The notes under the pieces were generated by a model. The model was not told the DNA's origin. It was given only the letters and a program-made list of their open reading frames with translations, and ran no database searches. Shown one piece after another: positions 1 to 64,000 of a stretch of DNA of 64,000 nt. The position numbers and the translations under genes were made by a program. Source of the stretch: Methylomonas sp. MK1 (lineage in GTDB: Bacteria > Pseudomonadota > Gammaproteobacteria > Methylococcales > Methylomonadaceae); the NCBI RefSeq assembly GCF_000365425.1, contig NZ_AQOV01000002.1:1426001-1490000 (forward strand), given 5' to 3'. Position 1 is the first letter of the stretch. Each line of letters opens with the position of its first letter.

Positions 1-69
1 TGCCAGGATTGCGAAAGCGATTGTCACAATCCGCTGCCGTTGACTTGCGCCCAAGGCATAATCCGGACG

Positions 70-648
70 CTAACTTTTAAAAAACCATTTCGCGATTAGC
101 CGGACATAGAGCGGCATGATCAAATACACCACCAAACCGACGATAACCAAAGCCAATACACCCTGGCGAATGCCGAACTCCCCTAGCTGCGGATACTTTA
201 CAAACAGGGGTTCCATCGCCGGCGGCACATACATCGTCAGCGGCCAGATCACCGACGTCGTCACCAGCCATTGCTTCCAACGCCGCGGATGCTTACCCAC
301 CGCCGGCGGGGTAAACCAGTAATCGATGCCGGTTTTGATGTCGATCGCTTCTTCGCTGTCCAGAATCCCGGTAATTTCCTGAAGCAACTGCTGGCGTTCC
401 GCAGACTGCTGCCAGAATTCCAAGGCCTGGATACCGGCAAAGCGCACCACGATCAGATACTCGTTGTGGCCGTCCGGCGGCCGGACGACTTGTACCCCCA
501 AATGCCCCGGAAAGCTCGCCGCAATCGGCATTATTTTGCTTAACCAGCGCTCGTACTGCTGAAGGTTGCGCGTACCTTTTTTCAGCCGATGGCGGATGGC
601 GAAAAAAACTTGTTCGTTGTTGGGCGGCGTTTGGCTGATTTCGTTCAT
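70..648 (-). CDS. ABM-domain monooxygenase-like membrane protein
   Basis: A 192-residue protein whose first ~105 residues resemble an antibiotic biosynthesis monooxygenase (ABM) dimeric alpha-beta barrel (IRHRLKKGTRNLQQYERWL, later an EYLIVVRF strand). The C-terminal third holds two hydrophobic segments, around residues 125-145 and 160-185, so the enzyme-like domain is probably tethered to the inner membrane. This ABM-plus-two-helices layout is known in uncharacterised proteins, and the substrate is unknown. It lies only 6 nt downstream of the pirin gene and is probably co-transcribed with it. I see no clear Shine-Dalgarno before the ATG, which fits translation coupled to the upstream gene. 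Confidence 0.8.
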   Translation of the reverse strand: MNEISQTPPNNEQVFFAIRHRLKKGTRNLQQYERWLSKIMPIAASFPGHLGVQVVRPPDGHNEYLIVVRFAGIQALEFWQQSAERQQLLQEITGILDSEEAIDIKTGIDYWFTPPAVGKHPRRWKQWLVTTSVIWPLTMYVPPAMEPLFVKYPQLGEFGIRQGVLALVIVGLVVYLIMPLYVRLIAKWFFKS

Positions 649-654
649 GGCGCA

Positions 655-1374
655 CTACCGGCTGGGTTTCTCATGCGGGCGTAAATCAAACACCAACACT
701 TCGGCATTGTGGCCCTGTTGTATGTCGATTAGGCGCTCGCCGCGGATGCGGGCGCCATCGCCAGCGTGCAGCACCGTACCGTTCACTGTCAAGGTGCCGC
801 TTACCAGATGCACGTAAGCATAACGATTATCCGCGAGCGTTAACTGCGCCTGTTCGCCGACATCGAAACAGCCGGCGTAAACCCGCACATCCTGGTAAAC
901 CGACAATGATCCTTCTGCACCGTCCGGCGAAATAATCAGCGCCAGCCGGCCTTGTTTTTGCGCGGGGCTAAAATGACTTTGCTGATAGCGCGGCTCGACG
1001 CCTTTGCTACTCGGCACCAGCCAAATTTGCAGAAAATGCACCAACTCGCTCTGCGAATGATTGAACTCGCTATGAGTCACGCCGGTTCCGGCAGTCATTA
1101 ACTGAACGTCGCCGGTTTCGATCACCGAGCCGTTGTCCATCGAATCTTTGTGCGCCAGCGCACCGTCGATGACATAGGTAAAAATTTCCATGTCCCGATG
1201 CGGATGCGTGCCAAAGCCTTTACCCGGCTGCACAATATCTTCGTTGATCACTAACAAATCCGAAAATCCGCTTTGCTGCGGATCGTAGTAATTGCCGAAG
1301 GAAAAAGTGTGTCTTGAGAATAGCCAGTCGAACTGAGCACTACCTCGGCGGTGGGCGGGACGAATTTCCAACAT
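655..1374 (-). CDS. Pirin family protein (YhhW-like bicupin)
   Basis: A 239-residue bicupin of the pirin family. The N-terminal cupin carries the family's metal-binding pattern: HPHRDMEIFTYVIDG supplies two histidines, and GTGVTHSEFN and its surroundings supply the rest. E. coli YhhW, the closest well-known type, has quercetin 2,3-dioxygenase activity in vitro; the physiological substrate is unclear. I chose the ATG at 1374 over the upstream TTG at 1380 because an AGGAG lies 7 nt before the ATG. The gene is divergent from a LysR regulator, is followed at 6 nt by an ABM-domain gene, and is the likely target of that regulator. Confidence 0.88.
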   Translation of the reverse strand: MLEIRPAHRRGSAQFDWLFSRHTFSFGNYYDPQQSGFSDLLVINEDIVQPGKGFGTHPHRDMEIFTYVIDGALAHKDSMDNGSVIETGDVQLMTAGTGVTHSEFNHSQSELVHFLQIWLVPSSKGVEPRYQQSHFSPAQKQGRLALIISPDGAEGSLSVYQDVRVYAGCFDVGEQAQLTLADNRYAYVHLVSGTLTVNGTVLHAGDGARIRGERLIDIQQGHNAEVLVFDLRPHEKPSR

Positions 1375-1457
1375 GATCAAGCTCCTTTCAAAAATTTCGA
1401 ATTAACATTCACTCAGCTTTTGTATGGAATATTGGGGTTTTAAGCGAGTGAAATTAG

Positions 1458-1480
1458 AATACTCCTGAGTTTTTAGTATT
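1458..1480. promoter_or_regulatory. LysR-type operator (perfect T-N11-A palindrome)
   Basis: A perfect inverted repeat AATACT-N11-AGTATT lies between the divergent pirin and LysR genes. The inner T and A are exactly 11 nt apart, which is the classical LysR-family box. It sits 60 bp upstream of the LysR ATG and 84 bp upstream of the pirin ATG. It is a natural site for autoregulation and for control of the pirin-ABM pair. Binding itself is inferred. Confidence 0.6.
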
Positions 1481-1539
1481 TAAAACGAGTTATTTTGCTT
1501 TTAATATTCGATTTTTTCGAAAGTGGTTTTGGAGTTCTA

Positions 1540-2430
1540 ATGAAGTTATCACTGGAAGCTATTCAAATTATCGATGCGATCGACCGCACCGGATCGATGT
1601 CGGGCGCGGCGGACCTGCTGCATCGTGTGCCCTCCACCATTTCCTATGCCGTGGGCAAATTGGAAGAACAATTGAATCTGAAGTTATTCGAACGCAATGG
1701 CCCCAAGCTTTCGCTAACTCCGGCAGGAAATGCCTTGTTAAACGAAGGGCGTTTGTTATTGCACGCCTTTGGCGACCTCGAATCTCGGTTATATAAAATC
1801 GCTTCCGGATATGAAGCCGAGCTGACCGTGGTGTTTGATTCGCTGATACCTAGCAGGGTGTTTATTAACGATTTGCATGAGTTTAATACCCTGGAATGCG
1901 GAACCCGCATTCGCTTCACCACGGAAGTGATGAGCGGGGTATGGGAGGCATTACGTGAGGAACGGGCGGATATCATCATAGCCGTCGGCGATTGTCCGAA
2001 TTGGAGCGGCTATCAAGTCAGGCAGATCGATACCGTGGATTTTGCATTTTGCGTCGCGCCCGTCCACCCGTTGGCCGCAGCAAATCAGCCAATTAAAACC
2101 GACATGCTGCATAGACATACCGTTATCGCCGTCGCCGATAGCGCCCGGTCGCTGCCGGCAAAAACAGTAGGTTTATTGTCCGGGCAGAAACGCATTACGG
2201 TGCCGAATATAGACACCAAAATCCAATTTCAACGGGCCGGATTGGGCTTTGGCTTTTTACCGCGACGATTAGTTGCCCACGACCTGGAAATCGGATCGCT
2301 GATGGAATTGCAGGTTGAGGAAGCGCGTCCGTCGGAACCGGTGTGGCTGGCAATGCGCACTGCAAATAAAGGTGAAGCGGCCAATTGGTGGTACCAAACA
2401 TTAAGCCGGCCGCTGTTAAGCGACGTTTGA
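1540..2430 (+). CDS. LysR family transcriptional regulator
   Basis: A 296-residue LTTR. Residues 1-60 form the winged helix-turn-helix (EAIQIIDAIDRTGSMSGAAD, then LHRVPSTISYAVGKLEEQL and FERNGPKLSLTPAG). The rest is a type-2 periplasmic-binding-protein-like effector domain. The ATG at 1540 is preferred over an upstream in-frame start because GGAG lies 5 nt before it and it gives the standard N-terminus. It is divergent from the pirin/ABM pair with a T-N11-A palindrome in between, so it probably regulates that pair. The effector cannot be read from sequence. Confidence 0.88.
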   Translation: MKLSLEAIQIIDAIDRTGSMSGAADLLHRVPSTISYAVGKLEEQLNLKLFERNGPKLSLTPAGNALLNEGRLLLHAFGDLESRLYKIASGYEAELTVVFDSLIPSRVFINDLHEFNTLECGTRIRFTTEVMSGVWEALREERADIIIAVGDCPNWSGYQVRQIDTVDFAFCVAPVHPLAAANQPIKTDMLHRHTVIAVADSARSLPAKTVGLLSGQKRITVPNIDTKIQFQRAGLGFGFLPRRLVAHDLEIGSLMELQVEEARPSEPVWLAMRTANKGEAANWWYQTLSRPLLSDV

Positions 2431-2532
2431 AATATCGGCGCATGCCGTCGCCCAAGCTTAGCGTCCGCGTTGCCGGTTATCGGAGGCGCGGCAAACTCAT
2501 TTTGGTGTTCACGCCGAAACCGGCGTGGAGTA

Positions 2533-2629
2533 CGCCTGAAAACCGTTCAAAGACGGCTTCAGGCGAATAAAAAGCTCTCCAAACAGGGGGCATAACCGCT
2601 GAAAATCGACTTCACGGTCAATTTCAGCG
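2533..2629 (+). terminator. Two consecutive strong hairpins after the LysR gene
   Basis: Two imperfect inverted repeats sit in tandem. At 2533-2565 CGCCTGAA pairs with TTCAGGCG, with an inner CCGT/ACGG, and is followed by AATAAAAA. At 2597-2629 CGCTGAAA pairs with TTTCAGCG, with inner GAC/GTC pairs. The first begins about 100 nt after the LysR stop. Neither has a good plus-strand T-run, so they may be weak or bidirectional terminators, REP-like elements, or part of a small RNA. Confidence 0.4.
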
Positions 2630-3072
2630 CAAAAGAATCAAGGTTACCGTGGGTAAGGGGAAATATTCGTGAGTTTTTCACCAGCCTGCTAAGCGGCTTT
2701 GCTGACAAACAAAACGATGTTGCTGGTGTCCATTTGCGGCCACGCCTGAAAATCGATAGGTAGCTCGAGCAGTGGCCCGGTAACGCATGACTTCAACGAA
2801 CCATCGGTTGCGATATAGAGTTTTTTCGGTAACTTGGCTCTCTGATTGTCGATTTTGGCGGTTTTGGTGTTCATTGCAGTCAGGCTGGCGAATATTGGGA
2901 GACTTCACTTTATTGCCGGTTTCTTATTGCTGCCTTAACCACTTCATGGCGCTCGGATTCCGGCAATCCCTGGCGGATTGACAATCTTGGAAAATATGCG
3001 CCGTATAATATGACAACTTAGAATGGATTAACGCGTTATTGAATTGCCTGCAACGTATATCTGAAATCCGAC
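2630..3072. other. Intergenic region with no convincing gene
   Basis: The stretch between the hairpins and the TerB-like gene contains no ORF with a good ribosome site. A 61-codon minus-strand ORF at 2689-2874 has a fairly protein-like translation (KKLYIATDGSLKS) but no Shine-Dalgarno and no recognisable family. It is left as only a possible small gene. Confidence 0.4.
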
Positions 3073-3525
3073 ATGCTCGAACAAATTAAACTGTTTTTTG
3101 AAAAACACCTCTCCTTACCGTCACCCGAGGTTGTAGTGGAAGCAAGGCTTCAGGAGGCGCTGACTGCCTTAATGACAGAAATGATGACTATGGACGATGT
3201 CTGTCAGGATGTCGAACGGGCCAAGATACTGTCCTTGGTGAAGAAGTGTTTTTCGCTCTCCACCGAACAGGCTGAGACCTTGATGACCAATGCGGAACAC
3301 AAGCGTCGGCAGGCGGTTGATTATTACGAATTTACATCAACAATCAACCGATGCCTAAGCCCTGAGGAGAAGATAAAGTTTGTTAAATTCCTCTGGCAGA
3401 TCGCCTATGCCGACGGCAACATCGATCCGCAAGAGGAGTATATGGTGCGGAAGATCGCCGACCTTCTCGGCGTCGCGCACAGCGATTTTATTCTGGCCAA
3501 ACTGCGCGCGAATCCCAATCCCTGA
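3073..3525 (+). CDS. TerB-like (tellurite resistance TerB/COG4103 type) protein
   Basis: A 150-residue, largely helical cytoplasmic protein that matches the TerB-like fold. Its second half has the typical EEKIKFVKFLWQIAYADGNID segment followed by EEYMVRKIADLLGV. The acidic DGNIDPQEE stretch corresponds to the metal-binding loop of TerB domains. TerB-like proteins of this size are widespread in gammaproteobacteria, with no firm function. The next gene follows after 37 nt, so the two may be co-transcribed. Confidence 0.75.
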   Translation: MLEQIKLFFEKHLSLPSPEVVVEARLQEALTALMTEMMTMDDVCQDVERAKILSLVKKCFSLSTEQAETLMTNAEHKRRQAVDYYEFTSTINRCLSPEEKIKFVKFLWQIAYADGNIDPQEEYMVRKIADLLGVAHSDFILAKLRANPNP

Positions 3526-3562
3526 ATATCGCCGGATCAACACCTTTCAAAATGAAACACTC

Positions 3563-3919
3563 ATGAAAAAGAGCAAGAAAAACAAAAATCTGTGGCTACA
3601 AGAAGCTGAAATTGAGGTGGGAGATTTGTACTTCACCACCGCCCAGCAATACCGTGCGGTCTTGGCGATGAACGGCGATTTTTTAATTTACGCGCCTAGC
3701 TCCGAAGGCATGGAGCCATTAACGGCCGATAGCCAAATGCCGTTTGCAAACTCGCCCGCTAAAAAATGCCAGATTGCCACATTTGCGCAAAAAGAATACC
3801 AAGCATTCAATTGGCACGGCGCGTTGGCCGTCAAACACAAACTCTCGGCGTCGCAAATTGCCGAGGCCATCAGTCAATGTAACGCGAAAGCCCCAATCGC
3901 GGGCTTGATGGCTGAATAA
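3563..3919 (+). CDS. Hypothetical protein
   Basis: A 118-residue soluble protein I do not recognise. It starts with a very basic MKKSKKNKN tail and then a mixed alpha/beta sequence without signal peptide or membrane segment. The open frame extends further upstream into the preceding gene. The ATG at 3563 is chosen because the upstream part is only the out-of-frame shadow of the TerB-like gene. Confidence 0.6.
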   Translation: MKKSKKNKNLWLQEAEIEVGDLYFTTAQQYRAVLAMNGDFLIYAPSSEGMEPLTADSQMPFANSPAKKCQIATFAQKEYQAFNWHGALAVKHKLSASQIAEAISQCNAKAPIAGLMAE

Positions 3920-4114
3920 GCCACTTTACGATTACGCTGCTTGGCTAAATCGGTGTAAGCGCGCCACTTTGCTTGCGTGAGCGGAATGCCTTCCTATCGA
4001 ATCGGGGCCTAAATTTAACGTCGTCGCCGTGCCGGCGACGTCCGTTAATCGCTCTGGATGCCCGAATTCGCGGGGAAGACGGCGCCCGAGTATTTCGAGC
4101 GTGGTCTACCCGGG

Positions 4115-4453
4115 TTAGCTTCCCATATAGAGATAAAAGCCGCCCACTAACCACGTCAAAATTAATAATGTCCAAGGTAGCCAATGCTGCTGGTAGACAA
4201 TGATTGTCTCCATTTCCTGATCGTCCGGCTCGATCGTTTGCTGCTTTTCGCGCACCAACTTTTTGCGTTTTTTGTCCAGTTCCCGCGCCTTGGCTTTTTG
4301 CTGCTTTTTGTAGTGCTCGATACCTTCTTGAATGCCTTGGGCAATTAACTTGGTTTGCTCTTTGGTTTGGGCCGGACGCTGGTGGGCCCTGGCGATTTTG
4401 CCGGCTTCTTCCTGCGTTTGCTGGGACGGCTTTTGATAGGGGGTTTTACTCAT
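4115..4453 (-). CDS. DUF2956 family protein
   Basis: A 112-residue protein of the DUF2956 family, recognised from the conserved QRPAQTKEQTKLIAQGIQ and EHYKKQQKAKARELDKKRKK segments. It has a long charged, probably coiled-coil stretch (residues 30-75) and one C-terminal transmembrane helix (about residues 90-110, WLPWTLLILTWLVGGFYLYM). It is most likely a small inner-membrane protein with a cytoplasmic coiled coil. Function unknown. It faces away from its left neighbour. Confidence 0.85.
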   Translation of the reverse strand: MSKTPYQKPSQQTQEEAGKIARAHQRPAQTKEQTKLIAQGIQEGIEHYKKQQKAKARELDKKRKKLVREKQQTIEPDDQEMETIIVYQQHWLPWTLLILTWLVGGFYLYMGS

Positions 4454-4828
4454 CGCGATTCGATTAGGTGGTGCGGATTGCTTGATTCGGAGTCAGTATG
4501 TCGAAATCTTAGGAGCTTGTCATCAGCTGGGTGACGAAACGGCCGGGCTGGGCCGTGGCCCGGTTTGTTACCTTAACGTTAACATCCGACCACTTTGCCC
4601 TTGTCGCAATCAGTGAATTTAACTTACTGCGAAGGTGCAGGTAAGTCATTAAAGAGTTAAAGTTTGGCATTAACCTCTAACGTTTTCCTGATTACTCATA
4701 ACCCTCAGCCAATCTGAGCAAACGCCCCAGTATGGGAGGTGTATTTGAGAGACGTAAGGCAAAAAACGGCCAATTTCCGACCTTCGAGGTGTGATTTCTG
4801 AATGGCCGGTTTATGTCATAAATTGCTC
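4454..4828. other. Intergenic tail of the cassette array
   Basis: I see no gene here. The stretch holds an imperfect inverted repeat (4530-4572: GGTGAC...GTTACC with a GC-rich inner stem) that resembles a decayed attC. Several GTTA/TAAC core-like motifs occur, such as CTCTAAC at 4675. It may be the degenerate trailing end of the array to its right. Confidence 0.3.
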
Positions 4829-4914
4829 GTCTACGTTCGCCATAACCGGCAGCAAAAAGCGGTGCGGCGAAGGAGCTCCGCTTTTTACTGTCCGCGTTGA
4901 TGGCGTTGTTAGCT
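4829..4914 (-). other. attC: attC recombination site (degenerate outer box)
   Basis: Read on the minus strand, an R'' box GCTAAC is followed by GCCATCAACGCGGACAG, which folds onto CTGCCGGTTATGGC. The pairing is perfect apart from three single extrahelical bases (C, G, A), the hallmark of integron attC sites. An inner stem AAAAAGCGG/CCGCTTTTT continues the hairpin. The final R' box reads CGTAGAC where GTTAGAC would be expected, so one core base appears lost. The site lies directly downstream of the GIY-YIG gene, as for a cassette. Confidence 0.75.
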
Positions 4915-4941
4915 GATATTTTACTTTGGTAATAATTCATA

Positions 4942-6075
4942 CTATTCAACCCGTGAATATGTTTTACCTTCAAGAACTCGTTTAACCTGAGCAACGTCTT
5001 TTGCGCCAATACGCGTAAATATTTCTTCGGCAGAATATTCCTTGCCAAGCTCGCGTATCGCTCGTACTTGATCAGCCGATAACCTGCCATCTCGGCCACA
5101 AATTTGAGCAATGGCCCAATCATTATCTCGCCACTTTTCTGTTACCCAAGGCGCAGGGAGGCCTTTCCTAGGATGCTCTTTTAGCCACTCACTAACGATT
5201 CTGTCCCGCTCATCTGGCATGGGGACAACAGATTGTGATAACAAGCCATTCTCTCGTAGGTAACGCAAACCAGATTTACCACCCGGGATCATGTTAAGGC
5301 GGCGTTTATCTTCCCAATGGCCTTCGACTAAAAATTCTTCGGTTGCGTACAATTTTTCAAGATCATCAGTTATACCCATCACCTTGTGATTAACATAGGC
5401 AATTCGTCCTTTTTCCTTCTCTTCACGAAACTTCCTATGGAACAGTAGGGGGCTGCCTCCGTCGATCGCTCGTTTATGCTCTGACCACCGCTTTTGCCAG
5501 CTACGCGTAGTAACGCCTACATAAAAATATCCATCATTTGGATACGAGCCTCCATTTCCAAAAATATGTTGGTAAAGCACGTATGCTCTTTTTGGAAAAT
5601 GTTTTGGCGACAACAAGAAGTGTGCGGGTATAGAAAAGAGCAAACTTGGCTGTGTTATCTGACTTTCATCTATAGTTGTTTGGCCTTGCATCGCTGCTTG
5701 AATAAACACTGGATCAGTCACAACGTCGATAGAAATAATTGGCTGAAGCGCGCGCTCCTCTTCTTCGAGGTTCTTTCCAGATTGGTACTCTGTAGCAACT
5801 CCAACTGTACGATGAGCAGCCTCCAATTTCCGGAAAGGCGCAACAAAGCCTGGGGATTTTCCAAGAAAGGTTAATTGGACAACTGGAATCATCTGCCCCG
5901 GCTTCACTCGAAAGATGCCATTAGGATTCCTAGCTACTTTAATCCATTCCGCACCGTAGCTTGATGTTTGTATGAAATTATTTAGCAGAGTTTCCACCTC
6001 GCGACGACGAGAAATCATTGGTTTTGGAGCTAAGTGCTCCCACCATGACATGTTTATTGCTACGTCGCTTCGCAT
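4942..6075 (-). CDS. GIY-YIG nuclease-like protein with C-terminal HTH (integron cassette gene)
   Basis: A 377-residue protein. Residues ~165-255 resemble a GIY-YIG nuclease. YVLY stands for the GIY strand, FYVGVTTRSW for the YIG strand, then come an Arg and His (KRWSEHKRAI) and a downstream glutamate (ATEEFLVEGHW). The last ~50 residues (LSADQVRAIRELGKEYSAEE through VLEGKTYSRV) look like the helix-turn-helix repeat found behind homing endonucleases. The first ~160 residues are unrecognised. The gene starts 30 nt after one attC boundary and ends just before another, the usual packing of an integron cassette. Biological role unknown: a defence or mobile-element nuclease is possible. Confidence 0.7.
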   Translation of the reverse strand: MRSDVAINMSWWEHLAPKPMISRRREVETLLNNFIQTSSYGAEWIKVARNPNGIFRVKPGQMIPVVQLTFLGKSPGFVAPFRKLEAAHRTVGVATEYQSGKNLEEEERALQPIISIDVVTDPVFIQAAMQGQTTIDESQITQPSLLFSIPAHFLLSPKHFPKRAYVLYQHIFGNGGSYPNDGYFYVGVTTRSWQKRWSEHKRAIDGGSPLLFHRKFREEKEKGRIAYVNHKVMGITDDLEKLYATEEFLVEGHWEDKRRLNMIPGGKSGLRYLRENGLLSQSVVPMPDERDRIVSEWLKEHPRKGLPAPWVTEKWRDNDWAIAQICGRDGRLSADQVRAIRELGKEYSAEEIFTRIGAKDVAQVKRVLEGKTYSRVE

Positions 6076-6098
6076 TTCCGAGAGACCTTATTTGTAAC

Positions 6099-6167
6099 AG
6101 CTAACGTGAAGGTAACCGGCCTTGCGCGGCTTTTCGCGCAAGGTCCGTGTTGACCGCAGGGTTAGGT
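6099..6167 (-). other. attC: attC recombination site (well formed)
   Basis: On the minus strand the order is R'' CCTAAC, then GGTCAACACGGACCTTGCGC, an AAAA-containing loop, GCGCAAGGCCGGTTACC, and R' GTTAGC. The two arms pair perfectly except for three single unpaired bases (C, A, A) in the first arm, the diagnostic fold of attC sites. The stop codon of the HEPN-like gene (TAA) lies inside the R'' box. The R' box opens the next cassette, which carries the GIY-YIG gene. Confidence 0.88.
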
Positions 6168-6683
6168 TTCTTGAGCTGAGAAGAACGTGTCAATGTAGGC
6201 ACCATATCGGTTCTCGATTTCCTTCAGATACGCTTGAAGGTCGGGGGTAGTGGGCGCATCGATCTTGGCTTGGACTTGCCATTTAGTTACGAGAGTAGCA
6301 AATATCTCATTCACCATGTGGGCTTGACGAAGAAGCGACACGACGAACTTGCGAGCAACCAAGGCGCCATCTTCGGTGCTGAGATTCCAGCCCGGAATCT
6401 TGTTTTGGTTGTGAACGAAATCATTCCGCTTCTGCAAGAACTCGCTAAGCAGTTCTTCAAAAGCAGGAAATAGCTGTGCTCGCTCTTTGACCTTCCCTAA
6501 GAAATAGCCGAGCGCCTTCTGCCTCTCTTGCCCCTCAATATGCTGAAGCCTTTCCCACGTTAGCTCGGTATCGCCTTGCAGCACGAACGTTGTGCAGAAC
6601 TTGATGTTGCGTTCAACCGACTGGATATACGTCAGCGTGAACCCGATGAGCGAATAGATGTCGTGCTCGTTCGGTTGGTGCAT
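6162..6683 (-). CDS. HEPN-like protein (integron cassette gene)
   Basis: A 173-residue, all-helical cytoplasmic protein. It carries RNDFVH (Rx4H) at about residues 88-93, preceded by a helix and followed by another (FLQKRNDFVHNQNK). That is the catalytic-type motif of HEPN-domain ribonucleases and nucleotidyltransferase partners. The assignment is from motif and helical pattern only. The gene begins 18 nt after a GTTAGG cassette boundary, and its stop lies in the R'' box of the attC at 6099-6167, so it is a complete integron cassette. A toxin or phage-defence role is plausible but unproven. Confidence 0.65.
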   Translation of the reverse strand: MHQPNEHDIYSLIGFTLTYIQSVERNIKFCTTFVLQGDTELTWERLQHIEGQERQKALGYFLGKVKERAQLFPAFEELLSEFLQKRNDFVHNQNKIPGWNLSTEDGALVARKFVVSLLRQAHMVNEIFATLVTKWQVQAKIDAPTTPDLQAYLKEIENRYGAYIDTFFSAQET

Positions 6684-6695
6684 GGCGTGAGAAAC

Positions 6696-6920
6696 CTAAC
6701 AAGATATTAAGCTGTTAACCGTATATCTACCCGATAATGCGCTTCGATAAGGTAATTTATTGATCTGCATATGATCTTCCTTTCTATATATCATTCGACG
6801 ATGAAATAATGACCGGTAACAGCCTGACTGTTGCCATTGAATCATCTCAAGCGATAGTCCGCAACGGGTCGTTATGAGCCCTCGCTTAATTATCGCCATG
6901 TAAATCGAAGCCTCTGCCAT
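6696..6920 (-). CDS. Small ORF between two cassette boundaries
   Basis: A 74-codon ORF without recognisable family. Its start lies a few bases after a canonical GTTAGGC box (minus strand, at 6923-6929). Its stop TAG is embedded in the TGTTAGG that opens the HEPN cassette. It occupies exactly the interval of a cassette, but I find no good attC stem before the GTTAGG boundary. It may be a decayed cassette or may not be translated. Confidence 0.35.
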   Translation of the reverse strand: MAEASIYMAIIKRGLITTRCGLSLEMIQWQQSGCYRSLFHRRMIYRKEDHMQINKLPYRSALSGRYTVNSLISC

Positions 6921-6923
6921 CTG

Positions 6924-6939
6924 CCTAACCAGGGTTAGG
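6924..6939. other. attC-box remnant (CCTAAC/GTTAGG palindrome)
   Basis: The palindrome CCTAACCAGGGTTAGG places an R''-type box and an R'-type box only 4 nt apart. On the minus strand it reads CCTAACCCTG then GTTAGGC. The first ten bases match the start of the attC at 6099-6167. It looks like an attC whose central stem has been deleted, and marks the outer edge of the array. Confidence 0.4.
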
Positions 6940-6982
6940 ACATCGTAAATCTGAAAACTGGCAAAGGCTGTGACGGTTGATA

Positions 6983-8371
6983 TTATTGGCGCTCAGTAGA
7001 ATCGGATAGATTGGCAACGCGCTTGCCGACCCGAAACAAACTCCACGCCAGTACGACCACCATCAACGTGATGACAACGCCTAAAAACCAAGAACTGTTC
7101 AACAGCTTAGCGACATTGAAAGCTTGTTCGGCGGCTTTCGCCTCGGTTTCCGGCCCCAATCCGGCCGAGTTGCTGCGGTAACCGCGCCGCAATAATTCCT
7201 GGATCGGTGCGGTGTCGTAGCGCGGTTGTTCGGCGGTTTCAGAGCCGTATTTGAGTTGGTAGCTCAGGCCGGTTTGCGGCAAGAACAGCAATTGGTAGCC
7301 GGGACCGGTGCCGGCGACGGTGTTGATATGCAGTTCCGGGTTGTCCTGGTCGCGAATCACAATGCGGTAGCGTGATTGCCGTTGTTCCGGAAAGCCTATG
7401 CTGGTTTGCTCGCGGTTGATGTCTTGATAATGCAAGGCTTCCAAAGAGCCGGTGCCGATGGTGCGCATTTGGGTTTCCAAGCCTTGCGTCAGCGGGATTT
7501 GCACTTCGGCTTGGCGGCTGAAGTTTGGGGTCATGATTTGCAGCTTCAAGCCCTTCAGCGGTTGCCGTAGCGTGTCTACGTCGATGATAGTGGCTTTTTG
7601 CTCGGTATCGAGTTTGATTTTAAAACTGGCCGGGTAATCATATTGCTGATCGGTGTCGGCAACGGTTTCGCCCACGTTGTGCCAGAGCTCGATGCGCTCG
7701 ACATGTAGCGGTTCTTTGATTTGTTGCGTGGTTTCCTGGCGTTGCAATTCTTCGCCGCCGCGCACGGTGCGGGTCAGTTCCAACAGCTCGGCTACCCGGG
7801 TTTGGCTGGCTTTGGCGACGACGATTTTAAATTGTCGGAAGCTATTCGCCGGCAACTCGACGTCGCGGTTACCAACAGACATATAACGCGAATAATCGTA
7901 AATCTGCGCTCTCTCGACCAGCAATTGCCAGTTTTGGCCGTCGTTGGAACCGTGAATCTGCAAGGCGTATTCGAAATCATGCTGGTTGGTGACTAGGCTT
8001 AGGCCGTCGGCGTTGGCGGCGTTTTTGTCCAGTTGTACGGTAACGACGAAGCCTTCGTCCTCGTCACCAAATTTTTGCAAATCGATGGTCTTGCTGGTGC
8101 TGGCCACGCGCTTACTGACCGTCTTCCGGCTGGCGATTTTTTGCAGCAAATAAGGCGTTTCGACGCCGTTTTGATCGATCAGGCGCAAGTCGCGAAAGTC
8201 GGCGGCGGTGTTGGCATACACCGCGCTGTCCAGCGGAACGGCCAGCAGGCTTTGTTGCCCGTTATCTTGGGCCAGTACTGGTCGGCTGTACCGGAAGGCC
8301 GGCGCTTCGTTGGCCCAAGCCTGGGTCAAAAACAGGCAGCATAACACTGCAAATTTGGCGATCATGATCAT
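6983..8371 (-). CDS. DUF3999 family membrane-anchored protein
   Basis: A 462-residue protein with an N-terminal signal peptide (MIMIAKFAVLCCLFLTQAWA), a large exported beta-rich region (residues ~25-415) and a single C-terminal transmembrane helix (SSWFLGVVITLMVVVLAWSLF), matching DUF3999. The open frame extends further, but the ATG at 8371 is chosen. It overlaps the stop of the upstream DUF2339 gene by 4 nt (ATGA) and gives the signal peptide. DUF2339 and DUF3999 genes commonly occur as a pair, which suggests one envelope complex of unknown function. Confidence 0.85.
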   Translation of the reverse strand: MIMIAKFAVLCCLFLTQAWANEAPAFRYSRPVLAQDNGQQSLLAVPLDSAVYANTAADFRDLRLIDQNGVETPYLLQKIASRKTVSKRVASTSKTIDLQKFGDEDEGFVVTVQLDKNAANADGLSLVTNQHDFEYALQIHGSNDGQNWQLLVERAQIYDYSRYMSVGNRDVELPANSFRQFKIVVAKASQTRVAELLELTRTVRGGEELQRQETTQQIKEPLHVERIELWHNVGETVADTDQQYDYPASFKIKLDTEQKATIIDVDTLRQPLKGLKLQIMTPNFSRQAEVQIPLTQGLETQMRTIGTGSLEALHYQDINREQTSIGFPEQRQSRYRIVIRDQDNPELHINTVAGTGPGYQLLFLPQTGLSYQLKYGSETAEQPRYDTAPIQELLRRGYRSNSAGLGPETEAKAAEQAFNVAKLLNSSWFLGVVITLMVVVLAWSLFRVGKRVANLSDSTERQ

Positions 8372-10881
8372 GTTTTGTTTTCGGCGTTGCCGATAAAAGT
8401 TTGTTGATAACGCATGTAAAAAAACGCGCCGCCCAGCGCCAGCATGCCCAGCACGATAAAGGCGACGATTCGGTAAATTTGTTCCAGCCGCGCCAGGTCG
8501 ATGAAAAACACCTTCCAGGCCACCAAGGCAAACAGCGCCAGACCGACCAGGCGCAGTCCGGCAATTTGCCGCTTGATGCCGTTGAACACCAGCGTCAACG
8601 CAAATATCGACCATAAGATTGATACGCCGCCGGAACGCAAACCCGGCACATATTGATACAAGAGTGAGTTAATTTCCAGACTTAAAAAGGTAAATAACAA
8701 GACCAGCGCCGCGCCGCCCAGCCACTGGCGGATATTGCCGGTGTCGGTTTCGTAGTCCGCCAGACAGCGTAAGGCGAACAGCAAAAAGGCTATGGTCGCC
8801 GCGAAATCCAGCAAACGCATCAATGCCAGTTCGAAGGAATAGCCGCCGCCGTAGCGCAAGGTCCAGACGCTGTCGCCGACGCCGATATGCCCCAGCGTCA
8901 AGTCCCAGGACGGCAGATCGAACAACAGCATCTTCAGGAACACGCCGATCAGGAACAGCCGAAGCGCTTGTAGCAGCCAATCGCCCGTACCGGCCACGTA
9001 ACGGGTCAACAACAGCCAGCACATGGCCAGCCAGACCAACGTCAATGCCGGCAATTGCAAGGGTGGATACAGATAGGCAAAACTGCGGAACAACTCCAGT
9101 TGCAGTACCACAAACAACAATCCGCCGCCGACCAGCAGGATGATTTGCAACAGCAGATTGTCTTTCAGCCACAGCGGCACATCGTTGCCGGCATCGCAGG
9201 CTAGTGGTGAAGCCGGTGCCGGTTTTTCGATCAGCGTGTAGGCCAAGGCCAGCGACAGGATGGGTATGCCGAAGCTGATTACCCGTTCCAGCAAGCCCAG
9301 CAAGAAGGCGCCGAACGATTGCTGGCTATCCATCGTCATGCCGTATTGGCCGGGCAAGTCGATGAAACAAAAACGCACCAGCACCAACGCATACAGTAGA
9401 TATGCCACTTGTTGTAAAAACGCGCTGCGCAATTTGCCCGCCATCCACAGCATTACCAAGGCTTGCAACGACCAGCTGACGGTAATCCATTGATTGGACA
9501 GCAGCAAGGGCAGGGTGATGGTCACAAAAAATGCCGCCAAGCCAATGAAGCTGATCAATAGTTCCTTATCCACCACCTTCCGCGCGAGGCAATAATAGAC
9601 ATGGCCGACATAAAACGCCGCCAATGCCACGGTCAGCAAGGCGGTCCAGATTTGCCCGTAGGCGTCGTCGATCAGATGGTAGGCGGTGCCGAAGAAGATG
9701 GCGGCATTGACGATCAGGCCAATTAAATCCAGTAGGGTCGATTTGGTTTGATTGACCAGGCAGAACAAAAACACCGTTGTGGAATACAGCACAAAAAAGC
9801 CGGTCAAGAACGGCAACACCTGCCAGAAATACTCGACCTGGTAGTTTTGCATCGAGCCGAAGAACAACAGGTAATTAAAGAAAAAGCTCAGGAAATTTAA
9901 TAAATGCCATTGCTTGTACCAGTTGATCGCCAGGATGCCGGAGCCCAACAGCAACATGTAACTAAACAGCCCCGGAAAATTGACCTGGCCGGTGGACAGC
10001 ATAATCGGCGTGCAATAGCCGCCGATGATGGCGAAGATGGCGACCAACATTGAGTCCAGCTTGATCGCTAAAAATGCGGCGCAGGCGGTCACTAAAATCA
10101 TCAACGCAAAGGTCGGGTAGACGTCTAGCAGATGGTAAAAACTGTGCGCGGCAAACACGCTGAAATATAACACTGCGATGCCGCCGCCCAGCAAACCCTG
10201 GCTGAAAAGATGATAGGTGCCGCCGACCAGGCGCACGCCGCCGACGATCATGCCGACACCGGCCAGCACCGATAGTGCTACCCGCGCCTGTTCGCCCAGC
10301 ATGCCGTTGTCGATGGAATATTTCAGGAAAAAGCCGATACCGGTCACCAAAATCAATACGCCGATGCGCAACAACCAATTGCTCGCGACCGCGTATTCCA
10401 TCGCCACACCCTCAGGCCGATGGCCTTCGCCGACGATGATCCAGTTCCAGATTTCTTTGAGGATTTTCTGTGCCGCCAGTTCGAAACGGCTGGGTTCGGC
10501 GGGTTGCCAGGTGTTTTGATTCCAGGGGTTTTCCTGGGGTGGCTCCGCAACAGGGCTTGGCGTTATTTCGGGCGTTTGCGGAACCGGTTCGGCAGGGAGC
10601 TGGCTGGCGGTAATATCGAATAGCACCTGTTCTGTTGCCGGTGTTTGCGCTGCAAATAAATCCGGTTGCGGCGGTGCTTCGTGAGTAGGCACTACTTGCG
10701 CCTTTGCCAGATCGCGCAGCAGTTTGCGGTCTTCGCGTAGCGCCGCTTCTATCTTCCGCAGGGTCTGATTAATGTCATCCTGGTTACGTCTTTGGCGGCC
10801 CATTAAAACGGTCAACATCGCGATAATTACGATGGGCACCAAAATCAGGACAAAAGCGATAAAACCGAAAAAATCGTCCAC
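8368..10881 (-). CDS. DUF2339 polytopic membrane protein
   Basis: An 837-residue inner-membrane protein of the DUF2339 family. It has an N-terminal helix (IAFVLILVPIVIIAMLTVL), then a charged cytoplasmic linker (KIEAALREDRKLLRDL) and a Pro-rich stretch to ~residue 160. More than twenty transmembrane helices follow, including the typical LLRIGVLILVTGIGFFLKYS segment. I prefer the GTG at 10881 (VDDFFGF) over an ATG 93 nt upstream because GGAGA lies 6 nt before the GTG. Translationally coupled to the DUF3999 gene. Function unknown. Confidence 0.85.
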   Translation of the reverse strand: MDDFFGFIAFVLILVPIVIIAMLTVLMGRQRRNQDDINQTLRKIEAALREDRKLLRDLAKAQVVPTHEAPPQPDLFAAQTPATEQVLFDITASQLPAEPVPQTPEITPSPVAEPPQENPWNQNTWQPAEPSRFELAAQKILKEIWNWIIVGEGHRPEGVAMEYAVASNWLLRIGVLILVTGIGFFLKYSIDNGMLGEQARVALSVLAGVGMIVGGVRLVGGTYHLFSQGLLGGGIAVLYFSVFAAHSFYHLLDVYPTFALMILVTACAAFLAIKLDSMLVAIFAIIGGYCTPIMLSTGQVNFPGLFSYMLLLGSGILAINWYKQWHLLNFLSFFFNYLLFFGSMQNYQVEYFWQVLPFLTGFFVLYSTTVFLFCLVNQTKSTLLDLIGLIVNAAIFFGTAYHLIDDAYGQIWTALLTVALAAFYVGHVYYCLARKVVDKELLISFIGLAAFFVTITLPLLLSNQWITVSWSLQALVMLWMAGKLRSAFLQQVAYLLYALVLVRFCFIDLPGQYGMTMDSQQSFGAFLLGLLERVISFGIPILSLALAYTLIEKPAPASPLACDAGNDVPLWLKDNLLLQIILLVGGGLLFVVLQLELFRSFAYLYPPLQLPALTLVWLAMCWLLLTRYVAGTGDWLLQALRLFLIGVFLKMLLFDLPSWDLTLGHIGVGDSVWTLRYGGGYSFELALMRLLDFAATIAFLLFALRCLADYETDTGNIRQWLGGAALVLLFTFLSLEINSLLYQYVPGLRSGGVSILWSIFALTLVFNGIKRQIAGLRLVGLALFALVAWKVFFIDLARLEQIYRIVAFIVLGMLALGGAFFYMRYQQTFIGNAENKT

Positions 10882-11204
10882 GGCAACTCTCCAAGGCTGG
10901 GCAAACGGCGGGTTATTTGGGTTATCAAGCAAGCTTTTCAGGTCACGGCCAGATCTTCTGCGTGAAGCGGGCAACGCGCTGGGTTACGCGCCAATTTGCA
11001 AAAGTAGTCGTATTCGTGAGCGGCGTCACTATTCAGGATAACCGCTTGTTACTCTGATTGCTATATATGGCCCGTGTGGCAAGGATTTGTTCTATGCTTG
11101 ATGCATGGATTACAAGGGTAAGCTTAGGATTACATATAGATTTTCCACGAGCTGCCGACAACCCAAGGTGTATAACCACACATTCCAATACATTGGCCGA
11201 TCTC

Positions 11205-12812
11205 ATGAACAAGAACTCCACAATCCAATCCAAAATATTGCTAAGCATAGCCAGTGTATTTTTGTTGCTGATGTTTGTCAGTACGCTGTTTATGGCGGAA
11301 CGGCAAAAAGACATGATACAAACGCTGGCGACAGATAAAGCTCGGGATATTGCCAATAGTTATTTCGACGGCGTCAATACCCTAATGCTGACCGGCGCGA
11401 TGGCGCAGGGTGAAGTATTGCGCGATAAAGCCCTTTCGCATACCAATGTCACGGAAGTGCGGTTAATTCGTGGCAAGCAAATTACCGATTTTTACGGTCC
11501 CGGTAAATCCGAGCAAAGACCCGTTGATAATCTGGATGATCGCGCGCTGGCCGGTGAAAGCATCATTCAACCGGGTAACGACAAAAACGGACGCCTGATC
11601 ACCGTGCTGGAGCCGGTTAAGGCTAGCGCCAATTTTCGCGGCACCAACTGTCTCACTTGTCACGCCGTGAGCGAGGGGACAGTGTTGGGAGCGGTGCGGG
11701 TGAGTTTTTCACTGGCAAATCTCGATGCGCAGATTAATCGCGATTTGGTGATTGCTTCGGCTATCTCCTTGGTGATGTTTGCCGGCGGCCTCTTGCTGGT
11801 CAACATGCTGATGCGCAAGATTGTGGTTAATCCATTAGTGGCTATGCGCGACACGGTTAACGCCATCGCCGGACAGTCGGATTTACGGCAACGGTTGCAA
11901 GTCGATTCCGGCGACGAAATCGGCCAGGTCAGCGAGTCGTTTAATACCATGTTGGCAAATTTTGCCGGTAGTTTGGGGCAGGTGTCTTCGGTCAGTCAGC
12001 AATTGGCGTCTGCAACCAACCAAATATCCGGTGTGGCCCGACAAACCTCGCAAGCGGCCACGCAACAACGCAGCGAAACCGAGACGGTGATTCAAGCGAT
12101 ACACGAACTGGAGAATTCGGTGCAAGACGTGCGCGGCGGGGCGACCGGTGCGGCGCAAGCGTCGGTGGAAGCCGATCAGGAGGCCGCGCAAGGCGCGGCG
12201 ACGACTAAAAATGCCATCAACGGTATCAACGAACTGGTGAATGAAATCGACCGAGCCGCCGAAGTGATCAAACGTCTGGATCAAAAAAGTAACGGTGTCG
12301 GCGCGGTGTTGGATGTGATCAAAGGCCTGGCCGAGCAAACCAATCTGTTGGCCTTGAACGCTGCCATCGAAGCCGCCAGGGCCGGCGAGCAAGGGCGCGG
12401 GTTTGCGGTGGTGGCCGACGAAGTCCGTACCTTGGCGACGCGTTCGCACAAGGCCACCGAAGAAATTCAAAGCATCATCGATCAATTACAACGCGAAGCC
12501 AAAGATGCGGTGACGGTGATGAACAACGCCAAAAACAGCGCCGAGCAGCGCCGCGAACAAGTGCAAAGCGCCGATCAGGGTTTGAGCGCGATTGCCGAGC
12601 GGGTGACGCAGATTCGGCAATTGAACTCGCGGATGTCGCAAGCAGCTGACAATCAAAGCCGGGTTGCGCAGCATGTCGGGCAAAGTATCACCAATATTGG
12701 CCAACTTACCGAGCGTACCGCTCAGGATGCCGCGCAAACCAATGCCGCTAGTAACGAATTGGTGAAATTGGCCGCGCAGTTGAATCAATTGGTTGGGCAA
12801 TTCAAACGCTGA
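11205..12812 (+). CDS. Methyl-accepting chemotaxis protein with periplasmic CXXCH motif
   Basis: A 535-residue transmembrane chemoreceptor. TM1 is near residues 10-30, followed by a periplasmic sensor to ~185, TM2, a HAMP domain and a long cytoplasmic signalling coil. The hairpin tip is clear ([25 protein letters not shown] in two overlapping parts). The sensor carries NCLTCH at residues 148-153, a c-type haem attachment motif, so it may sense redox or gas ligands through haem like DUF3365/Tll0287-type sensors. The ATG at 11205 is preferred: the longer frame adds 49 residues without a membrane-protein start. No CheW/CheA genes are adjacent, so it is an orphan receptor. Confidence 0.88.
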
Positions 12813-12987
12813 GTTGAAAGCAGAGGCTTTTCGGTTGTTGCCGGGAAGCTTCTGCAAACTCGTCATTCCTTTCAGTAGATCATTTCCTTTAGGCTTTTGC
12901 CGCTCGGTGTTTGTCATGTCTATGTAATGAATGCCGGATAAAGTTTGAGACTCTTGTCACAAAACTCCGTCAAATCAGGTATTCGAT

Positions 12988-14391
12988 ATGCGTTTAAAAC
13001 CAACATTTTTACTGGCCGGCTTGCTGTTGGCCGATACTGCCTTAGCTACTCCAACTTTCGTCAACGGCCTGGCTATTTCCGGCGATACCCTGGATTTATC
13101 CAGCAATCTTGCCAATTCGTTCGATCGCCGCGTCGGCTTTTTTTCGGATATTTATTACGATACCAACCGTAACGAGTGGTGGGGCTTGTCGGATAGAGGC
13201 CCAGGCGGCGGTCTGTTGAATTATGAAACACGGGTACAGCGCTTTACCCTGGACATTAATAGCGTTACCGGCGCGATTTCTAATTTTCAAATCGCCCAAA
13301 CCCTGAAATTTAGTAAAGGCGGTTCCGCGCTGAACGGTATTGCGCCAAACCCTACCAGTAATTTGGGTAATGCCTTTGACCCTGAAGGCGTTGTGATCCA
13401 CCCCAAAAACGGTAACTTGTTGGTGTCCGACGAATACGGTCCTTCGCTGTATGAGATCGATCGCAATACTGGCGCGGTAGTGAAAACCTATACGACTCCA
13501 ACCAATCTGGTGCCGCGCAACGGTACAACTAATGTTCCAAACTATGCGGGCGGCGATCCAGAACCGAATACTGCCGGCAAACGCACCAATCGCGGCTTCG
13601 AAGGCCTGGCGATCAGTCCTGACGGCAAATTTGCGTTTGCAATGTTGCAAAGTGCAATGTTGGACGAAGGTGCCGGCAACGGTTCGGTGAGTCGGATTGT
13701 AAAATTCGATACGGCTACTGGCGAAGCGGTGGCTCAATATGCCTACCAAATGAAGCGTTCCGGTCAAGGACAGGGCGCATCGGCCTTGGTAGCGATCAAC
13801 GACCATGAGTTCTTCGTACTAGAGCGTAACAACCGTGGCGTCGGTGTTGGTGCTACTTTTGCCGGTGCAGACAAAGAAGTTTATAAAATTGATTTGAACG
13901 GCGCGACCGATGTTAGTGGCATCGATTTGGACGCAGTTGGTGCTGTTTACAGCAAAGTTAGCAAATCCGCGCAATTTCTGGATCTTGATGCCAACACCTT
14001 GGCAGCTCTTGGCAACAAATCACCTGAGAAGTGGGAAGGCTTGGCAATTGGCCCGAAACTGGCTGACGGCAGTTATTTGATGCTGGCCGGCACCGATAAC
14101 GATTACAGCGTTACCCAAAACGGCACCGGCACGCAGTTCGATGTGTATTTCCGTTTCAGCGACGCCGATCCATATGCAACATCGATTCAATGTCCGCTTG
14201 GTCAAACCAGCGGCTGTTCGGCAACGTTGACCAGTGAGTATCAGTTGCTGCCAGGTGTATTGCATGCTTATAAAGTCTCCGCAGCCGATTTGTCCGGTTA
14301 TGTAGCCCCGGTGCCAGTGCCCGCTGCTGCCTGGTTGTTCGGTACCGGTCTGATTGGCGCGTTGGGTTTGGGTAGAACACGCAAAGCCTAA
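12988..14391 (+). CDS. Esterase-like phytase-family protein with VPLPA-CTERM tail
   Basis: A 467-residue exported protein. A signal peptide (cleavage probably after ALA at ~residue 21) precedes a beta-propeller domain of the 'esterase-like activity of phytase' family, with DPEGVVIHP, VSDEYGPSLYEID, FEGLAISPDGKFAF and FFVLERNNR blades. The C-terminus is APVPVPAAAWLFGTGLIGAL followed by basic residues: a VPLPA-CTERM sorting signal with motif, single helix and positive tail. Family knowledge predicts processing by an exosortase and surface or biofilm localisation. No exosortase lies in this window. A strong terminator follows. Confidence 0.87.
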   Translation: MRLKPTFLLAGLLLADTALATPTFVNGLAISGDTLDLSSNLANSFDRRVGFFSDIYYDTNRNEWWGLSDRGPGGGLLNYETRVQRFTLDINSVTGAISNFQIAQTLKFSKGGSALNGIAPNPTSNLGNAFDPEGVVIHPKNGNLLVSDEYGPSLYEIDRNTGAVVKTYTTPTNLVPRNGTTNVPNYAGGDPEPNTAGKRTNRGFEGLAISPDGKFAFAMLQSAMLDEGAGNGSVSRIVKFDTATGEAVAQYAYQMKRSGQGQGASALVAINDHEFFVLERNNRGVGVGATFAGADKEVYKIDLNGATDVSGIDLDAVGAVYSKVSKSAQFLDLDANTLAALGNKSPEKWEGLAIGPKLADGSYLMLAGTDNDYSVTQNGTGTQFDVYFRFSDADPYATSIQCPLGQTSGCSATLTSEYQLLPGVLHAYKVSAADLSGYVAPVPVPAAAWLFGTGLIGALGLGRTRKA

Positions 14392-14400
14392 GTAGCCGTC

Positions 14401-14432
14401 ATCCTCCTTGCCGGTTTGGCAAGGAGGATTTT
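14401..14432 (+). terminator. Rho-independent terminator
   Basis: A perfect 12-bp stem ATCCTCCTTGCC/GGCAAGGAGGAT with a 5-nt loop (GGTTT), followed by a short TTT. It lies 10 nt after the stop of the VPLPA-CTERM esterase gene. The T-run is short but the stem is very stable. Confidence 0.75.
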
Positions 14433-14459
14433 GCCTGCCCGCGACGATGCCGCTATAAT
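14431..14459 (+). promoter_or_regulatory. Sigma-70 promoter
   Basis: TTGCCT at 14431-14436 and a consensus TATAAT at 14454-14459 are separated by exactly 17 nt, immediately after the terminator of the upstream gene. Initiation would fall about 14465-14467, only 2-4 nt before the ATG of the 27-codon ORF. It is the only strong promoter visible for the EamA gene. Confidence 0.7.
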
Positions 14460-14468
14460 CCAGCCATC

Positions 14469-14552
14469 ATGCATTATTCAAACCGCAATCATTTCTTTAA
14501 GCACCTATGGCAATGGGCTTTGTCTATCGCCGTGGTGTTTGCGTTTTTCTAA
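14469..14552 (+). CDS. 27-residue leader or small membrane peptide
   Basis: A short ORF encoding a basic, histidine-rich start (MHYSNRNHFFKHLWQ) followed by a hydrophobic end (WALSIAVVFAFF). It begins almost at the predicted transcription start, so it would be translated as a leaderless or near-leaderless message. It is followed at once by a large hairpin and then the EamA gene. It could be a small membrane protein or a regulatory leader peptide. No family known to me. Confidence 0.4.
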   Translation: MHYSNRNHFFKHLWQWALSIAVVFAFF

Positions 14553-14558
14553 ACAATC

Positions 14559-14588
14559 AAGCAACCGCGGGTCTTGCCGCAGTTGCTT
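14559..14588 (+). promoter_or_regulatory. Hairpin in the EamA leader
   Basis: AAGCAAC pairs perfectly with GTTGCTT and an inner GCGG with CCGC, closing a GTCTTG loop with one C/A mismatch between the stems. The hairpin lies between the small ORF and the EamA start and has no following T-run. It is more likely an attenuation, stability or translation-control element than a terminator. Confidence 0.45.
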
Positions 14589-14627
14589 CGACATTTGCCT
14601 AAGGCCCGCACCAAACCAGGAGGCCTA

Positions 14628-15539
14628 ATGGCAACGACTACATCTACTGCATTATCCAACCGCAACCGCTTGTTGGGCTTTGGCCTGGCGACTTTGGCGG
14701 CTATCGGTTTTTCCGGCAAAGCCATCTTGGTAAAACTGGCGTATTACCAGCCTGTGGATGCTGTAACTTTATTGGCTTTGCGCATGTTGTTTTCCGCGCC
14801 GTTTTTTCTAATCGTTGCCTGGCGGCATGCCGGCCGGAAGGATCTGACGCCGTTAACGGGTAGAGACTATCTGGCGCTGCTGATCTTGGGCTTGCTGGGT
14901 TATTACCTGTCCAGCTTGTTCGATTTTATCGGTCTGCAATACATCTCCGCAGGGCTGGAGCGGCTGATTCTGTTCCTGTATCCGACCATGGTCGTGGTGT
15001 TGTCGGCATTGCTGTTGGGAAAACCGTTTGGCCGCAAGGAAGTCGTCGCGCTAGTGCTCAGTTACGCCGGCATCGGTGTGGTGTTTTTGGATGAGATCAA
15101 TATCCAATCGGAACATTTGTTGTTGGGCGCCGGTTTTGTATTTGCCAGTACCTTGACCTACGCCGCCTATCTAATCGGTACTGGCGAAACGGTGGTCCGC
15201 ATCGGTGCCTCGCGCTTTACCGCTTATGCGATGCTGGTGGCTTGCGCGGCGACGCTGATGCAATTTTTACTCACTCATCCGCCGGCGGCCTTGCTGTTGC
15301 CGATGCGGGTGTATCAATTGAGCTTGCTGATGGCGATCTTCTCGACGGTGCTGCCGGTGTTCATGCTCTCGGCAGCGATCAAGATAATAGGTTCCAGTCA
15401 TACCTCGCTGATCGGCTCGCTGGGGCCGGTAGCGACCTTGTTCATGGCCAGTTATGTGTTGGGTGAAGAATTGACGCTCGCTCAGATTGGCGGGGCGGTG
15501 TTGGTGATGGTCGGAGTATTGAGTCTGTCGTTGAGGTGA
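14628..15539 (+). CDS. EamA/DMT-family transporter
   Basis: A 303-residue inner-membrane protein with about ten transmembrane helices in two EamA repeats, typical of drug/metabolite transporters. FIGLQYISAGLERLILFLYP in the first half and SSHTSLIGSLGPVATLFMAS with YVLGEELTLAQIGGAVLVMV in the second are characteristic. The substrate is not predictable. The ATG at 14628 has a perfect CAGGAGG 4 nt upstream of it and replaces a longer frame. The leader carries a small ORF and a hairpin. It converges with recN. Confidence 0.87.
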   Translation: MATTTSTALSNRNRLLGFGLATLAAIGFSGKAILVKLAYYQPVDAVTLLALRMLFSAPFFLIVAWRHAGRKDLTPLTGRDYLALLILGLLGYYLSSLFDFIGLQYISAGLERLILFLYPTMVVVLSALLLGKPFGRKEVVALVLSYAGIGVVFLDEINIQSEHLLLGAGFVFASTLTYAAYLIGTGETVVRIGASRFTAYAMLVACAATLMQFLLTHPPAALLLPMRVYQLSLLMAIFSTVLPVFMLSAAIKIIGSSHTSLIGSLGPVATLFMASYVLGEELTLAQIGGAVLVMVGVLSLSLR

Positions 15540-15546
15540 GGGTCCG

Positions 15547-17229
15547 TTAATCGGGCGCCAAGCCACCCGATACCAACATCTCCCGGGCATGCGCCAAAGT
15601 GTTTTCGGTAATGGTGACGCCGCCCAGCATGCGCGCGACTTCATTCACGCGTTCGTCGTCGCTCAAACGGCGGACCGTGGACGATGTCACCGCTGCTTTC
15701 TGATTCTTGGCGACGAATAAATGCTGATGCGCTTGCGACGCGACTTGCGGCAAGTGGGTGACGCACAATACCTGGCGGTTCTTGCTCAAACGCCTTAATT
15801 TCTGACCGACGATTTCGGCAATACCGCCGCCGATGCCGGAATCGACCTCGTCGAAAATCATGGTCGGCGTGGTTTTGTCGGTGCTGGTCGTCACTTGAAT
15901 CGCCAGGCTGATCCGCGACAACTCGCCTCCCGACGCCACTTTGGCTAACGGCTTGGCCGGCAGGCCGGGGTTGGTGCTGACCAAAAATTCGATGCTATCC
16001 ACACCGTTGCGCTGCGGTTCGGTATCTTCAGGAGTGCGGAGATTGACGAGGAACTCGCCGTGCGGCATGCCCAATTCTTTGATGGCGTCGGAAATCCGTT
16101 GCTGCAACTCGGCGCCGGCTTGGCGACGGCTGACGGACAACTCGCCGGCTAGTTTGCGATACTGGCTTAACAGTCGCTCGCAATCGGCATTCAGACTTTC
16201 GATACGCTCGCTACTATGGCTGAGGTTGTCCAGTTCGGTAGCGAAGCGGGTCGCCAGTTCCGGCAATTCTTCCGGCTGGATTTTATGTTTACGGCTCAGT
16301 GACTGAATCACGCCGATCTGATTTTCCAGCCAGACAAGTTGTTGCGGATCGGCTTCCTGATTTTCCAGGAAGCGGCGCAATTGTTGGGTGGCCTCGCCGA
16401 TCTGGATTTCCGCATCGCTTAATAATTCGGAAACCCCGTTTAGCTCGCCGGCATATTGCGCTAGCTCGTTGATGGCATGAATCACATGGCCCAGCATGTC
16501 GGCTACAGATTGCTGATCGTTGTCGTACAAAATATCCAGCTGCTGCTGACCGACGCCGAGGATTTTGCCCAAGTTAGCCAGCTTGTGATGCTCGTCGGCC
16601 AAGGCTTGGTAATCGAAATTTTCCAAATCCAGTTGCTGCAACTCGTCGAGTTGGTAACGGAGCAATTCCTCGCGTTCGACCTGATCGCTGCCGGCTTTTA
16701 ATAATTGTTGCAGTTGCTTATGCGCTTGTTTCCAGCTTTGGTAACAAGTATTCAGATCGTCCAGCAAGGCCTGATTGCCGGCGAAACCGTCCAACAGCCG
16801 TCTTTGTTCCTCGTTATCCAGCAGCGTCAGATGGGCGTGTTGGCCGTGGATTTCCACCAGTTGCCTGCTCAGGCCTTGCAGGGTTTGCAGGTTGACCGGG
16901 CGGTTGTTGATATAAGCCTTGGAACGGCCATCATCGCTGATGGTGCGGCGGATCATGCACTGGCCGCCGTCGTCCAGCTCGTTGTCGATCAGCCATTGTT
17001 TGACCAGCGGCGCTTTGGATAAATCAAACTCGATATTCACTTCGGCACGCTTGCTGCCGGGGCGCACATAGCCGGAATCGGCGCGGTCGCCCAAAGCCAG
17101 GCCCAATGCGGTCAGTAGAATCGATTTGCCGGCCCCGGTTTCGCCGGTTAATACCGACATGCCGGGGTCCAGGTCCAGGTCCAGCGCGTCGACGACGGCG
17201 AGGTCGATAATGTTAAGGTTTAACAGCAT
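15547..17229 (-). CDS. recN: DNA repair protein RecN
   Basis: A 560-residue SMC-like ATPase of full family length. It has an N-terminal Walker A (TGETGAGKSILLTAL, ~residues 28-42), two long coiled-coil arms (about 155-365) with a central globular tip, an ABC signature (KVASGGELSRISLAIQ) and a Walker B (TPTMIFDEVDSGIGGG). RecN acts early in recombinational repair of double-strand breaks and is usually SOS-regulated. It starts 4 nt after nadK, so the two form an operon, an arrangement common in gammaproteobacteria. I did not find a convincing LexA box. Confidence 0.95.
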   Translation of the reverse strand: MLLNLNIIDLAVVDALDLDLDPGMSVLTGETGAGKSILLTALGLALGDRADSGYVRPGSKRAEVNIEFDLSKAPLVKQWLIDNELDDGGQCMIRRTISDDGRSKAYINNRPVNLQTLQGLSRQLVEIHGQHAHLTLLDNEEQRRLLDGFAGNQALLDDLNTCYQSWKQAHKQLQQLLKAGSDQVEREELLRYQLDELQQLDLENFDYQALADEHHKLANLGKILGVGQQQLDILYDNDQQSVADMLGHVIHAINELAQYAGELNGVSELLSDAEIQIGEATQQLRRFLENQEADPQQLVWLENQIGVIQSLSRKHKIQPEELPELATRFATELDNLSHSSERIESLNADCERLLSQYRKLAGELSVSRRQAGAELQQRISDAIKELGMPHGEFLVNLRTPEDTEPQRNGVDSIEFLVSTNPGLPAKPLAKVASGGELSRISLAIQVTTSTDKTTPTMIFDEVDSGIGGGIAEIVGQKLRRLSKNRQVLCVTHLPQVASQAHQHLFVAKNQKAAVTSSTVRRLSDDERVNEVARMLGGVTITENTLAHAREMLVSGGLAPD

Positions 17230-17233
17230 GGCC

Positions 17234-18115
17234 TTAGGCGGGGTAGCCGCTCCAGTTAAGTTTACTTCTTAAAGTATGGAAAAAATCGTGATCCGCAGGA
17301 TGCAAAATTTTAATCGGTTTGGCGGATTTTTTGATGACGATTTTGTCGTTGATGCGCACGTCCGGGATCTCCATGTGGTCGCAAGTCACCAGCGCATTGA
17401 TCTGTTTGGTTTGGCTGAAACGGATTTCGATGACCACGTTGTCGTCGATGACGATGGGCCGATTCGACAGCGTATGCGGGTTCAGGGGTACCAACACCAG
17501 CGCGTTCAAGGCCGGGTGCAGAATCGGACCGCCGGCAGACAAGGAATACGCGGTAGAGCCGGTTGGGGTGGCGACGATCAAGCCATCCGAACGCTGGGTA
17601 TTCAGATACACGCCATCGATGCTGGTGACGATCTCTATCATGCTCGGCGTCACCCAGCGATGTACCACCACCTCGTTGACGGCGGTTTGCTGATGGATGA
17701 TTTCGTGGTCGCGGATGATATGAGTACTGAGCAACTGGCGCTGCTCGCTCTTGAACTCCCCAGCCAAAATCTTATCCAGACGGCTGGACAACTGCTCCGG
17801 CGAAATGTCCACCAAAAAGCCCAGCCTGCCCAGGTTTACGCCCAGCAGCGGCGTTTCGAAATCCGCCGCGGCGCGGGCCGCCGCCAGAAAGGTACCATCG
17901 CCGCCCACGGCGATAATCAAGTCGCATAGTTCCGGCAGTCGCTCGATATGTACGCCCTTTATGTCGGCGCCGTCGAGCAATTCCGCGCTTTGGCTATCTA
18001 CGACGATGTCGTGACCACGGGCTTTTAGGTAACGGAACAGTTCGTTCAGCGTCGCGGCAATACCGGGATCGCCGCACTTGCCGATGATACCGATACGCTG
18101 GAAGGGGGTTGGCAT
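17234..18115 (-). CDS. nadK: NAD kinase
   Basis: A 293-residue NAD kinase, which makes NADP+ from NAD+ and ATP (or polyphosphate). The diagnostic GGDGTFLAAAR motif is near residues 70-80, and NLGRLGFLVDI and the nucleotide-binding ATPTGSTAYSLSAGGPI follow. Length and ends fit the bacterial family. It is the first gene of a nadK-recN operon. Its upstream region contains the beginning of a dispersed repeat element. Confidence 0.95.
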   Translation of the reverse strand: MPTPFQRIGIIGKCGDPGIAATLNELFRYLKARGHDIVVDSQSAELLDGADIKGVHIERLPELCDLIIAVGGDGTFLAAARAAADFETPLLGVNLGRLGFLVDISPEQLSSRLDKILAGEFKSEQRQLLSTHIIRDHEIIHQQTAVNEVVVHRWVTPSMIEIVTSIDGVYLNTQRSDGLIVATPTGSTAYSLSAGGPILHPALNALVLVPLNPHTLSNRPIVIDDNVVIEIRFSQTKQINALVTCDHMEIPDVRINDKIVIKKSAKPIKILHPADHDFFHTLRSKLNWSGYPA

Positions 18116-18186
18116 GGTTGGGGTGGTGGTTTTTGAGTAAGTTCGATTATAGGGGATTGTGTTTTTATTCGGTAGCGTTGTGTGAT

Positions 18187-18470
18187 TTGTGTCGCTGGCG
18201 CGACGGGTTGTTTGGATGTCGGGTCTCGGCCCGACGGCCGAGTAACTTTTCTTTGTTTGGCCAAAGAAAAGTCACCAAAAGAAACGCCACCCGGATGCCG
18301 CTTGTATCCTGCGCTCCGAAGCTTTCGCCGGGGGTTGACGAAAGGGGCTTCCTGCCCCTTCGTCAACGTGCGGCATTCATGCCGCACCCCTTCGGGCTGA
18401 TCCCGCCGAAAGCTCCGGTGCTCGGCGCAGCATGCGGGAGAAAAACTCCACGGGATTTGAAACCGCCTAA
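18187..18470 (+). repeat. Dispersed intergenic repeat, copy A
   Basis: A ~280-bp GC-rich block with several nested inverted repeats: GTCGCTGGCGCGAC, CTTTTCTTTG...CCAAAGAAAAG, AGGGGCTTCCTGCCCCT, GTGCGGCATTCATGCCGCAC. It recurs in opposite orientation at 19636-19906 with high similarity in the same order. Short ORFs inside it are not genes. It looks like the non-autonomous, hairpin-rich intergenic repeats of gammaproteobacterial genomes. Confidence 0.8.
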
Positions 18471-18612
18471 TATTCGTAAAGTTTGCAGAAAGATTAAAAG
18501 CTAATGTGCTCCGCGTTGACCGTTACGGCCTTGAGCATAAAAAGATGGAATTGCAGCTGGTTTGCTAACCTACGTTAATTTAGGTTTTGCGATTCTTTGT
18601 ATCTATCCCATC

Positions 18613-18975
18613 CTAGGGTGTTATCTCAAGCCCCAAGGGATCGGAGTTTGATTCATCAAGAACATAAGATATGGGAATAAACGGCAACCCTGTGACCGCC
18701 CCACAACTGCAACTTGGTAGCAACCAAATGTTGTTAATAAAAGACTTGTAAGTCTTGCTTTTATCTCCGGTGTACAACTTATCGGTTGTTTCAGCAAGCA
18801 TAATGAAAGGTGTTCCGCAGATGACATTACCGACGAACGTTGGAGCAGCAACAATCGCATTCCTGTTATAAAAATTCGAAATTGCTTTAATCGGGTTTTC
18901 TTCTTGGATTAGTGATCGAGAAGCGCACCCATAAACTACAACATTCACCAACAATAAGAATGCTTTGCGTTTCAT
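18613..18975 (-). CDS. Hypothetical lipoprotein
   Basis: A 120-residue protein with a short signal sequence ending in a lipobox-like VYGC (MKRKAFLLLVNVVVYGC), so probably lipid-anchored. The body is unrecognised. It contains a hydrophobic Gly/Pro-rich middle (GNVICGTPFIMLAET) and a CSCGAVTGLPFIP segment that resembles small YceK-like lipoproteins only loosely. It is one of two orphan genes bracketed by inverted copies of a repeat, and its AT-richness differs from the flanks. Confidence 0.6.
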   Translation of the reverse strand: MKRKAFLLLVNVVVYGCASRSLIQEENPIKAISNFYNRNAIVAAPTFVGNVICGTPFIMLAETTDKLYTGDKSKTYKSFINNIWLLPSCSCGAVTGLPFIPISYVLDESNSDPLGLEITP

Positions 18976-19160
18976 GATGTCATAATCCTTGTTATATACA
19001 ACTGAGTGCCAATGGTGATGAGCGACGAATATTATATATCTTTCGATCGTGCCGTTATCCTTTTGGTATGCAGCAGGGTGAGCACGGTTTTTGTGCCTAC
19101 GCGGAATAAAACGGTGGGCAGAAAAGCATTGTCCACCCTACGCCTATGCGGCGTTTTGTG

Positions 19161-19541
19161 TTACGCATAAATTAATAAAATACAAAAAATCACAAGTGTG
19201 ATAATAACTTTATATGATTTTTTGCTTAAAAATTTTCTTGTAAACACCCCAGTCAATATTCCGAAAATATATGTTAAAACCATAATAGGCCAAAAAAAGG
19301 CCACTACTAAACCCAAACCCCCAGCCAGTGATGGAGAGCCTTCGTCGCCATGAGCACTGAAAAAGATATAACTAAATACTCCCAATAACCCGAAAATTGT
19401 TAACACGGCTCCAGATTTTGGCTTAAATAGTAATCCAACAAAGTAACCCAGAATTAACGAACAAATTGATATTAGTGGTGTAAACATATTCGTAGTGAAC
19501 TTGCCGTATCTAGATAAATCCGAGGGAAAAATAGCGTACAT
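19161..19541 (-). CDS. Hypothetical small membrane protein
   Basis: A 126-residue protein with four predicted transmembrane segments (PLISICSLILGYFVGLLF, AVLTIFGLLGVFSYIFF, GLGLVVAFFWPIMVLTYIFG, KVIITLVIFCILLIYA). No family recognised. An alternative start at residue 19 (ATG at 19487) would place the first helix right at the N-terminus and may be the true one. Neither start has a clear Shine-Dalgarno. AT-rich, and lies with the lipoprotein gene between the inverted repeats. Confidence 0.5.
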   Translation of the reverse strand: MYAIFPSDLSRYGKFTTNMFTPLISICSLILGYFVGLLFKPKSGAVLTIFGLLGVFSYIFFSAHGDEGSPSLAGGLGLVVAFFWPIMVLTYIFGILTGVFTRKFLSKKSYKVIITLVIFCILLIYA

Positions 19542-19635
19542 TCAAGCTTAGCGAAATCCGAAATGTGTGGAGCCTAATTCCCTCGTTTTTGCAATCCGTT
19601 GAGGTTACTTCATTTGTGTGCTGACAGGCTTTAAA

Positions 19636-19906
19636 TTTTGGGATGATTGCCTCCCGCATGCCGCGCCGAGCACCGGAGCTTTTGAACGGATCAGCCCGTA
19701 GGGGCACCGCAGGGATGCGGCGCGTTGCATGCAGGGGCTGGGAAGCCCCTTCAGGCAACCCCGTTCAAAAGCGAGGAGCGCAGGGAATAAGCGGCATTCC
19801 GGGTGGCTTTTTCTTTGGATACTTTCTTTTGGCCAAACAAAAGAAAGTATCGCGGCCGTCGGTCCGCGAACCGACATTAAAATCAGCCGTCGCGCCAGCG
19901 ACACAA
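19636..19906 (-). repeat. Dispersed intergenic repeat, copy B (inverted)
   Basis: The reverse complement aligns with copy A (18187-18470) over its whole length, sharing GTCGCTGGCGCGACGG, GTTTGGCCAAA, CCACCCGGA-TGCCGCTT, CTGCGCTCC and AGCTCCGGTGCTCGGCGC. With copy A it brackets a ~1.2-kb insert carrying two orphan genes. Its end lies 10 nt before the DUF924 start codon. Confidence 0.8.
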
Positions 19907-19916
19907 AAAACAGCCA

Positions 19917-20459
19917 ATGATCACTTACCAAGAAATCCTAAAATTCTGGTTCGAAGAAATACCCCCCAAATTCTGGTGGTCCGCCAACCCAGAATTCGAT
20001 AAAACCATCGCCCACCGATTCGAATCCACACTCCAACAAGCCATAAAAGGCGAATTATTCAGTTGGCGACAAGAACCCAAAGGCCGACTCGCCGAAGTCA
20101 TCGTCATCGACCAATTTGCCAGAAACATCCACCGCAACACGCCTTTGGCATTTGCTTACGATCCGCTGGCGCTGGTTTTGGCGCAGGAAGCGATAGCAGT
20201 GGGTGCTGAGCTAAGCTTGTCGCCCATCGAGCGCAGTTTTCTGTACTTGCCATTCATGCACAGCGAGTCCAAAACCATCCATGCCTGGGCGGAAAAGCTC
20301 TACCGCGAAAATGGCTTAGCCGATAATTACCAGTTCGAGTTAAAGCACAAGGCCATTATTGATCGCTTTGGCCGCTATCCGCACCGCAACCAAATTCTGG
20401 GTCGTACCTCAACGGTCGAAGAGCTTGAGTTTCTCAAACAACCGGGTTCCAGTTTCTGA
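19917..20459 (+). CDS. DUF924 family protein
   Basis: A 180-residue cytoplasmic protein of the DUF924 family. Recognised by the N-terminal LKFWFEE, the central GRLAEVIVIDQFARNIHRNTP and AFAYDPLAL, the FLYLPFMHSE motif, and the C-terminal IIDRFGRYPHRNQILGR. Family members are all-helical with a TPR-like fold and no established function. Full length. It has no promoter room beyond the repeat that ends 10 nt upstream, so its transcription may start within that repeat. Confidence 0.87.
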   Translation: MITYQEILKFWFEEIPPKFWWSANPEFDKTIAHRFESTLQQAIKGELFSWRQEPKGRLAEVIVIDQFARNIHRNTPLAFAYDPLALVLAQEAIAVGAELSLSPIERSFLYLPFMHSESKTIHAWAEKLYRENGLADNYQFELKHKAIIDRFGRYPHRNQILGRTSTVEELEFLKQPGSSF

Positions 20460-20718
20460 AGGCAATCAGGCAAGGCAAATAAATGGAAGCCTATGGATCC
20501 CCGCATTACCACGCGGCGCGTGTAAACGAGGCAATAGAGCTTCTACTAGCGATATAGGCTAACGAGAGTTCCATGTGGGTGGCCGATTATTGGTTGCACA
20601 AATAAAGCGATAAGCAAAATTTGTGATGTTTTGCGGATTAGTTTGAAAGCTAGAGTTAGCGCGCGTATCATCAAAAACTCACCAATCTCGACCACAACCG
20701 GCCAAATAGGTAAACATC

Positions 20719-21372
20719 ATGAATACCATCGTTCGTTACTTGGCATTAAGCACTGCAATCTTGGCGTCCGTCGGCTTAACTACACCCGCAAATGCTGCAT
20801 TGGTTCAATACACGTATACCGGCAATACCTTTACCGACATATATCCATCCGATTTTGGAGATGTCGGCGTAAACATCAGTTTCAGCGTGGAAGAATCGCT
20901 GCTACCCAAAAATGGTCGGGCTATTCTTGACGTTGACGACTATTCCAGCGCCCGCATTCCGTTTACCTTCAGTTTTGGTTTAGGGCAGTTTTATAGAATG
21001 GACACTGTGGCGTTTTACACAAATCCGAACAATGCCGGGGTCGATCCGCACTTTCAGACCTATTACGACAGGAGTGCTCGAATAGAGTTCGATACCGACG
21101 CCAACGGTCACTTCAGCGGTAATTGGAGTGCGGTACTCAATAAACATGAATATGGCCGGCCCGGTTTGCTGGGCGGCGTTTCGATAAGTTCGGTTGCAAA
21201 TGGCTTAGCTGGAATGGATTCGGCAGAATTAATTTATAGCGTTTCGGGGTCTGTGACCGGCAATCCGGGGACTTGGACACGTCAGCTTGCACCTGTGCCG
21301 TTACCCGCGAGTGGGTTTTTGTTTGGTTTTGCTATTGCTGGTTTGGGTATTTGCAAACGTTTTAATCGCTAG
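20719..21372 (+). CDS. Secreted VPLPA-CTERM protein
   Basis: A 217-residue exported protein with a signal peptide (cleaved probably after ANA at ~residue 27) and a beta-rich body without recognised domain. The C-terminal sorting signal runs from PVPLPASGFLFGFAIAG to a basic end (KRFNR). The pattern VPLPA, one hydrophobic helix, then Arg/Lys residues is the VPLPA-CTERM form of exosortase-substrate tails. The protein is probably destined for the cell surface or extracellular matrix. Its partner exosortase must lie elsewhere. Confidence 0.75.
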   Translation: MNTIVRYLALSTAILASVGLTTPANAALVQYTYTGNTFTDIYPSDFGDVGVNISFSVEESLLPKNGRAILDVDDYSSARIPFTFSFGLGQFYRMDTVAFYTNPNNAGVDPHFQTYYDRSARIEFDTDANGHFSGNWSAVLNKHEYGRPGLLGGVSISSVANGLAGMDSAELIYSVSGSVTGNPGTWTRQLAPVPLPASGFLFGFAIAGLGICKRFNR

Positions 21373-21450
21373 CCGCTTGCTTAGTTGAAAATAATGTTCT
21401 CCGGGTTGGGGCCAGTTATGCGTCCTTTCCGTTTAGGTAAATAGCAATAA

Positions 21451-21473
21451 AAAGGCCGGTCACCCGGCCTTTT
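21451..21473. terminator. Bidirectional terminator
   Basis: AAAGGCCGG pairs with CCGGCCTTT around a short loop. It is flanked by an A-run on the left and TTTTGTTT on the right, so it can act in both directions. It lies between the converging VPLPA-CTERM gene and htpG and should end both. Confidence 0.85.
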
Positions 21474-21491
21474 GTTTAGCGCATTTAGGGA

Positions 21492-23438
21492 TTAACCCAG
21501 TAGCCCTTGTAACAAACCATTCAGTTTATGCACAAACGCCGACGGATCATCTAACTGACCGCCTTCGCTAAGAATAGCCTGGTCGAACAAGATGTGGCTG
21601 ATGTCCGCGAAGCGGGTGTCGTCCTGCTCGTTTTTCAAAGCCTTGACGATGGCGTGGTCAGGGTTGATCTCAAAGATCGGCTTGCTGCCGCCCATGCCCA
21701 TCATGTTCATGGATTGACCGGCTTCTTTCATGATCCTTTCCATGTTCAAGCTCATGTCGTAAGCCCCGGTCACCAAGCAGGCTGGCGAATCGGTCAGACG
21801 ATGGCTGACTTTCACTTCGCTGACTTTGTCTTTCAGCACCTCTTTAATTTGATTCAACACCGATTCGAAATCCTTGTTGATTTCTTCCAGGTGTTGTTTC
21901 TCTTCTTCGGTGTCGAATTTATCCAGATCCAGCTCGCCTTTGGCGATGGATTGCAGATGCTTGTCTTCGAAGTCGGTCAGGCTGGACACCAGCCATTCGT
22001 CGATGCGGTCGGATAGCAGCAACACCTCGATACCTTTCTTGCGGAAGATTTCCAGATGCGGGCTGTTTTTCGCGGCGGCGAAGCTGTCGGCGGTGACGTA
22101 GTAGATTTTCTCCTGGCCTTCCTTCATCCGGCTGACATAGTCGGCCAGCGAGACGTTTTGGGTTTTGTCGTCGGTATGGGTGGACGAGAAACGCAGCAAC
22201 TTGGCGACTCTATCCTTGTTTTTATGATCTTCTATCGGGCCTTCTTTGATGACGTTGCCGAACTGTTCCCAAAATTTTTGGTACTTCTCGGCATCGTTTT
22301 CGGCCAGATCTTCCAGCATGCCCAGTACTTTTTTCACCGCGCCGGTTTTGATGGCGCTGATTTGTTTGCTTTGTTGCAAAATCTCACGCGAAACGTTCAA
22401 CGGTAAGCTGTCGGCATCGATCACGCCGCGGACGAAGCGCAGGAAGCGCGGCATCAGTTGCTCGGCGTCGTCGGTGATGAAGACTTTTTTGATGTACAGT
22501 TTTACGCCGTGTTTGGCGTCGCGGTCCCACATGTCGAACGGGGCACGGCTGGGCACGTACAACAGCAAGCTGTATTCGTTGGTGCCTTCGACACGGCTAT
22601 GCACGTGGGTTAGCGGGTCCTGGAAATCGTGCGAGACGTGTTTGTAAAACTCGGCATATTCTTCTTCAGAAATCGAGTCTTTGGATTGGGTCCATAAGGC
22701 TGATGCGCTGTTCACCGTTTCGTCTTCGACGCGGGCGGGCGCGGTTTCGTTGCCTTCCTCGTCTTTCTCGGCCGGAATTTCCTTGCTCATCACGATGGGC
22801 AGGGAGATATGGTCGGAGAATTTTTTGATGATGGAACGCAGTTTCCAGCTGTTTAAAAATTCCTCTTCGCCGTCTTTCAGATGCAGTACGATTTCGGTAC
22901 CGCGCGTGGCTTTATCGACCGATTCGATGGTGTAATCGCCTTCGCCTGCCGATTCCCAGCGCACTGCCTCCGAAACCGGCGCGCCGGCTTTGCGGGTGGT
23001 CAGCGTGACTTTGTCGGCGACGATGAAGGCCGAGTAAAAGCCGACGCCAAATTGGCCGATCAGTTCGCTGTCTTTCGCTTGGTCGCCGGTCAGGCGCTCG
23101 AAGAACTGCTTGGTGCCGGACTTGGCGATAGTGCCGATATGGTCCTGCACTTCTTCGCGAGTCATGCCGATGCCGTTATCGGTAATGGTGATGGTCTTTT
23201 TGGCTTCGTCGAAATCGACGCGGATTTTTAATTCGCTGTCGCCTTCGTACAGGCTGTCGTTGGCCAAGGCTTCGAAACGCAGCTTGTCGGCGGCATCCGA
23301 GCTGTTGGAGATCAACTCGCGCAAAAAGATTTCCTTGTTGCTGTACAAGGAGTGAATCATCAAATGCAGTAAATGTTTTACTTCGGTTTGAAAACCTAGG
23401 GTTTGTTTGTTTGCCTCAACAGTCATGTCTATACTCAT
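21492..23438 (-). CDS. htpG: Molecular chaperone HtpG (Hsp90)
   Basis: A 648-residue cytosolic Hsp90. The GHKL ATPase domain shows [29 protein letters not shown] and [18 protein letters not shown]. The middle domain has [19 protein letters not shown] and the dimerisation domain follows. As in other bacterial Hsp90s, the eukaryotic MEEVD tail is absent. Starts at residue 1 or 5 (ATG at 23426) are both possible. A heat-shock sigma-32 promoter lies just upstream, and a bidirectional terminator follows the gene. Confidence 0.96.
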
Positions 23439-23462
23439 TTGGTTGTAAAGTGGACTCGGGCG

Positions 23463-23491
23463 AGTTGGGGATGATAATTTTATTTTTCAAG
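23463..23491 (-). promoter_or_regulatory. Sigma-32 (RpoH) heat-shock promoter of htpG
   Basis: On the minus strand CTTGAAA is followed after 14 nt by CCCCAACT, close to the RpoH consensus CTTGAAA-N(12-16)-CCCCATNT. It sits ~25-50 nt upstream of the htpG start, where a promoter would be expected for a heat-shock chaperone. Confidence 0.75.
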
Positions 23492-23552
23492 TCCGCCCGC
23501 ATTGTGGATTTTATGGAGCCGATTTCTTGAGCGTTTTATTAGCCTTCCTGCC

Positions 23553-25181
23553 ATGAGTTTTAGTTTAGCCGGCAAAAGTATCCTGATTGTCGAGGACAAT
23601 CCTGTGTTCCGCAAAGCTATGCGCGACATGCTATACAGCTTGCAAGCCGTCACTGTCGTCGAAGCGGATAACGGCATTGCCGCGATCAATGCCATGAGCA
23701 AAAGCAGTTTCGACATCGTGTTGTGCGATTACAACCTGGGTGTGGGTAAGAACGGGCAACAGGTATTGGAGGAAGCCAGGCATCGGAATTTAATCGATTA
23801 TCGCTGCGTGTTTATTTTGATTAGTGCCGAACAAACTACCAGTGCCGTGCTGGGTGTCATGGACAGCAAGCCCGATGAATATCTAACCAAGCCCTTCAAT
23901 GCTCAGCAATTGATGAGTCGACTGACGCGTAATTTTGCCCGTAAGGAATTTATGGCCGGTATCGATAAGGCGCTGGCAGGCGGCAATTTGCCTAAGGCAA
24001 TTCAGTTATGTGATGCATTGCTGCTGTCGGCGGACAAGAAAATGCATCTGCATTTGCTGAAAATGCGCGCCGAGCTGGCGATTTCCGCAGGCGATTTCGA
24101 CAAGGCCAGACAGATATATCACGAAGTCTTGGAGCAAAGAGAGCTGCCTTGGGCTCGCTTGGGTTTGGGGGTGATCGACTTCCAAAACAACAACATCGAA
24201 CAAGCGATTGCCGGTTTTCAGAGTCTCGTGGCTGACAATCCGATGTTGATGGAGTGTTACGACTGGCTTGGCAGGGCATACGAGGCTTTGGATCAGTACA
24301 ACGATGTCGAAAGTGTTTTGCAGCAAGCCCTGCAATTATCGCCGCAATCGATACTTAGGCAGAAAAAACTGGCTGAAGCGGCGGATAAAAACGGTAATCT
24401 GGAAATCGCCGAAAAAGCCTATAAATCGGTGGTAAAGCTAGGCAAGCATTCCGTGCATCGCTCATGCAGTGATTTTTCCGGATTGGCTAAGCTGTATGCC
24501 AAAACCAATGCTGCCGACGACGCCTTGAAAATACTAGACGAAATGCGCAAGGAATACGCCAATCATCCCGAGGCGGAATTACGCGCCTCGACTGTGGAAG
24601 CGGATGTGTATAAAACTCTGGGTAACGAGGAGTTGTCGCAGAAGGCTTTGCTGAAAGCCGTGGATATATGCAGTCGCTTGGGTAATAAAGCGCCCAGGGA
24701 CTTACAGTTGGAGGTGGTGAAAACCTGTTTCCTGAGCGATGAACACGATAAAGCCGAAGAAATACTTTACGACCTGATTCATGCGCATATCGACGACGAA
24801 CAGTTCTTGAACGATTTGCGCCGTATGCAAAGCGGCATCGGCATGGATAATCACTCGGAAATCCTGATTCAAAAAACCAAGCAGGCTTTGATCGCGACCA
24901 ACAACAAGGGTGTAGCGTTGTATAAGCAAGGTAAATTCAAGGAGGCCTTGGATCTGTTCGAACAAGCCATTCAGACCATGCCGGATAACAAAACCATCAT
25001 TGTGAATATGCTGAAGATCATGATTCATGATTTGAAGGTTAATGAGTTTTGCGAAGAAAAAAATCAACGCATCAAGGCTTTAATTAACAAGGCCAAGCAA
25101 ATTGGTGTTGATCAACATAAGCTGGGGATATTACAAATGGAGTATGCGAAATTGCGACAGCCTCAAGCGGTCAAGGCTTAA
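23553..25181 (+). CDS. Response regulator with TPR repeats
   Basis: A 542-residue protein. Residues 8-130 form a CheY-like receiver with acidic residues (IVEDN), the phospho-acceptor Asp in VLCDYNLG, and the conserved Lys of EYLTKPF. From ~residue 135 on there are repeated helical pairs typical of tetratricopeptide repeats (ARLGLGVIDFQNNNIEQAIA and NKGVALYKQGKFKEALDLFE). Output is thus protein-protein interaction, not DNA binding. I chose the ATG at 23553, just before the receiver. Followed at 4 nt by a histidine kinase, its probable partner. It diverges from htpG. Confidence 0.87.
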   Translation: MSFSLAGKSILIVEDNPVFRKAMRDMLYSLQAVTVVEADNGIAAINAMSKSSFDIVLCDYNLGVGKNGQQVLEEARHRNLIDYRCVFILISAEQTTSAVLGVMDSKPDEYLTKPFNAQQLMSRLTRNFARKEFMAGIDKALAGGNLPKAIQLCDALLLSADKKMHLHLLKMRAELAISAGDFDKARQIYHEVLEQRELPWARLGLGVIDFQNNNIEQAIAGFQSLVADNPMLMECYDWLGRAYEALDQYNDVESVLQQALQLSPQSILRQKKLAEAADKNGNLEIAEKAYKSVVKLGKHSVHRSCSDFSGLAKLYAKTNAADDALKILDEMRKEYANHPEAELRASTVEADVYKTLGNEELSQKALLKAVDICSRLGNKAPRDLQLEVVKTCFLSDEHDKAEEILYDLIHAHIDDEQFLNDLRRMQSGIGMDNHSEILIQKTKQALIATNNKGVALYKQGKFKEALDLFEQAIQTMPDNKTIIVNMLKIMIHDLKVNEFCEEKNQRIKALINKAKQIGVDQHKLGILQMEYAKLRQPQAVKA

Positions 25182-25185
25182 AATC

Positions 25186-25869
25186 ATGCAAACCAATCCT
25201 AATAACAACAGCTTGTTTCCGACTATTCTCGCGTCCACCGTTCACGATATAAAAAATTCTTTGGGTACCTTGCTGGAGTTGGTTCGGCAAACTGCTGCCA
25301 AACAAGACGGCCCGTCTGCCGAATTAAATCAGTTGGAATTCGAAGCGGCTCGGATTAATCATAGTCTGATGCAGTTGCTGGTAATGTATAAGGTCGATTC
25401 GCAAAAATTTAGTTTGCATATTGAAGAATGCCCGGTGATCGATATTCTCGACGAAGCGATTCATCAACAGGCGCGCTTGGCTGGATTGCACAATATCGAT
25501 CTACAAGTGGAGTGTAGCGATGATGAAATGTGCTATTGCGATAACGCCATCATCAGCAATGCGCTGGCAGCTGTCTTGAATAATGCTTTGCGCTATACCC
25601 ACAAAACCGTTTTGATTGCCGTGGCTGAGGAGTATGGCTATCTAACCATCGCTATCGAAGACGACGGGGCCGGTTATCCACCTCATTTTTTAACCGCGGA
25701 CTTAAACGATACGGCCGAATTGGATTGGGTGTCGGGAAATACCGGCCTGGGTTTGTATTTTGTTTCGGTGATGGCCGGCTTGCACAAAAATGCCGGGAAA
25801 AGCGGATTTGTGCAGATCGACAACGAAAGTCGTTTGGGCGGGGCCAAGTTTAAACTGTTTTTGCCTTAA
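25186..25869 (+). CDS. Sensor histidine kinase (soluble, small)
   Basis: A 227-residue kinase without membrane segments or sensor domain. The H-box is FPTILASTVHDIKNSLGTLL with the phospho-accepting His at about residue 23. The ATPase domain shows an N-box (NALAAVLNNALRY), G1 (EDDGAGYP) and G2 (TGLGLYFVSVMAGLH). The missing sensory part suggests it is driven by a partner protein, most simply the receiver-TPR protein 4 nt upstream. The ATG at 25186 follows that gene's stop directly. Confidence 0.85.
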   Translation: MQTNPNNNSLFPTILASTVHDIKNSLGTLLELVRQTAAKQDGPSAELNQLEFEAARINHSLMQLLVMYKVDSQKFSLHIEECPVIDILDEAIHQQARLAGLHNIDLQVECSDDEMCYCDNAIISNALAAVLNNALRYTHKTVLIAVAEEYGYLTIAIEDDGAGYPPHFLTADLNDTAELDWVSGNTGLGLYFVSVMAGLHKNAGKSGFVQIDNESRLGGAKFKLFLP

Positions 25870-25980
25870 TGTTTACAGAATCACTAGAGACTGAGCGATG
25901 GTACTAAGGTACAATGGCCCCGATAAAATTAGCGTTTTTCGTCGGGCAGACGGTTAGAAAAATTAAAAAAATCTTTATAT

Positions 25981-27051
25981 ATGAGCATTTTAGTAACCGG
26001 TGGGGCCGGGTTTATCGGCAGCAATTTTGTATTGGATTGGCTGGCGCAAACTGACGAATTGGTCGTCAATCTGGATAAATTGACGTATGCGGGTAATTTA
26101 CAGAATTTGGCTTCGCTACAAGGCGATACCCGCCATGAGTTTGTACAGGGCGATATTGCCGATTACGACTTGGTGCTAAGTTTGTTGGAAAAACATCAAA
26201 TTCGGGCCGTGGTCAATTTTGCTGCCGAATCCCATGTTGATCGCTCAATTCACGGACCGGAAGATTTTATTCAAACCAATATCGTTGGCAGTTTCCGTTT
26301 GCTGGAAGCGGTGCGGCAATATTGGAATAACCTGGAGCAACAGGCTAAGCAGGCATTCCGTTTGCTGCATGTGTCTACCGACGAGGTTTACGGTTCTTTG
26401 GAAAAGTCCGATGCGCCGTTTGCCGAAACCAATCAGTATCAACCGAATAGCCCTTATTCCGCGAGTAAAGCCGCCAGTGATCATTTGGTGCGAGCCTATC
26501 ACCATACATACGGTTTGCCGGTCTTGACCACCAATTGCTCCAACAATTACGGCCCTTATCATTTTCCGGAAAAGCTCATACCGCTGTGCATTCAAAACGC
26601 CTTGTCCGGCAAACCTTTGCCAGTTTATGGCGACGGGCAACAGATTCGCGACTGGTTGTATGTGAAGGATCATTGCAGCGCGATTCGCCGGGTATTGGAA
26701 GCAGGCGAACTCGGTGAAGTGTATAACGTCGGCGGCTGGAACGAAAAAGCCAATCTGGATGTAGTCAATACGCTGTGCAGTATTCTTGATGAGTTGCAGC
26801 CGCGCACCGACGGTAAATCTTACGCTGAACAAATTACCTATGTCACCGACCGGCCGGGGCACGACAGACGTTATGCCATCGATGCCGGCAAGCTGGAGCG
26901 AGAGCTGGGTTGGAAACCGGCGGAAACCTTCGAGACCGGCATACGCAAAACCGTACAATGGTATTTGGATAACCAAGCCTGGGTTGCCAATGTGTTATCC
27001 GGCGACTACCAGTCTTGGCTGGACAAAAACTATACCGGGCGCAATGCGTGA
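25981..27051 (+). CDS. rfbB: dTDP-glucose 4,6-dehydratase
   Basis: A 356-residue extended SDR enzyme, second step of dTDP-L-rhamnose synthesis. It has an N-terminal NAD-binding [10 protein letters not shown] (residues 7-16), the family motif STDEVYGSL (132-140) and the catalytic Tyr159/Lys163 in [14 protein letters not shown]. It opens the surface-polysaccharide locus and the rfbB-rfbD-rfbA-rfbC set. Base composition still matches the chromosome, unlike the genes from 29.4 kb on. Confidence 0.95.
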
Positions 27052-27075
27052 TCAGTGCCTTGCATGGTTGATTGA

Positions 27076-27972
27076 ATGAAAGTTTTACTGTTCGGTAAAA
27101 ATGGCCAGCTTGGCTGGGAGTTGCAAAGGAGCTTGGCACCTTTGGGTGAATTGGTTGCGCTTGACAGATTCGATCAGCATTATTGTGGCGATTTAAGTAA
27201 TCCAAACGGGATTGCCGAAACTGTTCGCGCACTACGTCCCGATGTCATCGTCAATGCCGCTGCCTACACCGCAGTGGACAAGGCTGAGTCGGAAAGCGAA
27301 TTGGCGAATACCATCAATGCAGTGGCGCCGGGTACTTTAGCCGAAGAAGCCAAACGCATCGGTGCTTGGTTGGTGCATTATTCCACCGATTACGTGTTCG
27401 ACGGCAGCGGGGATAAACCCTGGCGGGAAGACGATCAAGTGGGTCCGTTGAATGTCTACGGTCAAACCAAACTGGCTGGCGAACGAGCTATTCAAGCCAG
27501 CGATTGCCGGCATTTGATTTTTCGGACCAGTTGGGTCTACGCGGCCAGAGGTAATAATTTTGCCAAGACGATGCTGCGTTTGGCGCAAGAGCGTCAGCAG
27601 CTGTCGGTGATCGACGATCAAATCGGTACGCCAACAGGCGCGGAATTGCTGGCGGATGTCAGTGCCCATGCCATCCGTCATGCATTGAAAACACCGGAAG
27701 TGGCTGGGGTTTACCATTTAACCGCTAGCGGCGAAACCAGTTGGTACGACTACGCACACTTAGTGTTTGAATATGCCCGTCAAACCGGACTAGAGCTGAA
27801 AACTGAGAAACAATCGGTCTCGGCAATTCCCACCAGCGCTTACCAAACCCCGGCGCGGCGGCCGTTAAACTCACGATTGAATACCGAGAAATTGCAAAAC
27901 GTGTTTGTTTTACAGCTGCCGGCTTGGCAGTTGGGAGTCGAGCGTATGTTGTCTGAACTCTACGGAAAATAA
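27076..27972 (+). CDS. rfbD: dTDP-4-dehydrorhamnose reductase
   Basis: A 298-residue SDR enzyme that reduces dTDP-4-dehydro-L-rhamnose to dTDP-L-rhamnose with NAD(P)H. It has [10 protein letters not shown] near the N-terminus, STDYVFDG (103-110) and the catalytic YGQTK (Tyr128, Lys132). The tail has the conserved [12 protein letters not shown]. It lies 24 nt after rfbB and 2 nt before rfbA, in one operon. Confidence 0.95.
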
Positions 27973-27974
27973 AT

Positions 27975-28859
27975 ATGAACCAGCGTAAAGGCATAATCCT
28001 GGCCGGAGGCTCCGGTACCCGGCTTTATCCGGTGACGAAAGCGGTGTCCAAACAATTGCTGCCGATTTACGATAAGCCGATGATTTATTACCCTCTCAGT
28101 ACTTTAATGCTGGCCGGGATTCGCGACATATTGGTCATCTCCACGCCGCAAGATACGCCTTTATTTCAGCAGTTATTGGGCGACGGCAGCGATTGGGGAA
28201 TCAATTTGCAGTACGCCGTGCAGCCCAGTCCGGACGGTCTGGCTCAGGCATTTATTATCGGAAAAGAATTTATCGGCTCGCATCCAAGTGCCTTAGTGCT
28301 GGGCGACAATATTTTTTACGGACACGACTTACATCTGCAGCTGCGCAAAGCTGGCGATCAGGAATCCGGTGCCACGGTCTTTGTCTACCACGTACAAGAT
28401 CCAGAACGTTATGGTGTGGTGAGTTTTGATGCGCAGGGCAGGGCGACATCGTTGGAAGAAAAGCCGTTGCAGCCCAAAAGTAATTACGCAGTAACCGGTT
28501 TGTATTTTTACGATAATCAAGTGGTCGACATTGCCGCAGACTTAAAACCATCGCCGCGTGGTGAGCTGGAAATCACCGATGTGAATAGAGTTTATCTGGA
28601 TAGACAACAACTTAGCGTGGAAATCATGGGTAGAGGATATGCATGGTTGGATACCGGCACACACGCCAGTTTAATCGAAGCCAGCAATTTCATCGAAACC
28701 ATTGAAACTAGGCAAGGCTTGAAAATCGCTTGTCCGGAAGAAATCGCCTGGCGTAGTGGCTGGGTCGGCGACGAACAAATCGAAAAACTGGCCAAGCCGC
28801 TGGCAAAAAATGGATATGGGCAGTATTTACTGAGCTTACTGAATAAACAGGTGTTTTAA
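27975..28859 (+). CDS. rfbA: Glucose-1-phosphate thymidylyltransferase
   Basis: A 294-residue nucleotidyltransferase catalysing the first step (dTTP + glucose-1-phosphate to dTDP-glucose). The signature [20 protein letters not shown] is at residues ~9-28, with the [17 protein letters not shown] segment next, VLGDNIFYG (metal-binding Asp) and [19 protein letters not shown] after. Full family length. Its TAA overlaps the rfbC ATG by one base. Confidence 0.95.
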
Positions 28860-29401
28860 TGCAGGCAACTAGACTTGCTATACCCGATGTCATTTTATTC
28901 ACGCCAAAGATATTTGGTGATGAACGGGGTTTTTTCTTCGAGAGCTTCAACGAAAGAGTTTTTCAGGAGTTGACAGGTTTAAGCGTCAATTTTATCCAGG
29001 ACAACCATTCCAAATCCCAAAAAGGTGTGTTGCGTGGTCTCCATTATCAATTACCCCCCAAAGCTCAAGGCAAACTGGTGCGGGTAGTACAAGGTGAAGT
29101 ATTTGATGTGGCAGTGGATATTCGTAAAAGCTCGCCGTTTTTTGGGAAGTGGGTAGGGCAATTGTTATCTGCAGAAAACAAACAGCAAATGTGGATACCG
29201 GAAGGATTTGCGCATGGATTTCTGACGCTGTCTGAAACAGCTGAGTTTTTATATAAAACCACTGATTATTATGCACCGGAATATGAGCGTTGTATTATTT
29301 GGAACGATGCAAAAATTAATGTCAAGTGGCCAATTTTAGAGCCTCCGCATTTATCAGACAAAGATAGGCAAGGAATGTCTTTTTATGAGGGAATAGATTG
29401 A
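28859..29401 (+). CDS. rfbC: dTDP-4-dehydrorhamnose 3,5-epimerase
   Basis: A 180-residue cupin epimerase, third step of the rhamnose pathway. Markers are VILFTPKIFGDERGFFFESF, the catalytic-His region QDNHSKSQKGVLRGLHYQLP, VVQGEVFDVAVDIR and WIPEGFAHGFLTLS. It completes rfbBDAC, so the polysaccharide very probably contains L-rhamnose. Composition turns AT-rich within or just after this gene. Its stop overlaps the TTG start of the next gene. Confidence 0.95.
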   Translation: MQATRLAIPDVILFTPKIFGDERGFFFESFNERVFQELTGLSVNFIQDNHSKSQKGVLRGLHYQLPPKAQGKLVRVVQGEVFDVAVDIRKSSPFFGKWVGQLLSAENKQQMWIPEGFAHGFLTLSETAEFLYKTTDYYAPEYERCIIWNDAKINVKWPILEPPHLSDKDRQGMSFYEGID

Positions 29402-30303
29402 ACTCTAGTCAAGAGAAAACTAGATCCGCCTTGGTTACAGGGGGGACCGGGTATATAGGATCGCGGCTAGTTAATAGACTTGTCAGAGATGGATGGGTAG
29501 TAAGTGTAATAGTTCGTGAAAACTCGTCATTGAATTTACTAGTGGCATCTTTACAAAAGCTTAATTGCTATACGTATGACGGATCTATGAATTGTATGCT
29601 TAATATCATGCAAATAGCAAAACCTGACATAGTATTTCATCTTGCTGCAGTAACTTTGTGCGAGCATGCCCCTGATGATGTAGATGCCATTCTGGATGCG
29701 AATGTTCGTTTTTCTACCCAGTTAATAGAGGCGATGTCGCGTAGCGCTATCAAAAGCTTTGTGAATACAGAAACTTTTTGGCAGCATTTCTCTGGCGCAG
29801 ACTACAACCCAGTTTGTTTATATGCGGCAACGAAGCAAGCCTTTAGAGATATCTTAGTCTATTACATAGAGACGGGACAATTTAATGCGATTTCTTTGGT
29901 TCTGTATGATACGTATGGTCCGGATGATCCGCGTAAAAAATTATTATCATTTTTGATGGGAGCGAAAGAAACTAAAACTGAGATCGATATGACTTCCGGT
30001 GAACAAATTGTAGATATGACACATGTCGATGATGTGGTTGCCGCTTTTCTTCGTGCTGGGCAAATGTTATTGGATGAACAATACGAGGGATTTGGGACGT
30101 ATTCAATTTCATCAGGTCAAAGAATGTCGGTTAGGCGGTTAGTAGAATTGTTTGTTAATGAGAGCGGTGTTTCCTTGCAACTGAACTGGGGGGGCAGAGC
30201 CTATCGATTGAGAGAGGTAATGGATCCTTGGATTGGCAATTCATTGCCTGGTTGGAAGCCGAAATTTGATTTGGTAACTGGAATTAGACAATTACTTCGT
30301 TGA
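29398..30303 (+). CDS. NAD-dependent epimerase/dehydratase (extended SDR)
   Basis: A 301-residue SDR with an N-terminal Rossmann motif TGGTGYIGSRL and a catalytic-type YAATKQAF. It resembles sugar-nucleotide epimerases/dehydratases in O-antigen loci (DMTHVDDVVAAFL, SSGQRMSVRRLVELF), but the substrate cannot be named. The start is TTG (29398), with GAGG 7 nt upstream and a 4-nt TTGA overlap with the rfbC stop, so it is translationally coupled. First gene of the clearly AT-rich part of the locus. Confidence 0.8.
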   Translation: MNSSQEKTRSALVTGGTGYIGSRLVNRLVRDGWVVSVIVRENSSLNLLVASLQKLNCYTYDGSMNCMLNIMQIAKPDIVFHLAAVTLCEHAPDDVDAILDANVRFSTQLIEAMSRSAIKSFVNTETFWQHFSGADYNPVCLYAATKQAFRDILVYYIETGQFNAISLVLYDTYGPDDPRKKLLSFLMGAKETKTEIDMTSGEQIVDMTHVDDVVAAFLRAGQMLLDEQYEGFGTYSISSGQRMSVRRLVELFVNESGVSLQLNWGGRAYRLREVMDPWIGNSLPGWKPKFDLVTGIRQLLR

Positions 30304-30461
30304 TATATCCGGTTAGTTGTCTTATTGAAGATAAATAAAATATTAGAGAAGGGAATGTTGTTTGGTGTTTTTTTGGTTGCTCATGTCATGAGACATTTGC
30401 TAAGTTACTAATTAGTGAGCTTAAACAACAGGCTAGTCATCGCAAACCAAATTGAAATTTC

Positions 30462-31289
30462 ATGAAACATATTAGATATTTTAAAATATTATTTATTATT
30501 GGCCAGTTTTTTTTTGCTATTTACAATAAACGAAAATTAATCCTTAGTCTCTCTACTCGTAGTTTTAAAAGTAATTATTCAGGATCTGTCTTAGGGTTGG
30601 CTTGGGTAATTGCTGAACCTTTGGTCTATGTGTTTCTTCTTTGGTTTTTCTTCACAAAAGCTATGAAATTTCAGCCCCCGGAGGGGTATCCTTATGTGCC
30701 GTGGTTAATGTCGGCTATGGTGTTGTGGAATTTTTTTTCCCATGCTTTTTCTTCTTCAGCAAGTACATTTAAAAACCACGCATTTATCCTAAAAAAGCCA
30801 GAGTTCAATATGTCAATTCTGCCAATTGTAAGTATTCTAACCTCTCTTTATCTTCATGCTATATTCTTATTAATATTTTTTATATTGATGGGGATAACTG
30901 GAATAGGATTCACCTTGTATTGGTTTCAATCAATCTATTATCTATTTGCTACCGCTATTCTGCTTCTTGGATTCGCGTGGATAACGGCTTCGTTAAGTCT
31001 TTTTATTAAGGATGTGAGCAATATTATTGGCATATTATTGCAAATTGGGTTTTGGATATCACCTATTTTTTGGTCGCTTGATACCTTTCCTCCCAAATAC
31101 CGCTTGCTGCTCGAGCTAAATCCTTTAAGCTACGTCATGGAGGGATATAGAAAGAGTTTTATTTACGGACAACCCTTCTGGAATGACTGGCGAGGGTTTA
31201 TTTATTACTGGTCTTTTACCTTGATTATTCTACTTGTCGGAATGGTGACTTATAAAAAACTTCGGCCACATTTTGGGGATGTAATTTAA
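30462..31289 (+). CDS. wzm: Polysaccharide ABC transporter permease (Wzm-type)
   Basis: A 275-residue ABC-2 permease with six predicted membrane helices. The amphipathic N-terminal part has the family-typical LSLSTRSFKSNYSGSVLGLAW, and VPWLMSAMVLWNFFSHAFS and GFWISPIFWSL follow. It forms the channel that exports an undecaprenyl-linked O-chain across the inner membrane. The ATPase follows with no gap. A 158-nt AT-rich intergenic region upstream may hold a promoter. Confidence 0.9.
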   Translation: MKHIRYFKILFIIGQFFFAIYNKRKLILSLSTRSFKSNYSGSVLGLAWVIAEPLVYVFLLWFFFTKAMKFQPPEGYPYVPWLMSAMVLWNFFSHAFSSSASTFKNHAFILKKPEFNMSILPIVSILTSLYLHAIFLLIFFILMGITGIGFTLYWFQSIYYLFATAILLLGFAWITASLSLFIKDVSNIIGILLQIGFWISPIFWSLDTFPPKYRLLLELNPLSYVMEGYRKSFIYGQPFWNDWRGFIYYWSFTLIILLVGMVTYKKLRPHFGDVI

Positions 31290-32627
31290 ATGTCAGACAT
31301 TGCGATATCTGTAGAAAATGTAGGTAAAATATTTAGAATTTATGATCATCCTGGAGACAGACTAAAAGAAGCGTTTTCCTTAAGCCGGAAAAAATTCCAC
31401 ACCGATTATCCGGCGCTTAAGGATGTTAGCTTTCAAGTTAAGAAAGGTGAATTTCTTGGTATTGTAGGCAAGAATGGAGCGGGAAAATCAACTTTGTTGA
31501 AAGTATTATCTAGGGAGATTACTCCGACAAGTGGGAGAGTCGCGATTAATGGTAATGTTTCGTTGCTTCAATTGGGGGTCGGTTTCGACCCTGAGCAAAC
31601 TGGTGTCGAGAACGCTCGGTTTGCGAGTAAGTTACTTGGATATGACGATGACGAAATTGAAGGTATGATGGAGGAAATAATCGCGTTCGCGGACATTGGT
31701 GATTTTGTTTATCGTCCTGTAAAGACTTACTCCAGTGGTATGTATTCGCGGCTTTCTTTTGCAGTAGGTATCAATATTAATCCAGATATTCTTATAGCTG
31801 ACGAAGTATTAGCTGTCGGCGACATGCGATTTTCGCAGAAATGTCTGCGTAAAATGCGCGAGTTTAAAGAACAAGGCAAGACAATAATCTTTGTTTCCCA
31901 TGACATTCAGAGTATCAATGTTTTTTGTGATAATGCTATATGGATGAAGGATGGTGAGATATTAATGTACGGGGAATCAAAACGGGTGACAACGAGTTTT
32001 CAGAATTACATGCTGTTTGACAAGTTACCCGATGACTATAATGGGACTTTAAGTTCTAATTCTAGCTTGCAAAATGGCGCTCGTGATAATAGACCTCATG
32101 TCGAAAATTCGCTTTCCATTCCAATTGAAGCTTGTCAATACGCTGGAATAAATTGGCTTGAAAACCTAAGGAGTTTTCCATGCGTGGGAGATGGTAGAGT
32201 GGAAATTCAACGCATGGCTTTCATTTTGAATGAATCGAGAAAGAGCGTAAGGTTTGTTCAGGGAAACGAAGACGTAATTTTAATCCTGGATATTCTAGCT
32301 AAAGCGCCTGTAGATGCTCCTCAAATAGGTTGGTTATTGTATAACAGGCAGGGGGCAATCGCATTGCATACAAATAATGATATTTGTGGAAAATCACTTG
32401 ATCCCTTGAAAGAAGGCGAGAGAATTATTGCTACTTTTCACTTTACATTGCCTAGTCTGGCTAATGGCAACTACATTTTTTCAATTGGATTACAGAGTCA
32501 CAATGATATTGCACATAAGATTGATGATGTTTATGAATTCAGTGTTGCAAGAAACGATGTTAAGCGAACTCAATGTGGTTATGTAATTATTGAAAAAGAG
32601 CGCTTTGAGGCCACTTTTAGCAGTTAA
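31290..32627 (+). CDS. wzt: Polysaccharide ABC transporter ATPase with C-terminal Wzt domain
   Basis: A 445-residue protein. The ATPase domain (1-~240) has Walker A GKNGAGKST (60-68), the signature YSSGMYSRLSFAVG, Walker B PDILIADEVLAVGD and the switch His in FVSHD. An extra C-terminal domain (~270-445) corresponds to the Wzt carbohydrate-binding beta-sandwich, which in studied systems recognises a modified non-reducing end of the O-chain. This fits the methyltransferases encoded just downstream, which could make such a terminal cap. Starts on the base after the permease stop. Confidence 0.92.
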   Translation: MSDIAISVENVGKIFRIYDHPGDRLKEAFSLSRKKFHTDYPALKDVSFQVKKGEFLGIVGKNGAGKSTLLKVLSREITPTSGRVAINGNVSLLQLGVGFDPEQTGVENARFASKLLGYDDDEIEGMMEEIIAFADIGDFVYRPVKTYSSGMYSRLSFAVGININPDILIADEVLAVGDMRFSQKCLRKMREFKEQGKTIIFVSHDIQSINVFCDNAIWMKDGEILMYGESKRVTTSFQNYMLFDKLPDDYNGTLSSNSSLQNGARDNRPHVENSLSIPIEACQYAGINWLENLRSFPCVGDGRVEIQRMAFILNESRKSVRFVQGNEDVILILDILAKAPVDAPQIGWLLYNRQGAIALHTNNDICGKSLDPLKEGERIIATFHFTLPSLANGNYIFSIGLQSHNDIAHKIDDVYEFSVARNDVKRTQCGYVIIEKERFEATFSS

Positions 32628-32647
32628 TTTTTAAGCCGCTGACTTAT

Positions 32648-33367
32648 ATGAATAGAGCTGTATTTAAACGAAATGATATATTAAAACCTATATCCGATTT
32701 TGAAGAAATTTTTCAGTTAGATAATGCTTATGTATGGGAGTATTTGAAGGGTACAAATGACACTCCAATAAGAGCACTAACTGATAAAGTAATTAATGCT
32801 TTGATGCCTTATTTGGAAAATGACGGAAAAATTATTGAGCTTGGGGCTGGTACTGATTTTTACAAGAGTATGGCGCCTGTTGGTCAAGAGTATTTAACTT
32901 CAAACTTTATATCTGGTTTTGATCTACAGCTTGATATGACAAATCTCGCTCTGGAGGACTCGTCGATTGATGCGTTCATTTCGCTTTATGCTATCGAGCA
33001 TATCTTTGATTTTGAAAAGACTATTAAAGAAACTTATCGCTGTTTAAAGCCTGGAGGACGCTGTATTATAGTAAGCCCGTTCCTATATTATTATCATGCA
33101 GCTCCTGATGATTATTTTAGATTTACAATGAGCGCTTTGGAAAGATTATTTTCAGATTTTAATGTTTTAATTAAGCTCCCTTTGGGGAATAGAGAAATGC
33201 TAATGGCGGAATTTTATTTGGAATTAGATGTAATGGGTTTTGAGAGTTCTACAGTATCCAGGCTCATGCGTAGATTTATTGGTGCTTTGTTTTGTGCTAA
33301 AGGTATATCTGCTGGAAGTGATAGTAAGTTCGCTGCTGCTAATTTAATTCTATGTGAGAAAAAATAA
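32648..33367 (+). CDS. Class I SAM-dependent methyltransferase
   Basis: A 239-residue methyltransferase. It has a SAM-binding motif IIELGAGTDFYKS (~residues 60-75), an acidic strand and the post-I segment, SIDAFISLYAIEHIFDFEKT, and the typical LKPGGRCIIVSPFLYYYHAAPDDYFRFT of Methyltransf_11-type enzymes. In this context it probably methylates a sugar or a chain end. Substrate unknown. Very AT-rich. Confidence 0.8.
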   Translation: MNRAVFKRNDILKPISDFEEIFQLDNAYVWEYLKGTNDTPIRALTDKVINALMPYLENDGKIIELGAGTDFYKSMAPVGQEYLTSNFISGFDLQLDMTNLALEDSSIDAFISLYAIEHIFDFEKTIKETYRCLKPGGRCIIVSPFLYYYHAAPDDYFRFTMSALERLFSDFNVLIKLPLGNREMLMAEFYLELDVMGFESSTVSRLMRRFIGALFCAKGISAGSDSKFAAANLILCEKK

Positions 33368-33398
33368 TGGTGATGCAAATGGCTAGAGTCTAAATAAT

Positions 33399-34310
33399 AT
33401 GGATGTGATAAAATTATTCCAAGAGTTTTTAATGGAGCAAGAGCGGGCGAAGAGTTTGCTTAGTGCGCAGTTCCCATCAGAAAAAATTGATATTTATCAG
33501 GATCGGATTGAGGATCTAATCGCAAATTTAAAAGTCCTCATGTATTATCAGATATCTCCGAATCAATTAGATTCTTTGTTGAAGTTAAATAAAGCCCATC
33601 GAAATTTCGATTTACTCAATGAGGTGGGGCTGGAATTAGAGGCTTATGGAAAAATTGCGGAAAACATTCAAACACTTTTGTATAAACAAGGCCAATTAAA
33701 TACATTTAGGAGTAACAAGCCCGTAGATTATTGCGGGGACCCTATTCCTTGGATTACCTATCCAGCCTTAGAGTTTTTATTGCAATTTGATTACAAAGAG
33801 TGCGTTATTTTTGAGTTTGGGGCAGGGAATTCCACACTTTTTTGGGCTAAGCGAGCAAGAAATGTAGTTTCTGTTGAAACTGACTTTGAATGGTTTGAAG
33901 TATTACGTGAGCAAAAGCCGTTTAATGTCGAATTGACTCATATTGAAGATGCTGAAAAATTCGCTGAAAGTATTATTCAGTCTACTGAGAATTTTGATGT
34001 AATTGTAATAGACAGCTTGAAATACCGATACGGTGCAACGCTGAATGCTGTAAAAAGACTTGCACCTGGTGGGGTTGTGATTTTTGATAATTCAGACTGG
34101 TATCCAAATTCATGTCAGTTATTGAGAGATGCGGGTTTATGTCAGATAGATTTTCATGGCTTTGGCCCCGCTAATGGTTACACTTGGACCACATCGTTAT
34201 TTTTCAAGGATGGAATCAAGCTTAAAAGAATTGCTAGTTCTCTTCATCCTGTCGGCGGTATTAATGTGCATCTCGATGATGATGAGCCAATATACATATA
34301 TAGAAAATGA
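33399..34310 (+). CDS. Methyltransferase-like protein (Rossmann fold)
   Basis: A 303-residue protein. The N-terminal ~115 residues are helical and unrecognised. From ~130 there is a class I methyltransferase core: ECVIFEFGAGNSTLFWAKRA (motif I), VVSVETDFEWFEVL with the acidic ribose-binding residue, FDVIVIDSLKYRYG, and APGGVVIFDNSDWYPN. Similar proteins occur in polysaccharide loci. It overlaps the next gene by 4 nt (ATGA), so the two are coupled. Specific function unknown. Confidence 0.7.
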   Translation: MDVIKLFQEFLMEQERAKSLLSAQFPSEKIDIYQDRIEDLIANLKVLMYYQISPNQLDSLLKLNKAHRNFDLLNEVGLELEAYGKIAENIQTLLYKQGQLNTFRSNKPVDYCGDPIPWITYPALEFLLQFDYKECVIFEFGAGNSTLFWAKRARNVVSVETDFEWFEVLREQKPFNVELTHIEDAEKFAESIIQSTENFDVIVIDSLKYRYGATLNAVKRLAPGGVVIFDNSDWYPNSCQLLRDAGLCQIDFHGFGPANGYTWTTSLFFKDGIKLKRIASSLHPVGGINVHLDDDEPIYIYRK

Positions 34311-35413
34311 AAGCAAACTTAGAAGCAATTATTTTAAGAATCTTCAATAAGCTATTTTCCTGTAAGTTGGAATTGGATCATATTGAGTTCATCCGGCTAT
34401 TGTGTAAAGAAAAAATATTTTTCAAGCAGGACGATGTCGAAGCCATCAAATTGGTGATCCAAGAAGGATTGCGCATCAATGATGATAATGTCGCTTCTAT
34501 AGGGCTGGTGATCAAAGAAGAGCTTCGTATTGAAGAGAATAATATCGCTCCTATAGGGCTGTTGATCAAAGAAGAACTGCATATTAATGAGAATAATGTC
34601 GCTTCTATAAGATTGGTAGTACAGGAGGACTTGCGTATTACTAGCCGTAATGTTGGTCCAATAAAAGTCTTGATTGATGGGGTTACTAAGGATTCTGTAT
34701 TTGGAACTCGCTTGAGTGTTGAGCTCTTTCGGCAATTAGATAAGATTGTGTTATTGAATCGGCTAGGCGATATCGCTGATTTAAGTGAAGGTATTCAGCT
34801 GTGTTACTCGCAAGAAGGTGAGTCGTTGATATTGGATCGTTTCTTCGATTTTCGCACTCAAGGTTTTTATGTGGATGTTGGTGCGCACCATCCTAAGCGT
34901 TTTTCGAACACATACTCAGCTTATAAACGTGGTTGGCGAGGTATAAACATTGATCCGACTCCAGGTGTCAAGGAACTGTTTGATGAAATTCGACCAGATG
35001 ATATGTCATTTTCGCTAGCGATATCTAATGTCGAAGGAATTCAGGATTTTTATTTATTTAGTGAGCCAGCTCTAAACACATTCAGTAAAAGCTTGGCGGA
35101 TGAATATCAGCAGTTGGGATACGAGCTTATCGAAGTACGTCCAATCGAGTCAAAGAAATTAGCTACTCTTTTTTATGAATGCCGAATAGAAAAAAAAATA
35201 GATTTCATGTCTATTGATGTCGAAGATCATGAGCTTCAAGTTCTCCAATCAAATGATTGGAGTGCGTTTCGCCCGGCAGTGTTGCTGGTTGAAATATTGA
35301 ATTTCGACATGCTTCAGGCCGATTCTTATCCTGTCCACAGCTTTATTATAGATAAAGGCTATGTTTTATTTGCTAGGACATACAACACGCTATTCTATAA
35401 GGATGTAACATGA
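34307..35413 (+). CDS. FkbM-family methyltransferase with N-terminal 18-residue repeats
   Basis: A 368-residue protein. Residues ~42-125 consist of four to five tandem copies of an 18-residue unit (pattern VxxIxLVIKEELRIxxNN). From ~165 on there is an FkbM methyltransferase domain (GFYVDVGAHHPKRFSNTYSA, GINIDPTPGV, FMSIDVEDHELQVLQSNDW). FkbM enzymes O-methylate sugars or polyketides. The repeat is not part of the family core and may be an oligomerisation or binding stalk. It overlaps its neighbours on both sides by 4 nt, a tight operon. Confidence 0.82.
   Translation: MKANLEAIILRIFNKLFSCKLELDHIEFIRLLCKEKIFFKQDDVEAIKLVIQEGLRINDDNVASIGLVIKEELRIEENNIAPIGLLIKEELHINENNVASIRLVVQEDLRITSRNVGPIKVLIDGVTKDSVFGTRLSVELFRQLDKIVLLNRLGDIADLSEGIQLCYSQEGESLILDRFFDFRTQGFYVDVGAHHPKRFSNTYSAYKRGWRGINIDPTPGVKELFDEIRPDDMSFSLAISNVEGIQDFYLFSEPALNTFSKSLADEYQQLGYELIEVRPIESKKLATLFYECRIEKKIDFMSIDVEDHELQVLQSNDWSAFRPAVLLVEILNFDMLQADSYPVHSFIIDKGYVLFARTYNTLFYKDVT
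34433..34680 (+). repeat. 54-bp in-frame tandem repeat
   Basis: Four to five imperfect copies of a 54-nt unit lie inside the FkbM gene, each starting like GTCGCTTCTATAGGGCTGGT and ending in GAGAATAAT. They encode an 18-residue amphipathic unit. Copies differ by substitutions, not length, so the reading frame is kept. Confidence 0.8.
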
Positions 35414-36327
35414 CAGATCGTCACTTCAAAGAACCTAATTTGGAACCGGTAGTATATATATTGTTGCCAGTGCATAATCGTTGCAAAATTACTTTGGCTT
35501 TTGCTGAGTGCCTAAAAAAGCAATCATATAAGAATTACAGATTGATTTTGATTGATGATGGTTCAAAAGACGGAACTGCAGAATCCATACTAAAAGTACT
35601 CAGTAAAGTCACGGTTATTCGCGGAACGGGTGGCTGGTGGTGGGCTGGTTCGCTTCAGCAAGGGGGAAATTGGCTGAAGCAGAACAAAGTTTCCGGTAAT
35701 GATGTAGTGTTGATTATGAACGATGATACGGCATTCGATGAAGAGTTCATTAACATTGGATTGCGCATTTTGAAAGACAATCCGAACGCATTGTTAACTG
35801 CGACTGGCTATAACCTCAAAACTGGCGAGCCTCAGGATTCAGGCGGATATATATTAAATTGGGCTGATCTCAGTTTTACTGAAACATATGATAATGCAGC
35901 GATCAACTGTACTTCGACGCGCGGTCTGATGGTAAAAGTGTCTGACTTTCTTGATGTGAATGGGTTTTATCCTAGATTAATGCCGCATTATTTGTCGGAT
36001 CTTGAGTTTACTATGCGTGCGCAAAAAAAGGGTAAGAAACTGATAATCCATCCGCAATTCAGAATTGGGATTGATTTCGAGGCTACGGGACACAGAGAAC
36101 TGGGTAAAGAATCCTTTTCGGAATATATCAAAAAGGTTTTTTCGAATCGTGCCGCAATGAACCCTGTCCACTGGAGCAACTTTATCCTGTTGCATTGTGA
36201 TTCACGTTATATATTTTCAAATTTGAAGCGTATTTGGGGTGGAGTTTATCATCAAGGGATTCGCGATAGACTTATTCCGGAGATCAAGGATAAGTTTGGA
36301 GGGCGGAGTAAGGTTGATAAAGTCTAG
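35410..36327 (+). CDS. Glycosyltransferase family 2
   Basis: A 305-residue GT-A glycosyltransferase. It has the N-terminal VYILLPVHNRCKITLAFAEC and LILIDDGSKDGTAES. A TGGWWWAGSLQQG stretch and IMNDDT (the DXD-like metal site) point to the rhamnosyltransferase-like branch of GT2. LMPHYLSDLEFTMRAQ carries the probable catalytic acid. It likely adds one sugar of the O-chain repeat on the cytoplasmic membrane face. Its ATG overlaps the stop of the FkbM gene. Confidence 0.85.
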   Translation: MTDRHFKEPNLEPVVYILLPVHNRCKITLAFAECLKKQSYKNYRLILIDDGSKDGTAESILKVLSKVTVIRGTGGWWWAGSLQQGGNWLKQNKVSGNDVVLIMNDDTAFDEEFINIGLRILKDNPNALLTATGYNLKTGEPQDSGGYILNWADLSFTETYDNAAINCTSTRGLMVKVSDFLDVNGFYPRLMPHYLSDLEFTMRAQKKGKKLIIHPQFRIGIDFEATGHRELGKESFSEYIKKVFSNRAAMNPVHWSNFILLHCDSRYIFSNLKRIWGGVYHQGIRDRLIPEIKDKFGGRSKVDKV

Positions 36328-36348
36328 GTAGAGGGGAGTTAACATGGA

Positions 36349-36367
36349 GACTATCATTTTGATAGTC
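36349..36367 (+). terminator. Possible weak terminator
   Basis: A perfect 8-bp stem GACTATCA/TGATAGTC with a TTT loop lies 22 nt after the glycosyltransferase stop, followed by ATTAAAAATG. No plus-strand T-run follows, so it may be only a partial terminator. The rest of the 230-nt AT-rich gap to asnB shows no gene and may hold the asnB promoter. Confidence 0.3.
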
Positions 36368-36557
36368 ATTAAAAATGAACTTACTCTCTCTGGTGAGAAT
36401 AATATTTTTTTACAAATAAAGTATTTCTATGGTGTTGTAGTAGTAAGTTGGATTTCGATTTTTGAATTGTTCATAGAAATATAATGTTTTGATAGCATGA
36501 ATTAATAATTAGATAACAGCTATCACATAATTACAAATTTTACTCTTAAATAAATAC

Positions 36558-38429
36558 ATGTGCGGAATTGCAGGAATAATTTCAAGAAGAATCGATTCTA
36601 TTCAGACGGATTCGTGTAGTCGAATGCTCGGAACTTTGGTGCATCGTGGTCCGGATGGTCAAGGCGAATATCATGATGATCAGTTAGTTATGGGAATGCG
36701 GCGACTTAGTATTATCGACTTGCAAGGTGGCTGGCAGCCGCTTTACAACGAGGATAAGTCCTTAGTGCTTATCATGAATGGGGAGATCTACAACTACATT
36801 GAATTAACCGAGGATTTGAAAAAGCGAGGGCATATCTTCTCGACGCACAGCGATGGAGAAGTCATTCTACATTTATACGAGGAAGAACAAGAGGAGTGTT
36901 TGCGCCATTTGCGAGGAATGTTCGCGTTCGCACTGCTTGACAAAAACAAGGGTACAGTATTTGTTGCGCGTGATCGTATGGGAGAGAAGCCGCTTTACCT
37001 CTACGAAACTGGCGATGCCATCTATTTTTCGTCAGAGATGAAATCTCTATTAGCATCGGGGCAAGTGCCTCTCGAGCTAGAGCCGTCAGCCGTAAACGAT
37101 TATTTCCATTATCAGTATGTACCAGAGCCAAAAACACCAATAAAGGCGGTTAGAAAGCTTCCTCGCGCCCACTATTTAAAAATATCCCTCTCAGATTGGA
37201 AAGTTGCACAGTATAAATATTGGGACTTGGAAGGCGTTGAGCCTGTTGAAGGTGATCCAGTCGAGTTGGTCCGCAATGAATTGGATACGGTTTGTGAGCT
37301 GCTGATCCGATCTGATGTTCCTGTAGGGGTAGCCCTTAGCGGTGGTTTGGATTCCAGTGCAATTGCCGCGCTTGCCGCAAAAAAGTATCCCGGTGCTATG
37401 CACGCGTTCAGTGTTGGGTATCCAGGGCGTCCTATTAACGACGAGCGCACTGCGGCTAAGGAACTTGCCGATATGCTCGGCATGCCATTCCACGAGATAG
37501 AGCTGGAAACGAGCGATTTGGTGAAGAACTTTGAGAAAATGAACTTCCATCGTGATGATCCCATCGCCGATATCTCGGGTTTTGGCTATTACTCCGTTAA
37601 CAAGGCTGCGCGGGAGCAGGGTATTCCTGTGTTGCTTCAAGGGCAGGGTGGCGATGAAGTATTTTGGGGCTACCAATGGGTGAATGATGCGGCGGAAGCG
37701 AACGATAAAAGACGGGACAAACCCAGGCCAACATTCAAGCAGTTTGTCAAAACTTCATTGAAGGATCTCTTTGGTCGCAGGTCTGAAGCTCATTCGTCAG
37801 TAAAAGGCTATCGTCCGGTTTTTCATGAGTTGGCGCCTGATTTTCATATGGCGCTTGCGGATATCAGAAATTACTACACTGAGACATTTATTCAGGCCTT
37901 GGGTGATGCGTCGGCTTTCGATCTTTTTACTTTCGACAAGCCTTGGAAGTATTCCGATATATTAATAACTCGGCTCATCTGTGACACCTATCTGTTGGAA
38001 AATGGTATTGCACAGGGTGACAGGTTGAGTATGGCAAATTCGGTTGAACTGCGCCTTCCTTTTGTTGATTATAAATTAGTGGAGTTGGTTATCGGGCTGC
38101 GCAAAACACATCAAGCTAATCCTGATTACCGGCAATTCCCTAAGCCCTGGTTGCGTGGCGCAATGGAAGGTATTTTACCAGACTTCATTATTGATCGTCC
38201 GAAGCAAGGATTTGCGCCACCTGTAATCGAGTGGCATAACGAATTATTTAAGGCTTATGGCGGTTATCTTGATGGCGGTTATCTAGTTGAATCCGGAGTA
38301 TTGACAGAAGAGGCGGGGGCATTGCTGGCTAGAGGTCCATTCCCTAGAGGGGCAATTGCTCCTATTTCTTTTAAAGCATTGGTGCTTGAGATTTGGTGTC
38401 GGGAGATGCGTGCTATCAGCAGTTTTTAA
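36558..38429 (+). CDS. asnB: Asparagine synthase (glutamine-hydrolysing)-like amidotransferase
   Basis: A 623-residue class II amidotransferase. The nucleophile Cys2 starts MCGIAGIIS, and the glutaminase domain (LVHRGPDGQG, RLSIIDLQGGWQPL, MNGEIYNY) fills residues 1-~210. The synthetase domain has the ATP-binding GVALSGGLDSSAIAAL. AsnB-like proteins in polysaccharide loci are often thought to amidate sugar carboxyl groups rather than make asparagine, so the role here is open. Higher GC than the genes on either side. Confidence 0.88.
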   Translation: MCGIAGIISRRIDSIQTDSCSRMLGTLVHRGPDGQGEYHDDQLVMGMRRLSIIDLQGGWQPLYNEDKSLVLIMNGEIYNYIELTEDLKKRGHIFSTHSDGEVILHLYEEEQEECLRHLRGMFAFALLDKNKGTVFVARDRMGEKPLYLYETGDAIYFSSEMKSLLASGQVPLELEPSAVNDYFHYQYVPEPKTPIKAVRKLPRAHYLKISLSDWKVAQYKYWDLEGVEPVEGDPVELVRNELDTVCELLIRSDVPVGVALSGGLDSSAIAALAAKKYPGAMHAFSVGYPGRPINDERTAAKELADMLGMPFHEIELETSDLVKNFEKMNFHRDDPIADISGFGYYSVNKAAREQGIPVLLQGQGGDEVFWGYQWVNDAAEANDKRRDKPRPTFKQFVKTSLKDLFGRRSEAHSSVKGYRPVFHELAPDFHMALADIRNYYTETFIQALGDASAFDLFTFDKPWKYSDILITRLICDTYLLENGIAQGDRLSMANSVELRLPFVDYKLVELVIGLRKTHQANPDYRQFPKPWLRGAMEGILPDFIIDRPKQGFAPPVIEWHNELFKAYGGYLDGGYLVESGVLTEEAGALLARGPFPRGAIAPISFKALVLEIWCREMRAISSF

Positions 38430-39112
38430 TAGAGTCTTTTGCTTGGGTACCCGATGGCACGATTTGAAGAGTTTTTATCGGATCAATCAAAAGCGACTGT
38501 AAACTTATAGCACGGTTCTGTTTGTTGGTAGCGCAGCGATATAGTTAAAGGTTAATATTGTGTCAGATAGTTGTTGACAAAATCCTCATGTTTGAAAATT
38601 GCAATCAGAGATTGGTTGGCAAAACTTTTCGATAAGTTTAAGTGCAATGATATATAGCCATCTTTTTTGTGCGGACTTTTAAATATTCAAGTGGGATAAA
38701 TCGTTAAGCTATATGGCGGATTGTACTTCGACCAAGGAGGCGCAAGCAAATGTTGATCCGTTTCAATAATGATATGACTTACCGGCTAAATCAGGGCTAA
38801 AGTGATGATGTGTTATGAATATCCATGAATGAAACGAGTTTGTCGAGCCTCATTTTCAATATCTTGTTGGTGATTTGGATGTTTTTTTATTTGGACTTAG
38901 TTCGGCTGGGAAATCTTCAGCTTGCAAAATATAAATAAAATAAATTGCATTTGGCAGAGTATATTAGGTGGGTATTACCTACAGCCTAATCTGAGTTTTA
39001 ATGCTAATAGAAAGCTAGCTTTTTAAGTAACGGTTCTAATTTTACACATGAGATTATTTTTGTGTTTTTTCACCTAATTATTCGCGCGTGCTCACTATTA
39101 ACCAAAAATGAG
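38430..39112. other. AT-rich stretch without a recognisable gene
   Basis: Nearly 700 nt between asnB and the IS remnant contain no ORF of useful length and no clear RNA gene or terminator. It is low-GC and full of stops in all frames. It may be decayed DNA left by earlier insertions at this junction of two locus modules. Confidence 0.5.
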
Positions 39113-39162
39113 AAATCCCCCGGCTCTGCCGGGGAGACAGCTGAAGTTTGACATTTAGAGGA

Positions 39163-39225
39163 GTCCATCAGGACACTCGGACGCGTGAGCCGCCAAGCAA
39201 ACGCGAAGAGGAGAGCCTGATGGAC
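39163..39225 (+). promoter_or_regulatory. Hairpin sequestering the IS200 tnpA start
   Basis: GTCCATCAGG at 39163-39172 is an exact inverted repeat of CCTGATGGAC at 39216-39225. The right arm contains the tnpA ATG (39220) and lies directly behind its Shine-Dalgarno. Folding of the message would hide the start codon, as known for IS200 tnpA leaders, which repress transposase translation. Confidence 0.6.
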
Positions 39226-39652
39226 GAGAACGAGAGCTTAAGTCACTCGAAATGGGAGTGCAAATATCATGTGGTGTTTATTCCGAAATGCCGTCGCCGA
39301 ACGCTGTACAAGGAGTTGCGTAAACATTTGGGTGAGGTGTTTCGAAGGCTAGCGAGCCAAAAAAGAGAGTCGAATATTGGAAGGTCACTTGATGCCGGAT
39401 CATGTGCATATGCTGATTTCGATTCTGCCGAAATATGCGGTTTCACAGGTAATAGGTTACATCAAAGGGAAGAGCGCGATTCATTTGGCACGGGTTTATG
39501 GTGAAAAGAAGCGAAATTTTGTAGGCCAGCATTTTTGGGCAAGAGGTTACTTTGTATAGACCGTGGGTCGGGATGAGACGATGATTCGGGAATATATCCG
39601 GCATCAAGAACAGGAAGACCAGCGAATTGAACAACTGAACCTTTGGCAATGA
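39220..39652 (+). pseudogene. tnpA: IS200/IS605 transposase TnpA, frameshifted and truncated
   Basis: The start (WECKYHVVFIPKCRRRTLYK) is typical of IS200 Y1 transposases. At the A6 run 39359-39364 the frame is lost; removing one A restores QKESRILEGHLMPDHVHML, which contains the HUH motif (HVH). A TAG at 39557-39559 then interrupts the restored frame, before the catalytic-tyrosine helix (MIREYIRHQEQ). The remainder reads to 39652. Both lesions make the product inactive. The required shift is not the -1 type used for programmed frameshifting. Confidence 0.85.
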
Positions 39653-39870
39653 GTCGCTGCTTATTGGCGGCTATTATGAAAGGGCCGCGTTAGCGACCCT
39701 ATTTACGGCTTTGAGCGGTTCACAACATAAAGCCCCCGGCTTTGCCGGGGGATACTTTACTGATTCGCTAGTATTTCCCGAGGTCAGTGTCGGCATAATT
39801 CCTTTGTGTAAAAGTTAATTACTTCAATATTAGTTGCCAAATTCAAATTACAGAAAAAATTTAAAAAATT

Positions 39871-41781
39871 ATGTTACAGAAATATATCAAAGAGCTTCAG
39901 GATTACGGTATTAATCTAATCGATATTGGGAGTAGTGGTTCGCTCGATACCAAATGGACACCCATCAAAGATTTAATTAATTTGGTAGGATTTGATCCTA
40001 ACAAGGAAGAGTGCGAGCGTCAAAACAAACTCCCCTCACAATATAAAAGTTCTGTTTTTCTACCTTATGCCGTTCACGGGAAGGACGGCGTAGAAACCCT
40101 TTATATGACGAAAAGTATTTATTGCTATTCGCTGCTGAAACCGAACAAGCAATGGCTGGACCGCTTTTCTTTTCACGAACTTTTTGACGTCCAAGGAGAG
40201 GAGGATATTCAGGTACGTGCAATCAATAACATAGAGGAGCTGAAACAATTCTTGCCGGATGTTATCAAAATAGATGTGCAGGGTTTGGAACTACCAATAT
40301 TTAGAAAGGCCGGGCGTCTACTTGATAGTGCATTTTATGTGGAAACAGAAACTGGTTTCACTGAGAACTATGTGGGGGAGACGACTTTTTCGCAGCTTGA
40401 TGTGTTCATGCAGGCCAATGGCTTTTTGATGTTCGATATCAATGTAAATCATCGGGTACCTCGTAACAACCAATTCAAGGATCATCCTACGGGTAAAGAA
40501 CAGATACTTTGGGCTGAAGCAGTCTGGTTGAAAGACTATGTCGGCCTTGATAGGCAAGGTAAATTTGACCCGCATGGTTTTACTGATCATAAAATTAAAA
40601 AGATTTTGACATTGTGCGCGCTTGCGCAATGTTATGACTTCGGTTTTGAGCTTGCTGAGTTTTTTCATTCTAAAGGCTTGTTTTCCAATCTAGATCTGGG
40701 AGCTTTAAGCTCGATTGAGGCATGGAAGTTGGATGGATCAGCTGATATTACAGAGAATATTGAGATCAAGTCTGATAGTGAATTGGTCTTTCCAAAGAGC
40801 TTTGAAGTAGATCTTGCACCTATCGTCTTGTTTGTATTTAACAGGCCGGACCATACTAAACGAACCCTTATTTCTCTTAAGAGCAATCCGCTGGCAAAAG
40901 AGTCGGAGTTATTTATATTTTCCGATGGCCCTCGCGATAAAAATGATGAAGCTGATGTAGATGCGGTTCGGAACTTGATTGATACTTTGGATGGATTTAA
41001 AAAAATTACGGTTGTTAAGAAAAATGCAAATTCTGGTTTGGCGAAATCTGTTATTGCTGGAGTAACCGAGGTTATAAATAAGTATGGTAAAGCGATAGTT
41101 GTCGAGGATGATTTATTGTTTTCGCCATATTTTTTAAGTTATATGAATGAGGCTCTATGTAGTTATGAAGAAGACGTAAGGATTTTTTCTGTTGGTGGAT
41201 ATAGTCCACCAATTCCTATGCCGGATGATTATAAAGAAGACTCTTACTTGTCTTATCGGTGTTGTACATGGGGTTGGGCAACATGGCGGGATCGGTGGGA
41301 TAGGGTAGATTGGGATGTAAAAGATTTTGATCAATTTATCAATGATCCGAGTCAAGTGGAGCTGTTCAATCGAGGTGGTGACGATATGTCTCAAATCTTC
41401 AAGCAGCAAATGGAAGGAAAAATCAGTTCGTGGGGTATTCGTTGGGACTATGCGCATTTTAAAAATGATGCATACTGTTTTAGGCCATCCCATTCAATTG
41501 TTGGAAATACAGGCAATGATGGTTCTGGCGTACATTGTGCGCCGACTGATGCGTTTGACGTTTCTATCAACTTACAATCGACTTTTGTATTTCCGAAGGC
41601 AGGGCAGTTGCAATTGGATGAAGAAATCAACGGCAGGTTTGCTACTTTCTACGACGGTAGGCCGAGAAACGGTTCTGTTCTAATAACCTCATTGGTGAAG
41701 ACTTCTTTGTTTAGAAGGATGGCAAGAAGGGCGCTGAAAAGAGCCCCCGTTCTGAGAAAATTTTTGGTGTGGCGGAGCTAG
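39871..41781 (+). CDS. FkbM methyltransferase-glycosyltransferase fusion
   Basis: A 636-residue two-domain protein. Residues 1-~235 form an FkbM-type methyltransferase (INLIDIGSSGSLDTKW, VIKIDVQGLELPIFRKAG). Residues ~310-600 form a GT-A glycosyltransferase (PIVLFVFNRPDHTKRTLISL, VVEDDLLFSPYFLSYM with the DDD-like metal site, CTWGWATWRDRWDRVDWD). The two catalytic domains suggest a sugar is added and then O-methylated by one polypeptide, perhaps a chain-capping step. Starts after the IS remnant in an AT-rich segment. Confidence 0.82.
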   Translation: MLQKYIKELQDYGINLIDIGSSGSLDTKWTPIKDLINLVGFDPNKEECERQNKLPSQYKSSVFLPYAVHGKDGVETLYMTKSIYCYSLLKPNKQWLDRFSFHELFDVQGEEDIQVRAINNIEELKQFLPDVIKIDVQGLELPIFRKAGRLLDSAFYVETETGFTENYVGETTFSQLDVFMQANGFLMFDINVNHRVPRNNQFKDHPTGKEQILWAEAVWLKDYVGLDRQGKFDPHGFTDHKIKKILTLCALAQCYDFGFELAEFFHSKGLFSNLDLGALSSIEAWKLDGSADITENIEIKSDSELVFPKSFEVDLAPIVLFVFNRPDHTKRTLISLKSNPLAKESELFIFSDGPRDKNDEADVDAVRNLIDTLDGFKKITVVKKNANSGLAKSVIAGVTEVINKYGKAIVVEDDLLFSPYFLSYMNEALCSYEEDVRIFSVGGYSPPIPMPDDYKEDSYLSYRCCTWGWATWRDRWDRVDWDVKDFDQFINDPSQVELFNRGGDDMSQIFKQQMEGKISSWGIRWDYAHFKNDAYCFRPSHSIVGNTGNDGSGVHCAPTDAFDVSINLQSTFVFPKAGQLQLDEEINGRFATFYDGRPRNGSVLITSLVKTSLFRRMARRALKRAPVLRKFLVWRS

Positions 41782-41794
41782 CGGATTTTAAAAT

Positions 41795-43021
41795 ATGAGA
41801 GAAATTAATGAATCCCGTTTTACTTTGCCTCTTGTCATTGTTTCTGGTATTCCTGCAGGAGATAGCGGGACAGGTCGGCTTGTAGCTCATTTGCAAGAAC
41901 GCATTTTCGAACTGGCTGGAAAACGGATTAAGTTGGTTTCAAGGCCAGAACGACCTGCTCTGTGGCAGATTCAACTCTGGCTACGCAATAAAGCTTATCG
42001 CAATTGTATGAGAGAGTTGCTACGCTACATTTTATTGCTTGCTCGATTCTGGTATGGATTGTCTTGTGTTTGGGTTAATAATAATCATAAGTTAATTTTG
42101 CTCCATCCCCAGAATTTGGGATATCGCCTTGCGCTTCAATTGCTTGAGTCTCGTAAACACGCTTCGCTAATTTATCTGCTTGATAGTTCTTTCTTTTGTA
42201 TTGCGAGTTATAACCATTTAAAGGGTGATAATTCCTCTTGTCTACGTTGTATAGAGCATGGGTTTGATCAGGTAGCTAAAAATGAGTGTAAGCCATTCCC
42301 GTTACTTGATTGGACAGCACTAAAATTCGCTCCACGTTTGTTGGAATTGGTTGGTTCAGGGCGTGTGAATGTAGCTGCACAAAGTAGGCGTCAGGCTGAA
42401 CTAGCGCAAAGGCACTTTGGATTGAAAGATTTGCCGAGGGTGATCGGATTATGGACTCAAGATTGGGATGAATTGTTTTCCGAATGGGTGAATTTATCGT
42501 CGAACACTGTTCCGACAGCATATTCTTGGGACGTTTTATTCCACGGTCATTGTGTTGATGCTAAAGGGGCGAGTTGGACTGCCAAAGTCGCTGAGCTTTC
42601 TCCCGAAATAAGGTTTATGTTTCCTTTTTCAAAGCCGGATTGGTTTGCTGCACCGGCAAATTGCAGTTTTAGGCCGTGTACTTGGGAGAGTGGACTTTAC
42701 GATGAAATCAAAAAATCTAGGTTTGTTATCGTTCCATCGTTATGGTCTGCGCCTATAGAAGGAGCCTTAGTGAAGAGCATTGTGTGCGCGAATGCGGTGG
42801 TAGTAGTTGATAATCGAACCAGTTTTTGTGATGAACTTCCCGAGGGGGTTGTGTTGAAATTGTCTGCTGATCCTATGACTGGTGCCGAGGAGTTAAAGAG
42901 AGCATGTGCGAGCAATTGGTCTCCCAATACTGACGTGAGAGCGCAATGGATCAACGAATTTGCTTTAAAAAAGATCAATTTTGTATCCGATTTAATAGAG
43001 GCAGCGTTAGTAGTCCAGTGA
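41795..43021 (+). CDS. Probable glycosyltransferase (GT-B-like)
   Basis: A 408-residue cytoplasmic protein I cannot place in a named family. The N-terminal LVIVSGIPAGDSGTGRLVAH resembles the glycine-rich acceptor loop of GT4-type enzymes. The C-terminal half (SRFVIVPSLWSAPIEGALVKS, ANAVVVVDN) resembles the donor-site region of GT-B glycosyltransferases, with the expected glutamate. A cysteine pair (SCLRCIEHG) in the middle is unusual. Context supports a glycosyltransferase of the O-chain. Confidence 0.6.
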   Translation: MREINESRFTLPLVIVSGIPAGDSGTGRLVAHLQERIFELAGKRIKLVSRPERPALWQIQLWLRNKAYRNCMRELLRYILLLARFWYGLSCVWVNNNHKLILLHPQNLGYRLALQLLESRKHASLIYLLDSSFFCIASYNHLKGDNSSCLRCIEHGFDQVAKNECKPFPLLDWTALKFAPRLLELVGSGRVNVAAQSRRQAELAQRHFGLKDLPRVIGLWTQDWDELFSEWVNLSSNTVPTAYSWDVLFHGHCVDAKGASWTAKVAELSPEIRFMFPFSKPDWFAAPANCSFRPCTWESGLYDEIKKSRFVIVPSLWSAPIEGALVKSIVCANAVVVVDNRTSFCDELPEGVVLKLSADPMTGAEELKRACASNWSPNTDVRAQWINEFALKKINFVSDLIEAALVVQ

Positions 43022-43129
43022 GGCTTGATTATTGTTAAAATGATGGTTTTTAAGTATTTTAGGGGTAGGTTGTTAGGTGTATAGGATATTAATAATTAGT
43101 GATTTTTATCGTGCCGAGGAAGATACTTA

Positions 43130-43900
43130 ATGAAAGCAGTTATTCTTGCTGGCGGGTTAGGAACACGTCTTTCTGAAGAGACCTCAATTCGTCCAAAGCC
43201 CATGATTGAAATTGGGGGGCGTCCGGTTCTTTGGCACATCATGAAAATCTATTCTACTCATGGAATCAATGATTTCATTGTATGTCTGGGGTATAAAGGC
43301 TATCTAATTAAGGAGTATTTTGCGAATTATTTCCTACATATGTCTGATGTGACATTTGATATGGTGCATAATCGTACCGAGATACATCAGAATGATGCAG
43401 AGCCTTGGCGGGTTACCTTGGTGGATACGGGCGAATCAACGATGACCGGTGGTCGTTTAAAGCGTATAAGGCAATATTTGGGCGAAGAGGATTTCTGTCT
43501 TACTTATGGTGATGGTGTTGGTGACATCAACATTACAGAACTAGTCGCATTCCATCGAGCGAAAAAAAGACTGGCGACATTGACTGGCGTACAACCACCA
43601 GGGCGATTCGGTGCATTAAATCTGGACGGAACTCGTGTCGCTAGTTTCGACGAGAAGCCACACGGCGACGGGTCTTGGATCAACGGTGGTTTTTTCGTAC
43701 TATCGCCTAATGTGATTGATTATGTAGAGAGTGATGCTACCGTTTGGGAGCGAACGCCAATGGAAAGGCTTGCCGAGGAAGGTCAGTTGTCCTCGTTCCT
43801 TCATAAGGGATTTTGGCAGCCGATGGATACGCTGCGAGACAAGCTGTACCTTGAAGATTTATGGCAGTCTGGTAACGCGCCTTGGAAGGTTTGGCGATGA
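43130..43900 (+). CDS. rfbF: Glucose-1-phosphate cytidylyltransferase
   Basis: A 256-residue nucleotidyltransferase that forms CDP-glucose from CTP and glucose-1-phosphate, the first step toward CDP-3,6-dideoxyhexoses (ddhA). Markers are [20 protein letters not shown] at the N-terminus, [12 protein letters not shown] (metal-binding Asp), [20 protein letters not shown] and [10 protein letters not shown]. It opens a five-gene module 43.1-48.2 kb and overlaps rfbG by 4 nt. Confidence 0.94.
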
Positions 43901-44988
43901 ATCTCCAATTTTGGAATGGTAAACGGGTCTTGTTAACTGGCCATACAGGCTTCAAAGGGAGTTGGTTATCGCTTTGGTTACAGTCCATGCAGGCCAAAGT
44001 TGTTGGTTACGGATTGACGCCACCGACAAAACCTAGTTTGTTCGAAGTAGCTGATGTGGTGAAAGGGATGACAAGTATTATTGGCGATATTCGCGATCTG
44101 GAGAAATTGCGAGGAGTTTTCTCAGAATATCAACCCGAAATAGTAATTCATATGGCCGCACAACCTTTGGTTCGGTATTCCTATAATGAGCCGGTAGAGA
44201 CTTACTCAACGAATGTGATGGGTACGGTCAATTTGCTTGAAGCAGTGCGCTATACCAATAGTGTAAAAGCAGTCGTCAACGTTACCAGCGATAAGTGTTA
44301 CCAGAACCGCGAATGGGTGTGGGGTTATCGCGAGAACGAGCCGATGGGGGGTTACGATCCCTATAGCAATAGCAAGGGTTGTGCAGAACTGGTAACAGCC
44401 GCTTATCGCAATTCCTATTTTCATCCGGATAAATATTCCGATCACGGCGTTTCACTTGCTTCAGCCAGAGCGGGCAATGTAATTGGTGGTGGCGATTGGG
44501 CGGAAGATCGACTGATTCCGGACATCATGCGAGCGATTACTCAAGGGCGGCCGGTCAATATTCGTAATCCTCACGCCATTCGTCCTTGGCAGCATGTATT
44601 GGAGCCGTTGTCAGGCTATTTGTTGCTGGCCGAGTTGCTCTATGACTCTGGACCAAGCTATGCGGAAGCCTGGAATTTTGGGTCGAGCGAGGACGATGCC
44701 AAACCCGTACAATGGATAGTGGAAAACTTGACTACGAGCTGGGGTGAGGGCGCGGATTGGATTTTGGATGAAGGTAATCATCCACACGAAGCACATTATC
44801 TCAAGTTGGATTGTGCCAAGGCAAAAATGCATTTGAGCTGGCGTCCTAGATGGGATCTGGAAAAGACATTGACTTCGATTGTCGAGTGGCACAGAGCATA
44901 TCGTGACAAAAGCGACATGTGCGCATTAACCTTGCAGCAGATTGATAATTACAACAGGGTTTTCAAAAACACCAAGCAGGAATTTTAA
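43897..44988 (+). CDS. rfbG: CDP-glucose 4,6-dehydratase
   Basis: A 363-residue extended SDR enzyme (ddhB) producing CDP-4-dehydro-6-deoxyglucose. It has [19 protein letters not shown] at the N-terminus, [20 protein letters not shown], and the catalytic [13 protein letters not shown]. The start is ATG 43897, preceded by GGAAGG and overlapping the rfbF stop (ATGA), rather than a TTG 15 nt upstream. rfbH follows after no gap. Confidence 0.94.
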
Positions 44989-46299
44989 GTGGATAAAACA
45001 GAGTTGAAGCAGCAAATATTCAATCTGGTAGAGCAATATAGTGAGTTACATTTTGCGGAGAAATCGTTTCTGGCCGGAACCAGCAGTGTTCCGCCTTCTG
45101 GAAAAGTACTCGGTGCCAGCGAACTAAAAAACATGGTCGAAGCCTCTCTCGATGCTTGGCTAACGACGGGAAGATTTAACGAAGCGTTTGAAAAGCGTTT
45201 TGCTGAATTTGTCGGCGTACCATATGCATTGACGACCAATTCAGGTTCATCAGCAAACTTATTAGCGTTTACCGCATTGACTTCGCCCAAATTAGGTGAG
45301 CGTGCCTTAAAGCCGGGGGATGAGGTTATTACCGTAGCTGCGGGCTTTCCCACTACCGTCAATCCGATTTTACATACGGGCATGGTGCCGGTGTTCGTCG
45401 ATGTGGAGCTTCCGACTTACAATATCGATCCGCAAAAAATTGAAGCTGCAGTGTCGGAGCGCACTCGTGCCATCATGATTGCTCACACCTTGGGTAATCC
45501 GTTCGATCTGGACACAGTAATGGCTGTAGCAGACAAACACAATTTATGGGTTATCGAAGACTGCTGCGATGCGCTCGGGTCGACCTATAAAGGCCAACAT
45601 GTTGGGCAGTTCGGCCACATTGCTACTTGCAGTTTTTACCCGGCTCACCATATTACAATGGGTGAGGGCGGCATGGTGTTTACCAAGGATCGCAAGCTGC
45701 GAAAGATAATCGAGTCGTTCCGCGATTGGGGACGAGATTGTTATTGCGCTCCGGGTTGTGACGATACCTGCGGTATGCGTTTCGGTTGGCAATTAGGCAC
45801 CTTGCCTAAGGGCTACGATCATAAATACACCTACTCGCATTTGGGCTACAACCTGAAAATCAGTGACATGCAGGCCGCCTGCGCTCTGGCGCAGATGGAT
45901 CGTTTGCCTGAATTTATTGCGATACGTAAACGGAATTTTGAGTATCTTAAACAGCGCCTACATTCCTGTGAACAGTTTTTAATTCTGCCTGAGGCGACTC
46001 CAAATAGCGATCCTTCCTGGTTCGGTTTTCCGATTACATTGCGGGAATCCGCTGAGTATATCCGCGTCGATCTGCTGAAATATCTGGACAAATATAAAAT
46101 AGGTACGCGACTTTTGTTTGCTGGCAACCTAACTCGTCAACCTTATTTTCAAGACAGGGTTTATCGTGTTAGCGGCGATCTCAACACTACCGATCAGGTA
46201 ATGAATAATACGTTATGGATTGGTGTGTATCCTGGTTTAACTGAGGAAATGTTGTGTTTTGTTGGTGACAAACTCGAAAAGTTCTTTGGTGTGAGTTAA
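44989..46299 (+). CDS. rfbH: CDP-4-dehydro-6-deoxyglucose 3-dehydrase
   Basis: A 436-residue aminotransferase-fold enzyme (ddhC/E1). It has the conserved [48 protein letters not shown] and [16 protein letters not shown]. In the last, His replaces the Schiff-base lysine of ordinary PLP aminotransferases; this is the hallmark of the PMP-dependent dehydrase. Four cysteines in [11 protein letters not shown] fit the [2Fe-2S] ligands. It starts with GTG immediately after the rfbG stop. Its usual reductase partner (ddhD/rfbI) is not in this window. Confidence 0.94.
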
Positions 46300-46303
46300 T
46301 AGT

Positions 46304-47182
46304 TTGAGTTTGCGTGTTTTGCTTACTGGAATAACTGGCTTTTTGGGTAGTCACTTAGCTACTGAATTGCTCAATAAAGGCCACGAAATTGTTGCCCTGA
46401 AACGAAAGTTATCTCCTATGACACGGGTTTCCTCCAAGTTTTCCAATTTATCATTGCAAAACTTGGAGGAAACCGATCTTTCCGAATTATTTTATGGTTA
46501 TAAACAATTTGATGCAGTGATTCATACCGCTACTTGTTATGGCAGAAATGGTGAGGATTCTTGTCAAATATTAGAAGCAAATTTGCTCTTCCCATTAAAG
46601 TTAATGCAAGCTTCTGCGGATGCAAATGTTGGATTATTTGTTAATACCGATACTGCATTGGATGAATATCTTAATCCATACTCACTTTCAAAGGTACAAT
46701 TCACAGACTGGGGACGATATTTTGCAAGAAAAAGAAAAATTCAGTTTGTGAATTTGAAGTTAGAGCATTTTTACGGAACTGGTGACGATAATTCAAAATT
46801 TACTGCTCACGTTATCAATAGTTGTTTAGCTAATGTCCCGGAGTTAGATTTAACATTGGGAGAGCAGAAGCGGGATTTTATTCATATCGATGACATCGTA
46901 TCTGCATATTCTTTAATACTGGAAAAAAGAAGTGCATTGGAAGATTGGTTTTTAGAATTTGAAGTGGGCAGTGGCACGGCTGTTACAATCAGGCAGTTTG
47001 TTGAAACTGTACACAATCTAACCGCGTCGAATACCCGATTGAATTTTGGCGCATTGCCTTATAGGTTTGGTGAAACAATGTTTTCGCAGGCAAATACCGA
47101 AGCTTTGCGAGCTTTGGGATGGCATTGTCATTACGAGCTTCTCGAGGGTTTGCAGTTGATAATCCAAAGGAGTAAGCAGTGA
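46304..47182 (+). CDS. CDP-paratose synthase-like reductase (RfbS/Prt or RfbJ family)
   Basis: A 292-residue SDR enzyme with [18 protein letters not shown] at the start, a Tyr-containing [15 protein letters not shown] and [15 protein letters not shown]. In Salmonella and Yersinia the gene at this place encodes the 4-ketoreductase giving CDP-paratose (prt) or CDP-abequose (abe). The two cannot be told apart from motifs, but the CDP-paratose 2-epimerase gene next to it argues for paratose. Starts with TTG. The start and stop are tightly packed against neighbours. Confidence 0.78.
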
Positions 47183-48201
47183 AATTGTTAGTTACGGGCG
47201 GATGCGGCTTTTTGGGTAGCAATTTGGCAGCGGATGCGCTTTCTCGTGGCGATGAGTTGTTGGTTTTCGATAGTCTCTACCGCAACGGTTCACGCGCAAA
47301 TTTGTCATGGTTACAAACTCAAGGAGAATTCCTGTTCGAGCATGGCGATATTCGCAATCAGAATGACATTACCCGGGCTATCCAGTCATTCAAACCAGAT
47401 TCGATATTTCATCTCGCTGGACAAGTGGCCATGACCACATCTATTGCTAATCCGCGCATGGATTTCGAGGTCAATGCAATCGGGACGCACAATCTGCTGG
47501 AGGCTGTCAGACAATATTCGCCGGATGCGGTTGTAGTGTATTCCTCCACCAACAAAGTGTACGGCGATTTGGAACAGTATTCTTATACAGAGACCCAAAC
47601 GCGCTATCAATGCAACGAATACCCCAATGGCTTTAACGAAAATGTACCGTTGGAATTTCATTCTCCCTATGGTTGTTCCAAAGGGGCTGCCGATCAATAC
47701 ATGCTTGATTACGCGCGTATATTCGGGCTTAAGACCGTAGTTTTTCGTCACTCATCAATGTATGGCGGTAGACAGTTTGCCACCTACGATCAAGGCTGGG
47801 TTGGCTGGTTTTGTCAAAAGGCTGTGGAAACTGTCAAAGGCCTGAGTAAAAAGCCTTTCACTATTTCCGGTACGGGTAAACAAGTACGTGATGTGCTTCA
47901 TGCTGAAGACATGATACGTCTTTATACAGCGGCGCTGAGCAATATCGATAAAGCTAAAGGGCAAGTGTTTAACGTCGGCGGCGGTATAGAAAACAGTCTG
48001 TCTTTGTTGGAGCTGTTTGAATTATTGGAAAAGATCGTTGGCGTTCGGCTTAATTACGATCAATTACCTGTGCGGGAAAGCGATCAACGCGTGTTTGTTG
48101 CTGATATAAGCAAAGCTAAGCGCCTGCTAGATTGGCAACCTCAAGTCACGGCACCTGAGGGCGTGTCGGCCATGGTGAAATGGGTTGACCAATCGCAATG
48201 A
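47179..48201 (+). CDS. tyvE: CDP-paratose 2-epimerase
   Basis: A 340-residue SDR enzyme that turns CDP-paratose into CDP-tyvelose. From memory it resembles Salmonella Typhi RfbE/TyvE closely over the whole length: [103 protein letters not shown]. Its GTG overlaps the previous stop (GTGA) with AAAGGAG upstream, and its stop overlaps the wzx ATG. Last step of the dideoxyhexose module. Confidence 0.92.
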
Positions 48202-49523
48202 CTGACACAGTTTCCAGCGAGCGTACCCGAAATTATTTACGGCAGATAAAAGTATCGGTGATTTACAAAGCCGTGAGCATGGCGGCATCGTTTTGTGCAA
48301 TTCCTTTGATGATTGATTATCTTGGGCAGGAGCAGTTCGGTGTTTGGTCCACACTACTTACCGTGATGTCCTGGATTGTGTTTTTTGATCTAGGCATCGG
48401 CAATGGTCTTCGCAATAAGGTGGCAGAAGCCCTGGCGAATAATGATCGTTTAGAAGCTGTTCATTACATCTCATCGGGTTACAGCTTGATTGGTGTGATA
48501 GCGCTGATAGTGTGGGCGGTAGTTACCAGCGCCTCATTTTTTATTCCTTGGCAAATGGTCTTTAACTCCCAGGCAATTCCGGAAGAGACGTTGCTCATAA
48601 CAGTGCAAATCTCGGCATTTTTTATATTGTTAAATTTTTGGATTGGTTTGATTAGTGCGCTACTTGGCGCGGTACAAAAATCATCATTGATTGCTCTAGG
48701 TCCGTTGATTTCAAACATACTTACGTTAACTCTTATTTTTGTTTTGACGAAATTAACTGATGCCTCGATTTGTAATCTGGCGGTTGTTTACGGTGTTTCA
48801 ATGGTTATCGCCAATTTAATATTGAGCTTCAGGTTTTTTCAATATAACCCTGAGTTACTTCCAAGTTTTTTTTGGGATAAACATCATATTCGCCCTTTAT
48901 TGTCTGTGGGTATGCAGTTTTTCGTAATCCAGCTTGCTGTATTAGTGATATTTACTACCGATAAGTTGCTGATTATTCAGCTTTTCGGTCCTGAATACGT
49001 AACGGAGTATGAAGTTGTTTTCAAGCTATTTAGTATGATTAGTTTTGCTCATGCTTTGGTTTCTGCGCCACTTTGGTCTGCCTATACGGAGGCATACCAT
49101 AGAAATGATACTTCTTGGATTAGGAGCATGTTGCGGAAGCAGCTAATGGTTTTGCTTTGTACAGCGGTGCTTGTGTTAATCCTGGTATTCACGGCGCAAT
49201 TTCTTGTGTCAGTGTGGATAAGTCCTGAGTTGAATGTTTCATTTTTTTTGATTATTGCGATGGGCTTGTTTGTGCTTATATCAAGTTGGAATAATGTTTT
49301 TGCAATGCTTGTAAATGGTATTGGTAAGATCAGAGTTCAACTTTATGCAGCAATAATTGCAATGTTAATTAATATTCCTTTGGCTCTATTCTTTACAAAT
49401 CAGCTAGGTTTAGGTTCGTATGGTGTTGTATTGGCAACCTGCATAAGTTTGCTTTTTGTGGGTATTGCTCTACCGATTCAAGTGCTATACCTAATTCGTA
49501 ACCAAATTTGGGTGTTACGGTAA
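48198..49523 (+). CDS. wzx: Wzx-type oligosaccharide flippase
   Basis: A 441-residue inner-membrane protein of the MATE/MOP superfamily with about twelve hydrophobic helices. The N-terminus has the typical [20 protein letters not shown] and [15 protein letters not shown] of polysaccharide flippases. It would flip undecaprenyl-linked oligosaccharide to the periplasm. Its presence next to an ABC exporter in the same locus is unusual, and no Wzy polymerase or Wzz is visible. Strongly AT-rich compared with tyvE before it. Confidence 0.87.
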
Positions 49524-49543
49524 TTAGTTCTGTTGTGGCGGAT

Positions 49544-50476
49544 ATGCCGAAAGTTAGCATTCTAATTCCTGTATATAATCGGGAGAAATTCATTTCTGAA
49601 TGTATCCAATCTGCATTGGATCAAACATTCGCGGATTTCGAAGTTGTAGTGGTTGATAACGCGAGTGATGATGGAACGTGGCAAATATGTCAGCAGTTTG
49701 CGGCAAAAGACCCACGAGTTCGTATTTTCCAGAATGATACTAATATTGGTCCAGTAAGAAATTGGCTGGCCTGTGTAGAAAAAGCACGAGGCGAATATGG
49801 AAAAATACTGTTCAGTGACGATTTGATGTTTCCACGATTTCTTGAACATACCCTTCCTTTTTTTGAAAATCCGGATGTGGCTTTTGTTTCAACTGCGGTA
49901 AAAATTGGTACTTCTCCGGATTATGGAAAGACTAATTTTTCATTATCCATTAAGGATCAATATATTTCGTCGGCAAGATATTTTCAATTTTTACTAAACG
50001 CCAGGGTTCCATTCTCACCGGGGTCAGCTATTTTTCGTATTGAGGACATTCGGAAAAATCTACGGCTATCTTTTCCCACGCGGATTCCTCGTGATTTCAC
50101 ATTAAACGGAGCTGGGCCGGATGTTTTGTTGTTTGCATTAACCGTAGCAACTTATAAGTCTGTAGTGATGCTTCCAATGGCGGATGTATTTTTTCGCTCT
50201 CATCCAGATTCGTTTACCACACTAAATAATGAAAATGAAGTAGAAAAAGGTTATCGGGCAGCATTGGCATGGTTTTTCGCAGAGAAATTGCCAGGAAATT
50301 ATTGGGCAAAGTATGTTGCTCGCTCTTGGTTGTCCAGAGTTTTGCGCACACGGAAGCTAATTTCATTAACTAAACATTGTTATGAATATGAAGGAACTGG
50401 AGAGTTTTATGAGGCATTAAGGGTGTTGGGGATAAGCTTGTATATAGCTACTATTGAAATTGCAGGGTTACAATAG
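49544..50476 (+). CDS. Glycosyltransferase family 2
   Basis: A 310-residue GT-A enzyme with VSILIPVYNREKFISECIQ, VVVDNASDDGTWQIC and a metal-site region GKILFSDDLMFP. The donor and acceptor are unknown. I prefer the ATG at 49544, just before the first strand, over a TTG 36 nt upstream that overlaps wzx. C-terminal residues ~230-310 are helical, as expected for acceptor-binding extensions. Confidence 0.82.
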   Translation: MPKVSILIPVYNREKFISECIQSALDQTFADFEVVVVDNASDDGTWQICQQFAAKDPRVRIFQNDTNIGPVRNWLACVEKARGEYGKILFSDDLMFPRFLEHTLPFFENPDVAFVSTAVKIGTSPDYGKTNFSLSIKDQYISSARYFQFLLNARVPFSPGSAIFRIEDIRKNLRLSFPTRIPRDFTLNGAGPDVLLFALTVATYKSVVMLPMADVFFRSHPDSFTTLNNENEVEKGYRAALAWFFAEKLPGNYWAKYVARSWLSRVLRTRKLISLTKHCYEYEGTGEFYEALRVLGISLYIATIEIAGLQ

Positions 50477-50519
50477 TGTATTGATGCGTAGCATTTAAAG
50501 ATAATTTTGATTTTTTTCG

Positions 50520-51440
50520 ATGAATAATAATTCTGTGCTGTTGCGAGATCATACTAGGCTAAGTCTTGATCCAACGCTCTTTCTGCCATCTAATCCAAAG
50601 CGACAAGGTGAGGGTGGTTTACGAAAGTCAGGTACATTTAAGCGTTCCCAATCCAATAAGCCATTGATCAGTATTCTGACTGCTGTGTTTAATAGTGCTT
50701 CTTCTATTGAAAAAACCATACTAAGTGTACTCAGTCAGGATTATGATAATTTGGAGTTCATTATCATAGATGGTGGTTCGACTGATGGGACTGTAGATAT
50801 TATTAAAAAATATGAAAATTCCATAGATTACTGGGTAAGCGAGCAGGATAAAGGCATTAGTGATGCTTTTAATAAAGCGGTAAACCTTGCGGCAGGAGAT
50901 TATGTAAATTTTCAGGGTGCAGGGGATTATCTATTATCCAATAGCGTAGTTAGTGAGATGATGCAAAGTATTGACTTATCGAGAGATCTGTTAATTTGTG
51001 GCCGAGTACAGCGCGTTTCGGACTCCAATGATGATCGCGTGTTGTGGGTTGCACCTAAGGTTTATCGTGAAAAATTCGATAAGCGGACATTGCTATTTAA
51101 AATGTCTCTTCCTCATCAGGCGCTTTTTACGCACAAAAAAATGTTCGAAATGTATGGTATTTTTGATTTAAATAATTTGTATTGCATGGATTATGAACAT
51201 TTGTTGCGCGCTTATAAAAACTTTCCGCCAGTTGTTTTGAAAAATATAATGTTTTCTGCTTGGAGAGAGGGTGGCGTAGGGACACAAAAAGTACGTGAAA
51301 CACTAAGCGAATATGGTAGGATTAAAGTCAAGAATAAAGTGGCTCCTATATTTTTTTTGCAAATAATTTCGTTATGGATTTTTTGCAAGTATTATATGAA
51401 GTGTTTTCTTGTGATATTTAAAAAAATTGGGTGGCGATAG
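50520..51440 (+). CDS. Glycosyltransferase family 2
   Basis: A 306-residue GT-A enzyme with an N-terminal extension ending in EGGLRKSGTFKRS, a known lead-in of one GT2 subgroup. The core has ISILTAVFNSASSIEKTILS, IIDGGSTDGTVDII, EQDKGISDAFNKAV and an aspartate-containing metal-site region (GAGDYLLS). The C-terminus ends in a hydrophobic, lysine-rich stretch that may bind the membrane. It is very AT-rich and part of the distal glycosyltransferase run. Confidence 0.85.
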   Translation: MNNNSVLLRDHTRLSLDPTLFLPSNPKRQGEGGLRKSGTFKRSQSNKPLISILTAVFNSASSIEKTILSVLSQDYDNLEFIIIDGGSTDGTVDIIKKYENSIDYWVSEQDKGISDAFNKAVNLAAGDYVNFQGAGDYLLSNSVVSEMMQSIDLSRDLLICGRVQRVSDSNDDRVLWVAPKVYREKFDKRTLLFKMSLPHQALFTHKKMFEMYGIFDLNNLYCMDYEHLLRAYKNFPPVVLKNIMFSAWREGGVGTQKVRETLSEYGRIKVKNKVAPIFFLQIISLWIFCKYYMKCFLVIFKKIGWR

Positions 51441-51489
51441 TTTTTTCTTAAATAAAATAAATTTTATCTGTTTGTTTTGGTAGTCGTGA

Positions 51490-52788
51490 GTGCAATCTGA
51501 TGTCAATCGTTTTAATGTGCTTGGTGATAGGGTGATATCGATTGTATCTTTTTCAGAATCAAGAGGTGGAGCCGCTAAAGCTGCGTTGAAGTATTTTATT
51601 GCCCTTAAGGAACGGACTGTGCCTGTTCAACTTGTTGTTGTGGAGAAATATTCTAAGGATTCGAAGGTTGTTGCTCCAGGAAAACTAATTTTTTATGTTC
51701 ACTTTTTGAAAAGAATTTTAGTGTTTTTCTTACAAAATCTTCAAAAAAGCTCTAATTTGACTAAGCATTCAACTAATTTCTTTAGTTGTTGCCAAGTTCT
51801 AAAAAATATAAATAATTCTGAGCTGGTTCATTTAAATTGGATAAATAATGAAACCATCGCGTTGGAGAAAATTCCCAGTATAAACGCGAAAATAGTTATT
51901 ACCCTGCATGATGAATGGTTTTATTGCGGAAGCGAACATTATTCCTTGGGAAGCACGCGATTTATCGAGGGGTATAATGTTGCGAATAAAAATGTAATTG
52001 GGGTTGATCTGGATCAATTAACCTGGGCCAGGAAAGAGCGAGTTTTAAATGCAATCAGAGACAGGGTTATTTTTACTGCCCCTTCCTCTTGGATGGTAAG
52101 TCGGGCAACTGAAAGCGCTTTATTGGGAAATTTTGATATACGGCTTATACCCAATTGTTTGGATACGGAGCTCTATAGGCCGACGACTAACGATTATTTA
52201 GTTGATTACGGCGTGTCCGCCCAAAACCGAGTCATTCTATTCGGTGCTGTGCATGGTAAGAATATGTATATGAAGGGCTTTGATTTGTTGCAGGAAGCTT
52301 TGCGTTTGCTGGCAATCCGTCTACAGGATAAAAGTAATATTGTGCTGGTGAGTTTTGGAGGGAGGGCAGGCAAAAATTCCATGGATTTTGGCTTCCGGCA
52401 TGTCGAAATTGGGCCGGTTATGGATGCGTCGATACTGGTTCAGCTATATAGTCGCGCGGACTTTACCGTGGTGCCCTCGCTAGTCGAGTCGTTTGGGCAG
52501 GTTGCCGCAGAAAGCTTGGCGTGTGAAACACCAGTCATCGCATTTGATTACTCGGGTCTTAAAGACATTGTAATTCACAAAATCAATGGCTATTTAGCTA
52601 CCCCATATTCCACGGAGTCATTGTGCGAGGGCATGCTGTGGTTGCTGGATAGAGACTTATCCACTTTAAAGCAATTGGGTGAAAATGGTAGGCGGCACGT
52701 GATTGAGACATTTTCCGAAGATATTGTTGTTGAAAAACTGCTCAGTCTTTATCGCGAACATGCTCCGTCGAGTCTCGTATTCAACTAA
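51490..52788 (+). CDS. Glycosyltransferase family 4
   Basis: A 432-residue GT-B enzyme. The N-terminal acceptor domain has ISIVSFSESRGGAAKAALK and VITLHDEWFYCGSEHYSLGS, typical of WcaC-like enzymes. The C-terminal donor domain has IPNCLDTELYRP, VVPSLVESFGQVAAESLACE with the GT4 E-x7-E pattern, and PVIAFDYSGLKDIV. Starts with GTG. Composition changes inside the gene: the first third is AT-rich and the last part resembles the chromosome. Confidence 0.87.
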   Translation: MQSDVNRFNVLGDRVISIVSFSESRGGAAKAALKYFIALKERTVPVQLVVVEKYSKDSKVVAPGKLIFYVHFLKRILVFFLQNLQKSSNLTKHSTNFFSCCQVLKNINNSELVHLNWINNETIALEKIPSINAKIVITLHDEWFYCGSEHYSLGSTRFIEGYNVANKNVIGVDLDQLTWARKERVLNAIRDRVIFTAPSSWMVSRATESALLGNFDIRLIPNCLDTELYRPTTNDYLVDYGVSAQNRVILFGAVHGKNMYMKGFDLLQEALRLLAIRLQDKSNIVLVSFGGRAGKNSMDFGFRHVEIGPVMDASILVQLYSRADFTVVPSLVESFGQVAAESLACETPVIAFDYSGLKDIVIHKINGYLATPYSTESLCEGMLWLLDRDLSTLKQLGENGRRHVIETFSEDIVVEKLLSLYREHAPSSLVFN

Positions 52789-52799
52789 AATAATCCATA

Positions 52800-53570
52800 G
52801 TGTCTAAGGTAATATCGATTATCACTGTTTGCTTCAATAGCGCTTCGACTATCGAAGGCACCATTATTTCCGTAGCAAAACAAAAATACCCAGTTAAGGA
52901 ACACATCATTGTCGATGGTGCGTCGACAGACGGAACCATGGATGTGGTAAGACGATACACCGATAAATTGCGAGTGGTTTCCGAACCGGATCGTGGTATT
53001 TATGATGCCATGAACAAAGGTATCACCATGGCGACTGGAGAAATAGTCGGAATACTCAACGCGGATGATTTTTACGCTCATGATACTGTACTAGACCAAG
53101 TCGCCAGTGTCTTTTCCGATGCGACAGTCGATGCTTGTTATGCTGATTTGGTATACGTAGATCAGAAAAACACTAGCCAAGTCACCCGCTATTGGGAGTC
53201 AAAGCCTTTTCAGCGCGGTCTTTTTGAAAAAGGCTGGATGCCCGCGCACCCCACTTTTTTTGTGCGTCGGAAGATATACGAACAATTCGGCAGTTTTGAT
53301 CTTAATTTTCCGCGTCAGGCAGACTTTGAATTGACCATGCGCTTTCTTGAGGTTCACAGTATCAAGGCAGTGTATGTGCCGGATATATGGGTAAATATGC
53401 GTACTGGAGGGGTTTCCAATAATAGTGTCCGAGGCGTGTTAGAAGGTAATATCGAGGCATATAGAGCATGTAAAAAGAATGGGCGACGAGTGTCCATGCT
53501 GCCCTTCATTGTTCGCAAAATGCTATCGCGAATACCGCAATTCTTCAAACGTCCGAAAGTTACCGGATAG
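52800..53570 (+). CDS. Glycosyltransferase family 2 (WcaA/PGL-like)
   Basis: A 256-residue GT-A enzyme with ISIITVCFNSASTIEGTIIS, HIIVDGASTDGTMDVV, EPDRGIYDAMNKGITMATGE and the metal site ILNADDFYAHD. WMPAHPTFFVRRKIYEQFG and FPRQADFELTMRFLE complete the subgroup pattern. Begins with GTG. It is the last gene of the polysaccharide locus; composition is near that of the chromosome. Confidence 0.88.
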   Translation: MSKVISIITVCFNSASTIEGTIISVAKQKYPVKEHIIVDGASTDGTMDVVRRYTDKLRVVSEPDRGIYDAMNKGITMATGEIVGILNADDFYAHDTVLDQVASVFSDATVDACYADLVYVDQKNTSQVTRYWESKPFQRGLFEKGWMPAHPTFFVRRKIYEQFGSFDLNFPRQADFELTMRFLEVHSIKAVYVPDIWVNMRTGGVSNNSVRGVLEGNIEAYRACKKNGRRVSMLPFIVRKMLSRIPQFFKRPKVTG

Positions 53571-53613
53571 ATTCTTTGTTAAAATGCCTGTCAGCTCATT
53601 TTTAAGTACAGAC

Positions 53614-54969
53614 ATGAAACACATCGAACTTCTCTCCCCCGCCGGCACCATTCGTAATATGCGTTACGCTTTTGCGTTCGGAGCTGACGCCGTTTATGCT
53701 GGGCAGCCGCGTTATAGCCTGCGTGTGCGCAACAACGATTTTATGGCCGATAACTTAGCCAAAGGCATAGCCGAAGCGCATCAATTAGGTAAAAAGTTTT
53801 TCCTGGCCGCCAACGTCATTCCGCATAACGCCAAAGTCAAAACCTTTATTAAAGATATTGAGCCGATCATTGAGATGGGGCCGGATGCTTTGATCATGGC
53901 TGATCCGGGTTTGATTATGATGACCCGTGAGCAATGGCCAGATATGCCGATTCATTTATCGGTACAAGCCAACACGGTGAATTATGCCAGCGTCAGATTC
54001 TGGAAAAGCATGGGCGTAGAGCGGGTAATTCTGTCGCGGGAATTGTCCTTGGACGAGATTGCCGAAATCCGCCAACAATGTCCGGATATGGAACTGGAAG
54101 TGTTCGTGCATGGTGCGTTATGCATTGCCTATTCCGGGCGTTGCTTGCTGTCCGGGTACTTCAATCATCGCGATCCGAATCAAGGTACCTGCACCAATTC
54201 TTGTCGCTGGAAATACGATACTAAACCGGCGGTAGAAAACGCCGAAGGCGATTATTTGTTGGCCGATAGTGCGGTCATCTCGATGAATGATCTAAACCAG
54301 GGACTAAATACCGCCAGTTGCGGCGGTGCTGATCGGCATCCTTTGGCGGACAATATCTATTTCTTGGAAGAAGAGGGTCGTCCGGGCGAATTGTTGCCGG
54401 TCATGGAAGACGAAAACGGCACCTACATCATGAATTCCAAAGATTTACGCGCTATCGAGCATGTGCAACGCTTGGTGGAAATCGGTATCGACAGCCTGAA
54501 AATCGAAGGCCGCACTAAGTCGCATTTTTATGTGGCGCGCACCGCGCAAACCTATAGGCAGGCGATAGACGATGCCTTGGCCGGGCGGCCGTTCCAGCCC
54601 GAGTTGCTGGGTGTCCTGGATAACTTGGCTAATCGCGGTTACACCGACGGTTTTTATCAACGCCACCACACCCACGAGCATCAAAATTACTTGTCCGGTT
54701 ACTCTAAAAGTCACCAGCAGCAATTTTGCGGCGAAATTACCCATTACGACGCCGAGACCGGTTGGGCGGACATTAGCGTCAAAAACAAGTTTTCGCTGGG
54801 CGACAAGCTGGAATTGATTCTGCCGCACGGCAATCGGGATATAACAGTGGAAAATATGGTCGATAAGTACGGTCAGCCCATGCAGGAAGCGTCCGGTGGT
54901 GGATATGAAGTGAAAATTCCGCTGCCCGACGCCGATTGCCAATACGGATTGCTGGCGCGTTATTACTAG
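53614..54969 (+). CDS. trhP: tRNA 5-hydroxyuridine synthesis protein TrhP (YegQ, U32 family)
   Basis: A 451-residue peptidase U32-family protein. Start MKHIELLSPAGTIRNMRYAF with GADAVYAGQPRYSLR, the signature ELEVFVHGALCIAYSGRCLLSGY and a cysteine cluster (NQGTCTNSCRWKY) that may bind an Fe-S centre. E. coli YegQ/TrhP, the close homologue, takes part in prephenate-dependent hydroxylation of U34 in tRNA. The ATG at 53614 is preferred; the frame extends upstream over the glycosyltransferase gene. Confidence 0.9.
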   Translation: MKHIELLSPAGTIRNMRYAFAFGADAVYAGQPRYSLRVRNNDFMADNLAKGIAEAHQLGKKFFLAANVIPHNAKVKTFIKDIEPIIEMGPDALIMADPGLIMMTREQWPDMPIHLSVQANTVNYASVRFWKSMGVERVILSRELSLDEIAEIRQQCPDMELEVFVHGALCIAYSGRCLLSGYFNHRDPNQGTCTNSCRWKYDTKPAVENAEGDYLLADSAVISMNDLNQGLNTASCGGADRHPLADNIYFLEEEGRPGELLPVMEDENGTYIMNSKDLRAIEHVQRLVEIGIDSLKIEGRTKSHFYVARTAQTYRQAIDDALAGRPFQPELLGVLDNLANRGYTDGFYQRHHTHEHQNYLSGYSKSHQQQFCGEITHYDAETGWADISVKNKFSLGDKLELILPHGNRDITVENMVDKYGQPMQEASGGGYEVKIPLPDADCQYGLLARYY

Positions 54970-54983
54970 CCTTTGGAGGCTGT

Positions 54984-55469
54984 ATGTCATTTCTTACCGG
55001 CGCTTTATGTGACCGTTTTTCCGCCCAAGAAAACTTTCAAATTGCCGAGCCTTTGTTTCGGTATTTCGGCGGTAAAAGCCAGTTCAGCGGGCAAATCACT
55101 ACTTTAAAAGTGTTCGAGGACAATACTTTAGTACGGACCGTGCTGGAAGAAAAAGTCACTGATCGGGTGTTAGTGATCGACGGTGGGGGCTCAAAGCGTT
55201 GTGCGTTGTTGGGGGATACTTTGACTGCTTTGGCAGTCGAAAATGGCTGGCAGGGTATCGTTGTGTACGGCAGTATTCGCGGCTCCGAAGCCATTAACAA
55301 GATGCCGATTGGCGTGGTGGCTTTGAATACGCATCCGCTATGCAGCAGTAAGCACGGCCATGGGCACCGAGACTCGGTGATTACCTTTGCCGGTGTCAAT
55401 TTCAAAAAAGACCACTATCTGTACGCCGATAGCGACGGAATTATCGTCTCGGAAACAAAATTGGATTAA
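54984..55469 (+). CDS. rraA: RraA family protein
   Basis: A 161-residue protein of the RraA/HMG-aldolase family. It has LCDRFSAQENFQIAEPLFRYFGG, VIDGGGSKRCALLGDTLTALA, GIVVYGSIRGSEAINKMPIGV and a C-terminal YLYADSDGIIVS. RraA of E. coli inhibits RNase E; related enzymes are 4-hydroxy-4-methyl-2-oxoglutarate aldolases, and the annotation is ambiguous here. The ATG at 54984 has GGAGG 5 nt upstream. It sits 14 nt after trhP. Confidence 0.9.
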   Translation: MSFLTGALCDRFSAQENFQIAEPLFRYFGGKSQFSGQITTLKVFEDNTLVRTVLEEKVTDRVLVIDGGGSKRCALLGDTLTALAVENGWQGIVVYGSIRGSEAINKMPIGVVALNTHPLCSSKHGHGHRDSVITFAGVNFKKDHYLYADSDGIIVSETKLD

Positions 55470-55506
55470 AATCCTTTTGTCTTAACCAAGTAAAATACTC
55501 AAGAAT

Positions 55507-56463
55507 ATGCAAATCGTACTCGCAAACCCTCGTGGATTCTGTGCCGGCGTTGACCGGGCTATTGAAATTGTCGATCAAGCGATCGATACCTTCGGTGCAC
55601 CGATTTATGTGCGGCACGAAGTGGTACATAACCGTACGGTAGTCGACGGCTTGAAGGAAAAAGGCGCAATTTTTATCGAAGAACTGAGTGACGTGCCGGT
55701 TGGGTCGTATTTGATTTTTAGTGCTCACGGCGTTTCCAAACAGGTCCAAAAAGAAGCTGAAGAGCGCAAGTTGACGGTATTCGACGCGACCTGTCCGTTG
55801 GTGACCAAGGTGCATATGCAAGTCGCTAAGCACGCCAAGCAGGATAGGGAAGTGATTCTGATCGGTCATGCCGGCCATCCCGAAGTGGAAGGCACCATGG
55901 GTCAATACGATAAGTGTACCGAGCATGGCGACATTTATCTGGTTGAAACCCCGGATGATGTCAAAAACCTGAGAGTCAATAATCCGGATAATCTGGCTTA
56001 TGTTACGCAAACCACGTTGTCGATGACAGACACCAAGATCATGGTCGATGCGTTACGCGAGCAATTCCCTTCCATCAAAGAGCAGAAAAAAGACGATATT
56101 TGCTACGCCACCCAAAACCGTCAAGACGCGGTCCATGATCTGGCAAAGATTTCGGATCTGATTTTGGTGGTAGGTTCGCCGAACAGTTCCAACTCCAACC
56201 GCTTGCGGGAAATTGCCGAACAGCTGGGTAAGCAGGCGTTTTTGATCGATACCTATAAAGATTTGAAACAAGAGTGGCTGGATGGCATTAACGTGGTGGG
56301 CGTTACTGCCGGGGCATCTGCGCCTGAAGTGCTGGTGCAGGAAGTCATTAATCAGCTGAAGGAGTGGGGCGGAGAAACCACCCAGGTTCGTGAAAACAAA
56401 GGTATAGAAGAAAAAGTGGTATTCTCGATTCCGAAAGAATTGAAAAAACATATGGAAGCTTGA
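55507..56463 (+). CDS. ispH: 4-hydroxy-3-methylbut-2-enyl diphosphate reductase
   Basis: A 318-residue [4Fe-4S] enzyme, last step of the MEP isoprenoid pathway, giving IPP and DMAPP. The three cluster cysteines are visible: Cys12 in GFCAGVDRA, the one in [12 protein letters not shown] (~residue 98) and the one in [11 protein letters not shown] (~199). The histidines of [10 protein letters not shown] and [13 protein letters not shown] are present. Full length. The rhodanese and hslR genes follow on the same strand. Confidence 0.96.
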
Positions 56464-56488
56464 TTCCGTTTACGACTGGAGAGTTTTT

Positions 56489-56845
56489 ATGAGCCTTACT
56501 GCCCAAGAACTGGTGGCTGCCGCCAAACAGCAGATTACTGAAATCGACGTGGCAACTGCGCAAACGCGCTTGAGCAGTTTATTACTGGATGTGCGCGAGC
56601 CGGCCGAATACGCCGCCGGACATTTACCGGGGGCCATCAATATTCCTCGCGGCTTGCTGGAGTTCAAGATCGACAGCCATCCGGATTTTCAAGGCCGGCA
56701 ACAGGCGGATATAGTGGTTTATTGCCAGACTGGCGGGCGTTCGGCGCTGGCTACTCAGGTATTGAATCAACTGGGTTATAGCGGTGCAGTCAGCATGGCG
56801 GGCGGTTTTAAAGCCTGGACGGAGAGCGGTTTAAGCGTTGAGTGA
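56489..56845 (+). CDS. Rhodanese-domain protein
   Basis: A 118-residue single-domain rhodanese with LLDVREPAEYAAGHLPGAIN, the active-site loop VVYCQTGGRSALATQ carrying the persulfide-forming Cys, and a final GGFKAWTESGL. Probably a cytoplasmic sulfur-transfer protein. Its end overlaps the TTG start of hslR by 8 nt. The physiological acceptor is unknown. Confidence 0.9.
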   Translation: MSLTAQELVAAAKQQITEIDVATAQTRLSSLLLDVREPAEYAAGHLPGAINIPRGLLEFKIDSHPDFQGRQQADIVVYCQTGGRSALATQVLNQLGYSGAVSMAGGFKAWTESGLSVE

Positions 56846-57236
56846 GTTAAATCAAGTCCGCATCGATAAATGGCTGTGGGCCGCGCGTTTTTTCAAGACG
56901 CGCGGTCTGGCCGGCGATGCGGTCAGCGGCGGCAAAGTGCATGTCAACGGCCAGCGCTGTAAGCCGGGCAAGGAAGTGAAAGTCGGCGATTTGATTAGCG
57001 TCACCAAGGACCAATACACTTGGGAGCTTACGGTGACCGATCTGAATAATCAACGCCGTCCGGCTAAAGAGGCAGTGGCACTTTACAGCGAAGACCAAGC
57101 CAGTATCGATAAACGGCTTAAGCAAATCGAGTTACATAAGCAGCAGCAATCCTTGCAGCATCCGTCAGAGCGCGAGCATAAACCGAACAAAAAACAACGC
57201 CGGCAAATCCATCGCTTCAAACAGGACGCGCTCTAA
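56838..57236 (+). CDS. hslR: Heat shock protein 15 (RNA-binding S4 domain)
   Basis: A 132-residue protein with an N-terminal S4 RNA-binding domain (VRIDKWLWAARFFKTRGLAG, KVHVNGQRCKPGKEVKVGD) and a basic C-terminal tail (EHKPNKKQRRQIHRFKQD). Hsp15 of E. coli binds stalled 50S subunits carrying peptidyl-tRNA. The start is TTG at 56838, overlapping the rhodanese gene by 8 nt; no ATG gives the complete domain. Confidence 0.9.
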   Translation: MSELNQVRIDKWLWAARFFKTRGLAGDAVSGGKVHVNGQRCKPGKEVKVGDLISVTKDQYTWELTVTDLNNQRRPAKEAVALYSEDQASIDKRLKQIELHKQQQSLQHPSEREHKPNKKQRRQIHRFKQDAL

Positions 57237-57470
57237 GCGCTATCGCAGCGTCGAACAAAACAATAGCCACAAAACACACTTCAATTTATCATTCCCGGCT
57301 AACTTGCATGGAATTAGTGCTTGAATAGCGTCTATCCGCGGCATCAAGATGCCTTACGATAAATTTTATCGCACCACGATTAAGCGGCGCCTAAGAACTC
57401 GATTCTACATTTAAACGATACTGCATCGGGCACATGCCTGCCTGGGTTTCCCGACACCATAGGATATTTA

Positions 57471-59261
57471 ATGTCGATACGTTGTTTTTCAGTCCTTACT
57501 ACTGCATTGCTAACCAGCGGTTTGCTGGCCGGTTGCGCCACAACCCGGCAAATTGCCGTCGATTATCCGAAAACCGAGTCTTTACCGATCAAGCCGCTAC
57601 GCGGTCAAACCACGGTGAGTGGCGATGATTACTATGTGCAATTAGTGTCGGACTTTGATTTCAAGGGGGATAACGCCTTGAAAGGCGGTTGTAGCGATGT
57701 AGGTGGCCACTACGAAAACGGCGACCTATCCGCCGCGCTGGTATTTAGCGTTCATAACGATCCGCTAAAACTGAAGCGCGAAGCCAGCGGCTTTTTGTAT
57801 CAAGCCACCACCGGCAAATGCAATTTCAAACTGGAAACCAAAAAAGCCTCTCTGACGCCTTGGTTAAGGCTCGATTCCAGTAAGGACACCCTGATCGAAT
57901 ACAATTTTTTGACCAGTAACAGCCACGAAGCCAATCTTTCCCAGTTGATCAGCGACGTTAATGCCGCCAGCAGTTTGTTCGCATTCACCGGGGTCGGTGC
58001 CGGTATGGCAGTGATGGGCAAACTGGCCGGCAACTGGGTGGAGAGCAATCCGCAAGTGATGGCCAAAACCCCGGCTGCCGGCCCTTCCGGTAACGGTAAA
58101 TACAGTTCCGAGACGCATTCTTTGCCTGCCAGCGTGGTACTTGCGGGCGACAGCAGTAGTTTCAATCAAATCCGTCTAGGTGTTTATGAAGTGGTTGAAG
58201 GTGGATTAAGTGCCTGGTCTTCCGAAAGCAAACTGCTGGGCGAATTGCGGGTTTACCCGGAAATTGTCTCCTCATTGCTGTTGAAAACCTCCGGCGATCT
58301 GCCGCCCGATGCGCATGATTTGTCACTTGATGAATTGTGGCGGGTACCGATCCAAACCGCCAACGGCGAAGTGAGTTTGCGGCAGTTGATCGATCAGGTA
58401 GACCCGGCCGCCAAACCCAATCTGCAACCGGATTGGCAGAATTATCCGGATGTAGAAAGCCAATGCCGGCGCTTGAAGTTGGCGATGAAGGATTTGGGCT
58501 TCAATAAATTTGATCGCAATGCGGTGTTGTATTATTTCCTGAGTAAAACCTCGCCGGATTGGAAAAACTTTAATATCTCGGCGCAGCGGGCCATGACAGA
58601 CGAAATTCGGCCGAAGTTGCTGGAACAATACCGGGCTAAGGATTTCGCCGGCTGTCTGGCGAGCGAAGACTATGCCGTGATGAAGAGTATGAAACTGGCG
58701 GTTAATACCGAGCAGGATTGGGAGGCGCTGACCAACTCCCGGCAGAAAAAAGAAGGCGTCATCAACCCGATTCAGTCAGCGGCACGACAATTTTTATCGG
58801 CCTTGCAAAATCCCAACAAGGACGAGGCCGCCCGCCAGTTATACCCTTTGTTAAATACCGAAAAAGGTGGGAACGGGACGGTGTTACTGCAAAACCATCT
58901 GGGCAACTTTGGCTTGGAAGCGCTTTTGCAAGTACCGACGGTTGCCGACGAAGGCTTGCTGATCAACGCCGGTCAGCTGGCCGCCGTGTTTAGTGGGTTG
59001 AACGTCGAGACCTACAGTTGCGCGCGTCCGGCTCAGGATCAAGGCCAGCCTTTGGCGAATATTGGCATTATGCTGTTTGTCACCAAGCCCGGCAGTCCGC
59101 GCGAAAAAGGTGGGGCTTTGGAGTTTGAGTTAGTCCAAGGCAAGATCGCCCGATTGGCTTTTCAACATCCGTCCTTCCGCGATTTCGAACAAAATCTGGC
59201 CGATTACCCGGATCTCGGCGGATGTCGAATAGAAGCCGATTTATTGAATAAGTTGCACTAA
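57471..59261 (+). CDS. Hypothetical lipoprotein
   Basis: A 596-residue protein with a lipoprotein signal peptide (lipobox LLAGC, Cys at ~residue 22). The mature part has no domain I recognise. It alternates beta-rich and helical stretches, includes a glycine/alanine-rich hydrophobic segment (FAFTGVGAGMAVMGKLAG), and ends in a compact C-terminal domain. Probably attached to the outer or inner membrane on the periplasmic side. It is 11 nt before the DUF748 gene, so they may work together in the envelope. Confidence 0.75.
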   Translation: MSIRCFSVLTTALLTSGLLAGCATTRQIAVDYPKTESLPIKPLRGQTTVSGDDYYVQLVSDFDFKGDNALKGGCSDVGGHYENGDLSAALVFSVHNDPLKLKREASGFLYQATTGKCNFKLETKKASLTPWLRLDSSKDTLIEYNFLTSNSHEANLSQLISDVNAASSLFAFTGVGAGMAVMGKLAGNWVESNPQVMAKTPAAGPSGNGKYSSETHSLPASVVLAGDSSSFNQIRLGVYEVVEGGLSAWSSESKLLGELRVYPEIVSSLLLKTSGDLPPDAHDLSLDELWRVPIQTANGEVSLRQLIDQVDPAAKPNLQPDWQNYPDVESQCRRLKLAMKDLGFNKFDRNAVLYYFLSKTSPDWKNFNISAQRAMTDEIRPKLLEQYRAKDFAGCLASEDYAVMKSMKLAVNTEQDWEALTNSRQKKEGVINPIQSAARQFLSALQNPNKDEAARQLYPLLNTEKGGNGTVLLQNHLGNFGLEALLQVPTVADEGLLINAGQLAAVFSGLNVETYSCARPAQDQGQPLANIGIMLFVTKPGSPREKGGALEFELVQGKIARLAFQHPSFRDFEQNLADYPDLGGCRIEADLLNKLH

Positions 59262-59271
59262 TTTCCAGCGC

Positions 59272-62226
59272 ATGGTGGTGACAATGAAGCGGAAAAAGGG
59301 CTTGATCGCGGCACTGGGGCTAATCGCGCTTTTGGCACTCTATGCCTTTTTGGGGTTTTACCTGGTACCGACACTGGCGTTGAAAAAACTGCCGGCCTTG
59401 CTGCAGGAAGAAACCGGACAACAAGCCCGGCTATCAGAGATTCGCTTCAACCCATTCAAGTTCACGTTGATGGTGGAAGGCTTTGCCTTGGGGCCTAAAG
59501 ACGGCAAAGAACTGGTGGGCTTCCAGCGTTTATTCGTCGATTTGGACGCAGTTGAATCGGCAAAGCTTGGCGGCGTGGTGTTAGATGCTATCGAGTTGAA
59601 TAATCCGCAATTCAATATCGAACGTCGCGCCGATGGCGCGTTCAATTTTGCGGATATAAAAGTCAAACAATCAGAGCCGCAGCCCGACACAAAAGACAGT
59701 GGCGGCGATAGCTTGGCGCTGTTGGTCCATCAAATTGCGATTAAAGAAGGACGCATAAGTTGGCAGGACGCTGTTACCGGTCAAGTGCTATCGGAAAACT
59801 TGTTGCCGCTTAATCTGACTCTTAACGAGCTCAGCACCCAAGCGGCAAGCAGTGCAGTCGGCGATTTGAGCATGGGCTTGGAGTCGGGCGGGAGTATCGA
59901 ATGGCATGGCGATTTCTCGATTGCGCCACTGGCGTCAAAGGGTCATCTGAAGTTGGAAAAGATTGGTTTGGCAAGAAGCTGGCAATTATTTTTGCAACAA
60001 ATCCTGCCAGTGGAAATCGTCAACGGTCTGCTCGGCTTGCAAGTCGATTACACGCTTGCCGAAGCGCCGCATGGTTTACTGACAAAAATCAGCAACGGTA
60101 TCATCGACATCAAGCAGCTGGAAATCACCGAGAACAATCACGGTAAGCCTTTAGTCAGCGTGCCGGCCTTGGCTGTTAGCGGAATTAATATCGATGTTAA
60201 TCAACAGCAAGTTCAGATTGGCGCGGTATCCAGCAGCGATGCGGCGATTAGCGCATGGTTGCAAGCGGACGGCGTTGTCAATTATCAGGCTTTGTTTGCC
60301 GGAGATACCGCAGTTCCAGCCACCACTCAACCATCGGTACCACCAGCAGTTGCGGAGGAGAGCAAGCCGTGGCTGGTTAATGTTGATGAGTTAGCACTGA
60401 ACAACTACAACATTCATTTTACCGATTTCAGTCTGCCGAAGCCGCTGGAACTGCAATTGAGCGAGTTGCGTTGCAAGTTGCAGAAATTCAGCACTCAGGA
60501 TGGCGGCAAATTGCCTGTGCAATTAAGCAGCAAGTTTAATAATACCGGCGGTTTGAAAGTTGACGGCGAGATGAGTTTGCAACCCTTTACGGGGTCTTGG
60601 GCGCTGGATATTCAGGATATCAACCTTAAAGTATTCCAGCCTTATCTGGATCCATTTTTGAAACTGGAATTGGTGGATGGCGACTTGAGCGGGAAGGGCA
60701 ATCTGCAATTGGCGGTTGCCGAACCACTGCAACTCACGTATCAAGGCGGTGCCAATTTAGAAGGCTTGGTGACCCGTGATCAGGTCAAGAACGTGGATTT
60801 CTTGAAATGGTCCAACCTGGAGGTGTCCGGGATAGACATCGATTTGGCGAAACAGGATTTCAAGTTCGCCAGGGTGATGTTTGATCGTCCTTACTTACGG
60901 TTTAATATCAAAAAGGACGGCAAAACCAATATCGACGACCTGATGGTGTCGCAACCACCATCAAAACCAGCGCCAGCGGCCAAAGCTCCCGCAAAACCGG
61001 CGGCCGACAAACCCGCCGAACCGCGTGTCAGTATCGGTAAAATCGAATTGAAAGATGGTAAATCCGATTTCTCAGACTACTCCTTGATTTTGCCGTTCGT
61101 GGCGGCCATGAACAGTTTGAACGGTGAAGTCAGCGGATTTTCCTCGGATAAAGACGCCGAGGCCAAGTTGGCTTTAAAAGGTAAGGTTTACGAGATGGCC
61201 TCGGTGGGCATCAAAGGCAAATATCAATTCGATACGGGTGATTCGGATATTGCCCTAAATTTTACCAACATGCCTTTGCCGTTGATTACGCCTTATATGG
61301 CTGAGTTTGCCGGCTACCGGATTGAAAAAGGCCAAATGGCGCTGGATTTGCGATACACCATCAAGCAGTCAGAGTTGGCGGTGCAGAACAAATTGCTAAT
61401 CGATCAGCTGACGTTGGGTGAGCATGTGGAAAATCCCAATGCAGTGTCCTTGCCCTTGCATTTGGCGATTGCCTTGCTGAAAGATGCGGACGGCAAAATC
61501 AATCTGGATTTTCCAATCACCGGCAGTTTGGAGGATCCGAAATTCAGTATCGGCTCCTTGCTGGCTAATGTGTTGGTTAATCTGATCTCTAAAGTGGCGA
61601 TGTCGCCGTTCAAGGCGTTGGGTTCGTTATTGGATGACGATAAAGATTTTAGTGCGGTGGCTTTTGCGCCGGGTAGTGCTGAATTAGCTGTCGAAGAATC
61701 CGCTAAATTGGATCAGCTTAACAAAGCCTTGCTCAGTAAACCTGAGTTGACTCTGGAAATCAAAGGGATAGCCTACGAAAACATGGATTGGCCGGCGATG
61801 CGTTTTGAAGCGGTAAAAGATGTACTGAAAAAAATGAAGTCCGGCGAGTTGCGCGACAAGGGTGAGAAAGTTCGGCACGAATACATTGAATTGTCCGACG
61901 ATGACTACAAGCGCTTGCTGGCCAAGTTTTTTGGCGAAGTCTTCCCGCTGGAGATGGATAGATCCTTATTGGGCAAGCCACGGATCAAGAGTAATCCGGA
62001 CGCTGACTTTTACCCGTTGGCGCAACAGAAGCTGGAAGGCATTTTTCCACCCGATCCGCAGCGCCTTAACGATCTGGCGATTGCCAGAGCCAACCATATC
62101 GCGCAGTATCTGGCCGAGCCCGGTGGGATCAGCAAAGATAGGCTGTATCTAATGGCGACCGAGTTGAATCAGGCCGAAACAGCGGATGGGATTAAGTCGG
62201 TGCTATCGTTGAGCGCTTCACAGTAA
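59272..62226 (+). CDS. DUF748/AsmA-like envelope protein
   Basis: A 984-residue protein with one N-terminal transmembrane helix (GLIAALGLIALLALYAFLGF) and a very long periplasmic part. It shows the DUF748/AsmA pattern: NPFKFTLMVEGFALGPKDGKELVGF at the start, repeated beta-rich segments, and LPLHLAIALLKDADGKINLDFPITG. The end (~residues 800-870: VAFAPGSAELAVEESAKLDQL) resembles an OmpA-like domain. A Pro/Ala-rich linker lies near 565-590. AsmA-type proteins are thought to move or organise envelope lipids. The start may instead be the ATG at 59284. Confidence 0.85.
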   Translation: MVVTMKRKKGLIAALGLIALLALYAFLGFYLVPTLALKKLPALLQEETGQQARLSEIRFNPFKFTLMVEGFALGPKDGKELVGFQRLFVDLDAVESAKLGGVVLDAIELNNPQFNIERRADGAFNFADIKVKQSEPQPDTKDSGGDSLALLVHQIAIKEGRISWQDAVTGQVLSENLLPLNLTLNELSTQAASSAVGDLSMGLESGGSIEWHGDFSIAPLASKGHLKLEKIGLARSWQLFLQQILPVEIVNGLLGLQVDYTLAEAPHGLLTKISNGIIDIKQLEITENNHGKPLVSVPALAVSGINIDVNQQQVQIGAVSSSDAAISAWLQADGVVNYQALFAGDTAVPATTQPSVPPAVAEESKPWLVNVDELALNNYNIHFTDFSLPKPLELQLSELRCKLQKFSTQDGGKLPVQLSSKFNNTGGLKVDGEMSLQPFTGSWALDIQDINLKVFQPYLDPFLKLELVDGDLSGKGNLQLAVAEPLQLTYQGGANLEGLVTRDQVKNVDFLKWSNLEVSGIDIDLAKQDFKFARVMFDRPYLRFNIKKDGKTNIDDLMVSQPPSKPAPAAKAPAKPAADKPAEPRVSIGKIELKDGKSDFSDYSLILPFVAAMNSLNGEVSGFSSDKDAEAKLALKGKVYEMASVGIKGKYQFDTGDSDIALNFTNMPLPLITPYMAEFAGYRIEKGQMALDLRYTIKQSELAVQNKLLIDQLTLGEHVENPNAVSLPLHLAIALLKDADGKINLDFPITGSLEDPKFSIGSLLANVLVNLISKVAMSPFKALGSLLDDDKDFSAVAFAPGSAELAVEESAKLDQLNKALLSKPELTLEIKGIAYENMDWPAMRFEAVKDVLKKMKSGELRDKGEKVRHEYIELSDDDYKRLLAKFFGEVFPLEMDRSLLGKPRIKSNPDADFYPLAQQKLEGIFPPDPQRLNDLAIARANHIAQYLAEPGGISKDRLYLMATELNQAETADGIKSVLSLSASQ

Positions 62227-62320
62227 ACGGAAGCTTACACTGTTTGTAATATAATGGCGTTTACGCAGCGATAGTGGCGCATCGATTTGTATTTAAGGTT
62301 TTATAAAAATGGAGATTCTA

Positions 62321-62767
62321 ATGTCAACCCAGTTTTTTCGATTTATTCCGCTGTTGGCGCTAAGCCTAAGCGGACTGTTTTTCGTGTCTCCGGCAGCCGC
62401 GCAATCGCTAACATCCTGCACGATGACTTACAAGTTAAGTGGTTGGTCACTCGTTTATAAGCAATATGATGGCCTTGGTAATATCAGTTGTAGTAACGGA
62501 CAGCGGGCACAAGTTGCACTGGCTTCCAAGAGCATAGGTTTTACCATCGGTAAATCGGAAATAGAGGGCACCGGGGTGTTTTCCGAAGTGAGAAATTTGA
62601 ATGAAATCTATGGCAGCTTTGTCGCTTTTGAAGGGCACGCCGGCGCCACCAAGTCGATAGACGGGCAACTGCTAACCCGCGGCGAAATCTCTTTGGCACT
62701 CTCCGGCAAGGGTCGCGGTATAGACATTGGCGTCACGCTGGGCGCTTTGACTATCTCGCCTAGATGA
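62321..62767 (+). CDS. Hypothetical exported protein
   Basis: A 148-residue protein with a clear signal peptide (MSTQFFRFIPLLALSLSGLF, cleavage probably after AAA or AAAQ at ~residue 28). The mature part has two cysteines (TSCTMTY, ISCSNG) that may form a disulfide, then a beta-rich, glycine-rich sequence. Family unknown to me. The ATG at 62321 is preferred over one 12 nt upstream because GGAG lies 6 nt before it. Confidence 0.65.
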   Translation: MSTQFFRFIPLLALSLSGLFFVSPAAAQSLTSCTMTYKLSGWSLVYKQYDGLGNISCSNGQRAQVALASKSIGFTIGKSEIEGTGVFSEVRNLNEIYGSFVAFEGHAGATKSIDGQLLTRGEISLALSGKGRGIDIGVTLGALTISPR

Positions 62768-62839
62768 TCGGTTTTTACGTTGCCAGTGCTTACCGGTAAG
62801 GTTCGAGATTTTGCTGATTATGACAATGATAGGTAAGCT

Positions 62840-63163
62840 GTGCCGTATATAGTCCGAGATCAGGCAGGTGCAATTGTGCAACTGCGCGACAGCGGCGACG
62901 AGTGGCTCGATGTCGACCACCCGGAAGTAGCGGTATTTTTGCAGAAGGTCCCAAGTGATAAGGCAAGGGAAGCCTTGTCAGCCACCGATAACGATATGGT
63001 CAGAGTGATAGACGACTTGGTGGATTTACTGGTGGCCAATCAGGTATTGATTTTTACCGAGCTTCCTGAACGCGTGCAAACCAAGTTATTGGCAAGGAAA
63101 CAACTCAGAAAGGATGTGAATGCCTTGCAAAATTTGATGATAGACGACGAAGGGTTGTTCTAG
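62840..63163 (+). CDS. Conserved small hypothetical protein
   Basis: A 107-residue acidic cytoplasmic protein. The N-terminal strand-rich part (PYIVRDQAGAIVQL) is followed by a helical part (VIDDLVDLLVANQVLIFTEL and a basic helix). Similar short proteins exist in gammaproteobacteria, sometimes misleadingly named after tryptophan synthase. I know no function. Starts with GTG, with AGGTAA 4 nt upstream, and probably shares a transcript with the next gene. Confidence 0.65.
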   Translation: MPYIVRDQAGAIVQLRDSGDEWLDVDHPEVAVFLQKVPSDKAREALSATDNDMVRVIDDLVDLLVANQVLIFTELPERVQTKLLARKQLRKDVNALQNLMIDDEGLF

Positions 63164-63273
63164 GCGATGGCTGATGGCTTAGCAACGCAGCGCGCTGTTG
63201 GTTTTGTCGCCTATTGGGATGTCATCCTGCATAGTGAGGGATACCCAGTACTTTCATCAATAATGGATTCTTT

Positions 63274-64000
63274 GTGAAAAACTCTTTTTTTCTGGTCATA
63301 CCCCAGCAAAAAAATGATCCCCAATTATCGGCGTCGTTTACCGACGATGCGTTACGGCAATGGATTGCGGAACTGCCGACTGCCAATCCCGGTCTGGCTG
63401 CCCGTTTGTTCTACGAGTTATTGGGCGAATTGATTTCGGTGGAAATGCCGGCGGCAAAACGCTTGCATGCCTTGGAGTTACTCAGAGACAGCTTTTACTT
63501 GATCGACGATTATTTGCGCTCGCGACTGATCAAGTTTGGTTTCCCCAAGGGTGAAAGCGAAAAAAAAATCTTCGGCTTGGCCTGCGCAATCGAAAGACAA
63601 TTTACCATCGGCTATTGGAGCGTGGTGAAGGATTTGACCCGCCGCGAAATCGGTTGGTTACAGGGTAAGTCTACCGCGCTGGCGATACAGCGCACTATCC
63701 GGGGCTTGAGCCGGATAGTGATAAGTCACTACATGATGAGCTATCCGGTGCCGGACTGGATCTGGATCGATTTGCACTCGTTGTATAAACTCGCCGTGAA
63801 GCTGGATAAGGCTAGCTCTAAGGTGGCAGACCAGGGCGGTATATTCAGCAAACTGTCGTCAGTCGAAGACAGCTATAAACAAATATTGCTGCTGAGTTTG
63901 GCCTACCCATCCGGATTGATGCAGAAAGAGTTTCAACTGGTTTATGAGTTTTTGGAGAAAATCAGCGATTTTCTGCAAATCGAAACCAAACCGGTAGCCG
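63274..64000 (+). CDS. Hypothetical protein, partial at window end
   Basis: The frame starts with GTG (MKNSFFLVIPQQKNDPQLSA) and stays open to the last base, giving at least 242 residues. The sequence is helical and soluble, with no domain I recognise with confidence in this part. No in-frame ATG lies near the start. It lies 110 nt after the small conserved gene, and the continuation outside the window would be needed to name it. Confidence 0.6.
   Translation, partial: MKNSFFLVIPQQKNDPQLSASFTDDALRQWIAELPTANPGLAARLFYELLGELISVEMPAAKRLHALELLRDSFYLIDDYLRSRLIKFGFPKGESEKKIFGLACAIERQFTIGYWSVVKDLTRREIGWLQGKSTALAIQRTIRGLSRIVISHYMMSYPVPDWIWIDLHSLYKLAVKLDKASSKVADQGGIFSKLSSVEDSYKQILLLSLAYPSGLMQKEFQLVYEFLEKISDFLQIETKPVA

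Follow-up and report, generated by a model that had tools for sequence, protein, structure and literature searches.

A candidate non-autonomous integron platform with an orphan attI-type site in Methylomonas sp. MK1

Organization of the locus

The window analysed in this study is a stretch of 64,000 nucleotides from Methylomonas sp. MK1 (NCBI RefSeq assembly GCF_000365425.1, contig NZ_AQOV01000002.1, positions 1,426,001 to 1,490,000 of the forward strand), and window coordinates refer to it. On its minus strand lie a leader with an attI-type site, a gene for a HEPN-like protein and a gene for a GIY-YIG-like protein, each gene being part of a cassette that is closed by an attC site. Judged from the alignment of fetched copies, a non-random set made up mostly of leader hits with higher scores or of paired ends, the two cassettes are part of a defined 2,105-bp unit with the following features.

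4767..6871, minus strand: whole platform, read from 6871 to 4767; identity with the copy in genome G026 (locus L053) begins and stops exactly there
6822..6871, minus strand: left end, leader positions 1-50; missing at both intI-linked attI sites
6696..6821, minus strand: attI-type region, leader positions 51-176, with the crossover G6700^T6699; placed by homology to genomes G007 and G118 and by the drop in identity among 48 leaders
6696..6770, minus strand: short leader ORF of 24 codons, whose stop overlaps the crossover
6105..6699, minus strand: cassette 1, crossovers taken from the sequence; also present in G026
6162..6683, minus strand: gene for a HEPN-like protein of 173 aa with an RX4H motif
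6099..6167, minus strand: attC1; scoring model, covariance model R3 and hairpin fold
4834..6104, minus strand: cassette 2; missing from the G026 copy
4942..6075, minus strand: gene for a GIY-YIG-like protein of 377 aa with a C-terminal helix-turn-helix
4829..4914, minus strand: attC2 with a degenerate R' box; scoring model and hairpin, weak with R3 and with the retrained model
4767..4833, minus strand: right end, 67 bp; alignment of fetched copies

An earlier sequence-only reading had set the right limit at 6939, which is not a boundary, the unit spanning 6871 to 4767. The window copy opens with CGACCC at its 5′ terminus and closes with TTGGCCG at its 3′ terminus. Most aligned copies have a right end that starts with TTAAAC and thereby supplies the missing part of the last attC's R' box; the window copy has TAGAC in place of this usual start. 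Termini with small variations are common to 20 tabulated units, whose flanks are mostly unlike. The termini in this table were placed with the help of terminal motifs, loci L052, L059 and L071 were left out of it, and L065 and L066 have no end in the list on which it was based. Several copies have 40-60 bp of similar sequence in common upstream of CGACCC, and the left boundary may therefore lie further out in those copies. A comparison of the left and right ends by eye, made with regard to terminal inverted repeats, gave a weak, imperfect similarity, and no target-site duplication was found (mean of 1.3 over the 20 units vs 1.5 in shuffled pairings). The two flanks of the attC pair in the window are dispersed repeats, which recur as pairs ~0.5-4 kb apart in other Methylomonas genomes. 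A second short dispersed repeat lies beside the right end at 4680-4747, with matches of 82-86% in several Methylomonas genomes. Elsewhere, leaders occur in tandem inside one locus (L131, L213), and right-end-like sequence was seen by eye ~33 bp upstream of the leader (L061, L067).

attC sites and search for an integrase gene

The attC sites were scored with a model that combines base pairing with position weights for both attC halves and allows a loop of 4-110 nt; its training set of 18 attCs excluded the window and came in part from leader loci. This model replaced a first version, a strict-R-box hairpin scan, which had missed attC2 and many terminal attCs. attC1 scored 62.1 and attC2 29.3, and they were the only hits of at least 16 on both strands of the 64-kb window, in line with the two minus-strand sites recognised in the sequence-only reading, the second of which has a damaged R' box. 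For the chance level, 20 dinucleotide shuffles (2.56 strand-Mb) yielded two hits of at least 26, with a maximum of 32.1. Each site folds into a long hairpin whose inner arm has three single extrahelical bases, with z values of -4.75 (6099-6167) and -4.56 (4827-4914), and none of 200 shuffles was as good. Because part of the first training set came from leader loci, a second training was run with 10 attCs taken solely from intI loci; it gave 62.9 for attC1 and 19.0 for attC2, and at the latter level roughly one hit per window would arise by chance. A covariance-model search, which had been proposed as a check, recovered attC1 across the whole genome with model R3 (42.4 bits, E 8.1e-6), whereas attC2 was not among its 13 matches at E<=10 (best 150 of 1,704 candidates scored). 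The R' box of attC2 reads CGTAGAC vs the expected GTTRRRY. attC1 is therefore a secure site. attC2 is degenerate, and the main support for it comes from its hairpin, from its place between the gene end and the platform end, and from the comparison with G026. A search against Rfam returned nothing at gathering scores. Further attC-like sites, in runs of up to four, were seen at four other loci of the host genome (L192, L193, L194 and L195), with no leader in the fetched stretch.

The host genome (5.23 Mb, 99.99% complete) holds no intI over the cut-off, its best single match to TIGR02249 reaching 82.7 bits vs 265, which extends to the whole genome the earlier statement that no integrase gene lies nearby. 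At 60 leader loci searched by tblastn, the window included and L092 apart, no IntI-like match was found.

A near-identical unit in another species

Locus L053 of G026, another species, is identical to the window at 764 of 771 positions, from exactly 6871 through attC1. Its right end lies directly 3′ of attC1, and cassette 2 with the GIY-YIG gene is absent. No similarity was found between the flanks of the two copies. The alignment supports movement of the unit and also that an entire cassette was gained or lost. Two candidate empty sites were rejected. In G011, sequences 95% and 87% identical to the window flanks are present but ~19 kb apart around other genes. In G018, a candidate for L053, 252 bp separate both flanks vs 1,583 in G026, and the site is not clean. 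The ~19 kb between the platform flanks in G011 (L052) contain hydrogenase-like genes and lie next to right-end-like sequence.

Homology of the leader to intI-linked attI sites

In G007, an intact intI (376 bits) adjoins a region that is homologous to leader positions 66-176, and 8 attCs follow at this locus. Positions 51-176 match the region beside a 5′-truncated intI remnant in G118; over 185 aa, this remnant shares 87% identity with the G007 integrase. The homology thus extends over ~110-126 nt and has the usual divergent layout relative to intI in both genomes, with the left end (leader positions 1-50) missing from both attI sites. By this homology to intI-linked sites, the platform is taken to contain an orphan attI-type site. 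An attI common to all Methylomonas intI loci was ruled out, as only L092 (G007) fell below E 0.1 among 28 scanned loci, which overlap in part; the G118 site was found separately. Locus L202 of another Methylomonadaceae genus carries, at 3826-4602, a platform-type attI beside a 5′-truncated intI remnant, a possible intermediate of intI loss.

Comparison of 48 leaders revealed a mean ungapped pairwise identity of 0.71 over the 16 bases that precede the crossover and 0.84 in TTAG, which falls to the chance level (<=0.28) directly past TTAG; further upstream the values are lower (0.37-0.46), in part an effect of comparing without gaps. In its layout, with CTAA or TTAA followed by six bases and GTTAG, the site resembles attI1. 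The minimal attI1 sequence is given as AAACAAAGTTRRRY (PMC12901181). In addition, the ATG of the short leader ORF is found at that position in 38 of 48 leaders, and its stop lies at -8, -1 or +3 relative to the crossover in 28 of 48. Mismatches by codon position (0.33/0.33/0.41) are weak evidence of coding; the positions are suggestive of a translation enhancer.

Distribution and cassette content of the platforms

The leader model R1 matched 33 of 37 Methylomonas genomes at E<=0.001, with at least 283 matches and a median of 8 across the 33 positive genomes, a count that includes partial matches and rests on 27 candidates scored per genome. At E<=1e-8 the leader was found in 76 of 237 Methylomonadaceae genomes (16 of 29 genera), and a class-wide sample gave 2 of 369 genomes, both Methylomonadaceae. 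The right-end model R2 found matches in 15 of 41 genomes, which all belong to a single genus. An intI over the cut-off was present in 53 of the 101 genomes of the relatives set and in 14 of the 37 Methylomonas genomes.

Within 2.5 kb of the leader, a same-strand attC of at least 24 was found at 31 of 57 leaders (52 sites, window included), vs 1 of 57 on the opposite strand and 0 of 57 after shuffling. The model trained on intI loci gave 32 leaders on the same strand, 2 on the opposite strand and 0 in shuffled sequence at threshold 24, and 33, 8 and 1, respectively, at threshold 20 (each of 57). The longest fetched arrays reach up to 9 attCs at threshold 18 (L123). In 33 of 42 listed copies, the start of the first ORF with 70 aa or more falls at leader position 168-213, close to the crossover or shortly past it. 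For the cargo scan, 96 of 107 proteins were kept, with duplicates and nearly all minus-strand ORFs left out.

Cassette-encoded proteins

The assignment of the cargo as a GIY-YIG-like protein with a helix-turn-helix and a HEPN-like protein, made in the sequence-only reading, agrees with our analysis, with Pfam matches below the curated scores. RX4-6H is the motif of HEPN ribonucleases, and it is found in the HEPN-like protein, in which R86, N87 and H91 are invariant across 26 sequences. Its match to Pfam HEPN_RiboL-PSP reached 13.4 bits vs the curated 28.4, and 11 of the 26 members matched at E<=1. The GIY-YIG-like protein matched Pfam GIY-YIG at 15.6 bits vs the curated 22.6, and 16 of 24 relatives gave a sub-threshold match at E<=1. 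A Foldseek search with its model found nothing at E<=0.001, and a sequence search against solved structures returned two unrelated weak hits for one cargo protein and none for the other.

The suggestion that the same genes would stand before attC sites elsewhere held for close GIY-YIG-like homologues, with an attC behind the gene at 3 of 26 loci vs 0 of 260 shuffles; at the other 23 loci no attC was detected at the 3′ end. Among the 101 genomes of the relatives set, the GIY-YIG gene occurs in one, the window's own. The helix-turn-helix part alone (4948-5229) matches Mesorhizobium, Rhizobium and Martelella plasmid sequences with 61-70% identity, which suggests domain reuse. Phage-defence cargo occurs in integrons, and the two proteins may be nucleases with defence-like roles; a defence or toxin function is plausible. 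That they act as one system is unlikely, since the G026 unit holds the HEPN cassette only. At two further loci, L070 (G012) and L071 (G026), ~4.2 kb lie between left and right ends, with a left end but no attI core; in these two genomes the platform ends enclose the three-gene Lamassu set LmuA, LmuC and LmuB (genes identified in L070).

Discussion

We consider it probable that the unit is a non-autonomous integron platform, that is, an attI-type site with its leader, split from any integrase gene and placed between two conserved ends, which is loaded in trans and is mobile. The shared termini and the homology to intI-linked sites point to such a composition. Cassettes would dock at the orphan attI through attI x attC recombination, with which the single orientation of attCs downstream of the leaders is consistent. 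The host genome having no intI over the cut-off, IntI would come from elsewhere and act in trans, most likely a relative of the G007-type integrase that the cell or its lineage contained at some time. The array would be read from the left, the leader driving expression of cassette 1 with the HEPN-like gene and then of cassette 2 with the GIY-YIG-like gene. The presence or absence of cassette 2 in a near-identical unit and the multi-copy spread suggest that the whole unit, its ends included, moved between chromosomal sites and species, presumably through an enzyme acting on the ends, in a dispersal system still to be found.

Several results count against the platform. No transposase for the unit was identified, and of 58 leader hits, 22 could be paired with a right end. 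At 26 of 57 leaders there is no same-strand attC of at least 24 within 2.5 kb, and of the 11 leader loci in the host genome, the one in the window among them, 4 carry a leader-strand attC of at least 22. An intact G007-type intI with a platform-type attI was found in one genome only. In the comparison of G026 with the window, the last crossover is 1 bp apart and the right end contains a 10-bp gap. A promoter scan of the leader gave a chance-level result, with no promoter-like match on the minus strand. Finally, L063, L064, L069 and L070 have left and right ends without an attI core.

It is unlikely that these loci are ordinary CALIN relics (attC clusters without an integron-integrase), in which chromosomal integrons had lost intI by deletion and were then immobile or copied by rearrangement. 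CALINs have been proposed to be degraded integrons (PMC9024848, PMC8618304), G118 holds a 5′-truncated intI beside a platform-type attI, and some intI over the cut-off is still present in 14 of 37 Methylomonas genomes. However, relics would not readily account for the median of 8 leader matches in the 33 positive Methylomonas genomes, for the conserved termini, or for a near-identical unit within dissimilar flanks in another species. Very unlikely is a leader that is an unrelated genomic repeat with a good off-target, attG-like site at which cassettes enter without any attI: non-classical attG sites can receive cassettes through IntI (PMC12901181) and in some copies the ends enclose different cargo where the attI core would be, but the ~110-126 nt of homology to the regions beside the G007 intI and the G118 remnant, in the usual divergent layout, and the L box, six bases and R box arranged as in attI1 argue against it.

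Beyond the probable platform in the window, the evidence is evenly balanced on whether the family as a whole represents non-autonomous mobile integrons, in which orphan-attI platforms with dedicated ends, served in trans by a rare cognate IntI and dispersed by a further system, would offer several independent first-cassette positions per genome in place of a single array. On that evenly balanced reading, orphan-attI platforms would be to integrons what MITEs are to transposons. An integron typically carries a single attI, located next to its integrase, and expression is most likely for the cassettes closest to that site (PMC9024848). Orphan attI sites scattered through a genome would provide it with several docking points ready for expression, and part of the abundance of integrase-less cassettes could be explained in this way. 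Trans loading and platform mobility also become directly testable in methanotrophs. No description of such platforms was found in the open-licence PMC literature searched, in which Methylomonas, integron and attC occurred together in one paper, on Methylococcus integrons (PMC8527097).

The platform shares features with several known systems. By default, IntegronFinder 2 assigns at least two attCs with no nearby intI to CALINs, and attI sites outside class 1 integrons go undetected by it (PMC9024848). Here, no intI over the cut-off is present and two attCs were found by the scoring model, but attC2 was not listed by covariance model R3. The sequence-only reading had classified the array as CALIN-type, and the likeness, attC cassettes without a nearby intI, stands; the platform differs in its orphan attI-type site, its two defined and conserved ends and its occurrence as a multi-copy, genus-wide family. 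Attribution to CALINs would be the outcome with attC-based software that does not search for attI, and single-attC units would by default go unreported. Of the components of a complete integron, attI (by homology) and attCs were found, and intI was not. Sedentary chromosomal integrons likewise have an attI-type site and attC cassettes in one orientation, with up to 9 attCs in the platforms (L123), whereas the platforms are without intI and occupy several dispersed sites per genome vs one. Insertions at attG, reportedly described by Loot in 2024, also place cassettes outside a classical integron, whereas the platform site is homologous to an intI-linked attI. Tn1331 is an example of intI-deleted arrays in transposons, and MITE-flanked class 1 integrons were reportedly described by Gillings in 2009. 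Like these, the platform would be a cassette array on a mobile unit, in their case sometimes without intI; unlike them, it has two ends that are dissimilar and form part of the unit itself, no target duplication was found in the platforms, and its distribution is genus-wide.
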